Shown here piece after piece: positions 1 to 50,107 of a stretch of DNA of 50,107 nt (its first letter is position 1; each line of letters opens with the position of its first letter). The notes below the pieces were generated by a model that ran no database searches, was not told the DNA's origin, and was given only the letters and a program-made list of their open reading frames with translations. Source of the stretch: Deltaproteobacteria bacterium (GTDB lineage Bacteria; Desulfobacterota; Syntrophobacteria; Syntrophobacterales; Syntrophobacteraceae); NCBI GenBank assembly GCA_021777755.1, contig JAJYDE010000029.1, positions 1 to 50,107 on the forward strand, given 5' to 3'. Both the position numbers and the translations under genes were made by a program.

Positions 1-344
1 AGTCGCTGCGTATGGGAGCAAACGTCAAACGGGATCTGACTAACGTATGTGTCTAATATTAATGTTATAAGTCTAATGTGGATATTGGTAAGTATTCGCA
101 ATTACTGAGTTTGGGGTTCGCTTTTAACCCTGTTTCAGTAGTGCCAACCCCCAATTTACCCAGAGCTTCAGCCGGGTGGACGGCATGTTCGATATGGCGG
201 TAGCCAGGGTCTGACAAAGTCAAGGGCAATAGGCCCGTACCGTCCCGGGGATTGCCATTAGGCGTACGGCTTTTCGAAAATGCTCCCAAAATCCGGTCTT
301 TGTCAACACGGGCAGGCAAGACTTAAAGTTCTGATCTTTGACAA
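1..344. other. Left-edge stretch without a convincing gene
   Basis: The first 60-100 bases are AT-rich and the rest is mixed composition. Short open frames exist on both strands, but none has a recognisable motif or a good ribosome binding site. The stretch lies directly before a degraded RHS fragment, so it may hold further decayed coding sequence, but I cannot show that. Confidence 0.4.
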
Positions 345-512
345 GAAAACGGCTTCGGACCGGGGGGTCTCAACGGGATCATTGTTCAAAATGATCCGGT
401 CAACTGGATCGACCCGTTTGGTAAAAGCGCATATTTGGTGGCTGTGGGGCCATTGGCGGAGGCCTGGGCAGCAACACCGCCCCACGGTGATATCGCTCCT
501 TGCGTAGCGTGA
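345..512 (+). pseudogene. Degraded C-terminal fragment of an RHS-repeat protein
   Basis: Translated in the frame that includes base 390, the sequence reads GGLN, six residues further on NDPVNWIDPFG, and stops at 510-512. The pair GGLN...NDPVNWIDPxG is the signature of the RHS-repeat-associated core, the end of large polymorphic-toxin and wall-associated YD-repeat proteins. The match breaks down upstream: a stop lies in frame at 339-341, and the residues between GGLN and NDPVN are fewer and different from the usual form. No start codon, signal peptide or long repeat region is present in the window. After the core only 29 residues remain, so if a variable toxin tip existed it is gone. I read it as a decayed or displaced RHS tail. 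The match is short, so confidence is moderate. Confidence 0.55.
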
Positions 513-831
513 AAGCGGGCATAAGGATAGGGATGCACGATCCAATATTTGGGAAGCCACTTTGCGACAAGACACGGCGGAATCGTTCCCATGGGAGGCG
601 ATGACGTTGGCTCCGGCGAAGAAGCGTTCGAAACCAGAGCCGCGCCTCTTGAGTTCGAAAGGCTATCCACAGCCGGGCGCCGCCCGGCGTCTCAGTTTCA
701 TGGTGGGGCTCCCGAAGAAGGCCCACCGTGACATGGCGCGGAATGGAATTAAATCGCACAGGCGGCCCTTTTCCCCGGGGGGGAGCCCAAGTTATGCTAA
801 AAGCCTTGAGGCGCAGCCGGAAAGGGTAGTC
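513..831. other. Gap before the DACNV gene
   Basis: The downstream frame stays open back to 562, but the part before 832 has no recognisable domain and its start candidates lack a good ribosome binding site, so I leave it out of the gene. I see no convincing promoter, terminator or repeat here. Confidence 0.35.
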
Positions 832-2154
832 ATGACGCATGCAAACGCGAGCGATCTCGCGCACTACGTTACAGATCACTGGAACGACACGTTTATATCC
901 GGCGGGGTAAATTGCGGTCCGCGAGATAGTCTGCCCGAATTCGACTCTGTCGAGCACATCCTTTCATGCTGCTACCAGGCAAGTCTTATGCGAGAGGAGG
1001 ACAGGCCGGTGCGGTTCCGTCTCATTTTGGCGGACCCCGGCTGTTTTGACGGAACCGACGGGCCGCCCAAGGGTCTCCATCGGCTTTTGTTCAGCGAGTC
1101 GCGCCGTTTTGACGAATATGAACTTCAAAGGCTCTCGCCGGCCGTCGATTTTTATCGATCGATGATCGCCGTTGGCTACGGGGCACAAAAGAGGTGCGGC
1201 ATCTGGGGCATTGTCCATTCCGGGTCAAGATGGGTTCAAAGAGTATACGGCGGGAAGGCGACCGGGCCGGCGCTTCCGCCTTCACTGGTAGTCTATGTGA
1301 CAGATCCCGGCCGGATAACGGTGTGCCGGGGGGCTCTCACCATCGCAACGCTAAACCGCGGCCAGGTTGTGGCCCCCATGGGCGAAGTCTTCGATTCAAC
1401 CTGGCTTCCCGGCAACTTCGCCCGCATCCGTTCCAGGCTGTTTGCGCTGCACACGGCGGCAAGAAAATCCGCCATTACGCCCTGGGCCGATCTTGATCCG
1501 GGTATTGTAAAGACAATCGCCCAACAGGTGGTAAGACGCATCATCAGTTCGGTAAGAAATTCCGGACATGGCGGCACAATCCTGGTGGTCCCTCCGGAGA
1601 TAGGCGAGCATGTGTTCGAGGAAAGCTCCTGTTTGAGCATCGAATACCGGGTGAGCGACAAGGCGGCGCGGAAAAGATTTCAAAGGCTGGCGCTGGACCT
1701 CATGAATACACTGGCCGAAGTCTGCGGCCCGGCGGTGCCCGCGGGCAAAACCGCGGGTTGGAGCGAATATGCGGCGAGCAGGGATGAGTCGCTCGCCCTC
1801 TGCGACGAGGCCATCTTCGACCTCGCCCAGTTTTTTGCCGATTTGGCCTCCGTCGATGGCGCGGTGGTCTTCAGCGAGGGCTTTGAACTGCTGGGCTTCG
1901 GCGCCATGATTTCGGGAGGGCTGAAGGGCGTTAGAACGGTTGCCAGGGCATTGGATATAGAGGGGATGCGAACCGAACAAATCTATTCCGGCGGCTTCGG
2001 AGCCCGCCACCGATCCGTATTTCGTTTGTGCAACGCCGTTCATGAGGCCGTGGGCATTGTGATCTCCCAGGACCGGGGGGTGCGTTTCGTCAAATGGCAT
2101 GAGGGGGGCGTCACCTATTGGGACTGCGTGGCAACAAATATCATGGACTTTTGA
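832..2154 (+). CDS. DACNV sensor domain plus DisA_N-like diadenylate cyclase domain protein
   Basis: A 440-residue protein. The N-terminal two thirds resembles the DACNV sensor region described next to DisA_N domains. The C-terminal part carries the two hallmarks of the diadenylate cyclase fold: DGA at about 342-344 and GARHR with RHR at about 392-394, followed by a hydrophobic strand and SQDRG, as in CdaA and DisA. In that family these motifs bind ATP and make cyclic di-AMP, so the likely role is a cytoplasmic, signal-controlled c-di-AMP synthase. The spacing between the motifs (about 50 residues) is larger than in DisA or CdaA, so activity is not assured. I chose the ATG at 832 because GGAAAGGG precedes it; the frame is open back to 562 but that part is unlike any domain. 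A BFD-like gene follows 21 bases later, probably co-transcribed. Confidence 0.7.
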   Translation: MTHANASDLAHYVTDHWNDTFISGGVNCGPRDSLPEFDSVEHILSCCYQASLMREEDRPVRFRLILADPGCFDGTDGPPKGLHRLLFSESRRFDEYELQRLSPAVDFYRSMIAVGYGAQKRCGIWGIVHSGSRWVQRVYGGKATGPALPPSLVVYVTDPGRITVCRGALTIATLNRGQVVAPMGEVFDSTWLPGNFARIRSRLFALHTAARKSAITPWADLDPGIVKTIAQQVVRRIISSVRNSGHGGTILVVPPEIGEHVFEESSCLSIEYRVSDKAARKRFQRLALDLMNTLAEVCGPAVPAGKTAGWSEYAASRDESLALCDEAIFDLAQFFADLASVDGAVVFSEGFELLGFGAMISGGLKGVRTVARALDIEGMRTEQIYSGGFGARHRSVFRLCNAVHEAVGIVISQDRGVRFVKWHEGGVTYWDCVATNIMDF

Positions 2155-2175
2155 CAAAGAGGCGAGAGGGCGAAA

Positions 2176-2382
2176 ATGATGGCAGGCCTTTTGATGAGCG
2201 ACTTTGTCTGTTATTGCTTAGGCTATACGGCCCGCGATATCGAGCAGGGCGTTGTTGCCAATAATAGAGCCACCATCCCGGATGAGATCTTGAGCGAGAA
2301 AACAGCCGGAGGCCGCCAGTGCGGCATAAAAAACCCCGGGGGCCGCCGATGCCTTGCGGATGTGCGCCGGGTGGTGGATTAG
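2176..2382 (+). CDS. Small BFD-like / CopZ-N-type cysteine protein
   Basis: A 68-residue protein whose core reads CYC near the N terminus, then TARDIEQG, RQCGIKNPGGRRC and LADV. This C-x-C...C...NPxGxxC layout is that of BFD-like [2Fe-2S] domains and of the N-terminal domain of CopZ-type metal chaperones, which hold an iron-sulfur cluster or a metal with four cysteines. All four expected cysteines are present. The length matches a stand-alone domain. ATGs at 2176, 2179 and 2194 are possible; GAGAGGG just upstream favours 2176 or 2179. It follows the DACNV gene by 21 bases, so the two may form an operon. The partner protein and metal cannot be read from sequence. Confidence 0.65.
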   Translation: MMAGLLMSDFVCYCLGYTARDIEQGVVANNRATIPDEILSEKTAGGRQCGIKNPGGRRCLADVRRVVD

Positions 2383-2468
2383 ATCATCAAACGCAAATGA
2401 GTCTCCCGGAAAATTCCTCCCCGGGCCTGCCGACGTAGAGCCACTAAAAAGATTTGCAGTGCAACGAG

Positions 2469-2497
2469 TTGACAGCAACTTCACCTGTCTTTACATT
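2469..2497 (+). promoter_or_regulatory. Sigma-70 promoter of the small secreted peptide gene
   Basis: A perfect TTGACA at 2469-2474 and TACATT at 2492-2497 are separated by exactly 17 bases. The start codon of the next gene lies about 85 bases downstream. ACCTGT at 2483-2488 and ACAGGT at 2505-2510 form an inverted repeat that brackets the -10 box and could be an operator, though the arms are short. Confidence 0.6.
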
Positions 2498-2582
2498 GCT
2501 TCTAACAGGTTTTAGCGCCTGATTGCAAAATAGATACAGATATCGAAGGGCACTATCAGATGAATAAAAACAATCTGGAGAT

Positions 2583-2816
2583 ATGAAAATGAGAGTAAAT
2601 AAAAAACTCATTGTTGTTTTCGCTATGGTATTCACACTTGCAATGGCTGGCGGGGGCGTTTTCGCTACAAACGCAAATGCCGCATGCGGACTCAATCTGT
2701 CATGGCTCAATCCCTGCAACTGGCATTTCCCCTCCTGCTACAGTTGTGCTCACCCGACGGCGCCTCCCGCCAGGATGCAAAGCAATGGCGCAGAGCAGCC
2801 ATCCCCGAATTACTGA
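2583..2816 (+). CDS. Small secreted cysteine-containing peptide, unknown function
   Basis: A 77-residue protein that I do not recognise. It begins with a clear Sec signal peptide: lysines and arginine, a hydrophobic stretch, then a likely cleavage after ANA at about residue 33. The predicted mature part is only about 44 residues, with four cysteines (two in the pattern NPCNW and CYSC), several tryptophans and a proline-rich tail. CTGGAG lies about 7 bases before the ATG; an in-frame ATG two codons on is an alternative. The gene sits alone between its own promoter (2469-2497) and a strong terminator (2874-2905), which argues that it is really expressed. The cysteines could form disulfides or bind a metal or heme outside the membrane. 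This is inference from composition only. Confidence 0.6.
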   Translation: MKMRVNKKLIVVFAMVFTLAMAGGGVFATNANAACGLNLSWLNPCNWHFPSCYSCAHPTAPPARMQSNGAEQPSPNY

Positions 2817-2873
2817 GGCGCGAGGCTCGTTGCAATGGATGAAGTTGTGTTTGGTCGGTGGTTCTAAACGTCA

Positions 2874-2905
2874 AACCCCGGGGATTTCTCCACCGGGGTT
2901 TTTTT
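2874..2905 (+). terminator. Rho-independent terminator
   Basis: AACCCCGG (2874-2881) pairs with CCGGGGTT (2893-2900) around an 11-base loop and is followed by a run of seven Ts starting at 2899. It ends the small secreted peptide transcript. pepN on the other strand ends at 2928, and the same hairpin could serve it weakly. Confidence 0.85.
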
Positions 2906-2927
2906 ATCTGTTCTTTCAGACGGTTGC

Positions 2928-5612
2928 CTAGCCGTTCAAATATGCTCTGGCCTGCCGGTGAACGGCCGGGCAGGCATGGTCGGAGACATTTGCGGCTATG
3001 CGCTCCAGGGCGGCTAGCACCAGGGGCTGGATAGCGGGTTTCATTTTGCGCACGTGCTGAAAGGTGTTGAGCATGCGGGCGGCGTTTGTGTAGTTCATGG
3101 GGGCGAGTTCGATCACCAGGTCGGCGATCCAGTTTATGCCTCGCTCGTTCCAGATCATCTCGTTATTGGCGGCCAAGGTCAGAAACAGGGCTCTGCACCA
3201 GGTGGGCTGGGAGATCTGGAAAGTCGGCCTGGCGCGTTCCTTTTCGATCTGTTCGAAGGCGTCCGGCCGGTTTCCGCTTGCTATCACCCGCAGATAATTG
3301 GCATAGCCGGTAATGCTCGAATGCCACAGGTCGTAGGTCTGCTCGAGGATGTCGAGCCTTTCGGGCGCCGAGGAGCGGTTAAGGGCCACAAGAGCCGAAA
3401 CCTTGTCGTTTGCGATTGTGGCGCGGTGCAAGTGGTCGAGAATAAGGGCGTGAGTCCGCGGGGTGTCTTCCACGGCGATCAGATCGAGAAGAACGCTTTT
3501 GAGTTGCCTTTGCTCGATTCCTTCAAGCAGGGTCTCGGGCGACCAGGGGCTGTAGGTATCGAGATTATCGAACTGCTTGCGCAGTTCCCGGCCGTAGAGG
3601 TTGTTTACCGCGAGCATGAGTCGATGCCTTGCGGCGGCCAGTTCGGGAAACCACGCGCAATATTTTCTGTCCATCGGCTGCTCGTCGATTCTAAGGGTAA
3701 AAGCCCGAAGAGCGGGGGCGGTTGACTCATCCGAGAGAATCTCACCGTAGAGGCCCAGCCAGAGCGGGTCGATATCCTCGGTTCCCCCCGTCAGCAGTTT
3801 TTTACGTTCGATATCGGTCAGCATGCGCATGGCGTTGACGCGACAGTAGAAGTTGGGATCGGTCCTCGCCTGTAGAGTGAGCGTGTCCGCAGTTGCGCTT
3901 TCATTGATAAAAGTGCCGTAGAAGGAGTAGTCCCTGTTTATGGAGGCGAAAGCGGGAGGGGAGGCTAGATTTTCCAAGCGGATCTCGGCTTCGGGCCGGC
4001 TCAGTTCAAAGACCCGGTCGGTCCCCGGGATATCGGTCCCCTTTGCGTCGACCAGGGCAAGCCGTATCGGGACGACGAAGGGGGGATTTCCTTCCCCGCT
4101 TTCCTGTTTGAAACGGAGATGAAACGAGCGATTCGCGGCGTCCCAGCGCGTGGTTGCGCTGACGCGGGGATATCCTATCCGGTAGAGCCACTGCTCTTTG
4201 AATTCCCCGAGAGATCTTCGCGAGGCTTCCTCGAAACATTGGAAAAACTGGTCGGTGTTTGCGTTGCCGAAGCGATAGCGGGAAAAATAGAGCGTTTTGC
4301 CCGCCCTGAACTTTTCTTCGCCAATTAGCAGGCGCAACATTCGGATGACTTCGGCCGCCTTGACGTAGGTCACCCCGTCGATCAATTCGTCGGGGTCGTT
4401 GAAGCCTTCGCGCACGATGCGTCCGGCATGTCCGGCGTCTTCTATGGAAAGCGGGCCGAGCAGCGGGCTGCGAATGGAGTCCACCTGGTTGAGCCTGACC
4501 ACGGTCGGATCGAAGACATCGGCCATGAAGCGCCTTTCCACATCGACCGTGTAGGCCTCGTTCAGCCAGACGTCGAAGGGGGTCTCCATGGTCGTTTCGC
4601 TGCCGCACTGGTTGTGTTCGAATTCGTGGACGATCACCGCATGGGCGTAGAAGAGGAACTGGTCCATGGTGTGCTCGCCAATCAGGGCGGCATCCGTTAC
4701 GATGGTGGTATTGCCCACGTTTTCCATGCCGCCGAAATTGGAGCGGCTCATGCAAATGGTGCGGTATGTATCGCCGCTGTATTCATAGTCCTGGGCGGCT
4801 TTGATCCAGAGAACCGATTTTTTGAGAATTTTCATGGGAATTTTGGCGCCGCCGCTCTGGCCGGGCGGAACGAGGTATTCGAGTTCCACCGTGCGGCCCG
4901 AATCGAATGTCACCCGGTCTTTCAAGACATCCCAGGTGCCCGCGCAGGCGATAAAGAGGTAGGGGGCCATAGGGACGGGGTTGTCGAAGGTGATCACCTG
5001 CCGGTCGGGCCGGTCGGGCCTGCGCACCGGAACTCCGTCGGGATTGAGCGCGCGGTCGATATTGCCGTTGCTTATGAGGTGGGTGTAGGCCGCGTCGCCT
5101 TCGAGGGTGGTCCTCATGGTGCATTTGGCGCGGCAGTCGTCAAAGATGGGCATGATTCTCTGAAAGCCCCACTGCTGGCACTGGGACATGTACTGCTGGG
5201 GCGCTCCCGGAGGGGTTACGTCCTTGTAGATGCCTTCGAGGAGAAATTCCGAAGGACGGCAAGCGGTTCTGGTCATCACCACGAAGGGTTCTTCGGCCAA
5301 GACCCTTCGGGGCAGCATGACGACAAGCCGGTTTTGAGCCGCGAGGTACTCGTAGTCGATCGGCACGGCCTGCGCGCCGGTCCGCGGGAGCCATTCCACG
5401 CCGATTATCTCCAGGTCCCGGGCATCGAGTTCGATACGGTCGAGTTCGCGGGCGGCCCTCATGTGAAGGCGGTTTGTGGCCTCCACCCGGTCTTCGAGGA
5501 AGTTGATATGGATGTCAAGGTGATCCAGCCGAACTGGAAGCTCACCGAAATCGGACCGCAGATATTTATGTTTTTCGCTCGGCAATTGGTTTCTCCTCGA
5601 AAGATGATTCAA
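2928..5612 (-). CDS. pepN: PepN-like M1 family metallo-aminopeptidase
   Basis: An 894-residue protein, close to the size of E. coli aminopeptidase N. It removes N-terminal residues from peptides in the cytoplasm. The substrate-gripping motif GGMEN lies at about 294-298. The zinc site HEFEH is at 329-333, with the third ligand in NEAYT (E352), exactly the HExxH-x18-E spacing of gluzincins. The C-terminal half is the helical domain of the PepN branch. There is no signal peptide. Its ATG overlaps the stop codon of dinB as ATGA, so the two genes are translationally coupled. The usual HELAH is HEFEH here, which keeps all metal ligands. Function is secure; substrate preference is not visible. Confidence 0.92.
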   Translation of the reverse strand: MNHLSRRNQLPSEKHKYLRSDFGELPVRLDHLDIHINFLEDRVEATNRLHMRAARELDRIELDARDLEIIGVEWLPRTGAQAVPIDYEYLAAQNRLVVMLPRRVLAEEPFVVMTRTACRPSEFLLEGIYKDVTPPGAPQQYMSQCQQWGFQRIMPIFDDCRAKCTMRTTLEGDAAYTHLISNGNIDRALNPDGVPVRRPDRPDRQVITFDNPVPMAPYLFIACAGTWDVLKDRVTFDSGRTVELEYLVPPGQSGGAKIPMKILKKSVLWIKAAQDYEYSGDTYRTICMSRSNFGGMENVGNTTIVTDAALIGEHTMDQFLFYAHAVIVHEFEHNQCGSETTMETPFDVWLNEAYTVDVERRFMADVFDPTVVRLNQVDSIRSPLLGPLSIEDAGHAGRIVREGFNDPDELIDGVTYVKAAEVIRMLRLLIGEEKFRAGKTLYFSRYRFGNANTDQFFQCFEEASRRSLGEFKEQWLYRIGYPRVSATTRWDAANRSFHLRFKQESGEGNPPFVVPIRLALVDAKGTDIPGTDRVFELSRPEAEIRLENLASPPAFASINRDYSFYGTFINESATADTLTLQARTDPNFYCRVNAMRMLTDIERKKLLTGGTEDIDPLWLGLYGEILSDESTAPALRAFTLRIDEQPMDRKYCAWFPELAAARHRLMLAVNNLYGRELRKQFDNLDTYSPWSPETLLEGIEQRQLKSVLLDLIAVEDTPRTHALILDHLHRATIANDKVSALVALNRSSAPERLDILEQTYDLWHSSITGYANYLRVIASGNRPDAFEQIEKERARPTFQISQPTWCRALFLTLAANNEMIWNERGINWIADLVIELAPMNYTNAARMLNTFQHVRKMKPAIQPLVLAALERIAANVSDHACPAVHRQARAYLNG

Positions 5613-6766
5613 TGGGTGTCAAGCATTCGTCCCCGCACCACCACGTCTTGCCGGTAGCGTCCGCGAAGCTCGTCCAAGGCGCGGTCGAGCCGGCCCTTTC
5701 GCCCGGCTTCGAGCCCCGGGGGCTCCATGTCCATCTGCCTGGGGCCCGAATAAAAATTTGAAGCCCCGAGCCCCACGAGGCGCACTTTTTGCCCCGTACA
5801 GATCTGCGAAAGGAGCTTTTGCCCCGTGCTGAAAAGGATCTCGGTGGAATCCAACGCTTCGGGCAGTGTGCAACTCCTCGTCACGGTTTTAAAGTCGAAA
5901 AATTTGATTTTAAGGGTAACCGTTCTTGCCCTCAAGCCCGATTTGCGAAGCTCGCAGCCAACTTCCTCGGCCCGGGAAAAAAGCACCTTTTCCAATTCCG
6001 CGATACAGGCGGTGTCGCGGGCGAGGGTGTGTTCGGCGCTAACCGACTTCGGAGCACCGTGGGGGGCAACCGGCGAATCGTCTATCCCCTGTGCCCTGCA
6101 AAGGAGAACCTCGCCCCACTTGCCAAACCTGGCCCGCCAGAAGGCGGCGGGAAACCTCAGGATATCGGCGGCAAAAACGATGCCCAGCTTGCTCAGTTCT
6201 CCCAGGGTTTTGGTGCCAACGCCCGGTATCTTGCCGACGGGAAGACGTGCCAGGAAATCTTTGACCCGCTCCTGATCGACAATCGTCAGTCCGTCGGGCT
6301 TTTTGTAGTCCGAGGCGATTTTGGCAAGATACTTGTTCGGCGCTATGCCGATCGAGCAGGTGAGCGAGGCGGATTCAAAAATCGACAACTTTATACGTCG
6401 GGCGAGATCTTCGGGGGGGCCGTGAAGCCTGCGGGTCCCGGTAACGTCGACATAGGCCTCATCGATGGAAACCTGTTCGACCAGGGGAGAAACCGAGCGC
6501 AGAATGGCCATGACGGTGCCGGAAGCCTCCTTGTAGCGACTCATTCGGACCGGGAGGAAGGAAGCTTGCGGACAAAGTTTTTTGGCCTGAAAAACCGGCA
6601 TGGCCGAGTGAACGCCAAAGCGCCTTGCTTCGTATGAGGCAGTGCAGACCACCCCGCGCGCCTCCGCGCCCACGATGACCGGCTTGCCCTTGAGTACGGG
6701 ATTGTCCGCCTGTTCGACCGAGGCGTAAAAGGCGTCCATATCCAGGTGCAAAATTTTTCTCGTCAC
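5609..6766 (-). CDS. dinB: DNA polymerase IV (Y-family)
   Basis: A 385-residue translesion polymerase. Metal-binding acidic residues are in HLDMDAFYASVE at the N terminus and SIDEAY at about 101-106, as in DinB. The helix-hairpin-helix region reads IPGVGTKT. A QMDM stretch near the C terminus resembles the usual sliding-clamp motif. I chose the GTG at 6766 because family members begin just before KILHLDMD; the frame extends 17 codons further without similarity. It is the first gene of a two-gene unit with pepN, sharing an ATGA junction. No LexA box is evident upstream, so SOS control cannot be claimed. A TATAAT-like -10 element at 6849-6844 (minus strand) may belong to its promoter. Confidence 0.93.
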   Translation of the reverse strand: MTRKILHLDMDAFYASVEQADNPVLKGKPVIVGAEARGVVCTASYEARRFGVHSAMPVFQAKKLCPQASFLPVRMSRYKEASGTVMAILRSVSPLVEQVSIDEAYVDVTGTRRLHGPPEDLARRIKLSIFESASLTCSIGIAPNKYLAKIASDYKKPDGLTIVDQERVKDFLARLPVGKIPGVGTKTLGELSKLGIVFAADILRFPAAFWRARFGKWGEVLLCRAQGIDDSPVAPHGAPKSVSAEHTLARDTACIAELEKVLFSRAEEVGCELRKSGLRARTVTLKIKFFDFKTVTRSCTLPEALDSTEILFSTGQKLLSQICTGQKVRLVGLGASNFYSGPRQMDMEPPGLEAGRKGRLDRALDELRGRYRQDVVVRGRMLDTH

Positions 6767-7137
6767 TTGTTCAACTTCATGCCGAAAAGCGAAACAGCGC
6801 GCCGGCTCCGCGATCACTTCCCGAATCGAGGCCTCGCAAACCCATTATAATACCGATAGTCGAAAGCGAAGAAGCGATAAAAAGGGGCGGGGTCGAAAAG
6901 GGAGGGGAAAAAAGGTTAAACCCCAAGTGACCGTTTCATCAGCCCATCTTCACCGCGTTTGGTTCATCCCGGTTAACTTGCCTCAACTTCCCATCGAAGC
7001 TTTTTAGACTTCTTTTTTCCGCTGAGGTTTCCCCCGGGCATATCAACTGGGCCTCTTACTCGGACCTCTCGGGGTTCAAGCTTAATTTAAGACGGCAAAA
7101 GCGATTGTCAAGAAATCTTTTTTCAGAAATCGCTGTT
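6767..7137. other. Intergenic stretch between dinB and hpt
   Basis: About 370 bases with no credible gene. On the minus strand a TATAAT lies at 6849-6844 without a good -35. Near 7080-7137 the minus strand has AGCGATT and AATCGCT arms followed by a short T-run, separated by a long loop. That is at best a weak terminator for hpt. Confidence 0.4.
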
Positions 7138-7695
7138 TCAGCGGCGGTTGAGTCCGGTGATTTCATCGCTCAGGACGCCGACGTAGGGCAGGTTGCGGTA
7201 GAGCTGGCGAAAATCAAGGCCGTAGCCCACAAGGAAGCGGTCGGGCGCCTTGAAGCCTCTGAAGGCGATGGGGATTCTTACGATTCGGCGGACCTCCTTG
7301 TCTAGAAAGGCGCACACGCGGAGGCTGCGCGGCCGCCGGGCCTCAAGGTTTCTAAGAAGATAGCCGGCCGTCATTCCGGTGTCTATTATGCCCTCGACAA
7401 GGATCACGTCTCTGCCTTCGATCACGCAGTCCAGATCCTTTGTAATGCGCGCGGCCCCGCTTGGCCCGCGCATGTCCGCGTAGCTCATGAGCGAGATGAA
7501 ATCCATCTCCACCGGGATATCGAGTTCCCGCACCAAGTCGGACATGAACAGAACGCACCCCTTGAGCACTCCCACCATCAGGGGCGCACGCTCCCTGTAG
7601 GCGGTCGAAATCTCCCGGGCAAGCTCCACGATGCGCTGCCCGATAGTCTCCCGATCGATCAAAACCTCCACGATGCCGTTCGGTTTATCGTTCAT
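7138..7695 (-). CDS. hpt: Hypoxanthine phosphoribosyltransferase
   Basis: A 185-residue purine-salvage enzyme that joins hypoxanthine or guanine to PRPP, giving IMP or GMP in the cytoplasm. The family pattern is clear: VGVLKGCVLFMSDL near residue 40, SYADMRGP further on, the PRPP loop VILVEGIIDTGMT and the C-terminal VGYGLDF. In the PRPP loop the usual acidic pair E-D is E-G here (VEGIIDTG). I noticed this as unusual, since the second aspartate is normally conserved. The ATG at 7695 is preferred over 7710 and overlaps the end of the upstream gene by 11 bases, so the pair is surely co-translated. The neighbour carries an endonuclease-like domain that I recall being found beside hpt in other bacteria. 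Confidence 0.88.
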   Translation of the reverse strand: MNDKPNGIVEVLIDRETIGQRIVELAREISTAYRERAPLMVGVLKGCVLFMSDLVRELDIPVEMDFISLMSYADMRGPSGAARITKDLDCVIEGRDVILVEGIIDTGMTAGYLLRNLEARRPRSLRVCAFLDKEVRRIVRIPIAFRGFKAPDRFLVGYGLDFRQLYRNLPYVGVLSDEITGLNRR

Positions 7696-8647
7696 CGGAC
7701 ACCATCTCACTCAACAGGCCGTATTTGGCCATAAGGGCATAAAAATCCCGCTGATAGAAAATGCGAATATTGACTTCCGGATAAAGGCGCCTCAATTTGC
7801 GCACCTTTCGATTCTTACGGGTGACAAGGCTTTGTTTCAGCGTGGTCAACTCGATGTACAAGTCCTGGTCCGGCAGATAAAAATCGGGCGTGAAGGCTTC
7901 GATTGTCCTTCCGTCCGGGTCGGTTTCCAGCGGAAAGGTCCGGGGCTCGTATTGAAAGGGGATGTGGTAGAAGCTCAGAAAGCGCGCGAACTCGGACTCG
8001 GCGGCGTTTACGTAACGGGCGCCGCTTCGCTTTTGAAGCGGCTGAGAGACTATGTTTTCAACGATTTTTTCTCTGGGTGTTTGCGAGATGCCCATCTCCC
8101 GGGCCGCGGTCACAATCAGCCCGCATGCCTGCTCGATCGACAGCCGATCCATTCGGAGAGTCAAATCGTAGAGGGTCGGCTCCGAGGCGTCCAGATGATG
8201 TAAAAGACGCAAATAGCGGGCGCGCTGCCTTTCGCCGGCCCTTATAAGACTTATCGCCTTGCGCCCGGTAAGGCCCTCGCGCTCTTTTACCTGCGAGATC
8301 CGGAATTTACGCGGCGCGATGAATCGCACATGCAGTGTGCCGGGCCGGTTTCTAAAAAGCCCCTGTGCGCCTCTTTCCAGAACAACCAGGTCCTGCTCTT
8401 CGGCCAACTGGGCGATAAGGTCCTCAAACAACCTGGCATAACCTTCGGTTTCGGCGTCTATTTCGGCGCCCCGGCCCGAGATGGCCTCCTCCACCTTTAT
8501 GAGCCTCGCTTCGTCCAGGTCGACTTCGCCGGAGAGTTGAACCAGCCGTGCCCTGTCCACAAGGCAATAGCCAAGATGGCCGGCCACCCTGGCCGATACC
8601 TCTTTTCCCATAGCTCCGGGTTCTCTGTACACCGTTATGACAGCCAT
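7685..8647 (-). CDS. Cytidylate-kinase-like domain fused to a PDDEXK/Vsr-like domain
   Basis: A 320-residue two-domain protein. Residues 1 to about 200 look like the cytidylate kinase-like family: EPGAMGKEV as a P-loop-type turn, a GLVD-like DRARLV segment, ERGAQ and FRNRPG, then APRKFR and RERQRARYL, which fit nucleotide-kinase lid motifs. Residues about 215 to 320 are different: EFARFLSFYHIPFQYEP, then FTPDFYLPD, YIELTT and RKNRKVRKLR. The order D...E-x-T is that of PDDEXK or Vsr-fold nucleases. Domains of this type are known to me beside hpt in other phyla. Start chosen at 8647, before AVITVYREPG. It overlaps hpt by 11 bases. A minus-strand TATAAT at 8744-8739 may be part of the promoter. 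The substrate of either domain is unknown. Confidence 0.65.
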   Translation of the reverse strand: MAVITVYREPGAMGKEVSARVAGHLGYCLVDRARLVQLSGEVDLDEARLIKVEEAISGRGAEIDAETEGYARLFEDLIAQLAEEQDLVVLERGAQGLFRNRPGTLHVRFIAPRKFRISQVKEREGLTGRKAISLIRAGERQRARYLRLLHHLDASEPTLYDLTLRMDRLSIEQACGLIVTAAREMGISQTPREKIVENIVSQPLQKRSGARYVNAAESEFARFLSFYHIPFQYEPRTFPLETDPDGRTIEAFTPDFYLPDQDLYIELTTLKQSLVTRKNRKVRKLRRLYPEVNIRIFYQRDFYALMAKYGLLSEMVSDER

Positions 8648-8873
8648 GAACCGTCCGTGTAGCAAGTCTGGAAACCGCGTGCCCGCCCCGGGGCTTTTCT
8701 TCAACGCTTCGCCCCGCCAGCTTTGTGGAGCTTTACTAATTATAGCTTGGGCAGGCGAAGGGAAGGAAGAACAAATTTGGAGATGTGGAGGCTTTTCAGC
8801 GGAGCGCTTTTTACAGTGTTGTCTCGGGGCGCGGTCCGCGGCTCTTTCGGGGAAGCGGCTCGTATCGTAAATT

Positions 8874-8907
8874 CCTATTTGACAAATAGGCCGAAGGCGG
8901 ATAGACT
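8874..8907 (+). promoter_or_regulatory. Promoter overlapped by a near-perfect palindrome
   Basis: TTGACA at 8879-8884 and TAGACT at 8902-8907 stand 17 bases apart. CCTATTTG (8874-8881) and CAAATAGG (8883-8890) form an eight-base inverted repeat around one base, lying on the -35 box. The arrangement is typical of a repressor operator. It faces the Fe-S protein gene at 9218, leaving a leader of about 300 bases. Confidence 0.5.
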
Positions 8908-9217
8908 TCGCGCTAACCGCTCAATTTCACTTTGGAGTGTGCCCGTGTTGCGCTTTTTTGGCTACGACTGAAGAAAAGAGGCCGCTTCCGCCCGTGTTCG
9001 GCGGGAGACGGGGCCGGGTCGAAAGAGCGAATCCGCCTGTTTTTGACCCCTTTGAAGCAGGACCGATCGCCCGTTTTCCCCGGCCCGCCCATGGAAAGCG
9101 CGCGGTGAATTATCTGCTCGAAAGGGGGCTTTCCCGGTTTTTGCCCTCCTGCTCGCTTCGTCTGGTGCGGAGCTGCCTCGTTTGCAAGAATCCAATCAGT
9201 CGAAAAGGATGTTTTCC
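8908..9217. other. Long leader before the Fe-S protein gene
   Basis: About 310 bases between the candidate promoter and the next start codon. Open frames here have no recognisable motifs. No clear riboswitch or attenuator was recognised by eye. Confidence 0.35.
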
Positions 9218-10537
9218 ATGCAACAGAGCCTGTTGAAGCCCGATCTGTTCGAACCGGTGAAACGCCATCTTGGCGGATACAACCTCAACCTCTGCCTGAC
9301 TTGCGGCGCTTGCACCAACGGATGTCCGGCCACCGGCACGCCGGCCCTCAACGGGCTGGACACTCGAAAGGTATTGCGCATGTTGGCCTTGGGGATGGCC
9401 GATGAGGTGGTCGATTCGCTTTTCCCGTGGCTTTGTACGGGATGCGGACGCTGCGTTCACGGCTGCCCGATGCAAATCGACATTGTGGCGATCATGTTTC
9501 ATTTGAAATCTCTTCGCCCCCGCGACAAGGTCCCCGGAATTCTTTGGAAGGGGGTCCAAAACGTGCTTGCGACCGGCAACAATATGGCGATTCCCCTGGA
9601 AGACCATCTTTTTCTAATGGCCGACCTGGGGCGCGAGTTTGCAGAGAGTCAATGTCCGGGGTTTCATGTGCCTATTGACAAGGATGAGGCCGACATACTC
9701 TTTTTCCCAAACTCGAAGGAAGTCTTTGCCGACAATGACGACATGCTCTGGTGGTGGAAGATTTTCTACGCGGCCAAAGAAAACTGGACCATTCCCTCGC
9801 GTGACTGGGAGGCGGTGGACTGGGGGTTGTTCGCCGGCGACCACCAAGCCACGGTGGAATTGGCGAGAAGAAAAATCAGCTTCATGAAAGCTCGTCATAT
9901 TGGTCGCATGATCATGCCCGATTGCGGCGGCGGCTCCTATGGTTGCAGAAAGGGCATGAAGGAGTGTGTTCTCGAAGACTCTGAGAATTCGGTCGATCAC
10001 ATCTACCTCTATGATTACCTGGTGGAGATCATCAGGGGCGGCAGGATCAAGCTGGACAAGAGCCGCAATGCCGGCAGGGTTTTTACCTGGCACGACTCCT
10101 GTAAACATGGTCGGGAACTGGAGCGCAATTTCGGCAAGGGCTACTTCGATGAGCCGCGTTGGATCCTTGATCAATGTGTCGATAATTTCGTGGAAATGCA
10201 GCCCAACCGAATGAACAATTTCTGCTGCGGGGCCGGAGGCGGCAACTGGCCCATGCCCTTTGAAGCCGAATCCGCCTATCACGGCCGTTTTAAATTCGAG
10301 CAGATCAAAAACAGCGGCGCCGACGTGGTGGTGGTGGGTTGTTCGAACTGCCATGATCAGATGATGAAAAGAATCCCCAAATATTATCCTGAGAGCGGGT
10401 ACGAGGTGAAATATATCTGGGAACTGGTGGCCGAGAGCCTGGTTTTGGAGCCGTGGAGCAAGGAGGAGGTGGCCGTGGCCGAGAGGGAGGCCTCGGCGCA
10501 GTGGATCCGTTTGGGCTATACGCCCGATCCGCAATGA
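9218..10537 (+). CDS. HdrBC-like iron-sulfur oxidoreductase with CCG domain
   Basis: A 439-residue cytoplasmic protein with two [4Fe-4S] ferredoxin motifs near the N terminus, CLTCGACTNGCP and CTGCGRCVHGCP, followed by a cysteine-rich (CCG) region. The complete CCG motif is DSCKHG...NFCCGAGGGNW, then GCSNC. An earlier PDCGGG...GCRKG part is a degenerate first copy. This layout is that of HdrD, GlpC or DsrK-type proteins, which pass electrons between a quinone or membrane partner and a disulfide or flavin partner. No membrane segment, flavin domain or other subunit is nearby, so the partner is unknown. The ATG at 9218 has AAAAGGAT upstream; one at 9209 is possible. A RelE-fold gene follows 20 bases later, likely in the same transcript. 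Confidence 0.75.
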   Translation: MQQSLLKPDLFEPVKRHLGGYNLNLCLTCGACTNGCPATGTPALNGLDTRKVLRMLALGMADEVVDSLFPWLCTGCGRCVHGCPMQIDIVAIMFHLKSLRPRDKVPGILWKGVQNVLATGNNMAIPLEDHLFLMADLGREFAESQCPGFHVPIDKDEADILFFPNSKEVFADNDDMLWWWKIFYAAKENWTIPSRDWEAVDWGLFAGDHQATVELARRKISFMKARHIGRMIMPDCGGGSYGCRKGMKECVLEDSENSVDHIYLYDYLVEIIRGGRIKLDKSRNAGRVFTWHDSCKHGRELERNFGKGYFDEPRWILDQCVDNFVEMQPNRMNNFCCGAGGGNWPMPFEAESAYHGRFKFEQIKNSGADVVVVGCSNCHDQMMKRIPKYYPESGYEVKYIWELVAESLVLEPWSKEEVAVAEREASAQWIRLGYTPDPQ

Positions 10538-10557
10538 CATTCCCGGAGGTCTTTTTC

Positions 10558-11058
10558 ATGGATCAAAAGCTTTATGTCTATGAGGACGCCAACCTTAACA
10601 AGCAGATCAAGGCGCTTCTGAAAGGGGGCGACAATCCGGCCTGCGCGGCAAGGCACGCCCGGTCCATAATCGAGGAATTCATTAACGCGGGGTTTCTCAA
10701 CCTCAAAAATGCCGGCAGACTTACCCGTCATGGCGAGGCTCGCATCAGAAACAGTCTGAAATTCGATCTGGTGGGAGGCTACCGTTTGGTGGCCGTGCTG
10801 GTGCAAAGCGGCATTGCTTTCGTCTATGCGGGGAGTCATGCCGAATGCGATCATTGGATTAAAAACAATGCCTGGATCGAACCCGATCTGGATAAGAAAA
10901 GAAACAGGATTACGCAAATATGCGAAAGGGAGTGCGTCGAGGGGGAAGAGGCGAACACTCATGGCGATCAATTCCAACCCGATTATGACGTCCCTTTTTT
11001 ACAGGAGATAACTCAACAGGATTTGCGGTTGATATTCAGCGGGCTTTGCCGAAAATAA
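10558..11058 (+). CDS. Putative RelE/ParE-fold protein
   Basis: A 166-residue protein. The middle reads KFDLVGGYRLVAVL, IAFVYAGSH and CDHWI. This is the strand-turn-strand and H-x-x-x-x-W pattern seen in RelE/ParE-superfamily toxins and in relatives without a known antitoxin. The N and C termini are unlike typical 90-residue toxins and add a helical lead and a Cys-rich, acidic tail (ICERECVEGEE). No antitoxin-like gene lies beside it. It starts 20 bases after the Fe-S gene with CCGGAGG at good spacing, so it is probably expressed with that gene. It could be a solitary RNA-binding or RNase protein rather than a toxin. Assignment rests on a short motif. Confidence 0.5.
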   Translation: MDQKLYVYEDANLNKQIKALLKGGDNPACAARHARSIIEEFINAGFLNLKNAGRLTRHGEARIRNSLKFDLVGGYRLVAVLVQSGIAFVYAGSHAECDHWIKNNAWIEPDLDKKRNRITQICERECVEGEEANTHGDQFQPDYDVPFLQEITQQDLRLIFSGLCRK

Positions 11059-11398
11059 GTTCAATTCAGGCACCGATATCTGTTTAAAAACCATTCGGCC
11101 CTGGACTGCAAGGGCTTGCACAACACGCGGCTTCCGCTCGATCGAAATAAAATTACTTGACATGCTTATACTGCGGGAAATAGGATTAGTACGATTCGAC
11201 GGCTCGAATCGCACTCTTTCCCCCGTTCCATTTCTCATCTTCATCTTGATTTCCGGTCCCGCCCGCTGTCGTATCATCCGCCCCATGTGAAGAAGGTTCA
11301 ACGGTTGTTGAGATGCTGGCGCTTGGTCTCACTCGAAGCATTGATGATTGCGAGCTTGTGCATCCGCCCCGACAAAACCCGTGCGTGAGGAAGACAGG
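11059..11398. other. Intergenic stretch upstream of the hybrid kinase
   Basis: About 340 bases. The only element I can support is the candidate promoter at 11157-11186. No terminator is clear after the RelE-fold gene. Confidence 0.4.
11157..11186 (+). promoter_or_regulatory. Candidate promoter of the hybrid histidine kinase
   Basis: TTGACA at 11157-11162 and TAGGAT at 11181-11186 with an 18-base spacer. The -35 is perfect and the -10 matches at four of six positions. The kinase start lies about 210 bases downstream. Confidence 0.45.
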
Positions 11399-14300
11399 AT
11401 GGACGATGAAGGAAAGAGCAGGGAGGAACTCCTTCAGGAAGTAAGACTTCTGCGCAGGCAACGGGCCGAGTATGAAGGGGCGACGGGGGAGCATGAAACA
11501 CGGGCGCCGGTTCACGGGGCGTCCGGCGCCAGGGATTTGGCCGGTTTTGCCCACCGGGAATTTGACGCCTTCCGGGCGATCTTCGATCAGACCTTCCAGT
11601 TCATGGCACTACTCTCCGTTGACGGAAAACTGATGGAGATAAGCAAAACGGCCCTGCAGTTTGTCCAGGCGCCGCTATCGGAGATCATCGGCAAGCCTTT
11701 CTGGGAGACGGTCTGGTGGAAAGACTGCGCCGAGCAGCGGCAGACCTTGCGCGCGGCGGTGGAAAAGGCCGCGGCGGGCGAGATCGTGCGTTTGCAGACC
11801 ACCCACATATCGGCGGCCGGCAATCCCCACTATATGGATTTTTCCGTCAAGCCGATAATGGGTAGATTTGGTGACATCACCTTCTTAATTGCCGAAGCCC
11901 GCGACATAACCGAGCGTATCGAGGCCGAGAGGGCCCTTCGACTGAGCGAGAGCCGTCTTAGCAGGGCCGAGGTCGTGGCCCGCTTTGGCAACTGGGAGTT
12001 TCGTCTCGATTCAAACGAGGTGTACGGCTCGGAGGGTGCCAGGATCATCTGCGGGGTCGAGGCGGATCGTTTCTCGATCCTCGAAGTCCAAAAGATCGCC
12101 TTGGCGCAGTATCGATCCATGCTAAGCGATGCTCTGACGGCCCTTATTTATGAAGGCAGGCCGTTTAATGTGGAATTCAAGATTCGAAGACCAACCGACC
12201 GCAAAGAGGTCCATATTCACGCCATAGCCGAATATTCCCGCAAGAGTAACGTGGTTTTCGGCGTCTTGCAGGACATCACGGAGCGCAGGGAAACCGAAGA
12301 GGAACTGAAGAGGATCAAGTTCGCGGTCGATTCCTCCACGGATGCCATTGGAATGGCGACCTCACGGGGGCGCCATTTCTATCAAAACGAAGCCTACGGC
12401 AGGCTGTTCGGCTTTTCCGTCGAAGAGATGTGCGGTCTCACCCCCTGCACGGCAATATTCAAAGACAGTGAGAGGGGCCGGGAGGTGTTTGACACGATCA
12501 TGTCCGGTAAATCGTGGCACGGTGAACTCGAGATGATGGACAAGGCGGGCCGTTGCTTTCCCGTCTGTCTTCGAGCCGATGCGGTCAAGGATACGGAGGG
12601 CAAAATAATCAGCATCATCTGTGTGCACACGGATATAAGTGAGAGAAAGAGGGCGGAAGAAAAACTGCTCAAAAGCGAAGAAAAGTATCGGGAGTTGGTG
12701 GAAAGCGCCAACAGCATCATCCTGCGAATGGACAACAGCTGCAGGGTGACTTTCATAAACGAGTTCGCACAGAGTTTTTTCGGCTACTCCGAAGAAGAGA
12801 TGCTCGGGGCCCATGCGGTGGGCACCATTGTTCCGCCGGTGGAGTCGACCGGAAGGGATTTGAGGGCGATGATGGCCGATCTCGTGCTCGACCCGGATCG
12901 CTATGCCTACAATATCAATGAAAATATGCGCCGGGGGGGGGAGAGGGCATGGATTGCCTGGGGTAATAAACCGATTCGCTATGAAAAAGGCCGGGTGGTC
13001 GAAATCCTGTGTGTGGGACAGGACATCACCGAGCGAAAACTTGCCGAGGAAGCCCTGAAACGGGTCAACCTGCTCCTCTCCACACAAAAGGAAACCTCTA
13101 TTGAAGGCTTCCACGTGGTGGATGAAAACGGGGCCATCACTTCTTCGAATCGGCGTTTTTCGGATATGTGGGGAATCTCGCCCGAGTTGATGCGGGGGGG
13201 CGATCACACCCCCGTTCTGCGGGCGGCCATGGAGAAGGTAAAGGAGCCGGAGCTGTCGCTTAAGCGGCTTGAATATTTGTATGGCGATCGCAATGCCACA
13301 AGCCTGGAAGAAATAGCGTTGAAAGATGGCAGGACTTTCGAACGTTATACGGCGCCAATGAACGGAGATGATGGGAAATACTACGGGAGGGTGTGGTATT
13401 TTCGCGATATCACGGAACGAAAGGCGATGGAGCGAGTACTTGCGGAAACCGAGGCAAAGTACAGGGATATATTCGAAAATTCAGTTACCGGGATATGCCA
13501 GGTGGGCATGGACGGCCGGGTGTTGCGCGCCAATGCCGCCGTTGCCCGAATGCTTGGCTATGATTGTGTCGAAGAGGCGCTGGGGGCGGTAAACGATCTT
13601 CGCCGGAGCTTCGTTCATGAGCAGGTTCGCTCCGAACTGGTCGGCGAAATTGAAAAACATGGAGTGGTTAAAGACTTCGAAGCTGAAGTCTACAGAAAAG
13701 ATGGCAGCACGATATGGGCTTCGCTCAATGTGCGCGCCGTTTGCGATGAAACCAGCGCGATCGCCTATCTTGAAGGCAGCGCAAGCGACATAACGGAAAG
13801 AAAACTGCTCAAGGCTCAACTCCACCATGCTCAGAAGATGGAGGCCATCGGGACGCTTGCCGGGGGAATAGCTCATGATTTTAACAACATCCTGACTCCG
13901 ATAATCGGCTACTCCGAGCTTTCGCTCAAGATGGCGCCCGAAGACGGTCGCCTCGGCCACAATATACGGCAGGTCTTACTGGCCGCCAACCGGGCAAAGG
14001 AGCTTGTCAGGCAAATCCTTAGCTTCAGCCGCAAGGCGGAGCAGGAAAAAAAGCCGGTGCGGATCGGCTTGATCATAAAGGAAGTCCTGCAGTTGCTGCG
14101 AGCATCGCTGCCGTCCGTAATCGAGATTGACCAGCAGATTCATCCCGACGCGGTCGATTCAACCACCCTGGCGGATCCGAGTCAGATTCACCAGGTGCTC
14201 ATGAACCTTTGCACCAACGCGGCTCATGCCATGGCCGAGAGGGGTGGAACGTTGCGGGTCGGCCTGGAAAAGGTCGAGATCGCTGGGACAAACGGAGTTG

Positions 14301-14962
14301 AAAAGCCCGATCTGCAACCCGGCACTTATCTCAAGCTTTCGGTTTCCGATACCGGCCACGGGATGGAGCCGTCGGTCCAAAGCAAGGTCTTCGATCCCTA
14401 TTTTACAACCAAGGGGTCTAATGAAGGGACGGGCCTGGGGCTCTCGGTGGTCTACGGGATCGTCCAAACCCTTGGCGGGGCGATATCTGTTGCCAGCCGG
14501 CAGGGCAAAGGGGCCACTTTCGACGTTTTTTTCCAGGGGGTCCAGGTCGGCCCTCAAACCTTGGAGCCGCGAGCCGAGCCCCTTCCCGGCGGACGAGGCA
14601 AGGTGCTCGTTGTAGATGACGAAAAACAAATCGTCGATATGATGAAGGAAATGCTCGAGGTGATGGGCTATGAAGCCATCCCGAGCTACAGCAGTCCGGA
14701 GGCCCTGAACGTTTTTAACGCCAAGCCGGACCATTTCGACATGGTCATTACCGATCTCACCATGCCCCAGATGACAGGGATCGATCTGGCCAGGGAAATC
14801 CTGAAAATCCGGGCGGACACACCTGTCATTTTATGCACCGGCTTTAGTCACACGGTCGATCAGAAGAGTATGAAACAGTCGGGGATAAGGGATTTTCTTC
14901 TAAAACCGGTATCGATCCGCGAGTTGGCGGTGACCGTCAATAAGCACTGCCTGAGTGGCTAA
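11399..14962 (+). CDS. Hybrid sensor histidine kinase with six PAS domains
   Basis: An 1187-residue cytoplasmic signalling protein. Six PAS-type segments start at about residues 57, 187, 306, 429, 557 and 688; several end with DITER or DISER, the usual end of PAC motifs. A HisKA domain follows with the phospho-acceptor histidine in LAGGIAHDFNN (H826). The ATP-binding domain shows LMNLCTNAAHAM (N box), a DTGHGM segment and a GTGLGLSVVYG box. A C-terminal receiver domain has acidic DDE, a phospho-acceptor aspartate in MVITDLTMPQ (D1119), and a lysine in LLKPVS. No membrane segment is present, so signals are sensed inside the cell. The ATG at 11399 has GAGGAAG upstream. Its stop overlaps the end of a convergent hydrolase gene. 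No separate output gene is beside it. Confidence 0.9.
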   Translation: MDDEGKSREELLQEVRLLRRQRAEYEGATGEHETRAPVHGASGARDLAGFAHREFDAFRAIFDQTFQFMALLSVDGKLMEISKTALQFVQAPLSEIIGKPFWETVWWKDCAEQRQTLRAAVEKAAAGEIVRLQTTHISAAGNPHYMDFSVKPIMGRFGDITFLIAEARDITERIEAERALRLSESRLSRAEVVARFGNWEFRLDSNEVYGSEGARIICGVEADRFSILEVQKIALAQYRSMLSDALTALIYEGRPFNVEFKIRRPTDRKEVHIHAIAEYSRKSNVVFGVLQDITERRETEEELKRIKFAVDSSTDAIGMATSRGRHFYQNEAYGRLFGFSVEEMCGLTPCTAIFKDSERGREVFDTIMSGKSWHGELEMMDKAGRCFPVCLRADAVKDTEGKIISIICVHTDISERKRAEEKLLKSEEKYRELVESANSIILRMDNSCRVTFINEFAQSFFGYSEEEMLGAHAVGTIVPPVESTGRDLRAMMADLVLDPDRYAYNINENMRRGGERAWIAWGNKPIRYEKGRVVEILCVGQDITERKLAEEALKRVNLLLSTQKETSIEGFHVVDENGAITSSNRRFSDMWGISPELMRGGDHTPVLRAAMEKVKEPELSLKRLEYLYGDRNATSLEEIALKDGRTFERYTAPMNGDDGKYYGRVWYFRDITERKAMERVLAETEAKYRDIFENSVTGICQVGMDGRVLRANAAVARMLGYDCVEEALGAVNDLRRSFVHEQVRSELVGEIEKHGVVKDFEAEVYRKDGSTIWASLNVRAVCDETSAIAYLEGSASDITERKLLKAQLHHAQKMEAIGTLAGGIAHDFNNILTPIIGYSELSLKMAPEDGRLGHNIRQVLLAANRAKELVRQILSFSRKAEQEKKPVRIGLIIKEVLQLLRASLPSVIEIDQQIHPDAVDSTTLADPSQIHQVLMNLCTNAAHAMAERGGTLRVGLEKVEIAGTNGVEKPDLQPGTYLKLSVSDTGHGMEPSVQSKVFDPYFTTKGSNEGTGLGLSVVYGIVQTLGGAISVASRQGKGATFDVFFQGVQVGPQTLEPRAEPLPGGRGKVLVVDDEKQIVDMMKEMLEVMGYEAIPSYSSPEALNVFNAKPDHFDMVITDLTMPQMTGIDLAREILKIRADTPVILCTGFSHTVDQKSMKQSGIRDFLLKPVSIRELAVTVNKHCLSG

Positions 14963-15675
14963 GGTTTTTGGCCCTCATGGGCTGAAAACCAAATCATGGT
15001 TTCGCGGATCGCAAGAGTTCGCCATGAGGGCTCGCGGATGCGGTGGTCGGCGTTGCGCAGGAGAAAAAGGCGACTCGGATCCTTCAAGCGATTGTAAATT
15101 TGGACCGACTCGGTCCACGGCACGATTTCGTCCGATTGTCCGTGGAGAAGCAGGACGCGGCCCGCGCGGTCAAGGCCCGTCAAATCCGCTGGCGAACCAA
15201 GGCCTTCCGGGAAAATCTCTTCAACTTTCCGAGCGTGTTTGGAACCGACGTCGAAGGGCGCCGACCAGGAAACCGTGGCAAAAACCATTTCGGGGCGCTC
15301 ATTTGCGGCCAGAAGGGATAAAAAGCCGCCCAGGCTCGAGCCGAAAAGTCCAAGGCGTCCGTCCGAGTAAGGCTGTTTCAGGGCGAAAGCCATTACCGAG
15401 GCAAGGTCTCGCCTCCTGGCATCGATGAGGCCCGCTCCGCTTCTTCGGCCGCTTTGGCCGCAGCCTGAAAAATCGAATCGAAGGGAGCAAAAACCCTCAC
15501 TGGCAAGGGCGTTGCAAACGGAGATGAACTTTTGGCTTTCCTTGGTGCTCAAAAGGCCGTGCGAGCAGACTACGACCGGGGCGGGGACCACCGCCGGCAG
15601 GTGCGCAACCGCTGAAAGCAGTGTCCCGCCAGCTTCGATGGCCACCGGCCAAATATCGGCGCCAGGCGTGTCCAC
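14959..15675 (-). CDS. Alpha/beta hydrolase (small, esterase-like)
   Basis: A 238-residue serine hydrolase. SHG (oxyanion region) lies at about 38-40, the nucleophile elbow is GSSLGG (S114), the acid is in GQSDEIVP (D182) and the histidine in NADHRI (H211). This is a full catalytic triad in correct order. The substrate cannot be told; members of this type hydrolyse acyl esters or act as peptidases. There is no signal peptide. The start is 3 bases after the YbgC-like stop codon, so it is the third gene of a minus-strand operon with the carboxypeptidase and thioesterase. Its stop overlaps the convergent kinase stop by four bases. Confidence 0.8.
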   Translation of the reverse strand: MDTPGADIWPVAIEAGGTLLSAVAHLPAVVPAPVVVCSHGLLSTKESQKFISVCNALASEGFCSLRFDFSGCGQSGRRSGAGLIDARRRDLASVMAFALKQPYSDGRLGLFGSSLGGFLSLLAANERPEMVFATVSWSAPFDVGSKHARKVEEIFPEGLGSPADLTGLDRAGRVLLLHGQSDEIVPWTESVQIYNRLKDPSRLFLLRNADHRIREPSWRTLAIRETMIWFSAHEGQKP

Positions 15676-15678
15676 GGC

Positions 15679-16125
15679 TTAGCCCGCTTCCGGGGGGGCG
15701 AGGGGGACCGGTTCGAAATCGGCTACGGCCTTGCGAAAGCTTTCCGGAACCCGGACGGTTTTGCGCGTTTTCTTATCGATGGCCACCGCGGTGATATGAC
15801 CGGTTGCCACGGCTCGCCCGGATATCTGCTCGAAGATCGAAAATTCAAAGGTAAAGCTCGAATTGCCGATAGCGCTCACCCGGACGTGGACATGCAGAGT
15901 TTGGTCGAAAAAAGCCCGCCCCTTGAATTGGCAGTCGGTCTGGACGTAGAAGAAATCGACGCCCGCTGTCAAAAAATCATCGTAAGTGTGGCCCACCGCC
16001 TTCAGATATTCGGTCAGCCCCATGTCGAAGTAGGTAAAGTAGTTGCCGAAAAAAACATGTCCCTGCATGTCGGTTTCCGCAAATCGGACCTGCACGGGCA
16101 GGAAAAACTTGAAGCTGTTTTCCAT
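15679..16125 (-). CDS. YbgC/4HBT-type acyl-CoA thioesterase
   Basis: A 148-residue hot-dog-fold thioesterase. The motif FAETDMQGHVFFGNYFTYFD near the N terminus is the YbgC-type active site, with D19 as the expected catalytic residue. The length fits the family. It hydrolyses acyl-CoA thioesters in the cytoplasm; the acyl group is unknown. The gene begins 10 bases after the carboxypeptidase stop and ends 3 bases before the hydrolase, forming one operon. The ybgC neighbours tol-pal are absent, so I do not assign the gene name. Confidence 0.85.
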   Translation of the reverse strand: MENSFKFFLPVQVRFAETDMQGHVFFGNYFTYFDMGLTEYLKAVGHTYDDFLTAGVDFFYVQTDCQFKGRAFFDQTLHVHVRVSAIGNSSFTFEFSIFEQISGRAVATGHITAVAIDKKTRKTVRVPESFRKAVADFEPVPLAPPEAG

Positions 16126-16135
16126 CGCCGCCCCC

Positions 16136-17494
16136 CTATATTCTTGACGATTTTCTCCCGGTAACCAGTAGAAGCAAGATCACAAAAATCGCCAATCCGC
16201 CAACGAGCCAGCTCAACCATTTCCAGCTGAAGGTCTGGACGCTCATCTCGATGGACTGTCTGCTTCTTTTGAACCAACTGCCCAGCGCAACGTTTTCCCT
16301 GCTGACCAGATCGATGGTCCTCTCCGGCTTGCCCGAAACCGTAAAGACGATTTTGCCGATCGGCAGGTTGGCCGCAACGGGGGCGGAAATATCGGCAGGT
16401 GCATCTATTTCCCACTTGAGCAGGTTCTTTTGATTTTGCAGAATGAGAAAGGAGGCTTCCTTTGCCGGATAGAGCCGCACCTCGTCCTTTTGCCCTTTCC
16501 ATATGGCGACCTTGGCCACCGGCTGGTTTTTCTCGAAGGGCTTTACCGAGGTGAAGTTGCTGTAGCCGTAATTGAGAAGCTTCAGGGCTTCTTTGGCCCT
16601 TATGGCGGGGCTGTCGGCTCCCATTACGAGCGCGAGCAGCCGCATTCCATTGCGATAAGCCGTGGCCGAGAGATGATAGCCCCCCGCGGCCACATAGCCG
16701 GTCTTGAGCCCGTCGATATCCGGATATTGAAACAGAAGCCGGTTTCGATTGTATTGATCGATGTTGTTGAACTTGAATTCCTTGGTGGAGGTGTATTTCA
16801 AGGCCTCGGGGAAGGTTTGGATGAAGGCCCGGTCGAGGATGGCCATATCCCCCGCGGTGGTCAATTGACCGTCGGCTGGAAGGCCGTCCACGGTTAGAAA
16901 CCGGGTGTGGGTCATCCCCAGCTTTTGAGCCTCGACGTTCATGGCATCGACGAAGGTCGCCGTACTGCCGCTCAAATACTCGGCGGCGGCCACACAGGCG
17001 TCGTTTCCCGAGACTATGGAAATCCCCTCTATTATCTGTTCCAGGGGGACACGGGTTCCAACCTGCAAAAACATTCTCGACCCGCCGGTGCGCCACGCAT
17101 CCTTGCTTATGAACACCTGGTCGCTCAGGTGAATGCGCCCCTGCCTCAAGGCCTCGAATACCAGGTAGAGCGACATGATTTTGGTAAGAGAAGCGGGGGC
17201 GATGAGTTGGTCGGCGTTTTGCTCAAATAGAATCTTTCCGGTTGAAACCTCCATGAGAACTGCCGAGCGGGCGTTTACCACCCCCGGGGAAACACCGGCG
17301 GCGGGGCCTATGCCGCCCAGTGTGGCCGGAACGCAAGAAACGGTCGGGGGCTGTTGGCGCGCCTGGCTCTTGCGGGCATGCCGGGGTTGTCCAGCCAGCG
17401 CCTTGGAGCCGGCCTCGATCGGCGAAAGCATGGAGGCGGCCCAAAAGACACAGGAAACGATAAGCGCCAAACCGAAGAAACATTCTCTTCGCAT
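16136..17494 (-). CDS. D-alanyl-D-alanine carboxypeptidase (PBP5/6 family)
   Basis: A 452-residue S11 peptidase that trims the terminal D-alanine of peptidoglycan stem peptides in the periplasm. It has an N-terminal signal peptide, the active-site motif SLTK (S102, K105), SGN at 162-164 and KTG at 264-266. A beta-rich PBP5 C-terminal domain follows, and a hydrophobic helix near residues 425-445 ends in a basic tail, anchoring it to the inner membrane. The length is slightly above E. coli DacA or DacC because the anchor is a full transmembrane helix, not an amphipathic one. AAAGGAAG precedes the ATG at 17494. A good minus-strand promoter lies about 60 bases upstream. It heads a three-gene operon. 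Confidence 0.9.
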   Translation of the reverse strand: MRRECFFGLALIVSCVFWAASMLSPIEAGSKALAGQPRHARKSQARQQPPTVSCVPATLGGIGPAAGVSPGVVNARSAVLMEVSTGKILFEQNADQLIAPASLTKIMSLYLVFEALRQGRIHLSDQVFISKDAWRTGGSRMFLQVGTRVPLEQIIEGISIVSGNDACVAAAEYLSGSTATFVDAMNVEAQKLGMTHTRFLTVDGLPADGQLTTAGDMAILDRAFIQTFPEALKYTSTKEFKFNNIDQYNRNRLLFQYPDIDGLKTGYVAAGGYHLSATAYRNGMRLLALVMGADSPAIRAKEALKLLNYGYSNFTSVKPFEKNQPVAKVAIWKGQKDEVRLYPAKEASFLILQNQKNLLKWEIDAPADISAPVAANLPIGKIVFTVSGKPERTIDLVSRENVALGSWFKRSRQSIEMSVQTFSWKWLSWLVGGLAIFVILLLLVTGRKSSRI

Positions 17495-17552
17495 CTACTT
17501 CCTTTCGATTGACATGAGCTTAATTTTTGAGCAATTGCGGGGCTTCCCGGAC

Positions 17553-17581
17553 CTTATACTTCGAATCGAACTTTTTGACAA
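17553..17581 (-). promoter_or_regulatory. Sigma-70 promoter of the carboxypeptidase operon
   Basis: On the minus strand TTGTCA (17581-17576) and TATAAG (17558-17553) are 17 bases apart; each matches consensus at five of six positions. The start codon at 17494 lies about 60 bases downstream. Confidence 0.6.
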
Positions 17582-18034
17582 TGATTGGAATATGGCGGAA
17601 TTTTACGTGGAAACGGGATGTGTCGAGCCGCCGCCGGGCGGCTTCGCCGTCTGAAGATTCATCATAACAATACAGTTGCAGGAAGAGGTGAAAAATTGTA
17701 ATCTGATCGACCCGGCGGGTTGTCCGGAACCCTTCGGGGTGCGAAACTATTGCCGTCAGGTTTTTCGAGTGGCTATAAGTGAGGTAAGTCGTCTTTGTGC
17801 CTCATGAGGTCCGGTGGGGCCCGGCGTTTTACTTCCCGGCTCTGCGCATCCTGTCGGGGCCGGAAATTTGGTCTTGGCGGGGAGCACCCTCCAAGCCACG
17901 AAGGTTTTTTCTCTCCCTCGGTCAAAGGCGGCCCGGTTTTTTCGCTTCGAAGGTGGTGTCGGACCGCCGGTGCGTGTGTTGTATCGGAAAATGCTTCATG
18001 CCCCGCCCTCCACATGATCCATGGAGAAAGCACA
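17582..18034. other. Intergenic stretch before the PAS-LuxR gene
   Basis: About 450 bases. The frame of the PAS-LuxR gene is open for 80 codons upstream of 18035, but that part is rich in arginine and unlike any domain, so I treat it as non-coding. No strong plus-strand promoter was found. Confidence 0.35.
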
Positions 18035-20890
18035 ATGACCGGATTTATTCCAGGCCCCGTCGATGATCCAGGCTTCGCGGAGGAATTGGCGGAGATTCGA
18101 AGCCTTACAGAGGAAAAGATCAGAGAGCTCGATGCCGGGCGGATCGACAAACTCTCCGGGAGCGAGGCGCGCCTGGTCCTCCAGCAGCTGTTGGCGCATC
18201 AGGTCGGGTTGGAGGCGCAAAACGATGAATTGCGGCGGCTAAAAGTTGAAGTGGATGCTTCGCGGGTACGCTATTTCGATCTCTACAACTCCGTTCCGGC
18301 AGGCTGCCTTACGCTCTCCCTGAAGGGAACGATTCAGGAAGCCAACCGAACCGCGGTCGTCATGTTGGGGGAAAGCCCCGCGTCGATCCTCAAAAGGCCT
18401 TTTTCCCGTTTCATTTACGGCAAGGACCGTCAAGCCTACTACCACCACCGTAAACTCCTGTTTGAGACCGGTCAGCACCACATATTCGAGCTGCGGATGA
18501 TACGAACCGGCGAAGAGGTATTCTGGGCGCGCCTGGAATCGACCGTTGCGCGAAATCAGGAGGACTCATTGGCCTGCCGGGTCATTATGAGCGACATAAC
18601 CTCGCAAAAATTGGCCGAAATCGCCAGGCAGGCCAATGAGGCGCGGGTGGAACATCTAAATGATGTCCTGTTCGCCATGCGGGAAGTGAGCCGTGTGCTC
18701 CATCGCGAAAAGGACCGGTTGAGACTGTTGGCGGCGGTGTGTGAAACGCTTGTCAAAGCAAGAGGTTATGTGACTGTATGGGTCGGTTTGACCGAAGAGG
18801 GCTCAAAGCGCATTGTTCCGGTGGCCCAGTCGGGTGGTGGGGAGGGATTTCTCGAGCGCCTCCAAGTCGGCCGGGATGAAGGACCCACCGGACAGGGACC
18901 GATGGGCGGGTCCATACCGGAAGGTCGCCCGGTGGTCTGTGAGGACCTTGCCAATGATCCTTGCCTGGCCCTGTGGAAAGAGGAGGCGATGGCGGAGGGG
19001 GCGGCTTCCGTGGCATCCGTTCCCCTGGTCCATCGCGGGCGTCTTTCGGGCGTTCTGGCCGTAAGGGCGGATAGACCCTACGCTTTTGACGCCGAAGAGC
19101 TGTCTTTGCTCGAAGGGTTGGCGGCCGATATCGTCCACGGGTTGCAAAGTCTCGAAAATGAACTGGCACGCCGGCAGGCTGAAAATGAAGTGTCGGTGCA
19201 AAACGAAACCCTGGAAAAAATATTTGAGAATTCCCCCCACGCCATGATGCTCCTGGACGGGGCCGGACGGGTCTTGAAGGTTAACCGGGCCGGACGGGCC
19301 TGGCCGGGAAAGCCGGAAGGCGAAGAGGCCCGTGTTGATGGCGACGAGGTATTCAAATGCATCAACTTTTCGGATGAATTGGGCTGCATAAATAATCCGG
19401 CTTGCCATGGATGCTCAATTCGAGCCGCGGTAATGCGCACTTTTGAAACTCAAGAGAGCCTGCGTAATGTGGAAGGGTGCATGAAAATTCGCGGGGGCGC
19501 TGTTGAAAAGGTCGTCCATGTGCTCCTGTCCACTACGAGCTTGACGGATAGAGGTTCGATGGCGGTACTCCTTACCATGATCGACATTTCCGAGCAGAGG
19601 GAAACGGCCAGGGCGCTGCGCGAAAACGAGGAGAGGCTGCGCATGTTCATCGAGCATGCGCCGGTGGAGATGGCCATGTTCGATAGGGCAATGCGCTATT
19701 TGAGCGTCAGTCGCAAATGGATCGAGGACTTTAAGGTCGGTGGCCGCGATCTGCTAGGCAAGTCGCACTATAAGGTATTTCCCTGTCTGGGCGATCGATG
19801 GAAGGCTATTCACCGGCGGATCCTTGCGGGCGAAATTCTGTCGGTCGGGGAGGAACACTTCGAGTTTTCCGACGGTTCGTCCAAATGGATACGAACCGAT
19901 TACCGCCCGTGGTGCCATGCGGACGGCGAAATCGGTGGAATCGTCATCTTTTGCGAAGACACAACAGAGCTTAGAACCGCCCGGGAGAGCCTTCGAATCG
20001 AAAGAGACATGGCCCTGCGACTGGGGGCGACGGCCGACCTGTCCGAGGCCATGGGCCACTTGCTCGAAGCATGTCTTGAATTCGATGGCCTGGCTGCCGC
20101 GGGGGGCTATCTTGCCGACAGAAAAACCGGCGAGCTAAAACTTGCCTGCCATCGGGGTGTAACTCAAAGCTTTGTGGAACTCATTTGGTTTCATCTGCCC
20201 GATTCCACGAGGTGCGGCGAGCCCAGATATTGGTCCCGGCCCGTCAGCCCTCCCGAGTTGGACGAACTGTTCGGCAAAGAGGGGCTTATGGCCGGAGGCT
20301 GTATTCCGATCAAGTTCAATTCGGAGACGATCGCATTGCTCTATTTCGCCTCTCGCGGCCCGCGTGAAATACCTGCGGCCGTCCGGTTCGCCCTGGAAAA
20401 TATGGCGGGCCATGTCGGCGGGGTTTTCGAAAGGGTGCGGATGGCAGAAACAATCGCCGGTCAACAGGAGGAGCTGAAGGAGACCAACGGGGCCCTCAGG
20501 CTCCTTTTAAAACAAAGGGATCTGGACCGCGGCGAAGTCGAAGATTCGTTTATGGCCAATATCAAAAATCTGATCATTCCTTATCTGGATAGACTGAAAA
20601 AGACCCGACTTGAAGACGAACAGACAAATCTGCTCGCTCTTCTGGAGACTAATCTTCTGGAAATTGCCTCCCCCCTTGTCAAAAAGGTCTCCGCCCCCCT
20701 GATCGGCCTTACCCCCATGGAAATTCGCGTGGCGGACCTCATCAGGCAGGGGCGAAGTTCCAAGGAAATTTCCGATCTTCTGCACATTTCGGAATACGCG
20801 GTCATCTTCCACCGTCAAAATATCCGCGGCAAACTCCGGTTGACCGGGAAAAAACTGAACCTGCAAACCTTTTTACGTTCGATGTCGTAA
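18035..20890 (+). CDS. Multi-sensor PAS/GAF transcription regulator with LuxR-type HTH
   Basis: A 951-residue cytoplasmic protein that joins sensing and DNA binding in one chain. After a helical lead come a PAS at about 72-190, a GAF-like domain at about 205-365, a PAS at about 390-515, a third PAS at about 535-655, a second GAF-like region to about 800, a coiled stretch, and a LuxR/FixJ helix-turn-helix at about 888-951 (LTPMEIRVADL...SSKEISDLL). The second PAS has a cysteine cluster (CINF, GCINNPACHGC) at about 441-460, a layout I associate with redox or metal-sensing PAS domains. The ATG at 18035 follows GGAGAAAG. There is no receiver or kinase domain, so it responds directly to ligands. 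Targets are unknown; csp lies downstream but has its own long leader. Confidence 0.82.
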   Translation: MTGFIPGPVDDPGFAEELAEIRSLTEEKIRELDAGRIDKLSGSEARLVLQQLLAHQVGLEAQNDELRRLKVEVDASRVRYFDLYNSVPAGCLTLSLKGTIQEANRTAVVMLGESPASILKRPFSRFIYGKDRQAYYHHRKLLFETGQHHIFELRMIRTGEEVFWARLESTVARNQEDSLACRVIMSDITSQKLAEIARQANEARVEHLNDVLFAMREVSRVLHREKDRLRLLAAVCETLVKARGYVTVWVGLTEEGSKRIVPVAQSGGGEGFLERLQVGRDEGPTGQGPMGGSIPEGRPVVCEDLANDPCLALWKEEAMAEGAASVASVPLVHRGRLSGVLAVRADRPYAFDAEELSLLEGLAADIVHGLQSLENELARRQAENEVSVQNETLEKIFENSPHAMMLLDGAGRVLKVNRAGRAWPGKPEGEEARVDGDEVFKCINFSDELGCINNPACHGCSIRAAVMRTFETQESLRNVEGCMKIRGGAVEKVVHVLLSTTSLTDRGSMAVLLTMIDISEQRETARALRENEERLRMFIEHAPVEMAMFDRAMRYLSVSRKWIEDFKVGGRDLLGKSHYKVFPCLGDRWKAIHRRILAGEILSVGEEHFEFSDGSSKWIRTDYRPWCHADGEIGGIVIFCEDTTELRTARESLRIERDMALRLGATADLSEAMGHLLEACLEFDGLAAAGGYLADRKTGELKLACHRGVTQSFVELIWFHLPDSTRCGEPRYWSRPVSPPELDELFGKEGLMAGGCIPIKFNSETIALLYFASRGPREIPAAVRFALENMAGHVGGVFERVRMAETIAGQQEELKETNGALRLLLKQRDLDRGEVEDSFMANIKNLIIPYLDRLKKTRLEDEQTNLLALLETNLLEIASPLVKKVSAPLIGLTPMEIRVADLIRQGRSSKEISDLLHISEYAVIFHRQNIRGKLRLTGKKLNLQTFLRSMS

Positions 20891-21091
20891 TTATAGGTTT
20901 TACCTCCAAGGAAGCCCCTTTTTTTTTGTCTACGGATTCAATTTTCTTCTGTGCTATTGATACAGTCTAAAGAACGTATGGTGCACAAGAGAGATGCATT
21001 GGTTTACCGAGGACAGCGCCTTTTCCAATACGACGTCCCACGACCGATGCAGGACCGGAAACAGTCAACATTAGAGGAGGGATTATTAGCC

Positions 21092-21295
21092 ATGTCGGAA
21101 GGTAGAGTAAAATGGTTCAATGACAAAAAGGGCTACGGCTTCATTGAAACAAAGGAACAGGGAGACGTTTTCGTCCACTTTACCGCCATAGCCGCAGATG
21201 GATTTCGATCCCTTAGCGAAGGCGACAATGTCGCTTTTGATGTCGAACGCGGCCCGAAGGGACCGCAGGCGGCAAATGTGAAGAAAATGTCCTAG
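21092..21295 (+). CDS. Cold-shock domain protein
   Basis: A 67-residue CspA-family RNA chaperone. Both RNA-binding motifs are present: KGYGFI (RNP1) and VFVHF (RNP2), preceded by VKWFND. The length is that of a single cold-shock domain. A strong AGAGGAGGG lies about 10 bases before the ATG. The 200-base region after the LuxR gene would give a long 5' leader, as is common for csp genes whose leader folds differently in the cold; that is inference. The frame is open further upstream but those residues are unrelated to the domain. Confidence 0.95.
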
Positions 21296-21302
21296 GCGCC
21301 CC

Positions 21303-21327
21303 AACGCCTGTGGCGTGCCGGCGTTTT
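21303..21327 (+). terminator. Probable terminator after the cold-shock gene
   Basis: AACGCC (21303-21308) pairs with GGCGTT (21320-21325) around an 11-base loop and runs into four Ts. It lies 8 bases past the csp stop codon. Confidence 0.5.
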
Positions 21328-21708
21328 GCGATCCCGCGAGAACCGGGGCGGAACTGTTGGCCTCGAATATAGAAATATGCTCATACAGATCCGCTTGTCT
21401 TTTCCGTTCAATTGTTCCAAGAATAGATCATTGCGTTCCATCGAGTTTTTCTTAACCTTATGCGGCCCTGGCGACCTTGCAGTCCGGTGCCGAGTCTTTC
21501 AGTAAGGGCCTGGTTCCGCGGGATTCGGACCAAGGATTTCGATAGCCGTCAAATGGGGCGCGACGGGAAACCTGTGCGTCTCGCCCCTTCGTACCTGCCT
21601 GTAATCACAATTTTTTTCGAGTATTTGCAATGAGCTTGAAACCGGTATTGGCAACAGCCTTTGACTATCATTCGAGACTCTCACAATCCACCCCTTGGCA
21701 GGAAGGAA
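21328..21708. other. Stretch between csp and the transposase
   Basis: About 380 bases without a credible gene. It should contain the left end of the IS630-type element, but I could not match an inverted repeat between this side and the bases after 22782. Confidence 0.35.
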
Positions 21709-22782
21709 ATGCTTATGCCCGGAAAAGCCCCGATCCCCGACTGTACGCAAAAAGACAGAGAATTTCTCGAGCAGATGGTTCGCAGCCGCACCGAGGAGTT
21801 CCGCATGGTTGAGCGGGCCAGAATCATCCTCAAGTGCCTGGCCGGAGAACGAATCAATGAGATTGCAAAGGTTTTGCATGTACGCCCCAACACGGTTATA
21901 GAATGGCGGCGCCGGTTCGAAAAAGAGGGGCTGAAGGGGCTCAAGGATAGACCCCGCAGCGGAAAACCGGCGCGCTACGACGGTGAGTTTCGCAAAAATG
22001 TGCTGAACACGCTGCAACAGCCGCCCCCGGCGGGGCAGGCGAATTGGGACGGACCGGCCGTTGCCAAACACCTGGACACCTCCGTTCACGCTGTTTGGCG
22101 GCTGTTGCGAAAAGAGGGCATATGCCTCAGCAGACAGCGCAACTGGACTGTTAGCACCGGCCACGAGTTCATCGCCAAGGCGGCCGATATCGTTGGACTC
22201 TACCTCAATCCGCCGGAAAACGCCCTGGTCATCGCTGTTGATGAAACTCCGGCCTTGGAGTTGTTCGAGCGCGCCATCGGTTATGTTCAAACCGATAACG
22301 GCAAGATCGCCCGCGGCTTCAAGAGCCGGTATAAGCGACACGGAGTGCTCAATTTGTTTGACGCCCTGGAAGCCGCGACAGCCGCCATGCGCTCTCAGGG
22401 TTCGCCGTATAAGCGCCGTCAGGATCTGCCGGCGTTTATGGATCAGTTGCTGAGCGGGTTGGGCTTTGAAAGAGAAATTCACGTCATAATGGATAATTAC
22501 CGCATATCGGAGCAAAACGGCAATCGGCCCTCGGAGCATCCAAACGTGCACTTGCATTTCACGCCGACCTCGGCGAGCTGGCTCAACCAGGTCGAGATAT
22601 GGTTTGGCATAATGTCGAGCAAAACCCTGAGGGGGGCCGGTTTTGAAACCGTCCGCCATTTGCGCGAGGCAATCGAATCCTTTGTCCTGTCTTACGGTCC
22701 CGGGGCAAGACCTTTTCTGTGGCGTAAGCAGGAGGAAAACGGATGCGGGCTAAAAAACGCCATGGCCAACCTGGGCAATTGA
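21709..22782 (+). mobile_element. IS630-family transposase, apparently full length
   Basis: A 357-residue transposase. An N-terminal helix-turn-helix region (NEIAKVLHVRPNTV, then WRRRF...GLKGLKDRPRSGKP) is typical of IS630. The DDE catalytic triad is visible: AVDET (D178), IMDNY (D262) and WLNQVEIWFG (E296). The C-terminal PFLWRK is also a family mark. The reading frame is intact and all catalytic residues are present, so it may be active. ATGs at 21709 and 21715 both fit GGAAGG upstream. IS630 elements usually insert at TA; I could not define the ends. Base composition is close to that of its neighbours, which suggests it is not a very recent arrival or comes from a similar genome. Confidence 0.88.
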
Positions 22783-22850
22783 GCCCTACTTGTCAAGGCG
22801 TGCGCTCAGCCAGGCCAAAGGGCTGGGAAACCCGGTTCCCCGAGAGGGTC

Positions 22851-23270
22851 ATGAAGATGGTGAAACGTATCCTGGTCGCCGATGACAACCCGAGTATGCT
22901 CGATATCCTCGACTGTTTCCTAACCAGGGAAGGCTACTTGGTCGATACCGCCCCCGGAGTTTTTGAAGCGCTTGCGGCCATGGCTTCCAATGAATACCAG
23001 ATAATGCTTTTGGATAAGAATATGCCTGGAAGTGAGGGGGAAAGGGATGGGGGCATCGAATTGTTGCGCCGTGTGCACTCGATGCCGCTCCGTTCCAGGG
23101 TCATCATGATGACCGGGAGCCCGACGGTCGGGAGTTTGGCCGAGCTTTTCAGCCTGGGCGCGCAGGACCTCGTCTACAAGCCTTTTTCTTTGCTGGAGCT
23201 GGGGCAAAGGATAAAGAGGGCACTCTTGCAGCCGGACGCGGCCAACCGGGCGGATTTTTGCGCGGGCTGA
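22851..23270 (+). CDS. Single-domain response regulator
   Basis: A 139-residue receiver domain without an output domain. Acidic residues VADDN at 9-13, the phospho-acceptor D55 in LLDKNMPG, a conserved MMTGS and a lysine in VYKPFS are all present. Such proteins relay phosphate to partners by protein contact, as CheY or Spo0F do. LDKNMP replaces the usual LDxxMP wording without loss of key residues. The start at 22851 has GAGAGGG upstream. It lies 68 bases after the transposase and has no kinase beside it; the hybrid kinase at 11.4 kb is too far to infer pairing. Confidence 0.87.
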   Translation: MKMVKRILVADDNPSMLDILDCFLTREGYLVDTAPGVFEALAAMASNEYQIMLLDKNMPGSEGERDGGIELLRRVHSMPLRSRVIMMTGSPTVGSLAELFSLGAQDLVYKPFSLLELGQRIKRALLQPDAANRADFCAG

Positions 23271-23465
23271 GCCTCGAGTATTTCGGGGAAATCCGATCGG
23301 GCGATCGGTAATCGCACCCATCTCGGGCGGCCCGTTTCGAGACCATTTTAAGCTTGAAAGCCGCAGCGGGTTGGTGGAGAATGAATACTCCGCAAATTGC
23401 CGTTTTTTTCCGGCAACCCGGTTTCATGTCGAAACGGGCCAAACACCGGATGGGAGAAATGTTGT

Positions 23466-24029
23466 ATGGTCTGGCGCAAAATCGCGGCGGCGATCCTTGT
23501 GATGTGCTTTTTGACCGCGCCCGCAGTGGCGGCCGAAGTGGAGGGAATCAAATTTCCCGATACGGTGAACTTTGGCGGGCGGGCTCTTGTGTTCAACGGG
23601 GGCGGCAAACGGACATTCTACGGTATTGGCGTCTATGTGGCCGGGCTCTATCTGGAAGGTAAAAGCGGGGAGGGCGAAAAGATCGCAGATGCTGATGAGC
23701 CGATGGACATCAGGCTTCAGATCACTTCCATGCTGGTGACCTCAACCAATATGGCGAGCGGTTTCCTCGAGGCTTTCAAAAAGAGCGCCACCGTTAGCAA
23801 CGCTGCGATCAAAGGACAGATCGCGACTTTCGTCTCCTGCTTCAAGGGGCTTCACAATCACGACGTTTTCAATTTTGTCTATCTGCCCGGCAAGGGGGTC
23901 CAGGTAATAAGAAACGACAAAGCCATATCCCTTATCCAGGGCCTGAAATTCAAAAGGGCCCTCTTCGGGATATGGCTTGGATCAAAGCCGGTTCAAAAAG
24001 ATCTTAAAAAGCGGATGCTCGGCAAATAG
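23466..24029 (+). CDS. Periplasmic chalcone-isomerase-like protein
   Basis: A 187-residue exported protein. It has a signal peptide ending near PAVAAEV. The core shows the pattern of bacterial chalcone isomerase-like proteins: GIKFPDTV, LVFNGGGKRT, YGIGVYVAGLYLE and a late GLKFKRALFGIWLG. In this family the fold matches plant chalcone isomerase and fatty-acid-binding proteins, but flavonoid chemistry is not expected. A lipid-related role in the periplasm is a reasonable guess only. GGGAGA precedes the ATG. It stands alone and converges with clpP. Confidence 0.78.
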   Translation: MVWRKIAAAILVMCFLTAPAVAAEVEGIKFPDTVNFGGRALVFNGGGKRTFYGIGVYVAGLYLEGKSGEGEKIADADEPMDIRLQITSMLVTSTNMASGFLEAFKKSATVSNAAIKGQIATFVSCFKGLHNHDVFNFVYLPGKGVQVIRNDKAISLIQGLKFKRALFGIWLGSKPVQKDLKKRMLGK

Positions 24030-24048
24030 GCGAAAAGCGGCCTGCCGA

Positions 24049-24657
24049 TCAAACGGGCTTTAGCGGCCGCTCGGCGTCTCTTTCCGGGATCACTTCATCG
24101 ACCAGCCCATACTCTTTGGCTTCGGCTCCGGACATGAAAAAATCCCTGTCGGTATCGCGCTGTATTTGTTCGACAGGCCTTCCGGTGTGGTTTACCAGGA
24201 TGTTATTGAGCTCCTCGCGCAGCCTCAGGATCTCCTTGGCCTGGATATCGATGTCGGAGGCCTGGCCCTGGAAGCCCCCCATCGGCTGGTGCAGCATGAT
24301 GCGGGCATGGGGCAAGGCGAACCTTTTGCCCTTTTGGCCGGCGGTAAGCAGTATGGCGGCCATGCTGGCGGCCTGCCCCATGCACAGGGTTTCCACCTTG
24401 GGCTTTATGTACTGCATGGTGTCGTAGATCGCAAGGCCGGCGGTCACCAGGCCACCGGGCGAGTTGATGTAGAAATGAATGTCCTTGTCGGGGTCTTCGG
24501 ATTCCAGGAAAAGCATCTGGGCGATGATCACGTTGGCAATATCGTCGGTTATCTGGGTTCCGAGGAACACGATCCGGTCCCTGAGGAGCCGGGAGTAGAT
24601 GTCCCAGGCCCGCTCACCGCGGCTGCTCTGTTCGATGACTATCGGAATAAGTCCCAC
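24049..24657 (-). CDS. clpP: ATP-dependent Clp protease proteolytic subunit
   Basis: A 202-residue serine protease that forms the tetradecameric chamber of the Clp complex. The triad is complete: S98 in GQAASMA, H123 in MLHQP and D172 in RDFFMS, with spacing equal to E. coli ClpP. It lies 24 bases after tig, the usual gene order. The usual next genes clpX and lon are missing: the next gene is on the other strand. So the unfoldase partner must be encoded elsewhere. A plus-strand gene for a chalcone-isomerase-like protein ends just 19 bases from its stop. Confidence 0.96.
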
Positions 24658-24681
24658 GTGAAGGTCCTCCTGTAAGGCTCA

Positions 24682-26019
24682 TCAGCCCTGTTCGTCTTTT
24701 GCTTCCGCCCCGGCTCCGGCCTCAAGGCTCTGTTCGGGTGTGTCCACCATCACGGCCTGATTTTCAATCAGCGAAAACACCTTGTCTTGAATTCTTCTTT
24801 CCTTTTCACGCTCGACCAGGGCGCTATCGGCAAATTCGCTCCTGACCTTCTCGAGATCCACCCGGTAAATGGCGGCGATATCTTTAAAGAGTTGCTCTTC
24901 TTCATCGGCGTCAAGCGAAATCGTTTCGGTCTCGGCGATTTTTCCGACTACGATGCGGGTCCTGACCTCTTTTTCGGCCTGAAGCCGGGTGCCCATTTTG
25001 TACTCGTCCTTATCGAAGGCGTTGAAATCGAACTTCAGCCCCTGGCTTTCAAACTGGTAGCGCAGGTTCTGGAGTATGCGCTCGGCTTCGGCCTCGATGA
25101 CCCGGGGCGAGACTTCAAAGTCAACTCCGGCAAGAAGCTTTGACAGGATCTGATCGCGCACCATCTGCGTGTTTCGTTGCTGTTCGCGTTCGAGCAGATT
25201 TTCCCGGATTTTGTCCTTTAGGGTCTCAAGGGTGTCGAACTGACCCGAGCCGATGGACTGAGCAAACTCGTCGTTTGGCTCGGGAACCTCTTTTTCCTTG
25301 ATTTCCTGGACCGTTACGTCAAAGCGCACGGACTTGCCGGCAAATTCGGCAGGGGAGGCGTTTTCGGGATAATCGCGCCCGAAGTAAAAGGTATCTCCGC
25401 GCTTGCGACCCTCGAGTTTTTCATCCAACCCGGGATGGAAGTCCCCCTTGCCGACTTCGGTCATGAACTGCTCGGTTTTGCCTTGGCCGTCCAGATGGGG
25501 AGTAAGATCGATCGAAACGATGTCTGCCTTGCGGATGGGGCGATCCTCTTCGATGGAGCGCAGTTGAGCATGGCTTTGGATGAGCTTGTCGAGTTCGGCC
25601 TGTACCTGCTCGTCGCTCACCTCGACGGCCGGCTTGAAGAGCTTCAACTCCTTGTAGGCGGGTAACTCGAAGGGAGGACAGACATCGACCATGGCGGTGT
25701 AGGAAAAGGCGCCGTTTTCTTCGAAATGCGAGTCGCTTACATCGGCCTGGGTAAGGGGCGTGAGATCGGCTTCCTTGAGAGCATCTTCGAAGGTGTCCTG
25801 GATGAACCGGGATGAAATCTCCTGCTGGATGGCTTTGCCGTAGTAGGACTTGATGATGCCAAGAGGCACCTTGCCCGGGCGAAAACCCTTGACCTTGGCC
25901 GTCTTGGCCAGGTCGCGGTACTTTTTGTCCAACTCCCGGCTCACCTGGGACTCCGGGACCTCAACGCGGAGCTTCTTTTGACTCGGGCTGATGTCGGTTA
26001 AGGAAACGTTGATCTCCAC
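24682..26019 (-). CDS. tig: Trigger factor, ribosome-bound chaperone/prolyl isomerase
   Basis: A 445-residue chaperone that binds nascent chains at the ribosome exit. The N-terminal ribosome-binding domain has the signature GFRPGKVP at about 45-52. A PPIase FKBP-like domain follows (GDTFYFGRDYPE, PAEFAGK), then the long helical C-terminal domain. The length is near the usual 430-450. The gene lies between a tRNA-Leu gene and clpP on the same strand, and a promoter upstream of the tRNA could drive all three. No truncation is seen. Confidence 0.96.
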   Translation of the reverse strand: MEINVSLTDISPSQKKLRVEVPESQVSRELDKKYRDLAKTAKVKGFRPGKVPLGIIKSYYGKAIQQEISSRFIQDTFEDALKEADLTPLTQADVSDSHFEENGAFSYTAMVDVCPPFELPAYKELKLFKPAVEVSDEQVQAELDKLIQSHAQLRSIEEDRPIRKADIVSIDLTPHLDGQGKTEQFMTEVGKGDFHPGLDEKLEGRKRGDTFYFGRDYPENASPAEFAGKSVRFDVTVQEIKEKEVPEPNDEFAQSIGSGQFDTLETLKDKIRENLLEREQQRNTQMVRDQILSKLLAGVDFEVSPRVIEAEAERILQNLRYQFESQGLKFDFNAFDKDEYKMGTRLQAEKEVRTRIVVGKIAETETISLDADEEEQLFKDIAAIYRVDLEKVRSEFADSALVEREKERRIQDKVFSLIENQAVMVDTPEQSLEAGAGAEAKDEQG

Positions 26020-26076
26020 AGTCTCTCCCTTTCTGCTTTTAATGAGAATTTCAGGACCTGCAAAAGCCCGCTTTCA

Positions 26077-26161
26077 TGGTGCGAGAGGGGGGATTTGAAC
26101 CCCCAAGGGTTTCCCCGCTGGATCCTAAGTCCAGTGCGTCTGCCAATTTCGCCACTCTCGC
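26077..26161 (-). tRNA. tRNA-Leu (anticodon UAG)
   Basis: Read on the minus strand, the acceptor stem GCGAGAG pairs with CTCTCGC, discriminator A is followed by an encoded CCA. The anticodon loop is CTTAGGA between CTGGA and TCCAG, giving anticodon UAG for CUA codons. A long variable arm and the T-loop GTTCAAATC are present, as expected for a class II leucine tRNA. Confidence 0.95.
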
Positions 26162-26202
26162 ACAGAAACTGGTCGTTGGCGGAACTTTCCTTTAAACTTG
26201 TC

Positions 26203-26231
26203 ATTATATCGAATAAAAATCCTTCTGGGAA
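26203..26231 (-). promoter_or_regulatory. Promoter of the tRNA-Leu/tig/clpP unit
   Basis: Minus strand: TTCCCA (26231-26226) and a perfect TATAAT (26208-26203) with a 17-base spacer. The tRNA 5' end lies about 42 bases downstream. Confidence 0.55.
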
Positions 26232-26276
26232 GCACAAGCCGAAGGCGACCCCCATTTTTGCCGATCGGGGCAAAAT

Positions 26277-27218
26277 TCAGCTCTGCGCCCCGGGTGAGTC
26301 GGGAACCAGACGCCGCGCTCCGCCCCCTTCCTCCACAACCCTGAAGCCGAAAAGCGGGGCCATTCGGACGAAGCTTCTGCCCAGCAGCAGATCGAGATAC
26401 GGGGCGGGGATGGCGAACTTCTCGCTTACAAAGCCCCTGAAATGGTCCTCGAAGGCAAGCAACTCGAGGACCTTCCCGACATTTTCGCCCTTGCTTGCGC
26501 CAAGCTCTTCGAAGGCCGCCGAAAGGGAGTCGAAGCTGCATCGGTTTTCATGTTGGGCCATGACCTCGCCAAGCACCTCGATGCCCTCGAAGATGTGTTT
26601 TCGCAGCAAGAAGGGCTGTTCGGCGCTGTCCCTGGCGGGCAAGGGATCCCAGCACGCCTGGGCCCGGCATTGAAGGGGCCGCTCCGAGTAGATCGAGCAT
26701 TGGTTGGCCTCCGGGATAAGAAAGACGCATTCGCTGGAATCCTGCTTTTCCGCAACTTTAATTCTTTCCTCGGAAAGAATGAAGGGTTTTGCGTCGAAAG
26801 GAGAGCGCGCGGGTTCGCCTTTTCTGAGGGTGATGAGCTTTTCGCGGGGAAGTTTTCCCTCTTTGAGCAGCCGAAGGTCTTCCAGGTGCAGGGTGGGGCT
26901 TCCCAGGCGGCAGCATTGGCCACAGCGCGCGCAGACCGGCAAGACGTTGCGGCAGGCCTTTTCGGCGGCCACCAGCAGCCTCTTCCACGCCCCCAGCCGG
27001 TTGGCCGCGTCGATGCTCTGCCAGTTGGAATGAACTTCGACAAAAGTCTCGCACTGTTCGATCTGCCGGCGGATGCGCGCCGCGGGAATGAGAAGGCTTG
27101 CTTCTTCCTTCATGAGGGTCTGGACGAAAATCGACCAGTTTTGCTCGAACTGCTTCAAGTCCCACAGGGATGGATGGTTTATCGAAGGCCCCGAGGGGCA
27201 TTCCAGCGGTTCTGTCAT
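26277..27218 (-). CDS. YkgJ-type cysteine-cluster protein
   Basis: A 313-residue protein with the eight-cysteine CxxCxxCC-type cluster of the YkgJ family: VCARCGQCC at about 110-118, then CVFL, CSIY, LQCRAQACW further on. These cysteines bind zinc or an iron-sulfur cluster; the family is often called a zinc- or iron-chelating domain and its role is poorly known. An N-terminal helical region and a C-terminal extension of about 130 residues after the cluster make the protein longer than minimal members. The ATG at 27218 has AGGAACAGG upstream. It lies alone on the minus strand ahead of the tRNA promoter. Confidence 0.7.
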   Translation of the reverse strand: MTEPLECPSGPSINHPSLWDLKQFEQNWSIFVQTLMKEEASLLIPAARIRRQIEQCETFVEVHSNWQSIDAANRLGAWKRLLVAAEKACRNVLPVCARCGQCCRLGSPTLHLEDLRLLKEGKLPREKLITLRKGEPARSPFDAKPFILSEERIKVAEKQDSSECVFLIPEANQCSIYSERPLQCRAQACWDPLPARDSAEQPFLLRKHIFEGIEVLGEVMAQHENRCSFDSLSAAFEELGASKGENVGKVLELLAFEDHFRGFVSEKFAIPAPYLDLLLGRSFVRMAPLFGFRVVEEGGGARRLVPDSPGAQS

Positions 27219-27411
27219 GACCTGTTCCTGTAGAAAAAAATTATCCGGATAAGCGGGCGGTAGAGCCTGGAGGCTCCGGCCGCCGTGGTGGGCCAAGTGG
27301 GCCGCCGGGTCTGGCTCAACCGGAGGCCCGGGCAATTCTAGCCCATTTGCGCCGGCTAATAAACCATCGCGGGAAAATTTGCCGTTTTGTTCGCGGGCCG
27401 GTTTTGCGTGG

Positions 27412-27882
27412 TTACTCCCCCGGCCCCATGCCCTCCGGGGAAAAGTCGAGCAGGTGGAAGCCGGTTTGGGGGTCGATTTTTCGAACCCCGCTTGTCCCGA
27501 TGATTTCCAAAATGATCACTTCGCCTATCAGCCAGACGTCCACGCCGGCCCTGACGCAGCCCACGGTGGCTTGGCCTTCCCTTCCGGTTGCGGCGTGCAT
27601 GTGCAGTTCGGGGTTGCCCTCCTCGTCGGGGAAAAGGGTCCCCATGGCCACGGTCTCCTGGATGCCCCCCAGCAGGTGCACGATGGGAACGACACGATCC
27701 CCCGCGTCGGCCTCCGGGCCGACCACGAGCCGGCTCGTGGCGTCGGCGCCTCCCACGTACATCACCATGGCGCTTGAGATATCGTGTTTTCGTGCAAACT
27801 CGACAACCGAATCCGGAAGCCGGTCGCCCGATTCGAGCTTAAGGGCAAAGATGCGGCCGACGCTTCCCTGACTGTAGCGCAT
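27412..27882 (-). CDS. PPC (DUF296) domain protein, putative DNA-binding
   Basis: A 156-residue protein with the PPC-domain pattern: MRYSQGSVGRIFALKLE at the start, then GGADATSRL, the metal-type motif LHMHAATGR and VIILEI. In plants the domain works with an AT-hook; bacterial single-domain forms are trimers with unknown function, and the annotation DNA-binding is by analogy. The ATG at 27882 follows GAGGAG by about nine bases. A terminator of the upstream ribosomal gene lies just before it, so it is probably transcribed alone. Confidence 0.78.
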   Translation of the reverse strand: MRYSQGSVGRIFALKLESGDRLPDSVVEFARKHDISSAMVMYVGGADATSRLVVGPEADAGDRVVPIVHLLGGIQETVAMGTLFPDEEGNPELHMHAATGREGQATVGCVRAGVDVWLIGEVIILEIIGTSGVRKIDPQTGFHLLDFSPEGMGPGE

Positions 27883-27908
27883 ATCGCCGTTCTCCTCAGG
27901 GGGGGGAT

Positions 27909-27939
27909 AAAAAAATCCCGGGGGATTTAGACCCGGGAT
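27909..27939 (-). terminator. Rho-independent terminator of the S21 gene
   Basis: On the minus strand ATCCCGGG (27939-27932) pairs with CCCGGGAT (27922-27915) and is followed by a run of seven Ts (27915-27909). It sits about 80 bases after the S21-like gene. Confidence 0.8.
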
Positions 27940-28018
27940 TTGACACCCAATATTGCCGGGCAGGCGTAAGGCATCGGCTCGCCCCGAGCGGTTCACCCCG
28001 GGACGGAGCGAGAGCAAA

Positions 28019-28228
28019 TCATGCCGAGCGCATCATGCGCCGTTCGCGGCGCTGTATGCGTTTGATGGCCTTCTTCTTCTTGATTCGCCTGCGTTCCCCC
28101 TTGGACAGATAGTAGTTGTGCCGCCGCAAGACAGGTTGAACGTTTTTTTGAAAATCCTTGCGCAGTTTGCGAATCTTTTTTTCTATGTTCTCTTTCGGTT
28201 CGGCCTCATTGCTTACCAATGAATTCAC
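28019..28228 (-). CDS. rpsU: Divergent ribosomal protein S21
   Basis: About 69 residues, very basic. The middle and end read LRKDFQKNVQPVLRRHNYYLSKGERRRIKKKKA with a poly-basic tail, which parallels the S21 pattern of LRR-EYYEKPSERRRRKRK. S21 binds the 30S platform near the anti-Shine-Dalgarno. The match is weak over the first 20 residues. The start is uncertain: GTG at 28228 and TTG at 28219 (with AGGTGA in front) are both possible, and the frame is open to 28294. It ends with its own terminator. It could also be an unrelated small basic protein. Confidence 0.6.
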   Translation of the reverse strand: MNSLVSNEAEPKENIEKKIRKLRKDFQKNVQPVLRRHNYYLSKGERRRIKKKKAIKRIQRRERRMMRSA

Positions 28229-28399
28229 CTGCCTTTCAGTACGGCCCCAAGTTTGAGGCGATAAGATGGTCCGACCGGAGGCAAAAACCGCCAACCGAGC
28301 CGGAAGCCAATTAGACTACACCACGACATGGCTCAAATCAAGCAAAATGCAGGTGCGAGCGCAACCTTTCAAGTCGCCTTCCCGCTGGACGCCGCTTCC

Positions 28400-30439
28400 T
28401 TATTGAGAGGCGAGATCATAGTGGGAAAAATGCATGGTGAAGGTCGCCCGCCCCTGGGTGGCTGAACGCAGGGCGGTCGAATAACCGAACATCTTCGATA
28501 GCGGCACAACGGCGCTTATCACCTGGATGGCTTTCCGGGCGGTTATGTTTTCGATCTTGCCTTTCCTCATGTTGACATCGTCTATCACCACGCCCAGGGC
28601 CTCGTCGGGAGCGAGGATCTCGACGAGCATGCAGGGTTCGAGCAAAACCGGTTCGCCCTGTTCGAAAGTGTTTCGGAAGGCCATGGAGGCCGCGACGCGA
28701 AAGGCGAGTTCAGTGGATACGCCGTCTTGGAAAACGCCGGAAAGAGTGCTCGTTTCCACATCGACCACCGGATAGCCGGCCAGGGTCCCGCTGCCCAAAG
28801 CGTCCTGAATTCCCTGCTCGATCGCCGGGAAAAAGATCTCGGGGATCGAGGCGTCGCGAACCTGGTTTACAATCGTATTTCCAAGTCCTCTTTGCCTTGG
28901 CGAAATATTCAACTGGACTTGGGCAAAGTTTCTCGCCCCCCCGATCTCGCGGTCGAAAACCGCGGTGCCAGCGGATTTTCGGCCGATCGTTTCACGATAG
29001 ACAACCTGCGGTTTACCGGCGTTTACGTTAACGTGATAGTCGCGGGCAAGGCGGTTCAAGACGATTTCCAGGTGCAACTCGCCCATGCCGCTTACGATAA
29101 TCTGCCCGGTGTCGGCCGATTCGCTGAACCGGAAGGTGGGGTCTTCTTCGCTCAGCTTTGCCAGGCTGTCGAAGAGCTTTTCCTGGTCCGACCTGGTTTG
29201 GGCTTCCACCGATACCGAGATCACCGGTTCGTAGATATCCACGGGTTCGAGCAGCAGGGGTTTTGCCGGATCGCAGATCGAATCCCCCGTTGTAGTGGTC
29301 TTTAGCCCCAGAACGGCCACGAGGTTGCCCGCCCCGGATCTTTCGATTCTTTCCCGCTTGTTGGCGTGCATCTCGAAGATGCGTGAGACCTTTTCCCGTG
29401 TGCCCTTGGAAACATTCAAAATGTCGGAGCCGACCTGGAGGACTCCCGAGTAGATGCGCAGATAGGTGAGCTTTCTGCCCTGGTCCATAAAGATCTTGAA
29501 GGCGAGAGCCGCCAGGGGCTCGCGCTCATCGCAGTTGCGTTTTTCAATCGCACCGGTGGCCGGGTTTTCGCCCTCGATGGCGGGGACATCGACAGGGGCG
29601 GGGAGAAAATCGGCCACAGCGTCCAGGAGAGGCTGTACGCCCTTGTTTTTAAGGGCGGTTCCACAGAGCACCGGAACAGCTTTCAACTCGATTGTGAGCC
29701 GCCTTATGACGGCGCAAAGCTCTTCGGCCCCCACGGGTTGGCCGCCAAGATAGCGTTCCATGAGGTCGTCGTCGAATTCGCCAAGTTTTGCAACCAAGTC
29801 TTCCCGGGCCTCCTCGGCCGCGGCTCTAAGCTCCGAGTCGATTTCCTCGACTTTGAATTCGGCCCCCAGGGTCTCATCGAGCCACAAAATCCGCTTCATC
29901 GAGATCAGGTCGATTACCCCGCGAAAGTCGGATTCCATACCTATCGGTATCTGCAGGGGCAAGGGGATGGTTTTGAACTTGTCGCGGATCTGGGTTACGG
30001 TGTTGGCAAAATCGGCTCCAACGCGGTCCATCTTGTTGACAAAGGCGATCTTTGGCACATGGTAGCGGTCGGCTTGGTGCCAGACCGTCTCGGACTGGGG
30101 TTCCACGCCGTCCACGGCGGAAAAAACCGCTATGGCCCCGTCGAGCACCCGCAGGGAACGTTCCACCTCCATGGTGAAATCAACGTGGCCGGGGGTGTCG
30201 ATCAGGTGGATTTCGTGGTCGCGCCAGCGGCAGGTGGTGACAGCCGAGGTGATGGTGATGCCGCGCTCCTGCTCCTGTTCCATCCAGTCCATGACGGCGG
30301 TGCCGTCGTGGACCTCGCCCATCCTGTGGGAGCGGCCCGTATAGAAGAGGATTCTCTCTGTGAGCGTGGTCTTGCCCGCGTCGATATGCGCAATTATCCC
30401 GATGTTTCTAAACAGTTTGATTCGCTTGGGGTCGGCCAT
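28400..30439 (-). CDS. Elongation factor G paralogue
   Basis: A 679-residue translational GTPase. The G motifs are AHIDAGKTT (G1), DTPGH (G3) and NKMD (G4), and the switch region has GITITSA. All five EF-G domains appear, with the expected length. It is not in a str operon (no rpsL, rpsG or tuf), so it is likely the second EF-G type found in many Deltaproteobacteria, which may specialise in translocation or in ribosome recycling. The start at 30439 ([14 protein letters not shown]) fits the family better than 30490. A good promoter lies 60 bases upstream. I leave the symbol blank because I cannot tell fusA from its paralogue. Confidence 0.9.
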
Positions 30440-30498
30440 GGAGTCAGCTTCCGCGCAGGTTGAAGGTTTTCGCACATCTGTGCCGGACAAAGATTGTA

Positions 30499-30527
30499 AA
30501 TGTAGAAAATCGTCCCGAATAAGTCAA
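30499..30527 (-). promoter_or_regulatory. Promoter of the EF-G paralogue gene
   Basis: Minus strand: TTGACT (30527-30522) and TACATT (30504-30499), spacer exactly 17 bases. The start codon at 30439 lies 60 bases downstream. Confidence 0.55.
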
Positions 30528-30980
30528 GACCGCATGGCGGGCAAATCGCACGAGTCGCCGATCCAAAATTGCCGCGGGCCGAAAAGATTGCCGGGGTAAC
30601 GGGGGCCTTGGCGACTGATATGACAACTACTGCAATGACGGGTATTTGATGCGTGAAATACGAAACAGAGCGTATTTAAGAGTATCAACGTGAGCGGCTA
30701 CGATTTGGTAACAAACGATCAACCAATTTGTTCGGTTTCATTCCAGGCCGGCTCGGCCCGGTGCAATTGGCCCTAATCGGGCGGTAGGTTTTCGCGGACT
30801 TTGCAATGGTGGGGTTAATGGGGTTGTTTTCGGCATAATTGCGGCTAATCCCGGATAATGGACGATTATGAGCTTTGATTTTTATCCGATGACCTGTTAG
30901 CTTTCCATGCAATTCCTATCACTCTTGCGGGTTCGTGAGGGCCGTAGGGGCTTCTTTGAAAAATGTGAGGAGAAACCAGT
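30528..30980. other. Intergenic stretch before the transglycosylase gene
   Basis: About 450 bases, more AT-rich than the flanking genes around 30640-30900. I see no gene, repeat or riboswitch. A promoter for the transglycosylase should lie here, but no convincing pair of boxes was found. Confidence 0.4.
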
Positions 30981-32027
30981 ATGGCGCCTGATTCAAGCCT
31001 CTATGGGCTCCATGCGGCGCGTAGCGGGGCCGATTTTCGCGGACTATTCGCGCGGTTGGCCGCCGTGGTTCTATTATCCCAGATGATTTTTCCAATCTCA
31101 GCCTTGGCAGGCTCCGAGTTGGGGGGAAATCCGGGGCTTCTGGCATCCTTGTCGACGCCAGGCAATTCGCTCAACGCGGAGATAGCCCCTGCGATTTTAA
31201 CCCGACCCGCTCCGGCCGGTTCGGCTGATGGGACCGCCGCAGTGCTCTGGAGAAACAGAATCCAGATACCCATCCGTGAACCACTTGTCAAAAGGTACAT
31301 CCGCTTCTACGAAGGAGTTGGCAGAAGGAGTTTTTCGGCCGCCCTGGCAAAGGCCGATAAGTGTCTGCCCGAGATGACTGAAATACTGGAAAGCCGGGGA
31401 GTTCCCGGTGAGCTGATCTCCATTGTTTTTGTGGAGAGCGGTTTTAAAGGTACCTCTTCCTATCGAGGAGCGGGTGGTTATTGGCAGTTGTTACCGGCGA
31501 CAGCGCGAAACATGGGGTTACGGGTCAACCGTTGGGTTGACGAAAGGTTTGACCCCGTCAAATCGACCAAGGCTGCCGCCAAGTACTTGAGAAAACTTCA
31601 CGATCAGTACGACTCATGGTTATTGGCCATTGCCGCCTACAATGCGGGAAATGCGCCAATTTGTGACGCGGCGGGAAGATGCCGCGTCGAGAACGGGAAG
31701 CTTTATGGGCGAAAGTTGCCCGCGTATTCCGCAGTTTATGTTTCAAAAGTAATGGCCGCGATGAACATACTTCGCGACCCCGAAAAGTACGGATTCAAGT
31801 ATCCCCACTTTTGCAGGCCTACGGACTATGATCCAGTTCTTGTCACCACCAATCTTTCTTTGGAGAGGGTGGCCCGATGGATCGATGTGCCCGTCAGCCG
31901 TTTAAAGGAACTCAATCCGTCGCTGCGTCTTGATACGATGCCTCCCAGTTCCGGCTTTGCACTGCGTTTGCCTCCGGGTACCAGGGAAAAGTTCGACCTC
32001 GCCTACGAGGTCTACTCCGGAAGGTAA
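30981..32027 (+). CDS. MltD-like lytic transglycosylase
   Basis: A 348-residue periplasmic enzyme that cleaves peptidoglycan between MurNAc and GlcNAc. A signal-type hydrophobic segment lies at about residues 24-43. The SLT domain has the catalytic glutamate in VFVESGFKG (E152), then GYWQLLPATA and AAYNAGN, in the order of family 1 transglycosylases. After about residue 285 the sequence LERVARWIDVPVSRLKELNP resembles the region before the LysM repeats of MltD, but the LysM repeats themselves are absent, so the protein is shorter than MltD. GTGAGGAG precedes the ATG. A small coiled-coil gene follows. Confidence 0.85.
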   Translation: MAPDSSLYGLHAARSGADFRGLFARLAAVVLLSQMIFPISALAGSELGGNPGLLASLSTPGNSLNAEIAPAILTRPAPAGSADGTAAVLWRNRIQIPIREPLVKRYIRFYEGVGRRSFSAALAKADKCLPEMTEILESRGVPGELISIVFVESGFKGTSSYRGAGGYWQLLPATARNMGLRVNRWVDERFDPVKSTKAAAKYLRKLHDQYDSWLLAIAAYNAGNAPICDAAGRCRVENGKLYGRKLPAYSAVYVSKVMAAMNILRDPEKYGFKYPHFCRPTDYDPVLVTTNLSLERVARWIDVPVSRLKELNPSLRLDTMPPSSGFALRLPPGTREKFDLAYEVYSGR

Positions 32028-32091
32028 ACCCGAGAAAAGGGACTATGGCGCCTCACGAAATCTCACCTTCACAAATTGGAAAGTTGTCCGC

Positions 32092-32277
32092 ATGAGTATA
32101 AGGATGGTCGCCGTCGAGCTTTATCGGGTGATGAAGCAGATCGATGAGTTCGAAAAAAGGCTCGCCAGTTTGCCCGAACAGGCTCCCGAAAGGGAGCGGA
32201 TTCGGGCCGGGCTGGCGGAGGCTTGCGCCTTGCGAGATCAAATTAAAAAGATGATCGAGGGCGCCAAGGGCGACTAG
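32092..32277 (+). CDS. Small conserved coiled-coil protein, unknown function
   Basis: A 61-residue protein, highly charged, predicted to be two helices (ELYRVMKQIDEFEKRL, then ERIRAGLAEACALRDQIKKM). I do not know a function. Similar short helical proteins starting with a VAVELYR-type segment occur in related bacteria by my recollection. GGAAAG lies about 10 bases before the ATG. It follows the transglycosylase by 64 bases and ends just before a strong terminator, so it is likely the last gene of that transcript. Confidence 0.55.
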   Translation: MSIRMVAVELYRVMKQIDEFEKRLASLPEQAPERERIRAGLAEACALRDQIKKMIEGAKGD

Positions 32278-32320
32278 GGCCGTTGAGGCCGTTTATCGGC
32301 GGCTCTTAAAGTTTTAGTCT

Positions 32321-32359
32321 CGACAAAAGGCTCTCCGCGAATCGGAGGGCCTTTTGTCG
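32321..32359. terminator. Bidirectional terminator
   Basis: Arms of 17 bases (32321-32337 and 32343-32359) pair with a single T-G wobble around a five-base loop. The stem flanks carry AAAA on one side and TTTT on the other, so it can stop transcription from both directions: the transglycosylase unit on plus and RNase Z on minus. Confidence 0.75.
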
Positions 32360-32392
32360 TCTTCGCGGGCGCTGCGCGGCCGAAGGCGCCCA

Positions 32393-33322
32393 TCAGCCAT
32401 CGGGGTAGTTGACCTCGAAGATGTCGAGGTCGCGGCCTGTTTTCAAAGGCTGGAATTGTTTTCGCGCCTCCTCTTCGAGTTCTTTTAGAGCACTGTTTTC
32501 GTACCTAGGGCTTATATGGATCAAAACGGCTCTTCGCACTCCGCATGTTCGGGCGAGCGTCCCCGCCTCGACGGCCGTCATGTGTCCCTTTTGGGCGGCG
32601 TGTTCGGCGTGCTCGGATAAAAACATGCCTTCCAGGAAGGCCAGATCGGCGTTTTGGCACAACAGGCCGGCGCCCGGGGCGGGCCTTGTGTCCACAACAA
32701 AGGCGATGTGTCGGCCCCGCCTCGGGGCCCCGAGCACCTGGGAGGGCGAAACGCTCGTTTGCGCCGGCGTCTCCACGGTTTCGCCCCTTTGCAGCCGCCC
32801 CCAAAGGGGCCCCATCGGAACTCCCAGCGCCTGTGCTTTTTCAGGGCTGAACTTACCGGGCCTGTCGAGTTCCTCGAACCGGTATCCAAGACACAAGCGG
32901 GTGTGTTTTAACGGCTGCCACAATATTTGCACCTGTTCATCCCGGTATGCGGTGGTCTGGCTTCGGGCGGACCACTCGATGAAGTTCACCGGGAAATTGA
33001 GCCGGAAATCAAGCACCTTCTGAGTGCCCGTGACAAACTCCCGTGTTCCCGGGGGGCCGAGGATGGTGAGAGGAGAGGGGTCCTCCATCTGCGCTTTTAG
33101 CATCATCATGCCCGGAACTCCCAGGCAGTGGTCGGCGTGCAGGTGCGTCACCGCAATGAGCCGCAGGCCCCGCAGTCCCAGTCTGGCCTTTTTCCAGTTT
33201 ATCTGGGTGCCTTCCCCGGCGTCGAAGAGGTAGAGTTGGCCGTTGAGCCTTATCGCCATGGAAGAGAGCATTCGGTAGGGCATCGGCATCATTCCGCCGG
33301 TCCCGATCAATACGCATTCCAA
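32393..33322 (-). CDS. rnz: Ribonuclease Z
   Basis: A 309-residue metallo-beta-lactamase-fold nuclease that trims tRNA 3' ends. The zinc motif HLHADH lies at about 66-71, after the family start LIGTGGMMPMPYR and FDAGEGTQ. A late HISPRY carries the last histidine motif. I chose the TTG at 33322, which has AAAAAGGAC about six bases upstream and gives the normal length; an ATG at 33397 would add 25 unrelated residues. It is divergent from the P-loop gene. Confidence 0.85.
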   Translation of the reverse strand: MECVLIGTGGMMPMPYRMLSSMAIRLNGQLYLFDAGEGTQINWKKARLGLRGLRLIAVTHLHADHCLGVPGMMMLKAQMEDPSPLTILGPPGTREFVTGTQKVLDFRLNFPVNFIEWSARSQTTAYRDEQVQILWQPLKHTRLCLGYRFEELDRPGKFSPEKAQALGVPMGPLWGRLQRGETVETPAQTSVSPSQVLGAPRRGRHIAFVVDTRPAPGAGLLCQNADLAFLEGMFLSEHAEHAAQKGHMTAVEAGTLARTCGVRRAVLIHISPRYENSALKELEEEARKQFQPLKTGRDLDIFEVNYPDG

Positions 33323-33444
33323 TTTGCAGTCCTTTTTTTCGAGATCAGAATCTGAATCCGCCTTTTGATGGAATTTTTCCCATCGGTAAAGTATCATTAA
33401 AGCACCTAGATTAGAAACCGCCGTTTTTGGGAAGGGAGCAGGTA

Positions 33445-34131
33445 ATGACTGATGAAAACGCGTTTCGCACAGGTTACGAAAAGATGTCGGTCAGCAGGCT
33501 GGCCCCGGGGGAGATGGGTGTATTGCTGGCGCGCGCCGGCGCGGGCAAGACGGCCGTTTTGACCCATCTTGCCCTCGGCTACATTCTTGATCGCCAACCT
33601 GTGCTCCATGTATGCGTCGATGGCGTTCCGGACAAAGTCAAAGTCTGGTACAGCGAACTTTTGAGACACATTTTCTCCACCGCCCCCCAGGCCGGGGTTT
33701 TGGAACTGGAGCATTCCCTGGAGCCTTTGAGATTCATCATGTCCTTTCTAAACCAGACCTTCAGTCCGGAAAAACTGGAGGCCGGCATCGATAATCTAAG
33801 GACTCAGGCCAAGTTCGATCCGGCGGTGATCATCCTCGACGGCCTGGACTTCGGGCGCGATCGGGGGCTTTTCGAAAAGATCGGCGAGCTTGCCCGGCGG
33901 CAAGCAACGCCTCTTTGGGCATCCGCAAGATCTCACCGTCACATCCCCGAGGTCAATGAAAGAGGCATTCCTTACCCCATCGATACGATGGACGATCTGT
34001 TCAGCTCGATTTTCGTGCTTCACCAGGAAAGCTCGGGGATCAGGCTCAAGGCGCTAAAAGAAAAGGGCGACTACAATCCGTCACGGGGCGATACGATTCT
34101 TGACCCCATCACTTTACTGCCTCCAGGGTAG
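33445..34131 (+). CDS. Small P-loop ATPase, KaiC/RecA-like
   Basis: A 228-residue protein. Walker A is ARAGAGKTA at about 29-37 and Walker B is AVIILDGLDF at about 127-136, with hydrophobic strands between in the RecA/KaiC order. A late SARSHR could be a sensor or arginine-finger segment. I do not recognise the exact family. GGAGCAGG precedes the ATG at 33445. A second gene of unknown type starts 39 bases downstream and they probably form a unit. No membrane or DNA-binding segment is seen. Possible roles include an ATP-driven switch or a regulator like the gas-vesicle or KaiC types, but none is supported. Confidence 0.65.
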   Translation: MTDENAFRTGYEKMSVSRLAPGEMGVLLARAGAGKTAVLTHLALGYILDRQPVLHVCVDGVPDKVKVWYSELLRHIFSTAPQAGVLELEHSLEPLRFIMSFLNQTFSPEKLEAGIDNLRTQAKFDPAVIILDGLDFGRDRGLFEKIGELARRQATPLWASARSHRHIPEVNERGIPYPIDTMDDLFSSIFVLHQESSGIRLKALKEKGDYNPSRGDTILDPITLLPPG

Positions 34132-34170
34132 AGGTTTGTCGCGGCGGGCCGTAAAGAGGCATTTCCGCTT

Positions 34171-34884
34171 ATGCATGAAGATTTGGTGTCCTGTTTGACG
34201 CGGCAGGTTAAAGAAGAGGTCGTCGAAAACTATCTGCTTGAGCGTCGTCTGCTCGAACTTCAAATCGAACATCTCAACTCGCTGGCCGGCTCTGCGCTTA
34301 AACAGGCGCAAGGCGCCGGTCTGCGATTGGCGAGGCTGATGAGCCTCATGATCGAACCCGAGATGCGTCTAAGGCTCGAAGCAACCTTGGGACTGGGAGT
34401 CCTCCGATTTTGGAGTTCATTTATGGAGGCGCCCTTCAAAGGCCGGGTGCGCTTTATCCGGGCAACTGCGCTGACCCGCGGGGCCAAATTCCGCAAATTG
34501 ATCCTTGAGGCTTACCTGCGCCTGCATGCCAGGATGAGACAATATGAGGAGCTGTATTCGCAAGTGCTGAACGAGTGCTCTGCGGTCAACACCAATATAG
34601 ACGCCTTTCAAAAGAATTTCGACCTGCTTTGCATGATCCGTTTTCTCAAGGGATTGGATACCGAGGCTGTGGAGAGGAAAAAAATCCTTGGTGAAAACTT
34701 TACGGCCGGGGAAATGGCCGCATTGGACCAAAACCTCTATATCAGTCCCGTATCGGTGGAAAATTTGAAAATTCCAGAGCCCCTGCGCCTGCCCGCCCCG
34801 GATTCGATCAGGGGCAAACTCGTCGGTCTGGCCGATGAGGTGTTTGCCAGATATCCGGCGAAAGTGAGGCAAATACTGATATAG
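34171..34884 (+). CDS. Unrecognised helical protein, partner of the P-loop ATPase
   Basis: A 237-residue protein with no motif I recognise. It is mostly helical by composition, with charged and leucine-rich segments (ENYLLERRLLELQIEHL near the N terminus) and no signal peptide, transmembrane segment or cysteine cluster. It follows the P-loop ATPase by 39 bases on the same strand with AAAGAGG upstream, so the two are likely co-expressed. It may be a binding partner or substrate of the ATPase. That is inference from position alone. Confidence 0.6.
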   Translation: MHEDLVSCLTRQVKEEVVENYLLERRLLELQIEHLNSLAGSALKQAQGAGLRLARLMSLMIEPEMRLRLEATLGLGVLRFWSSFMEAPFKGRVRFIRATALTRGAKFRKLILEAYLRLHARMRQYEELYSQVLNECSAVNTNIDAFQKNFDLLCMIRFLKGLDTEAVERKKILGENFTAGEMAALDQNLYISPVSVENLKIPEPLRLPAPDSIRGKLVGLADEVFARYPAKVRQILI

Positions 34885-35119
34885 CCCCGGCTGAGGATTG
34901 CCTGCCTAAAGGCGCGGGAAAACCGCCCTCCTGGCATATTCTCACTCGTCGCTTGCGGATTTGTCCGCCAGAAGTTAAACTCAACGGGTAATGCGAACTG
35001 AAAGAATCCGGTGCGCCCGATCGGGGGAGGAGGCCGGATTATCTTTGATTGCCGTCTCGCGGCGGCGGCCTCGAAGGGCTTGATTTCCGCGGGTGTGATG
35101 ACCCGATGGTGGAGGAGAG

Positions 35120-36169
35120 TTGGTAAGAATAGCCACTCGGAAGAGGTTCTGGATCGCCGCTGCGGCCGGCGTGATCATTCTGGTGTTTACCCTCAAGCAG
35201 GCCAACTTCCAAAGGTTTGTCGAACACCTCGGCGACATCCATCCTTTTTGGGCCGTCATGGTGGTGATTTCCGCCCTGTTGAGTTATGTTTGTATCGCCG
35301 GGGTTTTGAAAAAGCTGCTCGGCGGAATCAGTCTGCCGATCTCCTTCGGATCGTGTTTGAAGATCTCGCTGCTTTCCAACACGATGAACTCCCTCATGTC
35401 CGTAGCCGGGATAAGCGGTGTGGCGGCCAAGGTCTACCTGCTCTCACGCGAGGACATCCCGCCCAGCAATACCCTCTCGATCTCGATCATCCACGGGTTT
35501 CTCACCAACACGATAGCCGTTGTGTTCATCTACCTCGGTTTTTTCTATCTCTACAGCCAGCACCAGATAACCGACCGAAACCAGGTGATGTTCGGCATCA
35601 TGGTGCTGATCGTGGCTTTCGTTTTGACCTTTGTGACCATCCAGACGATCATCCACGAGGGGTTCAGAACCAGGCTGTGGCATACCGGGGTAAAGACCCT
35701 GGCCGCCCTTTTCACTAAGCTTGGAAAGCCCCACTGGATCGGAGCCGAAAGGGCCGAAGCCTTTTTTGGCAATTTTAATGGCAGCTTGAACATGATCATG
35801 AGCAACATGGAGGTGTTGCTCGCCCCGGCCATGTTCGCCCTTTTCGACTGGATTTTCATGTTTCTTTGCCTCAAGTTTTCCTTTGTGGCAATTGGCTATC
35901 CGGTGGGCAACAAGCTGTTGATGGTCGGATTTTCCGTGGGCCTTTTCACCAGCATGTTTTCCCTTACGCCGGCCTCCATCGGCCTCATGGAAGGTTCCAT
36001 GGCGTGGGCGTTTTATCTCATGGGCCTCGATTACGATCTGGCTCTGCTCGCAATACTGATATACAGGATCGCCTACTATTTCATCCCCATTGGAGTGAGC
36101 CTTTTATTCCTCAAACGGTTCTTCCCCGATTCCGAAATCAAGGCGCCCGGCGAGCATTGCCGAAGATAA
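35120..36169 (+). CDS. UPF0104 / LPG-synthase-type membrane protein
   Basis: A 349-residue inner-membrane protein with about eight hydrophobic segments, matching the lysylphosphatidylglycerol synthase transmembrane (UPF0104) family. The family features PASIGLMEG and a glycine-rich AGISGVAAK are visible. It lacks the C-terminal aminoacyl-transfer domain of MprF, so it cannot be called a synthase; members of this kind are often flippase-like or of unknown role. The start is a TTG at 35120, the only start in frame before the first membrane segment. Its Shine-Dalgarno GGAGGAG is only 2-6 bases away, and a six-codon ORF (ATG at 35106, stop at 35124-35126) overlaps the start. That may couple or limit translation. 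Confidence 0.72.
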   Translation: MVRIATRKRFWIAAAAGVIILVFTLKQANFQRFVEHLGDIHPFWAVMVVISALLSYVCIAGVLKKLLGGISLPISFGSCLKISLLSNTMNSLMSVAGISGVAAKVYLLSREDIPPSNTLSISIIHGFLTNTIAVVFIYLGFFYLYSQHQITDRNQVMFGIMVLIVAFVLTFVTIQTIIHEGFRTRLWHTGVKTLAALFTKLGKPHWIGAERAEAFFGNFNGSLNMIMSNMEVLLAPAMFALFDWIFMFLCLKFSFVAIGYPVGNKLLMVGFSVGLFTSMFSLTPASIGLMEGSMAWAFYLMGLDYDLALLAILIYRIAYYFIPIGVSLLFLKRFFPDSEIKAPGEHCRR

Positions 36170-36400
36170 CGGGTATGTAATCGATATTCTATTATAAACA
36201 GCTCCTTATCCTTTCAAATCTTCCCCCGACCCTTCCTTTTTCACCTAAACGGGCTTAGGTTGATCTTAGCTGAATTGCAAAAAAGCCTGGAAATTTGTCC
36301 GGGGTTGCCGGTACGGCGTGATCGACAAATATTCAAATTAGCGAACTCTTTATATAACCATCCGTTATTATTGCCATATTTGACAATGGAGGGGGCTCTC

Positions 36401-38383
36401 ATGAACATCGGGAGAGATGAATTTGAAAAATCCATGGAAGAGCTGATTCAGAAGGCGGGCACGCAAAGCGTTATGTGGGAAGGAACCATGAGGGAGTATA
36501 TGGCATTGGTCGCGGAGAACCCCGAAATAGCTCAAAGCGCCCCCGCCCGAATCTACGAGATGGTCGCATCGCGGGGGACGACCGAACCTTCGGGGGTGTT
36601 AAAACTTCCTCACTACGAGGATCTGGTGTCCTACAATTTTTTTTCCGCCGAGATTTTCGGAATCGAGGAATCCCTGCACGACCTGGTGCGATTTTTCAGG
36701 GCCGGGGCCAATCGGACGGAAACGGGCAAAAGGATCCTGATCCTGGTGGGGCCGGTATCTTCGGGAAAATCCACGATAGCGAGCATGTTGCGGGCCGGGT
36801 TGGAGAGGCTGCAAGTTCCGGTGTACGCAGTCAAGGGATGCCCGATTCACGAGGAGCCGCTGCATTTGATTCCCCGCTCTTTGCGGGGCGAGTTCGAGAA
36901 GCTGCTCGGGGCCAAAATCGAAGGGGATCTTTGCCCGGTGTGCAAATGGAACCTGGAAAACGGGCCAGGTCCGGGAGACTCCGAGGAGCATTCCAGCTGG
37001 CAGGACATGCCGGTTGTTCAGGTGGCTCTCAGTGAGCGGGATCGTGTGGGCATCGGGACCTTTCAGCCCTCGGATCCCAAAAATCAGGACATCTCGGAGT
37101 TGATCGGCCATGTCGATCTGGGCAAAATAACCAAATATGGCGAAGCCCATCCCCTGGGCTACAAATTCGACGGCGAGATCGAGATCGCCAACCGGGGGTT
37201 GATAGAGTACATCGAAATCCTCAAATGCGACATCAAGTTTCACTATGTGCTGATAACGGTTGCACAGGAACAGGTGATCAAGGCGCCGGGGTTTCCCCAG
37301 ATACATATTGACGAGGTAATTCTGAGTCACACCAACCAGACCGAGTTCGACAAGTTCAAGGCCAACCGGGAAAACGAAGCGCTCCACGACAGGATGTACC
37401 CGATCTACGTGCCCTACAACCTGCGGATAAGAGACGAGGTCTCGATTTACCGCAAACTGACCGAGAGGAGCCAATTCCACGAGAAGGTCCATATTGCTCC
37501 CCATACCTTCGAAACGGCGGCCATGTTTGCCGTGTTGACCCGTCTTTATCCCTCCAACCTTTGTCCGGAGTTGGTCAAGAAGGCAAGATATTACGACGGC
37601 CAGGTTATCATGGAAAAGGAAAAGGACCCGGTAAGCGTGAGTAAAATACGTCTTGAAGGAAGGCGGAAGGCCGAGGGTATGAGCGGCATAAGCCCGAGAT
37701 TTGTAACAAACGCCATAAATATCGCCCTGGGCTCGGCGCTGGAAGCCGCGGGCTGTATCAACCCGGTCGATATCATTCGGGCACTCACCCACCAGTTCGA
37801 ACACCATATTGGATTCACCGATGAGGAGAGGACCCGGTACCTCGAGCTGCTCAAGGGCGAGAAGGCAAGCGCGCTTTCCGAATATCGGAGCGAGGCGAGG
37901 CGCGAGGTGAACCGCGCTTTTCTTTTCGCCTACGAAGATCAGGCCCAGGCGCTTTTTGAAAACTATATGAAAAACGCCGTCGCTTTTTGTCTGAAGCGAA
38001 AGACCGTCGATCCGGTCACCCAGGAGGAGCAGGAGCCCGATGAAAAGCTCATGCGCTCCATCGAAGAGATGATCGGGATATCCGAGCTTGCCAAAAGAGA
38101 GTTCCGCCAGGGGCTTTTCGTCTTCAAGTCCGACGCCCTGGACAGGGGGGAAAAGTTCAGCTTCAGCACCTATCTGCCGCTCCAGGACGGTATTGAAAAG
38201 AAGCTCATGGCGGATCTGAGGAACATGGTTTCCCTTACCCTTGCCGATGAGAGCATCCGGGAGCCACGCAAGCAGAAGAGGCGCGAAGATGCGCTGTCAA
38301 AGCTTATGGAAAAAGGATACTGCCCGGTGTGTGCAAACAATCTGCTCCATTTCGTGGGGGAGATGTTGCGGAAGGAGGGGTAG
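36401..38383 (+). CDS. prkA: PrkA-family serine protein kinase (YeaG-like)
   Basis: A 660-residue protein with an AAA-type domain and a C-terminal PrkA kinase region. The P-loop GPVSSGKST is at about 117-125. A CPVC pair at about 178-181 and a second at about 641-644 may bind zinc. In E. coli YeaG acts with YeaH in nitrogen stress and stationary phase; in Bacillus PrkA affects sporulation. The ATG at 36401 has GGAGGGGG upstream. It is the first gene of prkA-yeaH-spoVR; the next gene starts 4 bases after its stop. The upstream 230 bases show AT-rich tracts but no sigma-54-type GG/GC pair that I could confirm. Confidence 0.93.
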   Translation: MNIGRDEFEKSMEELIQKAGTQSVMWEGTMREYMALVAENPEIAQSAPARIYEMVASRGTTEPSGVLKLPHYEDLVSYNFFSAEIFGIEESLHDLVRFFRAGANRTETGKRILILVGPVSSGKSTIASMLRAGLERLQVPVYAVKGCPIHEEPLHLIPRSLRGEFEKLLGAKIEGDLCPVCKWNLENGPGPGDSEEHSSWQDMPVVQVALSERDRVGIGTFQPSDPKNQDISELIGHVDLGKITKYGEAHPLGYKFDGEIEIANRGLIEYIEILKCDIKFHYVLITVAQEQVIKAPGFPQIHIDEVILSHTNQTEFDKFKANRENEALHDRMYPIYVPYNLRIRDEVSIYRKLTERSQFHEKVHIAPHTFETAAMFAVLTRLYPSNLCPELVKKARYYDGQVIMEKEKDPVSVSKIRLEGRRKAEGMSGISPRFVTNAINIALGSALEAAGCINPVDIIRALTHQFEHHIGFTDEERTRYLELLKGEKASALSEYRSEARREVNRAFLFAYEDQAQALFENYMKNAVAFCLKRKTVDPVTQEEQEPDEKLMRSIEEMIGISELAKREFRQGLFVFKSDALDRGEKFSFSTYLPLQDGIEKKLMADLRNMVSLTLADESIREPRKQKRREDALSKLMEKGYCPVCANNLLHFVGEMLRKEG

Positions 38384-38387
38384 TGTG

Positions 38388-39734
38388 ATGGGGGTGCTAA
38401 AACCTGATTATGATTCCGTTTCGCGGGGAGCGGGCGATGCTGTGCGTCACCGCGAAAAGATAAAGGAAGCCATAAGGAAAAACCTGCCCGACATTATCAG
38501 CGACGAGGCGATCATCACCAAGAGCGGCGATCAGGTTGTGCGGGTGCCGGTGCGGGGGATCAAGAGCTACCGGTTCATCCACGAACACGCCGACGGTGTT
38601 GGGGGAGGCTTTGGCAGTGGGGAATCCGAAGAGGGAAAAGTGATCGGAAGGCGTCCGAAGCAGGGTAACGGAAGGCCCGGAAGGCCCGGAGAAGAACCCG
38701 GTGTCGATTACCTGGAGACCGAAATCGAGCTTGCCGACCTGCTGGAGATGATGCTCGACGACATAGGGCTTCCCAACCTGCGGAGCAAGGAAATCCGGGA
38801 ATCGGTCATTACGCGGGGCTGGAAGCCGGACTCGATCGAAAGGCACGGAATACTTCCCCGGCTGGAAAAAAAGCGCACCATCAAGGAAGCGATAAAAAGG
38901 GTTGAGGTGCTGGTGCAAATCCTTATGCAGAGGTCGGGAATGGATGAAGAGCAGTGTCGGGCCGCACTGGGGGGGGCCGAGGGGGACTTTGACGAGGCTC
39001 TCGATCGATTGCTGGCGGCAAAAAACCGGCAACCGGCGCGCATGGATTCAGCTCCTTCCGATTTGGGGGGGCTTGCGATCAGCAGTTCCGATCTGCGTTT
39101 TCGCACCATCGAGGAGGACGCCGAACTGCGGTCGAACGCCGTGGTCATCGCCATGATGGATGTTTCGGGAAGCATGGATATTATGAAAAAATATCTTGCG
39201 CGCTCTTTTTACTTCTGGATGACCTCGTTTCTAAGAGTCATTTACAAACGGGTGGAGATTCGCTTTATCGCGCACACCACCGAGGCCCGGCTGGTCGATG
39301 AATACCAGTTTCTCCACCGGGGCGAATCCGGGGGCACCTCGTGCCATTCCGCTTACGAACTGGCCACCAACCTGATCGACACAGAGTATCCGACCAGCAA
39401 GTGGAATGTCTACCCGTTTCATTTTTCCGACGGTGAGGACTGGGATGTGGAGCGCACCTTCAACTCACTTTCCAAGATGCTCGAAAGGGGCGTGGCCAAT
39501 TTCGGCTATGGTGAAATCCAGGCCGAACATTCCACTTCGGTCCTAATGGAGGCCTACAGAAGAAGAATCGGCCTGGAAGAAGACCGGCTGGGCGATTTGG
39601 CTTTCCTTCGCGGCTCAAGGGCGGGCTCGCCGGTCCTTGGCGTGATCATCCGGGGAAAGTCGGACATCTATCCGGCCTTGAGAGTGTTTCTCCATTCAAC
39701 CGAGCTCAAAAGCGGCGGGCAAAATCATGCGTGA
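38388..39734 (+). CDS. yeaH: YeaH/YhbH (DUF444) protein with an extra UBA-like segment
   Basis: A 448-residue protein with a von Willebrand A-type domain. The metal motif is MMDVSGSM (D258, S260, S262). It works with PrkA and SpoVR in a conserved stress operon; the exact biochemistry is unknown. Between about 184 and 212 the sequence GMDEEQCRAALGGAEGDFDEALDRLL has the spacing of a UBA/TS-N three-helix fold. E. coli YeaH and Bacillus YhbH, as I recall them, carry no such segment. Total length is slightly more than both. A glycine-rich linker at about 70-105 is also present. A GTG one codon earlier is possible. Its end overlaps the spoVR start by 8 bases. Confidence 0.88.
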   Translation: MGVLKPDYDSVSRGAGDAVRHREKIKEAIRKNLPDIISDEAIITKSGDQVVRVPVRGIKSYRFIHEHADGVGGGFGSGESEEGKVIGRRPKQGNGRPGRPGEEPGVDYLETEIELADLLEMMLDDIGLPNLRSKEIRESVITRGWKPDSIERHGILPRLEKKRTIKEAIKRVEVLVQILMQRSGMDEEQCRAALGGAEGDFDEALDRLLAAKNRQPARMDSAPSDLGGLAISSSDLRFRTIEEDAELRSNAVVIAMMDVSGSMDIMKKYLARSFYFWMTSFLRVIYKRVEIRFIAHTTEARLVDEYQFLHRGESGGTSCHSAYELATNLIDTEYPTSKWNVYPFHFSDGEDWDVERTFNSLSKMLERGVANFGYGEIQAEHSTSVLMEAYRRRIGLEEDRLGDLAFLRGSRAGSPVLGVIIRGKSDIYPALRVFLHSTELKSGGQNHA

Positions 39735-41217
39735 GGCCGACATGAAAAAACTAAACGAGGCCGACAGGCTCATCAGGCAAATCGGGGCCGAGTTCGGACT
39801 GGATTTCATGGAGCAGGAATTCGAAATTGTTCCGGCCCGCAAGATGCTCGAAATTTTGGCATACCGGTTGCCGGTAAACTATTCGCACTGGAGTTTCGGG
39901 CGCGATTTCGAAATAGAGCGCACCAAGTACCGGCATGGATTTTCGGTTCCTTACGAGGTCGTATTCAATAGCGATCCTGCCCGCGCCTACCTGATGGAAA
40001 CCAACCCGCTTCCGGTCCAGGTCCTGGTGATGGCCCACGTTTACGCCCACAATGATTTCATGAAAAAAAACAGCCATTTCCGTATAACGCGGCGCGACAT
40101 GATCACCTCGGCCTCCGAGGCCGCGCAGCGTTTCCGCCGATACGAGGAGGACTACGGACGCGAAGCGGTCGAAAAGCTCATCGACGCCGGGATGGCGATC
40201 GAGTGGAATATAGACCCCGACGAGCTGATTCGCCCCGAAACCGAAACGGAAGCGCGCGACAGGCTCTACGGCTGGTCTGGAAATCCTCCGGTGGAGAGCC
40301 GTTTCGCCGATCTGTTTGAGCCCGGGGAGGACCTGCCCCCGGAAGTCAAGCAAAAGCTGCGGCGAAAGACCCCTCCGGAGCCGACCATGGATGTTTTGAA
40401 ATACGTGATGGAAAATTCACCCGTTCATTCGATGGAATGGGAAAAGGATGTGTTGAGCACGATCCGCGGCCAGGCTCTATACTTTCTTCCTTACCGGCGA
40501 ACGAAGATCATGAACGAAGGCTGGGCCACCTTCTGGCACGAAAAGATCATGAGCCGTCTTTTTGCCATCGGGTTTTTGAGCAGCGACGAGCACGGCTACT
40601 ACAATTTGTACAACGCGCGGGTAAAAGCGCACAGCCCCAGATCGATCAACCCCTACCTGTTGGGGAGCGCTCTTTTCAGGAATATCGAGATGCGGTGGAA
40701 TACCGGCCGGTTCGGCCCCCGATACGAATCCTGCGTCGATGATGATGAAAAGCGGAATTGGGACCTGCATCTCGATAAGGGCACGGAAAAGATCATGGAA
40801 GTTCGAAGGACCCATATTGATTGGTTTTTTATAGACGAATTCCTAAACCGCGAGGTCGTCGAGGAACTCGAGCTGTACCTCTACCAGGAATCAGACGGCG
40901 GTTCGCACATCGAATTGAAAGTCGAGGAGACCGGGTGGGAGGCGATCAAGCAGTTGATGGTCCAAAGCCTGATGAACTGGGGCATTCCGAGAATTCTGGT
41001 GGTCGATGGAAATTTTCGAAACAGCTCCCGGCTGTATCTCAAGCACGAATTCGAGGGTATGCCCCTCGATGAGGAGTACTGTCGAAAAACGCTCGAACAT
41101 CTCTATTTCTTGTGGGGGCGTCCTGTCTACCTGGAGACGATCAATCCCGAGAACTCGCGTAGCGTGATCTATAGCGTGGATCTGGAAGGCTCAACGGGCG
41201 TTGTGAGGGAAGAATGA
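39727..41217 (+). CDS. spoVR: SpoVR family protein
   Basis: A 496-residue protein of the SpoVR/YcgB family. The typical segments are present: YSHWSFGRDFE, VMAHVYAHNDFMKKN, MNEGWATFWH and NPYLLG. In Bacillus SpoVR is needed for spore cortex formation; in enterobacteria the same protein is expressed in stationary phase. Here it ends the prkA-yeaH-spoVR operon, with its ATG inside the end of yeaH (8-base overlap). No spore-specific gene is seen in the window, so a general stress role is more likely. The HVYAHNDF region matches the family form with conserved histidines. Confidence 0.93.
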   Translation: MREADMKKLNEADRLIRQIGAEFGLDFMEQEFEIVPARKMLEILAYRLPVNYSHWSFGRDFEIERTKYRHGFSVPYEVVFNSDPARAYLMETNPLPVQVLVMAHVYAHNDFMKKNSHFRITRRDMITSASEAAQRFRRYEEDYGREAVEKLIDAGMAIEWNIDPDELIRPETETEARDRLYGWSGNPPVESRFADLFEPGEDLPPEVKQKLRRKTPPEPTMDVLKYVMENSPVHSMEWEKDVLSTIRGQALYFLPYRRTKIMNEGWATFWHEKIMSRLFAIGFLSSDEHGYYNLYNARVKAHSPRSINPYLLGSALFRNIEMRWNTGRFGPRYESCVDDDEKRNWDLHLDKGTEKIMEVRRTHIDWFFIDEFLNREVVEELELYLYQESDGGSHIELKVEETGWEAIKQLMVQSLMNWGIPRILVVDGNFRNSSRLYLKHEFEGMPLDEEYCRKTLEHLYFLWGRPVYLETINPENSRSVIYSVDLEGSTGVVREE

Positions 41218-41326
41218 GCCACAGGAAGATTCCAGTTCGGTCTTCAATCGTCTGGAAGCCATCTTTTCGCACCTCGGGGTCGGAGGCGGATTTGCGAAAA
41301 ATCCTGATGATCTCGTGATGCCCGCC

Positions 41327-42550
41327 TCATTGCCGAAACCGCACATACAAAATGACACCGGTGGCCATGCCGATAACGGCCGCGATATGTATGACCGTGG
41401 TCGCCACGAGAAACCGCGCCGTGGAGAGCGTGATGGCAAGTGCCGTTTGCAGCGCAGCATCCCCCAGGCAGGCGATGCCGATGATCAGTGTCACACCTCT
41501 CAATGTGCTGGACATCTTGGGATTGGCCAGGGCTGCCTGAAGCTCGGAGCCTCCGGCAACTTTGGCCCGCAGGCGCGCCAATAGTACGAAGACGGGCTGG
41601 CGGATCGCGACCGAGATAAGACAAACCAGGCCCAGCGCGGTGGCCATCACAGCGCGGTGCAGCTTCAATGGAGCGGTCCCCGCGCCAAAGAAAATGGAGA
41701 TTGAAAGGGTGAGGCCATAGACGAAGATGCCGGCAAGGCCAAAAATTTCGAGTCGCCGCCTCCATAGTGAAGAACCGAGAGTCCACGCCAGGGGAATAAA
41801 CCAGGCTATGGCCAAGGCCTGCGTATCGTTCGCCACATGGGGGCGGACGGCAAAATAGGTGACCAGAGGCACGAAATGACTGATCGCAAAACTCGTTAGC
41901 GCCTGGCCGACACTGTGCTTTCTTCTGTGCGGCAAAGGCGGCCGACTTCCCTGAAGACGCTTTTGAGGTTGGAGCGTGGCGGCATCGACGACCTCGCTCA
42001 CATAGTCCGATACGATATCGGAATGCCCGGCCCCCGCGATGACAATCGGTTCGACGTGCAGAAACTCGCGCGCCGCCCTCTGCTCCCATTCCGGGAGTAT
42101 TTCCTCATCGTGTTCAGCCGATATGCAGACGTATTCGACCTTCGGCAAATCTGAGAGCTGACAAACCTCGTGCATGCCGGGGCTCAGCCACGCGAAAACC
42201 CGGGCCCAGGATGCAAATACCCGCTCCTCCTTCTCTGTTTCCCAAAAGGATTTGCCGGGGCGCGGGATCACGCCGTTGATGAACACGATGCGCCTTATCG
42301 GCCGAGCAGCAGCCACGAGCGGCATAAATAATCCCTGGTTCGAGATCCCGACCAGCGCAACATCGCCTTCAATGTCGCGCAATGCCTCGACCATTACTTT
42401 GGCGCGATCCTGATTAGGCGTTTTTGTTTTCATGTGTGGCGAGCGGACGATGATGCACGGGAAACCGCGCCTTTGGAACTCAGCCTTCAGCGGACCGAAT
42501 TCATGTGCGGGATCGACGCCTTCGTAGCCATGCAGCGCAAATGTGATCAT
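41327..42550 (-). CDS. Alpha/beta hydrolase fused to a C-terminal membrane domain
   Basis: A 407-residue protein. The N-terminal 200 residues look like a hydrolase: FALHGYEG at the start, the elbow GISNQG (S70), an acidic SAEHDEE and a histidine in GAGHSD. The nucleophile motif is GxSxxG rather than GxSxG. From about 218 onward there are five to six hydrophobic segments with no known motif, so the protein would be anchored in the inner membrane with the hydrolase on one side. I know no name for this combination. It stands alone between spoVR (convergent) and the efflux operon. Substrate unknown. Confidence 0.6.
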   Translation of the reverse strand: MITFALHGYEGVDPAHEFGPLKAEFQRRGFPCIIVRSPHMKTKTPNQDRAKVMVEALRDIEGDVALVGISNQGLFMPLVAAARPIRRIVFINGVIPRPGKSFWETEKEERVFASWARVFAWLSPGMHEVCQLSDLPKVEYVCISAEHDEEILPEWEQRAAREFLHVEPIVIAGAGHSDIVSDYVSEVVDAATLQPQKRLQGSRPPLPHRRKHSVGQALTSFAISHFVPLVTYFAVRPHVANDTQALAIAWFIPLAWTLGSSLWRRRLEIFGLAGIFVYGLTLSISIFFGAGTAPLKLHRAVMATALGLVCLISVAIRQPVFVLLARLRAKVAGGSELQAALANPKMSSTLRGVTLIIGIACLGDAALQTALAITLSTARFLVATTVIHIAAVIGMATGVILYVRFRQ

Positions 42551-42666
42551 TGGCCGATCATTCCGGCTTATGACAGAACCGCCCTAATGGCCGGCCTTTC
42601 CACTCTGAGGACGCTATCTGATATCATACACCTCCAGTCGATTCCCGAATTGAGTTGGACGTCTTG

Positions 42667-45600
42667 CTAACAACATTCCAGCCGATCCCCGGAACGGGCC
42701 ACAAGAGCATAAAGTGCGGGCATAAGAAAAATGCTGATCAAAAGTCGCGAAAACAGGCCGCCAACGATCACCAGGGCAAAGGGCCGCTGAGTGTCCGTGC
42801 CGACGCCTGTCGCCAGGGCCGCGGGCAAAAGCCCCAGCGCGGCCACAAGGGCGGTCATCATAATGGGCCGCAACCGCACGATGGCGCCCTCGCGAACCGC
42901 GGCGGCGATCGGCGCACCTTCAAGACGCAATTCATTGACATGGGAAATATATACCACCGCCGTTTGCACCGAGACGCCGAAAAGAGCGAGAAAACCGATG
43001 CCGGAGGAGACGGAAAATGGCGTTCCGGTGATCCATAGGGCCACAATACCACCCACGGGAGAAGAGAGCAATACGCCGAGCACGGTGATAAAAGGAAACC
43101 GGAAATTGCCGTAGAGGCCGAAGAGCAATAAAAAAATCAGGAAAAATGTCAGAGGCGCAATAACAGTGAGCTGCCTGCGAGAAGAGGTATATTCTTTGTA
43201 TTCGCCGCCCCAATCGAAGTGGTAGCCCCCGGGCGCGGAGACCTTTTGTTTGACCTGCCTTATGGCGTCTTCCACAGCTCCGGCAAGATCTCGGCCCTGC
43301 ACGGAAAACTGGACGCCGATATAGCGCGAGTCCTTTTCGCGGTAAATGAACGACGCCCCGTTGGTCACTCGAATGCGGGCGAATTGATCGAGCGGGATCT
43401 GCTGGCCCCCGGGTGTTGCGACCAGGATCTTGCGAATGGTCTCGGCGTTGTCCCGGTATTGCCTGGCAAGCCTTACGACCAGCGGAAACTGCTTTTCCCC
43501 CTCCACCACCTGGGTGGCCACATCGCCGCCCACGGCCGCTTCGACCATGCTGTTTATGTCCGCGACGTTGAGCCCGTAGCGGGAGATCCGGGCTCGATCG
43601 ATCTTGATGCTAAGGCTTGGCTGCCCCAGTTCCTGCACAACGGTAACATCCCTGATGCCCCGCACATTTTTTAGAACCTGCTTTATGGCCGTCCCCTTTT
43701 GCTCGAGAATTTTCAGGTCGGGGCCGAAAACTTTTACGGCCAGGGCGCTCTTCAGGCCCGTTTGTGCCTCATCGACGGCATCCTCGGCGGGCTGGGTGTA
43801 GTTGTAGATGATTCCGGGAAGGGTTTTCAGCTTGAGGTTCATGGCGGCGATGAGTTGCGGCTTGGTCCGGCAGGCGCCGCTCCACAGCGAGTAAGGTTTC
43901 AGGCCCACGAAGAACTCGACGTTGAAAAACCCGGTCGAATCGGTGCCGTCGTCCGGCCGGCCCAATTCCGAGGCGACCGTGGTGACTTGGGGAAAGGAGC
44001 CAAGGATCTGTCGGATCTTCGGAGTGATTCTTGCCGCCTCATCAAAGGAGATGGTGTAGGGCATCGTGGCTCGAACCCAGAGCGCCCCCTCGTCCATCTG
44101 CGGCATGAATTCGGCACCGATGCGTGGAACGAGCAGAAGCGAAAGAGCGAGTAGAATGGCCGAGACGGTGGTTGTGCCGGCGGGGTGCGCGAGGCAGAGG
44201 TCGAGTCCTTTGGCGTAGGCGGATTTGCATGCTTCGAACAAGGCGTTTCGCCGCTCTCGGACTCCCTTGCGCATGAACCAGGCGCACAGGACCGGCAGCA
44301 GCGTCATCGTGAGGACCAAGGCGCCCACCAGCGCAAACACCATCGTATCGGCCATGGGTCTAAAGAGCTTGCCCGAGGCACCGGACAAGACATAGATCGG
44401 CAGAAATCCGGCAACAATCACGGCAACCGAATAAAACAGAGGGCGGTCCATTTCCGCCGCGGCCCCGACCACGATCTCCCGGATGTTGGCAGTTTCGCCC
44501 TGGTGCCTGGCAACCTGGCGGAAAATGTTTTCCACCATGACGACTGCGCTGTCAACCAGGATCCCGAAGTCTACCGCGCCAATGGAAAGCAGATTGGCCG
44601 AAGCGTTCTGAAGGTGAAGGCAAAAGAAAGCGAATAAAAGCGAAAGCGGAATGGACACGGCAACAATCAAACCGGAGCGGATATCATAGAGGAAAAAGAT
44701 CAGGACCACCGCGACCAGGAGCATCCCTCGCAGCAGGTTTTTCTCCACCACGTTGGTGGTCAGAGCCACAAGATCGCTGCGGTCATAGAAGGGCATTACC
44801 TTGACATCCTTGGGCAGGATGCTCCGATTAAGTTCCCTCGTCTTGGCCTCGACCCGTTTCAGGACCTCCTGCGTCTTTGCGCCGGTGCGCATCAGGATGA
44901 CTCCCTCAACGGCGTCGTTTTGATTCATGTAGCCGAACTCGCCCAGGCGCGGCGCAATGCCGGTGACCACCCGGCCAACATCTTTTACCACCACGGGGGT
45001 GCCGTTATGAGCTGTCAGGACGACCTTGCCAATGTCCTCGATGGTCTTTAACCGGCCCATGGTGCGCACGTAGTAAAACTGGCCGCCCTGCGAATAAAAT
45101 CCCGCGCCCGCGTTGGCGTTGTTGGCCCCGAGCGCGGTCTCGACCTGAGGAACGGACATGCCGATGGCGGCGATTTTGTTCGGATCGAGCAATACCTGGT
45201 ATTGCATGTCGCCCCCTCCGAAGCCGGAATCGTCCGCCACGCCCGCAACGGATTTGTATTGCGGTTCGACTATCCAGTCCTCGAGGGTCTTAAGTTCCAT
45301 GGCGGATCGGTCGGGGCTTTGCAGGACATAGCGGTAGATGAGACCCGAGGGTGAAGAAAGCGGGGAAATGGATGGCGAGACGCCGGTTGGGAGATTGAGG
45401 GCGGCAATGCGGTTGAAAACGCGCTGACGGGCAAAATAATCGTCCGTGCCGTCGTGAAAGGTGAGAATGACATCGGAGAGGCCGTAGAGCGAAATCGAAC
45501 GGTCGACTCGCAGTTTCGCAATGCCGTTCATGCCCTGCTCGACGGGCACGGTGATCAGTCGTTCCACTTCTTCGGCGGCGTGGCCCGGCCATTGGCTGAT

Positions 45601-45795
45601 GATCTCGACCATGGGCGGCGACAAATCGGGGTAGGCATCGACCGGAAGTTGGCAAAGCGCCCACGAGCCGGCAACGATCAACACGAGAGTCATCAGTACG
45701 ACGAGAAAGCGCTGCCGCATCGACGAGGCCGCTATCCGGTTAAGGATGGAGGCCTCGGGTGGTTTGGACGGGGGAGAAGATAATCGGTCGCCCAT
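42667..45795 (-). CDS. RND efflux pump, CusA/CzcA-type
   Basis: A 1042-residue inner-membrane transporter with twelve transmembrane segments in the usual two-fold repeat. The motif GAVDFGILVDSAVVMVEN carries the acidic residues of proton relay in the heavy-metal (HME) subfamily. It pumps substrates out through the adaptor and outer-membrane lipoprotein encoded upstream. The metal or other substrate is not determined: the sequence lacks an obvious methionine funnel like CusA that I could point to. The ATG at 45795 is preferred, with GAGGGA upstream, and lies 7 bases after the adaptor stop. It ends a four-gene minus-strand unit. Confidence 0.9.
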   Translation of the reverse strand: MGDRLSSPPSKPPEASILNRIAASSMRQRFLVVLMTLVLIVAGSWALCQLPVDAYPDLSPPMVEIISQWPGHAAEEVERLITVPVEQGMNGIAKLRVDRSISLYGLSDVILTFHDGTDDYFARQRVFNRIAALNLPTGVSPSISPLSSPSGLIYRYVLQSPDRSAMELKTLEDWIVEPQYKSVAGVADDSGFGGGDMQYQVLLDPNKIAAIGMSVPQVETALGANNANAGAGFYSQGGQFYYVRTMGRLKTIEDIGKVVLTAHNGTPVVVKDVGRVVTGIAPRLGEFGYMNQNDAVEGVILMRTGAKTQEVLKRVEAKTRELNRSILPKDVKVMPFYDRSDLVALTTNVVEKNLLRGMLLVAVVLIFFLYDIRSGLIVAVSIPLSLLFAFFCLHLQNASANLLSIGAVDFGILVDSAVVMVENIFRQVARHQGETANIREIVVGAAAEMDRPLFYSVAVIVAGFLPIYVLSGASGKLFRPMADTMVFALVGALVLTMTLLPVLCAWFMRKGVRERRNALFEACKSAYAKGLDLCLAHPAGTTTVSAILLALSLLLVPRIGAEFMPQMDEGALWVRATMPYTISFDEAARITPKIRQILGSFPQVTTVASELGRPDDGTDSTGFFNVEFFVGLKPYSLWSGACRTKPQLIAAMNLKLKTLPGIIYNYTQPAEDAVDEAQTGLKSALAVKVFGPDLKILEQKGTAIKQVLKNVRGIRDVTVVQELGQPSLSIKIDRARISRYGLNVADINSMVEAAVGGDVATQVVEGEKQFPLVVRLARQYRDNAETIRKILVATPGGQQIPLDQFARIRVTNGASFIYREKDSRYIGVQFSVQGRDLAGAVEDAIRQVKQKVSAPGGYHFDWGGEYKEYTSSRRQLTVIAPLTFFLIFLLLFGLYGNFRFPFITVLGVLLSSPVGGIVALWITGTPFSVSSGIGFLALFGVSVQTAVVYISHVNELRLEGAPIAAAVREGAIVRLRPIMMTALVAALGLLPAALATGVGTDTQRPFALVIVGGLFSRLLISIFLMPALYALVARSGDRLECC

Positions 45796-45802
45796 TGGTC
45801 CC

Positions 45803-46948
45803 TCATTGATTCTGATCTTGAAGAAATTGGACAAAAATACCGCCTTCAACCACCACTCTATCACCGGCCCGAATGCCGCCGGTGATTTCGTAGTCGTTTG
45901 CCGTGCGATAACCAGGGCTTACGTGACGGCGCGCAAACTCGCCGTGCGGTTGGGCGACATAGACGAAGGGCAGGTTTTCCGAGTCGCGCAAGACCGCCGA
46001 AACGGGGACTAAAAGCCCGGTGCTTTCGCGTCGAGCGTAGATACGCAAACGCACATACATCTGTTTTTTCAGGACCCCGCCAGGATTTGGAACGACCACC
46101 CGGACGGCAACCGAGCGGGTGTCGGGATCGACCTCCGCGGAAATATTGTCAACCTTTCCCGTCAAATTCTTTCCCTCCGGTCCGGTGAGCACTTCAGCCC
46201 GATCTCCGACTTCTATCTTTGCGACCTCCGAACCGAACAGGTGCGCCATGACCCATACGCGGGAAAGGTCGGCAACGGTGAAGCACGGTGTGCTGCCGGC
46301 CTGAAGCAGCTCCCCGGGCGTTATGAGTTTCTCCACGACGGTTCCGGCGATGGGCGAGCGGATCAAACCGTTCGGATTCGGTACGGACTTTCCTTCCCTG
46401 ATGGCCCTGATTGTTCGTCGATCGACCCTCAGGGACTCGATGGATTTTAGAGCGCTTTCGCAATCGGCTTCAGCACTTGCGGCATCGGACCGCGCCTGGT
46501 CGGCCTCGCGCCGGGAGACGCCCTGGTGTTTGAGCAAATCCTTGTCCAAATCGGCAAGCTTGCGCGCGGTCCTTGCGATCACGATCGCCTTGCGATAAGC
46601 GCTTAGCGCGGCTGCGAAGTCGGGGGAACTCACCTCGGCCAGCACCTCTGCGGCTTTGACCCTGGCGCCAAGGGGCACGGGCAACTTCGACACCGGCCCG
46701 GAAATGGGCGAAAGCACCGCAGTGGCCCGGTTCTGGTCAAAGTCCACCGTCCCTGTTGCTTCTACGGTTTTTCGGAACCTGGCCGCCTTGACGGTGCAGA
46801 GGCGAATATTTCGGAGCTGCGCGCTCGTAAGCGTATCGTTTCGAGCTCTAACAGATGAGGCGCCGGATTTGTCCGCGGTTTTCGACGAACAGCCGCTCGG
46901 CGCCACTGCCACAAAGACCGCGAGGATGGCGATGAATTTAATTTTCAT
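45803..46948 (-). CDS. RND efflux periplasmic adaptor (CusB/CzcB-like lipoprotein)
   Basis: A 381-residue membrane-fusion protein. It starts with a signal peptide and lipobox APSGC, so it should be lipid-anchored in the inner membrane facing the periplasm. A barrel-sandwich (RSPIAGTVVEKLITPGELL), a coiled hairpin and a beta-barrel (GDRAEVL, DTRSVAVRV) are visible in order. It bridges pump and outer-membrane channel. Its start overlaps the end of the channel gene by 11 bases, so the two are translationally coupled. Confidence 0.88.
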   Translation of the reverse strand: MKIKFIAILAVFVAVAPSGCSSKTADKSGASSVRARNDTLTSAQLRNIRLCTVKAARFRKTVEATGTVDFDQNRATAVLSPISGPVSKLPVPLGARVKAAEVLAEVSSPDFAAALSAYRKAIVIARTARKLADLDKDLLKHQGVSRREADQARSDAASAEADCESALKSIESLRVDRRTIRAIREGKSVPNPNGLIRSPIAGTVVEKLITPGELLQAGSTPCFTVADLSRVWVMAHLFGSEVAKIEVGDRAEVLTGPEGKNLTGKVDNISAEVDPDTRSVAVRVVVPNPGGVLKKQMYVRLRIYARRESTGLLVPVSAVLRDSENLPFVYVAQPHGEFARRHVSPGYRTANDYEITGGIRAGDRVVVEGGIFVQFLQDQNQ

Positions 46949-48446
46949 GTTTATCCTTTATTGAATCCGCTCCATGCCACCAGCCGCCGCCCAGGGCCTG
47001 GAACAGCGCCGCCGTGTCGGCAAACCGCGCCGCCCGCGCCTGGATCAGGTTGATTTGGGCCTGGTGATAGGCTTGTTCCGCGTTTAGCAGCCACAGTTCA
47101 TTGGCGTAGCCAGCCCGTGTTTGCCGTTGCGCCAGATCCAAGGCCACCTTGGCGGCCGATGACGCATCGGCGGCAGTCTTCAGCGCGCCCGCATCGTGTT
47201 CGATCGCGCCAAGGGTGTCGGCCACATTCTGAAAGGCTCCCAGAACAGCACCGCGGTATTGTTGCGCGGCCTGAGTATATGCCGCCTTCGCAGCCCTTTC
47301 CTTGTGCAGTAAACTGCCGCCCTCAAATATCGGCGCCGCCGCTGCCGCGCCCAGCCCCCAGAAGCCCGTGCCGGGTGCGAAGACCTTGTCGAACGAAAGT
47401 GCTGTGCTGCCCACATCGGCGGTGAGAGTGATGTTGGGCAGCCGATTCGCGATGGCCACTCCGATCAGGGCGCTGGCGGAGTGAAGGTTTTCTTGTGCCT
47501 GGCGCACGTCCGCACGCTGCTCGACAAGCCGGGATGGAAGGCTTAGGGGCAACCGCGGAGGTAAGCTCAGAGCCGAGAGTTCGAAGGTTTCGACCGGTGC
47601 CCGACTTGGAAATTTGCCGGCCAGGACCGCCAGCAGGTCGCGTTGCTGGGTAAGTTGCTTAAGCAACGGCGGCAGCGTGGCCGCAGCCTGCGCCAATTGG
47701 GATTCTTGCCCGGCCAGGTCTAGCCGGCTGGCATAACCTTTCTGGAATTGGTAGCGCAGAATCCCGAGCATGTCGGTTTCTGTCGCGATGATTCGGCGGG
47801 TCTCGGCGATCTGCCCTCGCAGTGAAGCTTCCTGGATCGCGGCTACTGCAATGTTCGAACTCAAAGTGACATAGGTTGCGATCAGTTGGAAGCGCACCGC
47901 GTTTTCCTGGGCTTGGAGCGACTCCAACGTCCGCCGGTTGAGGCCGAAGACATCGGGCACATACGAAATGCTTACTTGCGGGGTGAACAGGCTGTATTGA
48001 AACTCGCTGGAAACGGTCGGATAATTGGGAGCCGGCGCCAATTGTTCGGATTGCATCTGGCGGCTGGCCGCGAAGCCGGCCGTGATGGAGGGCAAATATG
48101 CCCCCCGCTGGGCAAGAACCTCTTCTCGGGCTACCTGCAGGGCCGCTTGTGCCGCCTTCAGATCCGGGTTGTGGGTGATCGAGGATTCGATCAAATCCTT
48201 AAGGGGCCGGCAGTGAAAGAGCCTCCACCACTTGCCCGGAATATCGAGCCCCCGCACGAAGCGTTGCGCCCCGCCTCCGGCGACTCCGGGAGCGGTGCTG
48301 GTCGCTTTCGGCGGCTCGGCGGTGTAACTCTTTACCGCCGGTGCAACCGGTCTTTTGAAATCTGGCCCCACCGCGCACCCGGCCATCAGCAGCAAACCCG
48401 AGGCCGCGGCAATCAGGGGCGCCCGCCACTTATGGATCGAATTCAT
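46938..48446 (-). CDS. Outer-membrane efflux lipoprotein (NodT/OprM family)
   Basis: A 502-residue channel protein. It has a signal peptide with lipobox LLMAGC, then VGPDFKRP, typical of the NodT family. Two repeats of the TolC-like helical barrel follow (for example YVPDVFGLNRR and RRADVRQAQ-type segments). It forms the exit duct of the tripartite pump. The ATG at 48446 fits the lipoprotein signal; an upstream ATG at 48467 is possible. It is the first pump gene of the operon and overlaps the adaptor gene. Confidence 0.88.
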   Translation of the reverse strand: MNSIHKWRAPLIAAASGLLLMAGCAVGPDFKRPVAPAVKSYTAEPPKATSTAPGVAGGGAQRFVRGLDIPGKWWRLFHCRPLKDLIESSITHNPDLKAAQAALQVAREEVLAQRGAYLPSITAGFAASRQMQSEQLAPAPNYPTVSSEFQYSLFTPQVSISYVPDVFGLNRRTLESLQAQENAVRFQLIATYVTLSSNIAVAAIQEASLRGQIAETRRIIATETDMLGILRYQFQKGYASRLDLAGQESQLAQAAATLPPLLKQLTQQRDLLAVLAGKFPSRAPVETFELSALSLPPRLPLSLPSRLVEQRADVRQAQENLHSASALIGVAIANRLPNITLTADVGSTALSFDKVFAPGTGFWGLGAAAAAPIFEGGSLLHKERAAKAAYTQAAQQYRGAVLGAFQNVADTLGAIEHDAGALKTAADASSAAKVALDLAQRQTRAGYANELWLLNAEQAYHQAQINLIQARAARFADTAALFQALGGGWWHGADSIKDKHEN

Positions 48447-48572
48447 AGGGCTCCGCGCTCTTGCCACCCTGTCATGGTCAAAAAAGACAGTACGGCGAAT
48501 AATTTATTAACCGGCTGTCAGTGAAGCCGGCGGCACAATTTTGATACAGACTGAAATTGGGGGAAGGGCTGG

Positions 48573-48845
48573 TCAGGCCGGAGGCGCCCTTGTAGGTGGG
48601 CGATAGAGGCAGAGAAAGCGGTAACACGGAGTTGCCTCGCATACCTCCAATAGAGAGGCGAGGAAGCGCACCGCGTATAGAAAACAGGCCGCGCCGATAG
48701 ACGCGCCGCCAATGACAACGGCCGCCACGCAAATCGGGCAGTCGTGGTGTGAACAGCAATCGTCGTGATGATGGAAGGCTGTCGCCAGGAAGCACAACAG
48801 GAAAAGAAGCAGACAAGCGAAAGCTGTTTTTCTCGTCTTATGCAT
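48573..48845 (-). CDS. Small His/Cys-rich membrane protein heading the efflux operon
   Basis: A 90-residue protein. A hydrophobic signal-like segment (residues 9-24) is followed directly by FHHHDDCCSHHDCPIC (24-39) and then a second hydrophobic segment at about 40-62. The five histidines, four cysteines and several aspartates form a likely metal-binding loop on the periplasmic side. I recall similar short proteins beside heavy-metal efflux systems in other Deltaproteobacteria, but I know no name. It lies about 125 bases upstream of the channel gene on the same strand and is probably the first gene of the operon. It could sense metal or hand it to the pump. The exact start (48845) is preferred; 48874 is an alternative. 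Confidence 0.6.
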   Translation of the reverse strand: MHKTRKTAFACLLLFLLCFLATAFHHHDDCCSHHDCPICVAAVVIGGASIGAACFLYAVRFLASLLEVCEATPCYRFLCLYRPPTRAPPA

Positions 48846-49238
48846 GCCGCCCTGTTTCTCCCGCAGACTCGCAAACCTTACGGACCAGGCTCAGCACTGC
48901 GCTGATACCAGACCCCTGGATACACGACAACCATGAACTTTTCAACGAAATAATCGTGCCGCAAATCCAACATGAGCGGTCGGGCGTTCGTGTGGAATCG
49001 GGGGAAGTTCGGGGAAAGCGGTCAAGGGGACGGGATGGTGTTCTGATGCCGTACTTGAATATAATTGATAAACGATTTCGCCCAACTGCTTGGAGTGGAC
49101 AGGGTCACGGTGTCCGGATGAGAAAATGGACACGAAAAGCCGTCAAGGTCGGTTGAGCGATTAGTGAGACTGACCTACGCTGTCGAGGCAAACAAAGCTG
49201 ATGAGCGGCTGGCTTGGTTGAAAAACATCAATGAAAAG
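48846..49238. other. Gap between the efflux operon and the NYN remnant
   Basis: About 390 bases. Short frames on both strands lack recognisable motifs. The promoter of the efflux operon should be here, but the best candidate (minus-strand TTGAAA about 110 bases upstream) is weak. A GTGTCC/GGACAC repeat at 49110-49133 is too short to interpret. Confidence 0.35.
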
Positions 49239-49604
49239 TTACCGGATGCGGCACAAGCTCAAATCGTCTGTTACTGTCCACCATTGCGGCGGTTTGTGGA
49301 TGGTGGTGCCGGGGATTGGAGGGGGAAGTTTCGTTTTTGCCAGTGCTTCGCGCCGCACTTTTCGAACGAAGTAGGCGTGTTGTTGCAATTGCTTTGAAGT
49401 CTTCCTCTCGCCGGGGGTGACAAGCCCAAGCAATTTCTGGCCATGGTGTTCCTTGACAAGGCGCATGGCTTCGGCAAGGTCGCTGTCATTCGTTACGACC
49501 ACCGCGCAATCGTACTTGTCCAGCCATGCATCGTTTAGGAGGTGAACAGCCAAATTCACGTCCGAACCTTTTTGCTCAGTTTTGATCACCCCTCTGTCGC
49601 GCAT
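49239..49604 (-). pseudogene. NYN-domain protein truncated at its 5' end
   Basis: From about residue 5 onward the translation reads VIKTEQKGSDVNLAVHLLND, then VVVTNDSDLAEAMRLV, QLQQHAYFVRKV and PIPGTTIHKP, the C-terminal half of a NYN (LabA/DUF88-type) RNase-like domain. The first half, which holds the catalytic FIDGxN-type aspartate and the strands around it, is missing. The residues before VIKTE switch to AT-rich, unrelated sequence. An ATG at 49604 with GAGGAGA could still start a fragment, but it would lack an active site. I conclude that the gene was cut by a DNA rearrangement near 49600, close to the transposase fragment at 50000. Confidence 0.75.
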
Positions 49605-49672
49605 ACGATACTTATCTCCTCTGCATCCATCGCGTTTTTGCGAAAAAATTTTGTACATTTTTTTTGTGTGGA

Positions 49673-49960
49673 TCAAAGCTGTTGAGAATCCAAAAGAATA
49701 GGCCAACTTTTTTTTGCTACGTCAGCGCGACCGATGTCCAATACTACTCTTACCAAAACTTCAATGAGTAAACCAAATAGGAATATAAATAGAGATTTAG
49801 ATATGCCGTGTAACCTCGATGAATCTGGATAAAGAAGTCTTGCAACTGTCAAACCAACGATTGTTAATACGTGAAATCGAGCGTTGTGTTCAAAAAATCT
49901 AAGTATAAATATGGCAAAGTCATATTTAATCGTAAAACCTCGTATTATGGACAGAACCAT
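49673..49960 (-). CDS. AT-rich small membrane ORF, doubtful
   Basis: About 95 residues from an ATG at 49960 (a TTG at 49981 is also possible) with two hydrophobic segments (HVLTIVGLTVARLL and SLFIFLFGLLIEVLV). Codon use is strongly AT-rich compared with the rest of the window, which suggests horizontal origin. No motif is recognised. It lies between the NYN remnant and an IS630-type transposase end. It may be cargo of a mobile element or a chance frame. Confidence 0.35.
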   Translation of the reverse strand: MVLSIIRGFTIKYDFAIFILRFFEHNARFHVLTIVGLTVARLLYPDSSRLHGISKSLFIFLFGLLIEVLVRVVLDIGRADVAKKSWPILLDSQQL

Positions 49961-49999
49961 AATGAAACCAACATAATACAACGCAATTGATACTAGTAC

Positions 50000-50107
50000 T
50001 TACTTGCATAAATCAGAGTAACGTTTTTTGAGGCCCTTTGGCCCCACTGACTTTTTCCTCCACTGAAACGGAGCTGCATTTTCGTTGTGGACGGCAATAA
50101 AATTGTC
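50000..50107 (-). mobile_element. 3' end of an IS630-type transposase (cut by the window edge)
   Basis: The minus strand from the window edge reads FIAVHNENAAPFQWRK and ends at a TAA at 50002-50000, giving 35 residues. PFxWRK near the end, after an N-E pair, is the C-terminal mark of IS630-family transposases and parallels PFLWRK in the copy at 21.7-22.8 kb. The rest of the protein differs, so it is not the same element. The gene continues beyond the window, so its state is unknown. Confidence 0.7.

Follow-up and report, generated by a model that had tools for sequence, protein, structure and literature searches.

PurR and PyrR are regulators built on the PRTase fold. Characterized HPRTs respond to (p)ppGpp and PRPP, both of which are held by the PRPP motif according to an excerpt of PMC6783271, and a DNA-binding TilS-HprT complex of Bacillus subtilis activates ftsH, as described in part of PMC8152036. 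Among nucleases, a section of PMC1913061 describes DUF1626 as a PD-(D/E)XK variation with a threonine in motif III and basic residues in the motif IV helix. Here, we analyze a locus in a 50,107-nt stretch of DNA (the window) in which a gene encoding a kinase-nuclease fusion protein overlaps hpt (Table 1); the two genes are referred to below as the cassette. A word search of CC-licensed PMC papers returned no description of the fusion or of the module among the matches listed.

Table 1. Features of the cassette in window coordinates
Feature	Position	Strand	Basis
Fusion protein, cytidylate-kinase-like half and T7-endonuclease-I-like PD-(D/E)XK half, 320 aa	7685..8647	(-)	ORF, Pfam, phmmer, AF2
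N-terminal kinase-like domain, residues 1-185, PF13189, P-loop region EPGAMGKE	8093..8647	(-)	Pfam E 1.7e-28; fold match 3hdt
C-terminal PD-(D/E)XK domain, residues 210-310	7718..8020	(-)	Invariant residues and endonuclease I profile match 1.3e-6
hpt, cassette-type hypoxanthine phosphoribosyltransferase, 185 aa, PRPP motif EGIIDTG	7138..7695	(-)	TIGR01203 E 2.9e-54
11-nt overlap of both reading frames	7685..7695	(-)	Read from sequence

The locus and the N-terminal partner

The start Met of the 320-aa ORF is backed by a relative (L007) whose open frame opens directly at the same Met. An earlier sequence-only reading of the window had noted an 11-base overlap with hpt, which is confirmed here (Table 1); the ATG of hpt sits within the upstream fusion gene, and translational coupling of the two genes via this overlap is likely. 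Directly downstream of the cassette lies a gene read by eye as encoding a DinB-type polymerase (window positions 5609 to 6817, minus strand), and the neighbor at the dinB position in L023 carries IMS domains. Between hpt and dinB, a conserved intergenic element of about 185 nt (6925 to 7113, minus strand) is found that recurs at the same place in L004, L005, and L007 and has a second copy in the window's own genome (L002:1420-1600). Its consensus fold has 36 pairs, 8 of which show two-sided changes in one or more of the five sequences, and an Rfam search of the stretch gave no match at an E value of ≤1. The element is possibly a structured RNA of a new kind.

The nucleotide-kinase-like half proposed in the sequence-only reading is recovered by Pfam, with residues 3 to 167 matching PF13189 (Cytidylate_kin2) over the cutoff (E, 1.7e-28). 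The domain aligns with 3hdt (VIA Z, 22.4; 164 aligned; rmsd, 1.6), which together with 3fdi is its closest solved structure; both are uncharacterized kinase-like proteins. Mean pairwise identity is 0.687 for the nuclease half versus 0.36 for the kinase half, and no residue of the latter is invariant among 38 fusions. By this measure, the conserved core of the protein is the nuclease-type domain and not the kinase half. Even the P-loop lysine (K15) is kept in just 4 of the 38 fusion rows (the window and L023 to L025), and in the window it is followed by Glu. Upstream of the domain, no kinase match was found in the 10 Actinobacteria-labeled and the 8 Armatimonadetes-labeled loci among the best 80 of 512 relatives. 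The three-part link of kinase fold, nuclease fold, and purine salvage that had been suggested therefore holds for the nuclease-type domain and a dedicated Hpt, whereas the kinase is optional, being without a match in these 18 loci, replaced by GAF elsewhere, and mostly without its P-loop lysine. Judged from these matches, the N-terminal partner may be a GAF domain, a kinase fold whose P-loop has decayed, or no recognized domain, and we read these domains as interchangeable sensors. Cytidylate_kin2-like genes are multiplied in this genus, with up to 16 matches per genome (G005 and others).

The nuclease-type domain and its active site

The C-terminal 105 aa match a chain of T7 endonuclease I (3cae) with a phmmer E value of 2e-4, and a profile of 46 relatives matches it at 1.3e-6, in agreement with the PD-(D/E)XK half that had been proposed. 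A Vsr-like character had been proposed as well, but no such match was obtained, and among solved structures the closest relative found is endonuclease I of phage. Against PHROGs, the domain matches phage endonuclease and resolvase families (1.7e-5 and 4e-5). PF05367 is detected in 22 of 46 domain members at E values up to 1 (best, 5e-6), and the window domain stays under its curated Pfam cutoff (16.7 versus 29.1 bits). No curated family was found for the domain itself, the best NCBIfam E value among the 46 relatives being 0.024. On the strength of these profile matches, the domain is distantly related to T7 endonuclease I. The nuclease-like core that structure prediction was expected to reveal is present in the AF2 model of the window protein, which has PD-(D/E)XK topology with a mean pLDDT of 87.3; the two AF2 models analyzed (DSSP) have mean pLDDT values of 87.3 and 90.6 and pTM values of 0.64 and 0.68. 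A fused homologue resembles viral endonuclease I models in Foldseek. In a PDB fold search with whole models, the matches listed are taken up by the kinase and Hpt parts, so that nothing follows from endonuclease I not being among them.

Profile hits in the loci with E values of <1e-30 (239 of 247; eight weaker hits were dropped) comprise 185 distinct domain sequences. Twelve positions are identical in all 185 (window numbering: E217, Y233, E234, F238, P254, D255, F256, E266, T268, K278, K281, and P290), although the invariance at the FTPDF and IELTT blocks is partly by construction because the two peptide patterns of the genome-contig scan spanned both blocks and contain some of these residues. 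The same twelve positions are invariant in a recount on 120 distinct sequences from profile searches (hits with E < 1e-30 only), for which the profiles had been built from mostly pattern-found rows. E217, D255, and E266 correspond to the motif I Glu, motif II Asp, and motif III Glu and are the presumed metal ligands, and K278 and K281 lie in the next (motif IV) helix; K271 is Lys in just 137 of the 185 sequences. HMMER alignments pair E217, D255, E266, and T268 with Glu20, Asp55, Glu65, and Lys67, respectively, of T7 endonuclease I. Frames of about 1000 to 1400 aa in L153, L154, and L204 match this motif block weakly and are probably larger, unrelated nuclease-domain proteins.

The position of the motif III lysine is thus a threonine (T268) throughout. 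A migration of the K278/K281 type is described, so that the absent lysine is compatible with PD-(D/E)XK membership, and since the metal ligands and the two lysines are strictly kept, we infer a metal site that is live but rearranged. The loss of the classical lysine in all 185 sequences would suit the main rival explanation, a nuclease-dead regulator of transcription or RNA whose domain binds nucleic acid only and whose Hpt senses purines or PRPP, in the manner of PurR, PyrR, or the TilS-HprT complex. Such a regulator would be consistent with the sensor-type N-terminal domains (GAF), with the DNA-binding HprT complex described in part of PMC8152036, and with the Asn that replaces the catalytic base in five Chloroflexota fusions, whose genomes hold at least one other Hpt. 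However, three presumed metal ligands and two lysines that are invariant in 185 sequences would be needless for mere binding, and we regard this explanation as unlikely.

Pairing of the domain with a dedicated Hpt

The genome-contig scan with a 7-row profile yielded 512 relatives, the best 80 of which were analyzed. In 75 of these 80 loci, hpt starts less than 1 kb downstream on the same strand, so that the pairing stated for other phyla in the sequence-only reading is a real one; four of the remaining five have no hpt downstream, and one is at a contig end. Even phylum samples, each phylum being set by the locus used as its center, were searched with a 46-row profile. These samples overlap the genomes of the best-80 set, the comparisons are mostly with metagenome-assembled genomes, and taxon names are those of the record titles. 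In the window's own phylum, where the domain is rare, strong hits occur in 3 of 198 genomes, the window's included (two more were weak only), and hpt is directly downstream in all three. The domain is present in 13 of 199 genomes of the Acidobacteria-labeled G237 phylum (one more weak), with hpt directly downstream in 13 of 13, and in 58 of 201 genomes of the G238 phylum (Chloroflexota; six weak hits dropped), where hpt follows directly in 39 of the 49 hits viewed. Corresponding counts are 93 of 198 genomes in the Actinobacteria-labeled G231 phylum (one weak hit dropped; 16 of 30 hits viewed with hpt directly downstream) and 41 of 43 genomes in the G232 phylum (24 of 25 hits viewed). The sole domain-free genomes of the latter 43, G854 and G858, also have no Hpt hit, and their assemblies could be incomplete. 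Among 40 near relatives, the nuclease half is found in 7, the window's own genome counted (G000, G007, G008, G010, G016, G021, and G038), and the domain is therefore patchy within its own genus.

The domain is single copy in nearly all carriers of the four phylum samples centered on G237, G238, G231, and G232. Phage records gave no domain match and plasmid records gave one, and on these grounds a mobile or phage origin was rejected; in two scans of viral contigs, the domain had a single weak relative (L103), and three other matches covered the Hpt part alone. The same counts bear on anti-phage defense, in which a nuclease effector would be fired by nucleotide sensing. The layout of nuclease plus sensor and a weak PADLOC match to PDC-S69 (E, 0.0065) would fit that role, but the single plasmid-record hit and the lack of any phage-record hit do not, nor does a core-gene pattern consisting of near-constant single copy, slow evolution, and presence in nearly all genomes (41 of 43) sampled from one phylum. 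Because the distribution is core-gene-like, we consider defense very improbable.

Domain and Hpt occur in one frame in 6 of the best 80 loci (of 512) and in 21 of 49 Chloroflexota loci, a set that overlaps the best 80. Twelve Chloroflexota fusions (L185 to L196) have frames of 466 to 528 aa with an N-terminal part of a non-kinase kind, and Pfam searches of four of them found GAF and Pribosyltran in all four, with the nuclease-type domain in between. The culture-collection strain Thermomicrobium roseum DSM 5159 encodes a 333-aa fusion (WP_012643103.1; L225:4947-5945) on a 918-kb plasmid record; it is annotated only as hypoxanthine phosphoribosyltransferase, and mutM overlaps its gene. The recurrence of the fusion in several lineages is evidence that both parts act together, and the nuclease-type domain and its Hpt very likely work together. 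An Asn aligns with the HPRT catalytic base in five Chloroflexota fusions (L167, L169, L172, L173, and L202), all from genomes that keep at least one further Hpt, and, as read from its translation, in the T. roseum fusion. Two or three Hpt matches are present in 19 of 20 fusion genomes, 18 of which have at least two over the curated cutoff.

The surroundings of the cassette are variable. We scanned 108 downstream neighbors (of 131 listed) and 106 upstream neighbors (of 135 listed). The commonest families are Nramp and IMS downstream (6 each of 108) and HEAT repeats (9) and ROK (5) upstream (of 106); the six IMS-domain (DinB-type) proteins probably represent two independent lineages, and a MutM-type glycosylase is found in 2 of the 108. 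With immediate neighbors this diverse on both sides, a wider conserved operon was rejected. The variation past hpt leaves no wider pathway context, as would be expected of an ordinary operon in which a housekeeping nuclease is merely cotranscribed with a second hpt. That explanation is improbable in light of the single-chain fusions in several lineages and of the nine genomes that keep a cassette-type Hpt with the two genes on different contigs. An Actinobacteria-type variant (L242, L316 to L318, and L321 to L327) has TTLNQ or TTMNQ in place of TTMKQ in those read. The gene order in L242 is bifunctional nuclease (PF02577), MerR, nuclease-type domain, and glycine cleavage P-protein, and ten genomes with this variant, among them that of L242, have a cassette-type hpt upstream.

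The window Hpt scores 183.3 bits against TIGR01203 (curated cutoff, 150), and its genome holds a second, different Hpt (G000:C57). More than one Hpt match (two or three) is present in 21 of the 26 domain-positive genomes searched, some of the second ones being partial or weak. In the PRPP motif of the window Hpt, E101 and the base Asp (D105) are kept and the second acid is replaced by G102, a Gly also present in its five nearest relatives (L023 to L027); its enzymatic competence is therefore doubtful. Of 128 cassette Hpts, 113 have D as the second acid, and 123 retain D as the base, with Asn in five; going by these alignments, most active-site residues are retained. In four carriers (G235, G238, G243, and G248), no Hpt other than that of the cassette was found, and it therefore probably has enzyme activity in them.

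A tree of 154 Hpts groups 22 of the 25 Hpts without an adjoining domain in one clade (FastTree support, 0.85). The three exceptions are the second Hpts of G251, G242, and G244, whose domain has no adjoining hpt, and the sole cassette within the housekeeping clade is L182, whose adjoining Hpt is of the housekeeping type. A follow-up search covered 18 more domain-positive genomes without hpt directly downstream and 20 domain-negative genomes, with G765 and G797 left out. An Hpt on the cassette side was present in 17 of the 18 further positives versus none of the 20 negatives (hypergeometric probability, 6e-10), four of the negatives lacking any Hpt hit and matches of 42 to 57 bits being kept off the tree. 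The 17 comprise six Chloroflexota genomes (other contigs), ten of the Actinobacteria type (hpt upstream), and G775 (another small contig). In total, 20 of 22 domain-positive genomes without hpt directly downstream have a cassette-type Hpt, versus 0 of 20 negatives; it is on a different contig in nine, upstream in ten, and on another small contig in one, and G252 and G606 have only a housekeeping-type Hpt. The distance between domain and hpt is 0.6 to 2.0 kb (between open frames) in 10 of 11 Actinobacteria-type genomes.

The split in a larger FastTree run is partly circular because the branch was picked by best fit to a residue signature; there, L292, L296, and L301 (housekeeping type, from carriers) fall on the cassette side and cassette L070 on the other. 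IQ-TREE analysis of 137 sequences placed all 79 expected cassette-type Hpts together with the same three extras (UFBoot, 64). The trees are unrooted, and the split is moderately supported (0.85 in FastTree; UFBoot, 64). In a set of 131 cassette Hpts, the residue that follows the RR pair is always L or I; elsewhere, two cassette-type ones have M. A hydrophobic residue at this position was rejected as a diagnostic, since L, I, or V also occurs in L114, L117, L306, and L308, and is better described as a strong trend among the aligned sequences. The Lys at the K133 position is Arg in 70 of the 131. A motif search found a TilS-like or FtsH/AAA motif near 10 of 26 Hpt loci without an adjoining domain; L337:1-2000 encodes a housekeeping Hpt and TilS in one frame (ATP_bind_3, TilS_C, and Pribosyltran), and L335, L338, and L339 have frame lengths like that of this fusion. 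Comparison across these genomes shows that the cassette Hpt differs from the housekeeping Hpt usually also present and that the PD-(D/E)XK domain is genetically tied to this dedicated HPRT, to which it is fused in some lineages, with the single-chain form seen in Chloroflexota and a few other genomes.

Proposed function and comparison with known systems

We tentatively favor a two-part module in which a rearranged metal-dependent nuclease and a dedicated HPRT would couple cleavage to the purine state, with sensors at the N terminus. A nuclease-type effector fits best because the metal site is kept, the cassette Hpt is near-constant, and the sensor-like N terminus is exchangeable. In such a module, the PD-(D/E)XK domain would form a complex with the cassette HPRT and act as a metal-dependent nuclease in which K278/K281 take the place of the motif III lysine. 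With PRPP, purine bases, IMP/GMP, or (p)ppGpp as its ligands, the HPRT part would couple the nuclease to purine status, and in most lineages it probably can still make IMP/GMP. The N-terminal domain (a decayed nucleotide-kinase fold, GAF, or none) may be an added ligand sensor, and the module would then cut or process nucleic acid (DNA or RNA) according to the purine nucleotide state. The alarm role raised in the sequence-only reading, as a form of sensing, is close to this nuclease-type effector.

An alternative role in the repair of deaminated purines would have the nuclease cut at hypoxanthine (inosine) and the Hpt handle or sense the base. The chemical link through hypoxanthine and the DNA-repair neighbors in a few lineages (IMS in 6 of 108, MutM type in 2 of 108, and mutM in T. 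roseum) would be in line with this, but a nuclease releases no free bases, which are what HPRT uses, and the distribution of EndoV (PF04493) is not complementary to that of the domain. EndoV is present in 28 of 58 carriers versus 67 of 143 noncarriers (201 genomes; odds ratio, 1.06; P = 0.88) and in 29 of 93 carriers versus 29 of 105 noncarriers (198 genomes; odds ratio, 1.19; P = 0.64). Replacement of EndoV was rejected, there being no negative association in either phylum sample, and we find a repair role distinctly improbable. For the handling of damaged nucleotides that the sequence-only reading had suggested, this EndoV comparison is an indirect test, and its outcome is negative.

HPRT is generally viewed as acting in salvage; if the favored two-part module is correct, a purine enzyme would here be the control subunit of nucleic-acid processing. 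A broader and more doubtful possibility is that the module represents a new and widespread class of bacterial regulatory nucleases. In this class, a dedicated HPRT that senses purines or alarmones would control a nuclease of the T7-endonuclease-I type, pseudo-kinase or GAF domains would supply additional inputs, and the whole would serve several phyla as a core switch for stress or nucleotide balance. Its frequency in two of the phylum samples (41 of 43 and 93 of 198 genomes) suggests that the module may belong to the core biology of little-studied phyla. Because a named thermophile strain encodes the fused form, the module can be examined with a single purified protein.

With phage T7 endonuclease I (PF05367; 3cae, 2pfj, 1m0d, and 1fzr), the domain shares the fold type, the motif order, and the position-equivalent Glu, Asp, and Glu. 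It differs in having Thr for the motif III Lys together with two invariant lysines in the next helix, and in being chromosomal and tied to hpt. DUF1626, DUF506, and DUF790 have a motif III Thr (DUF1626) and/or a basic residue shifted to the motif IV helix, as given in part of PMC1913061; the likeness to them is one of active-site pattern, taken from that published description. The kinase half agrees with Cytidylate_kin2 (PF13189; 3fdi and 3hdt) in fold and profile, with a P-loop that is decayed in the fusions. The Hpt of the window resembles bacterial HPRT (TIGR01203) in scoring over the curated cutoff; the cassette type differs in usually being a second Hpt of its genome, with a D-to-G replacement in the window lineage and an Asp-to-Asn replacement of the base in five fusions. 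The TilS-HprT complex of B. subtilis, in the portion of PMC8152036 drawn on here, likewise joins HPRT to a nucleic-acid-related partner from an upstream gene. In the cassette, that partner is instead a nuclease-type domain, and in the genomes searched for motifs it is Hpts without an adjoining domain of this kind that have a TilS-like or FtsH/AAA motif close by, in 10 of 26 loci.
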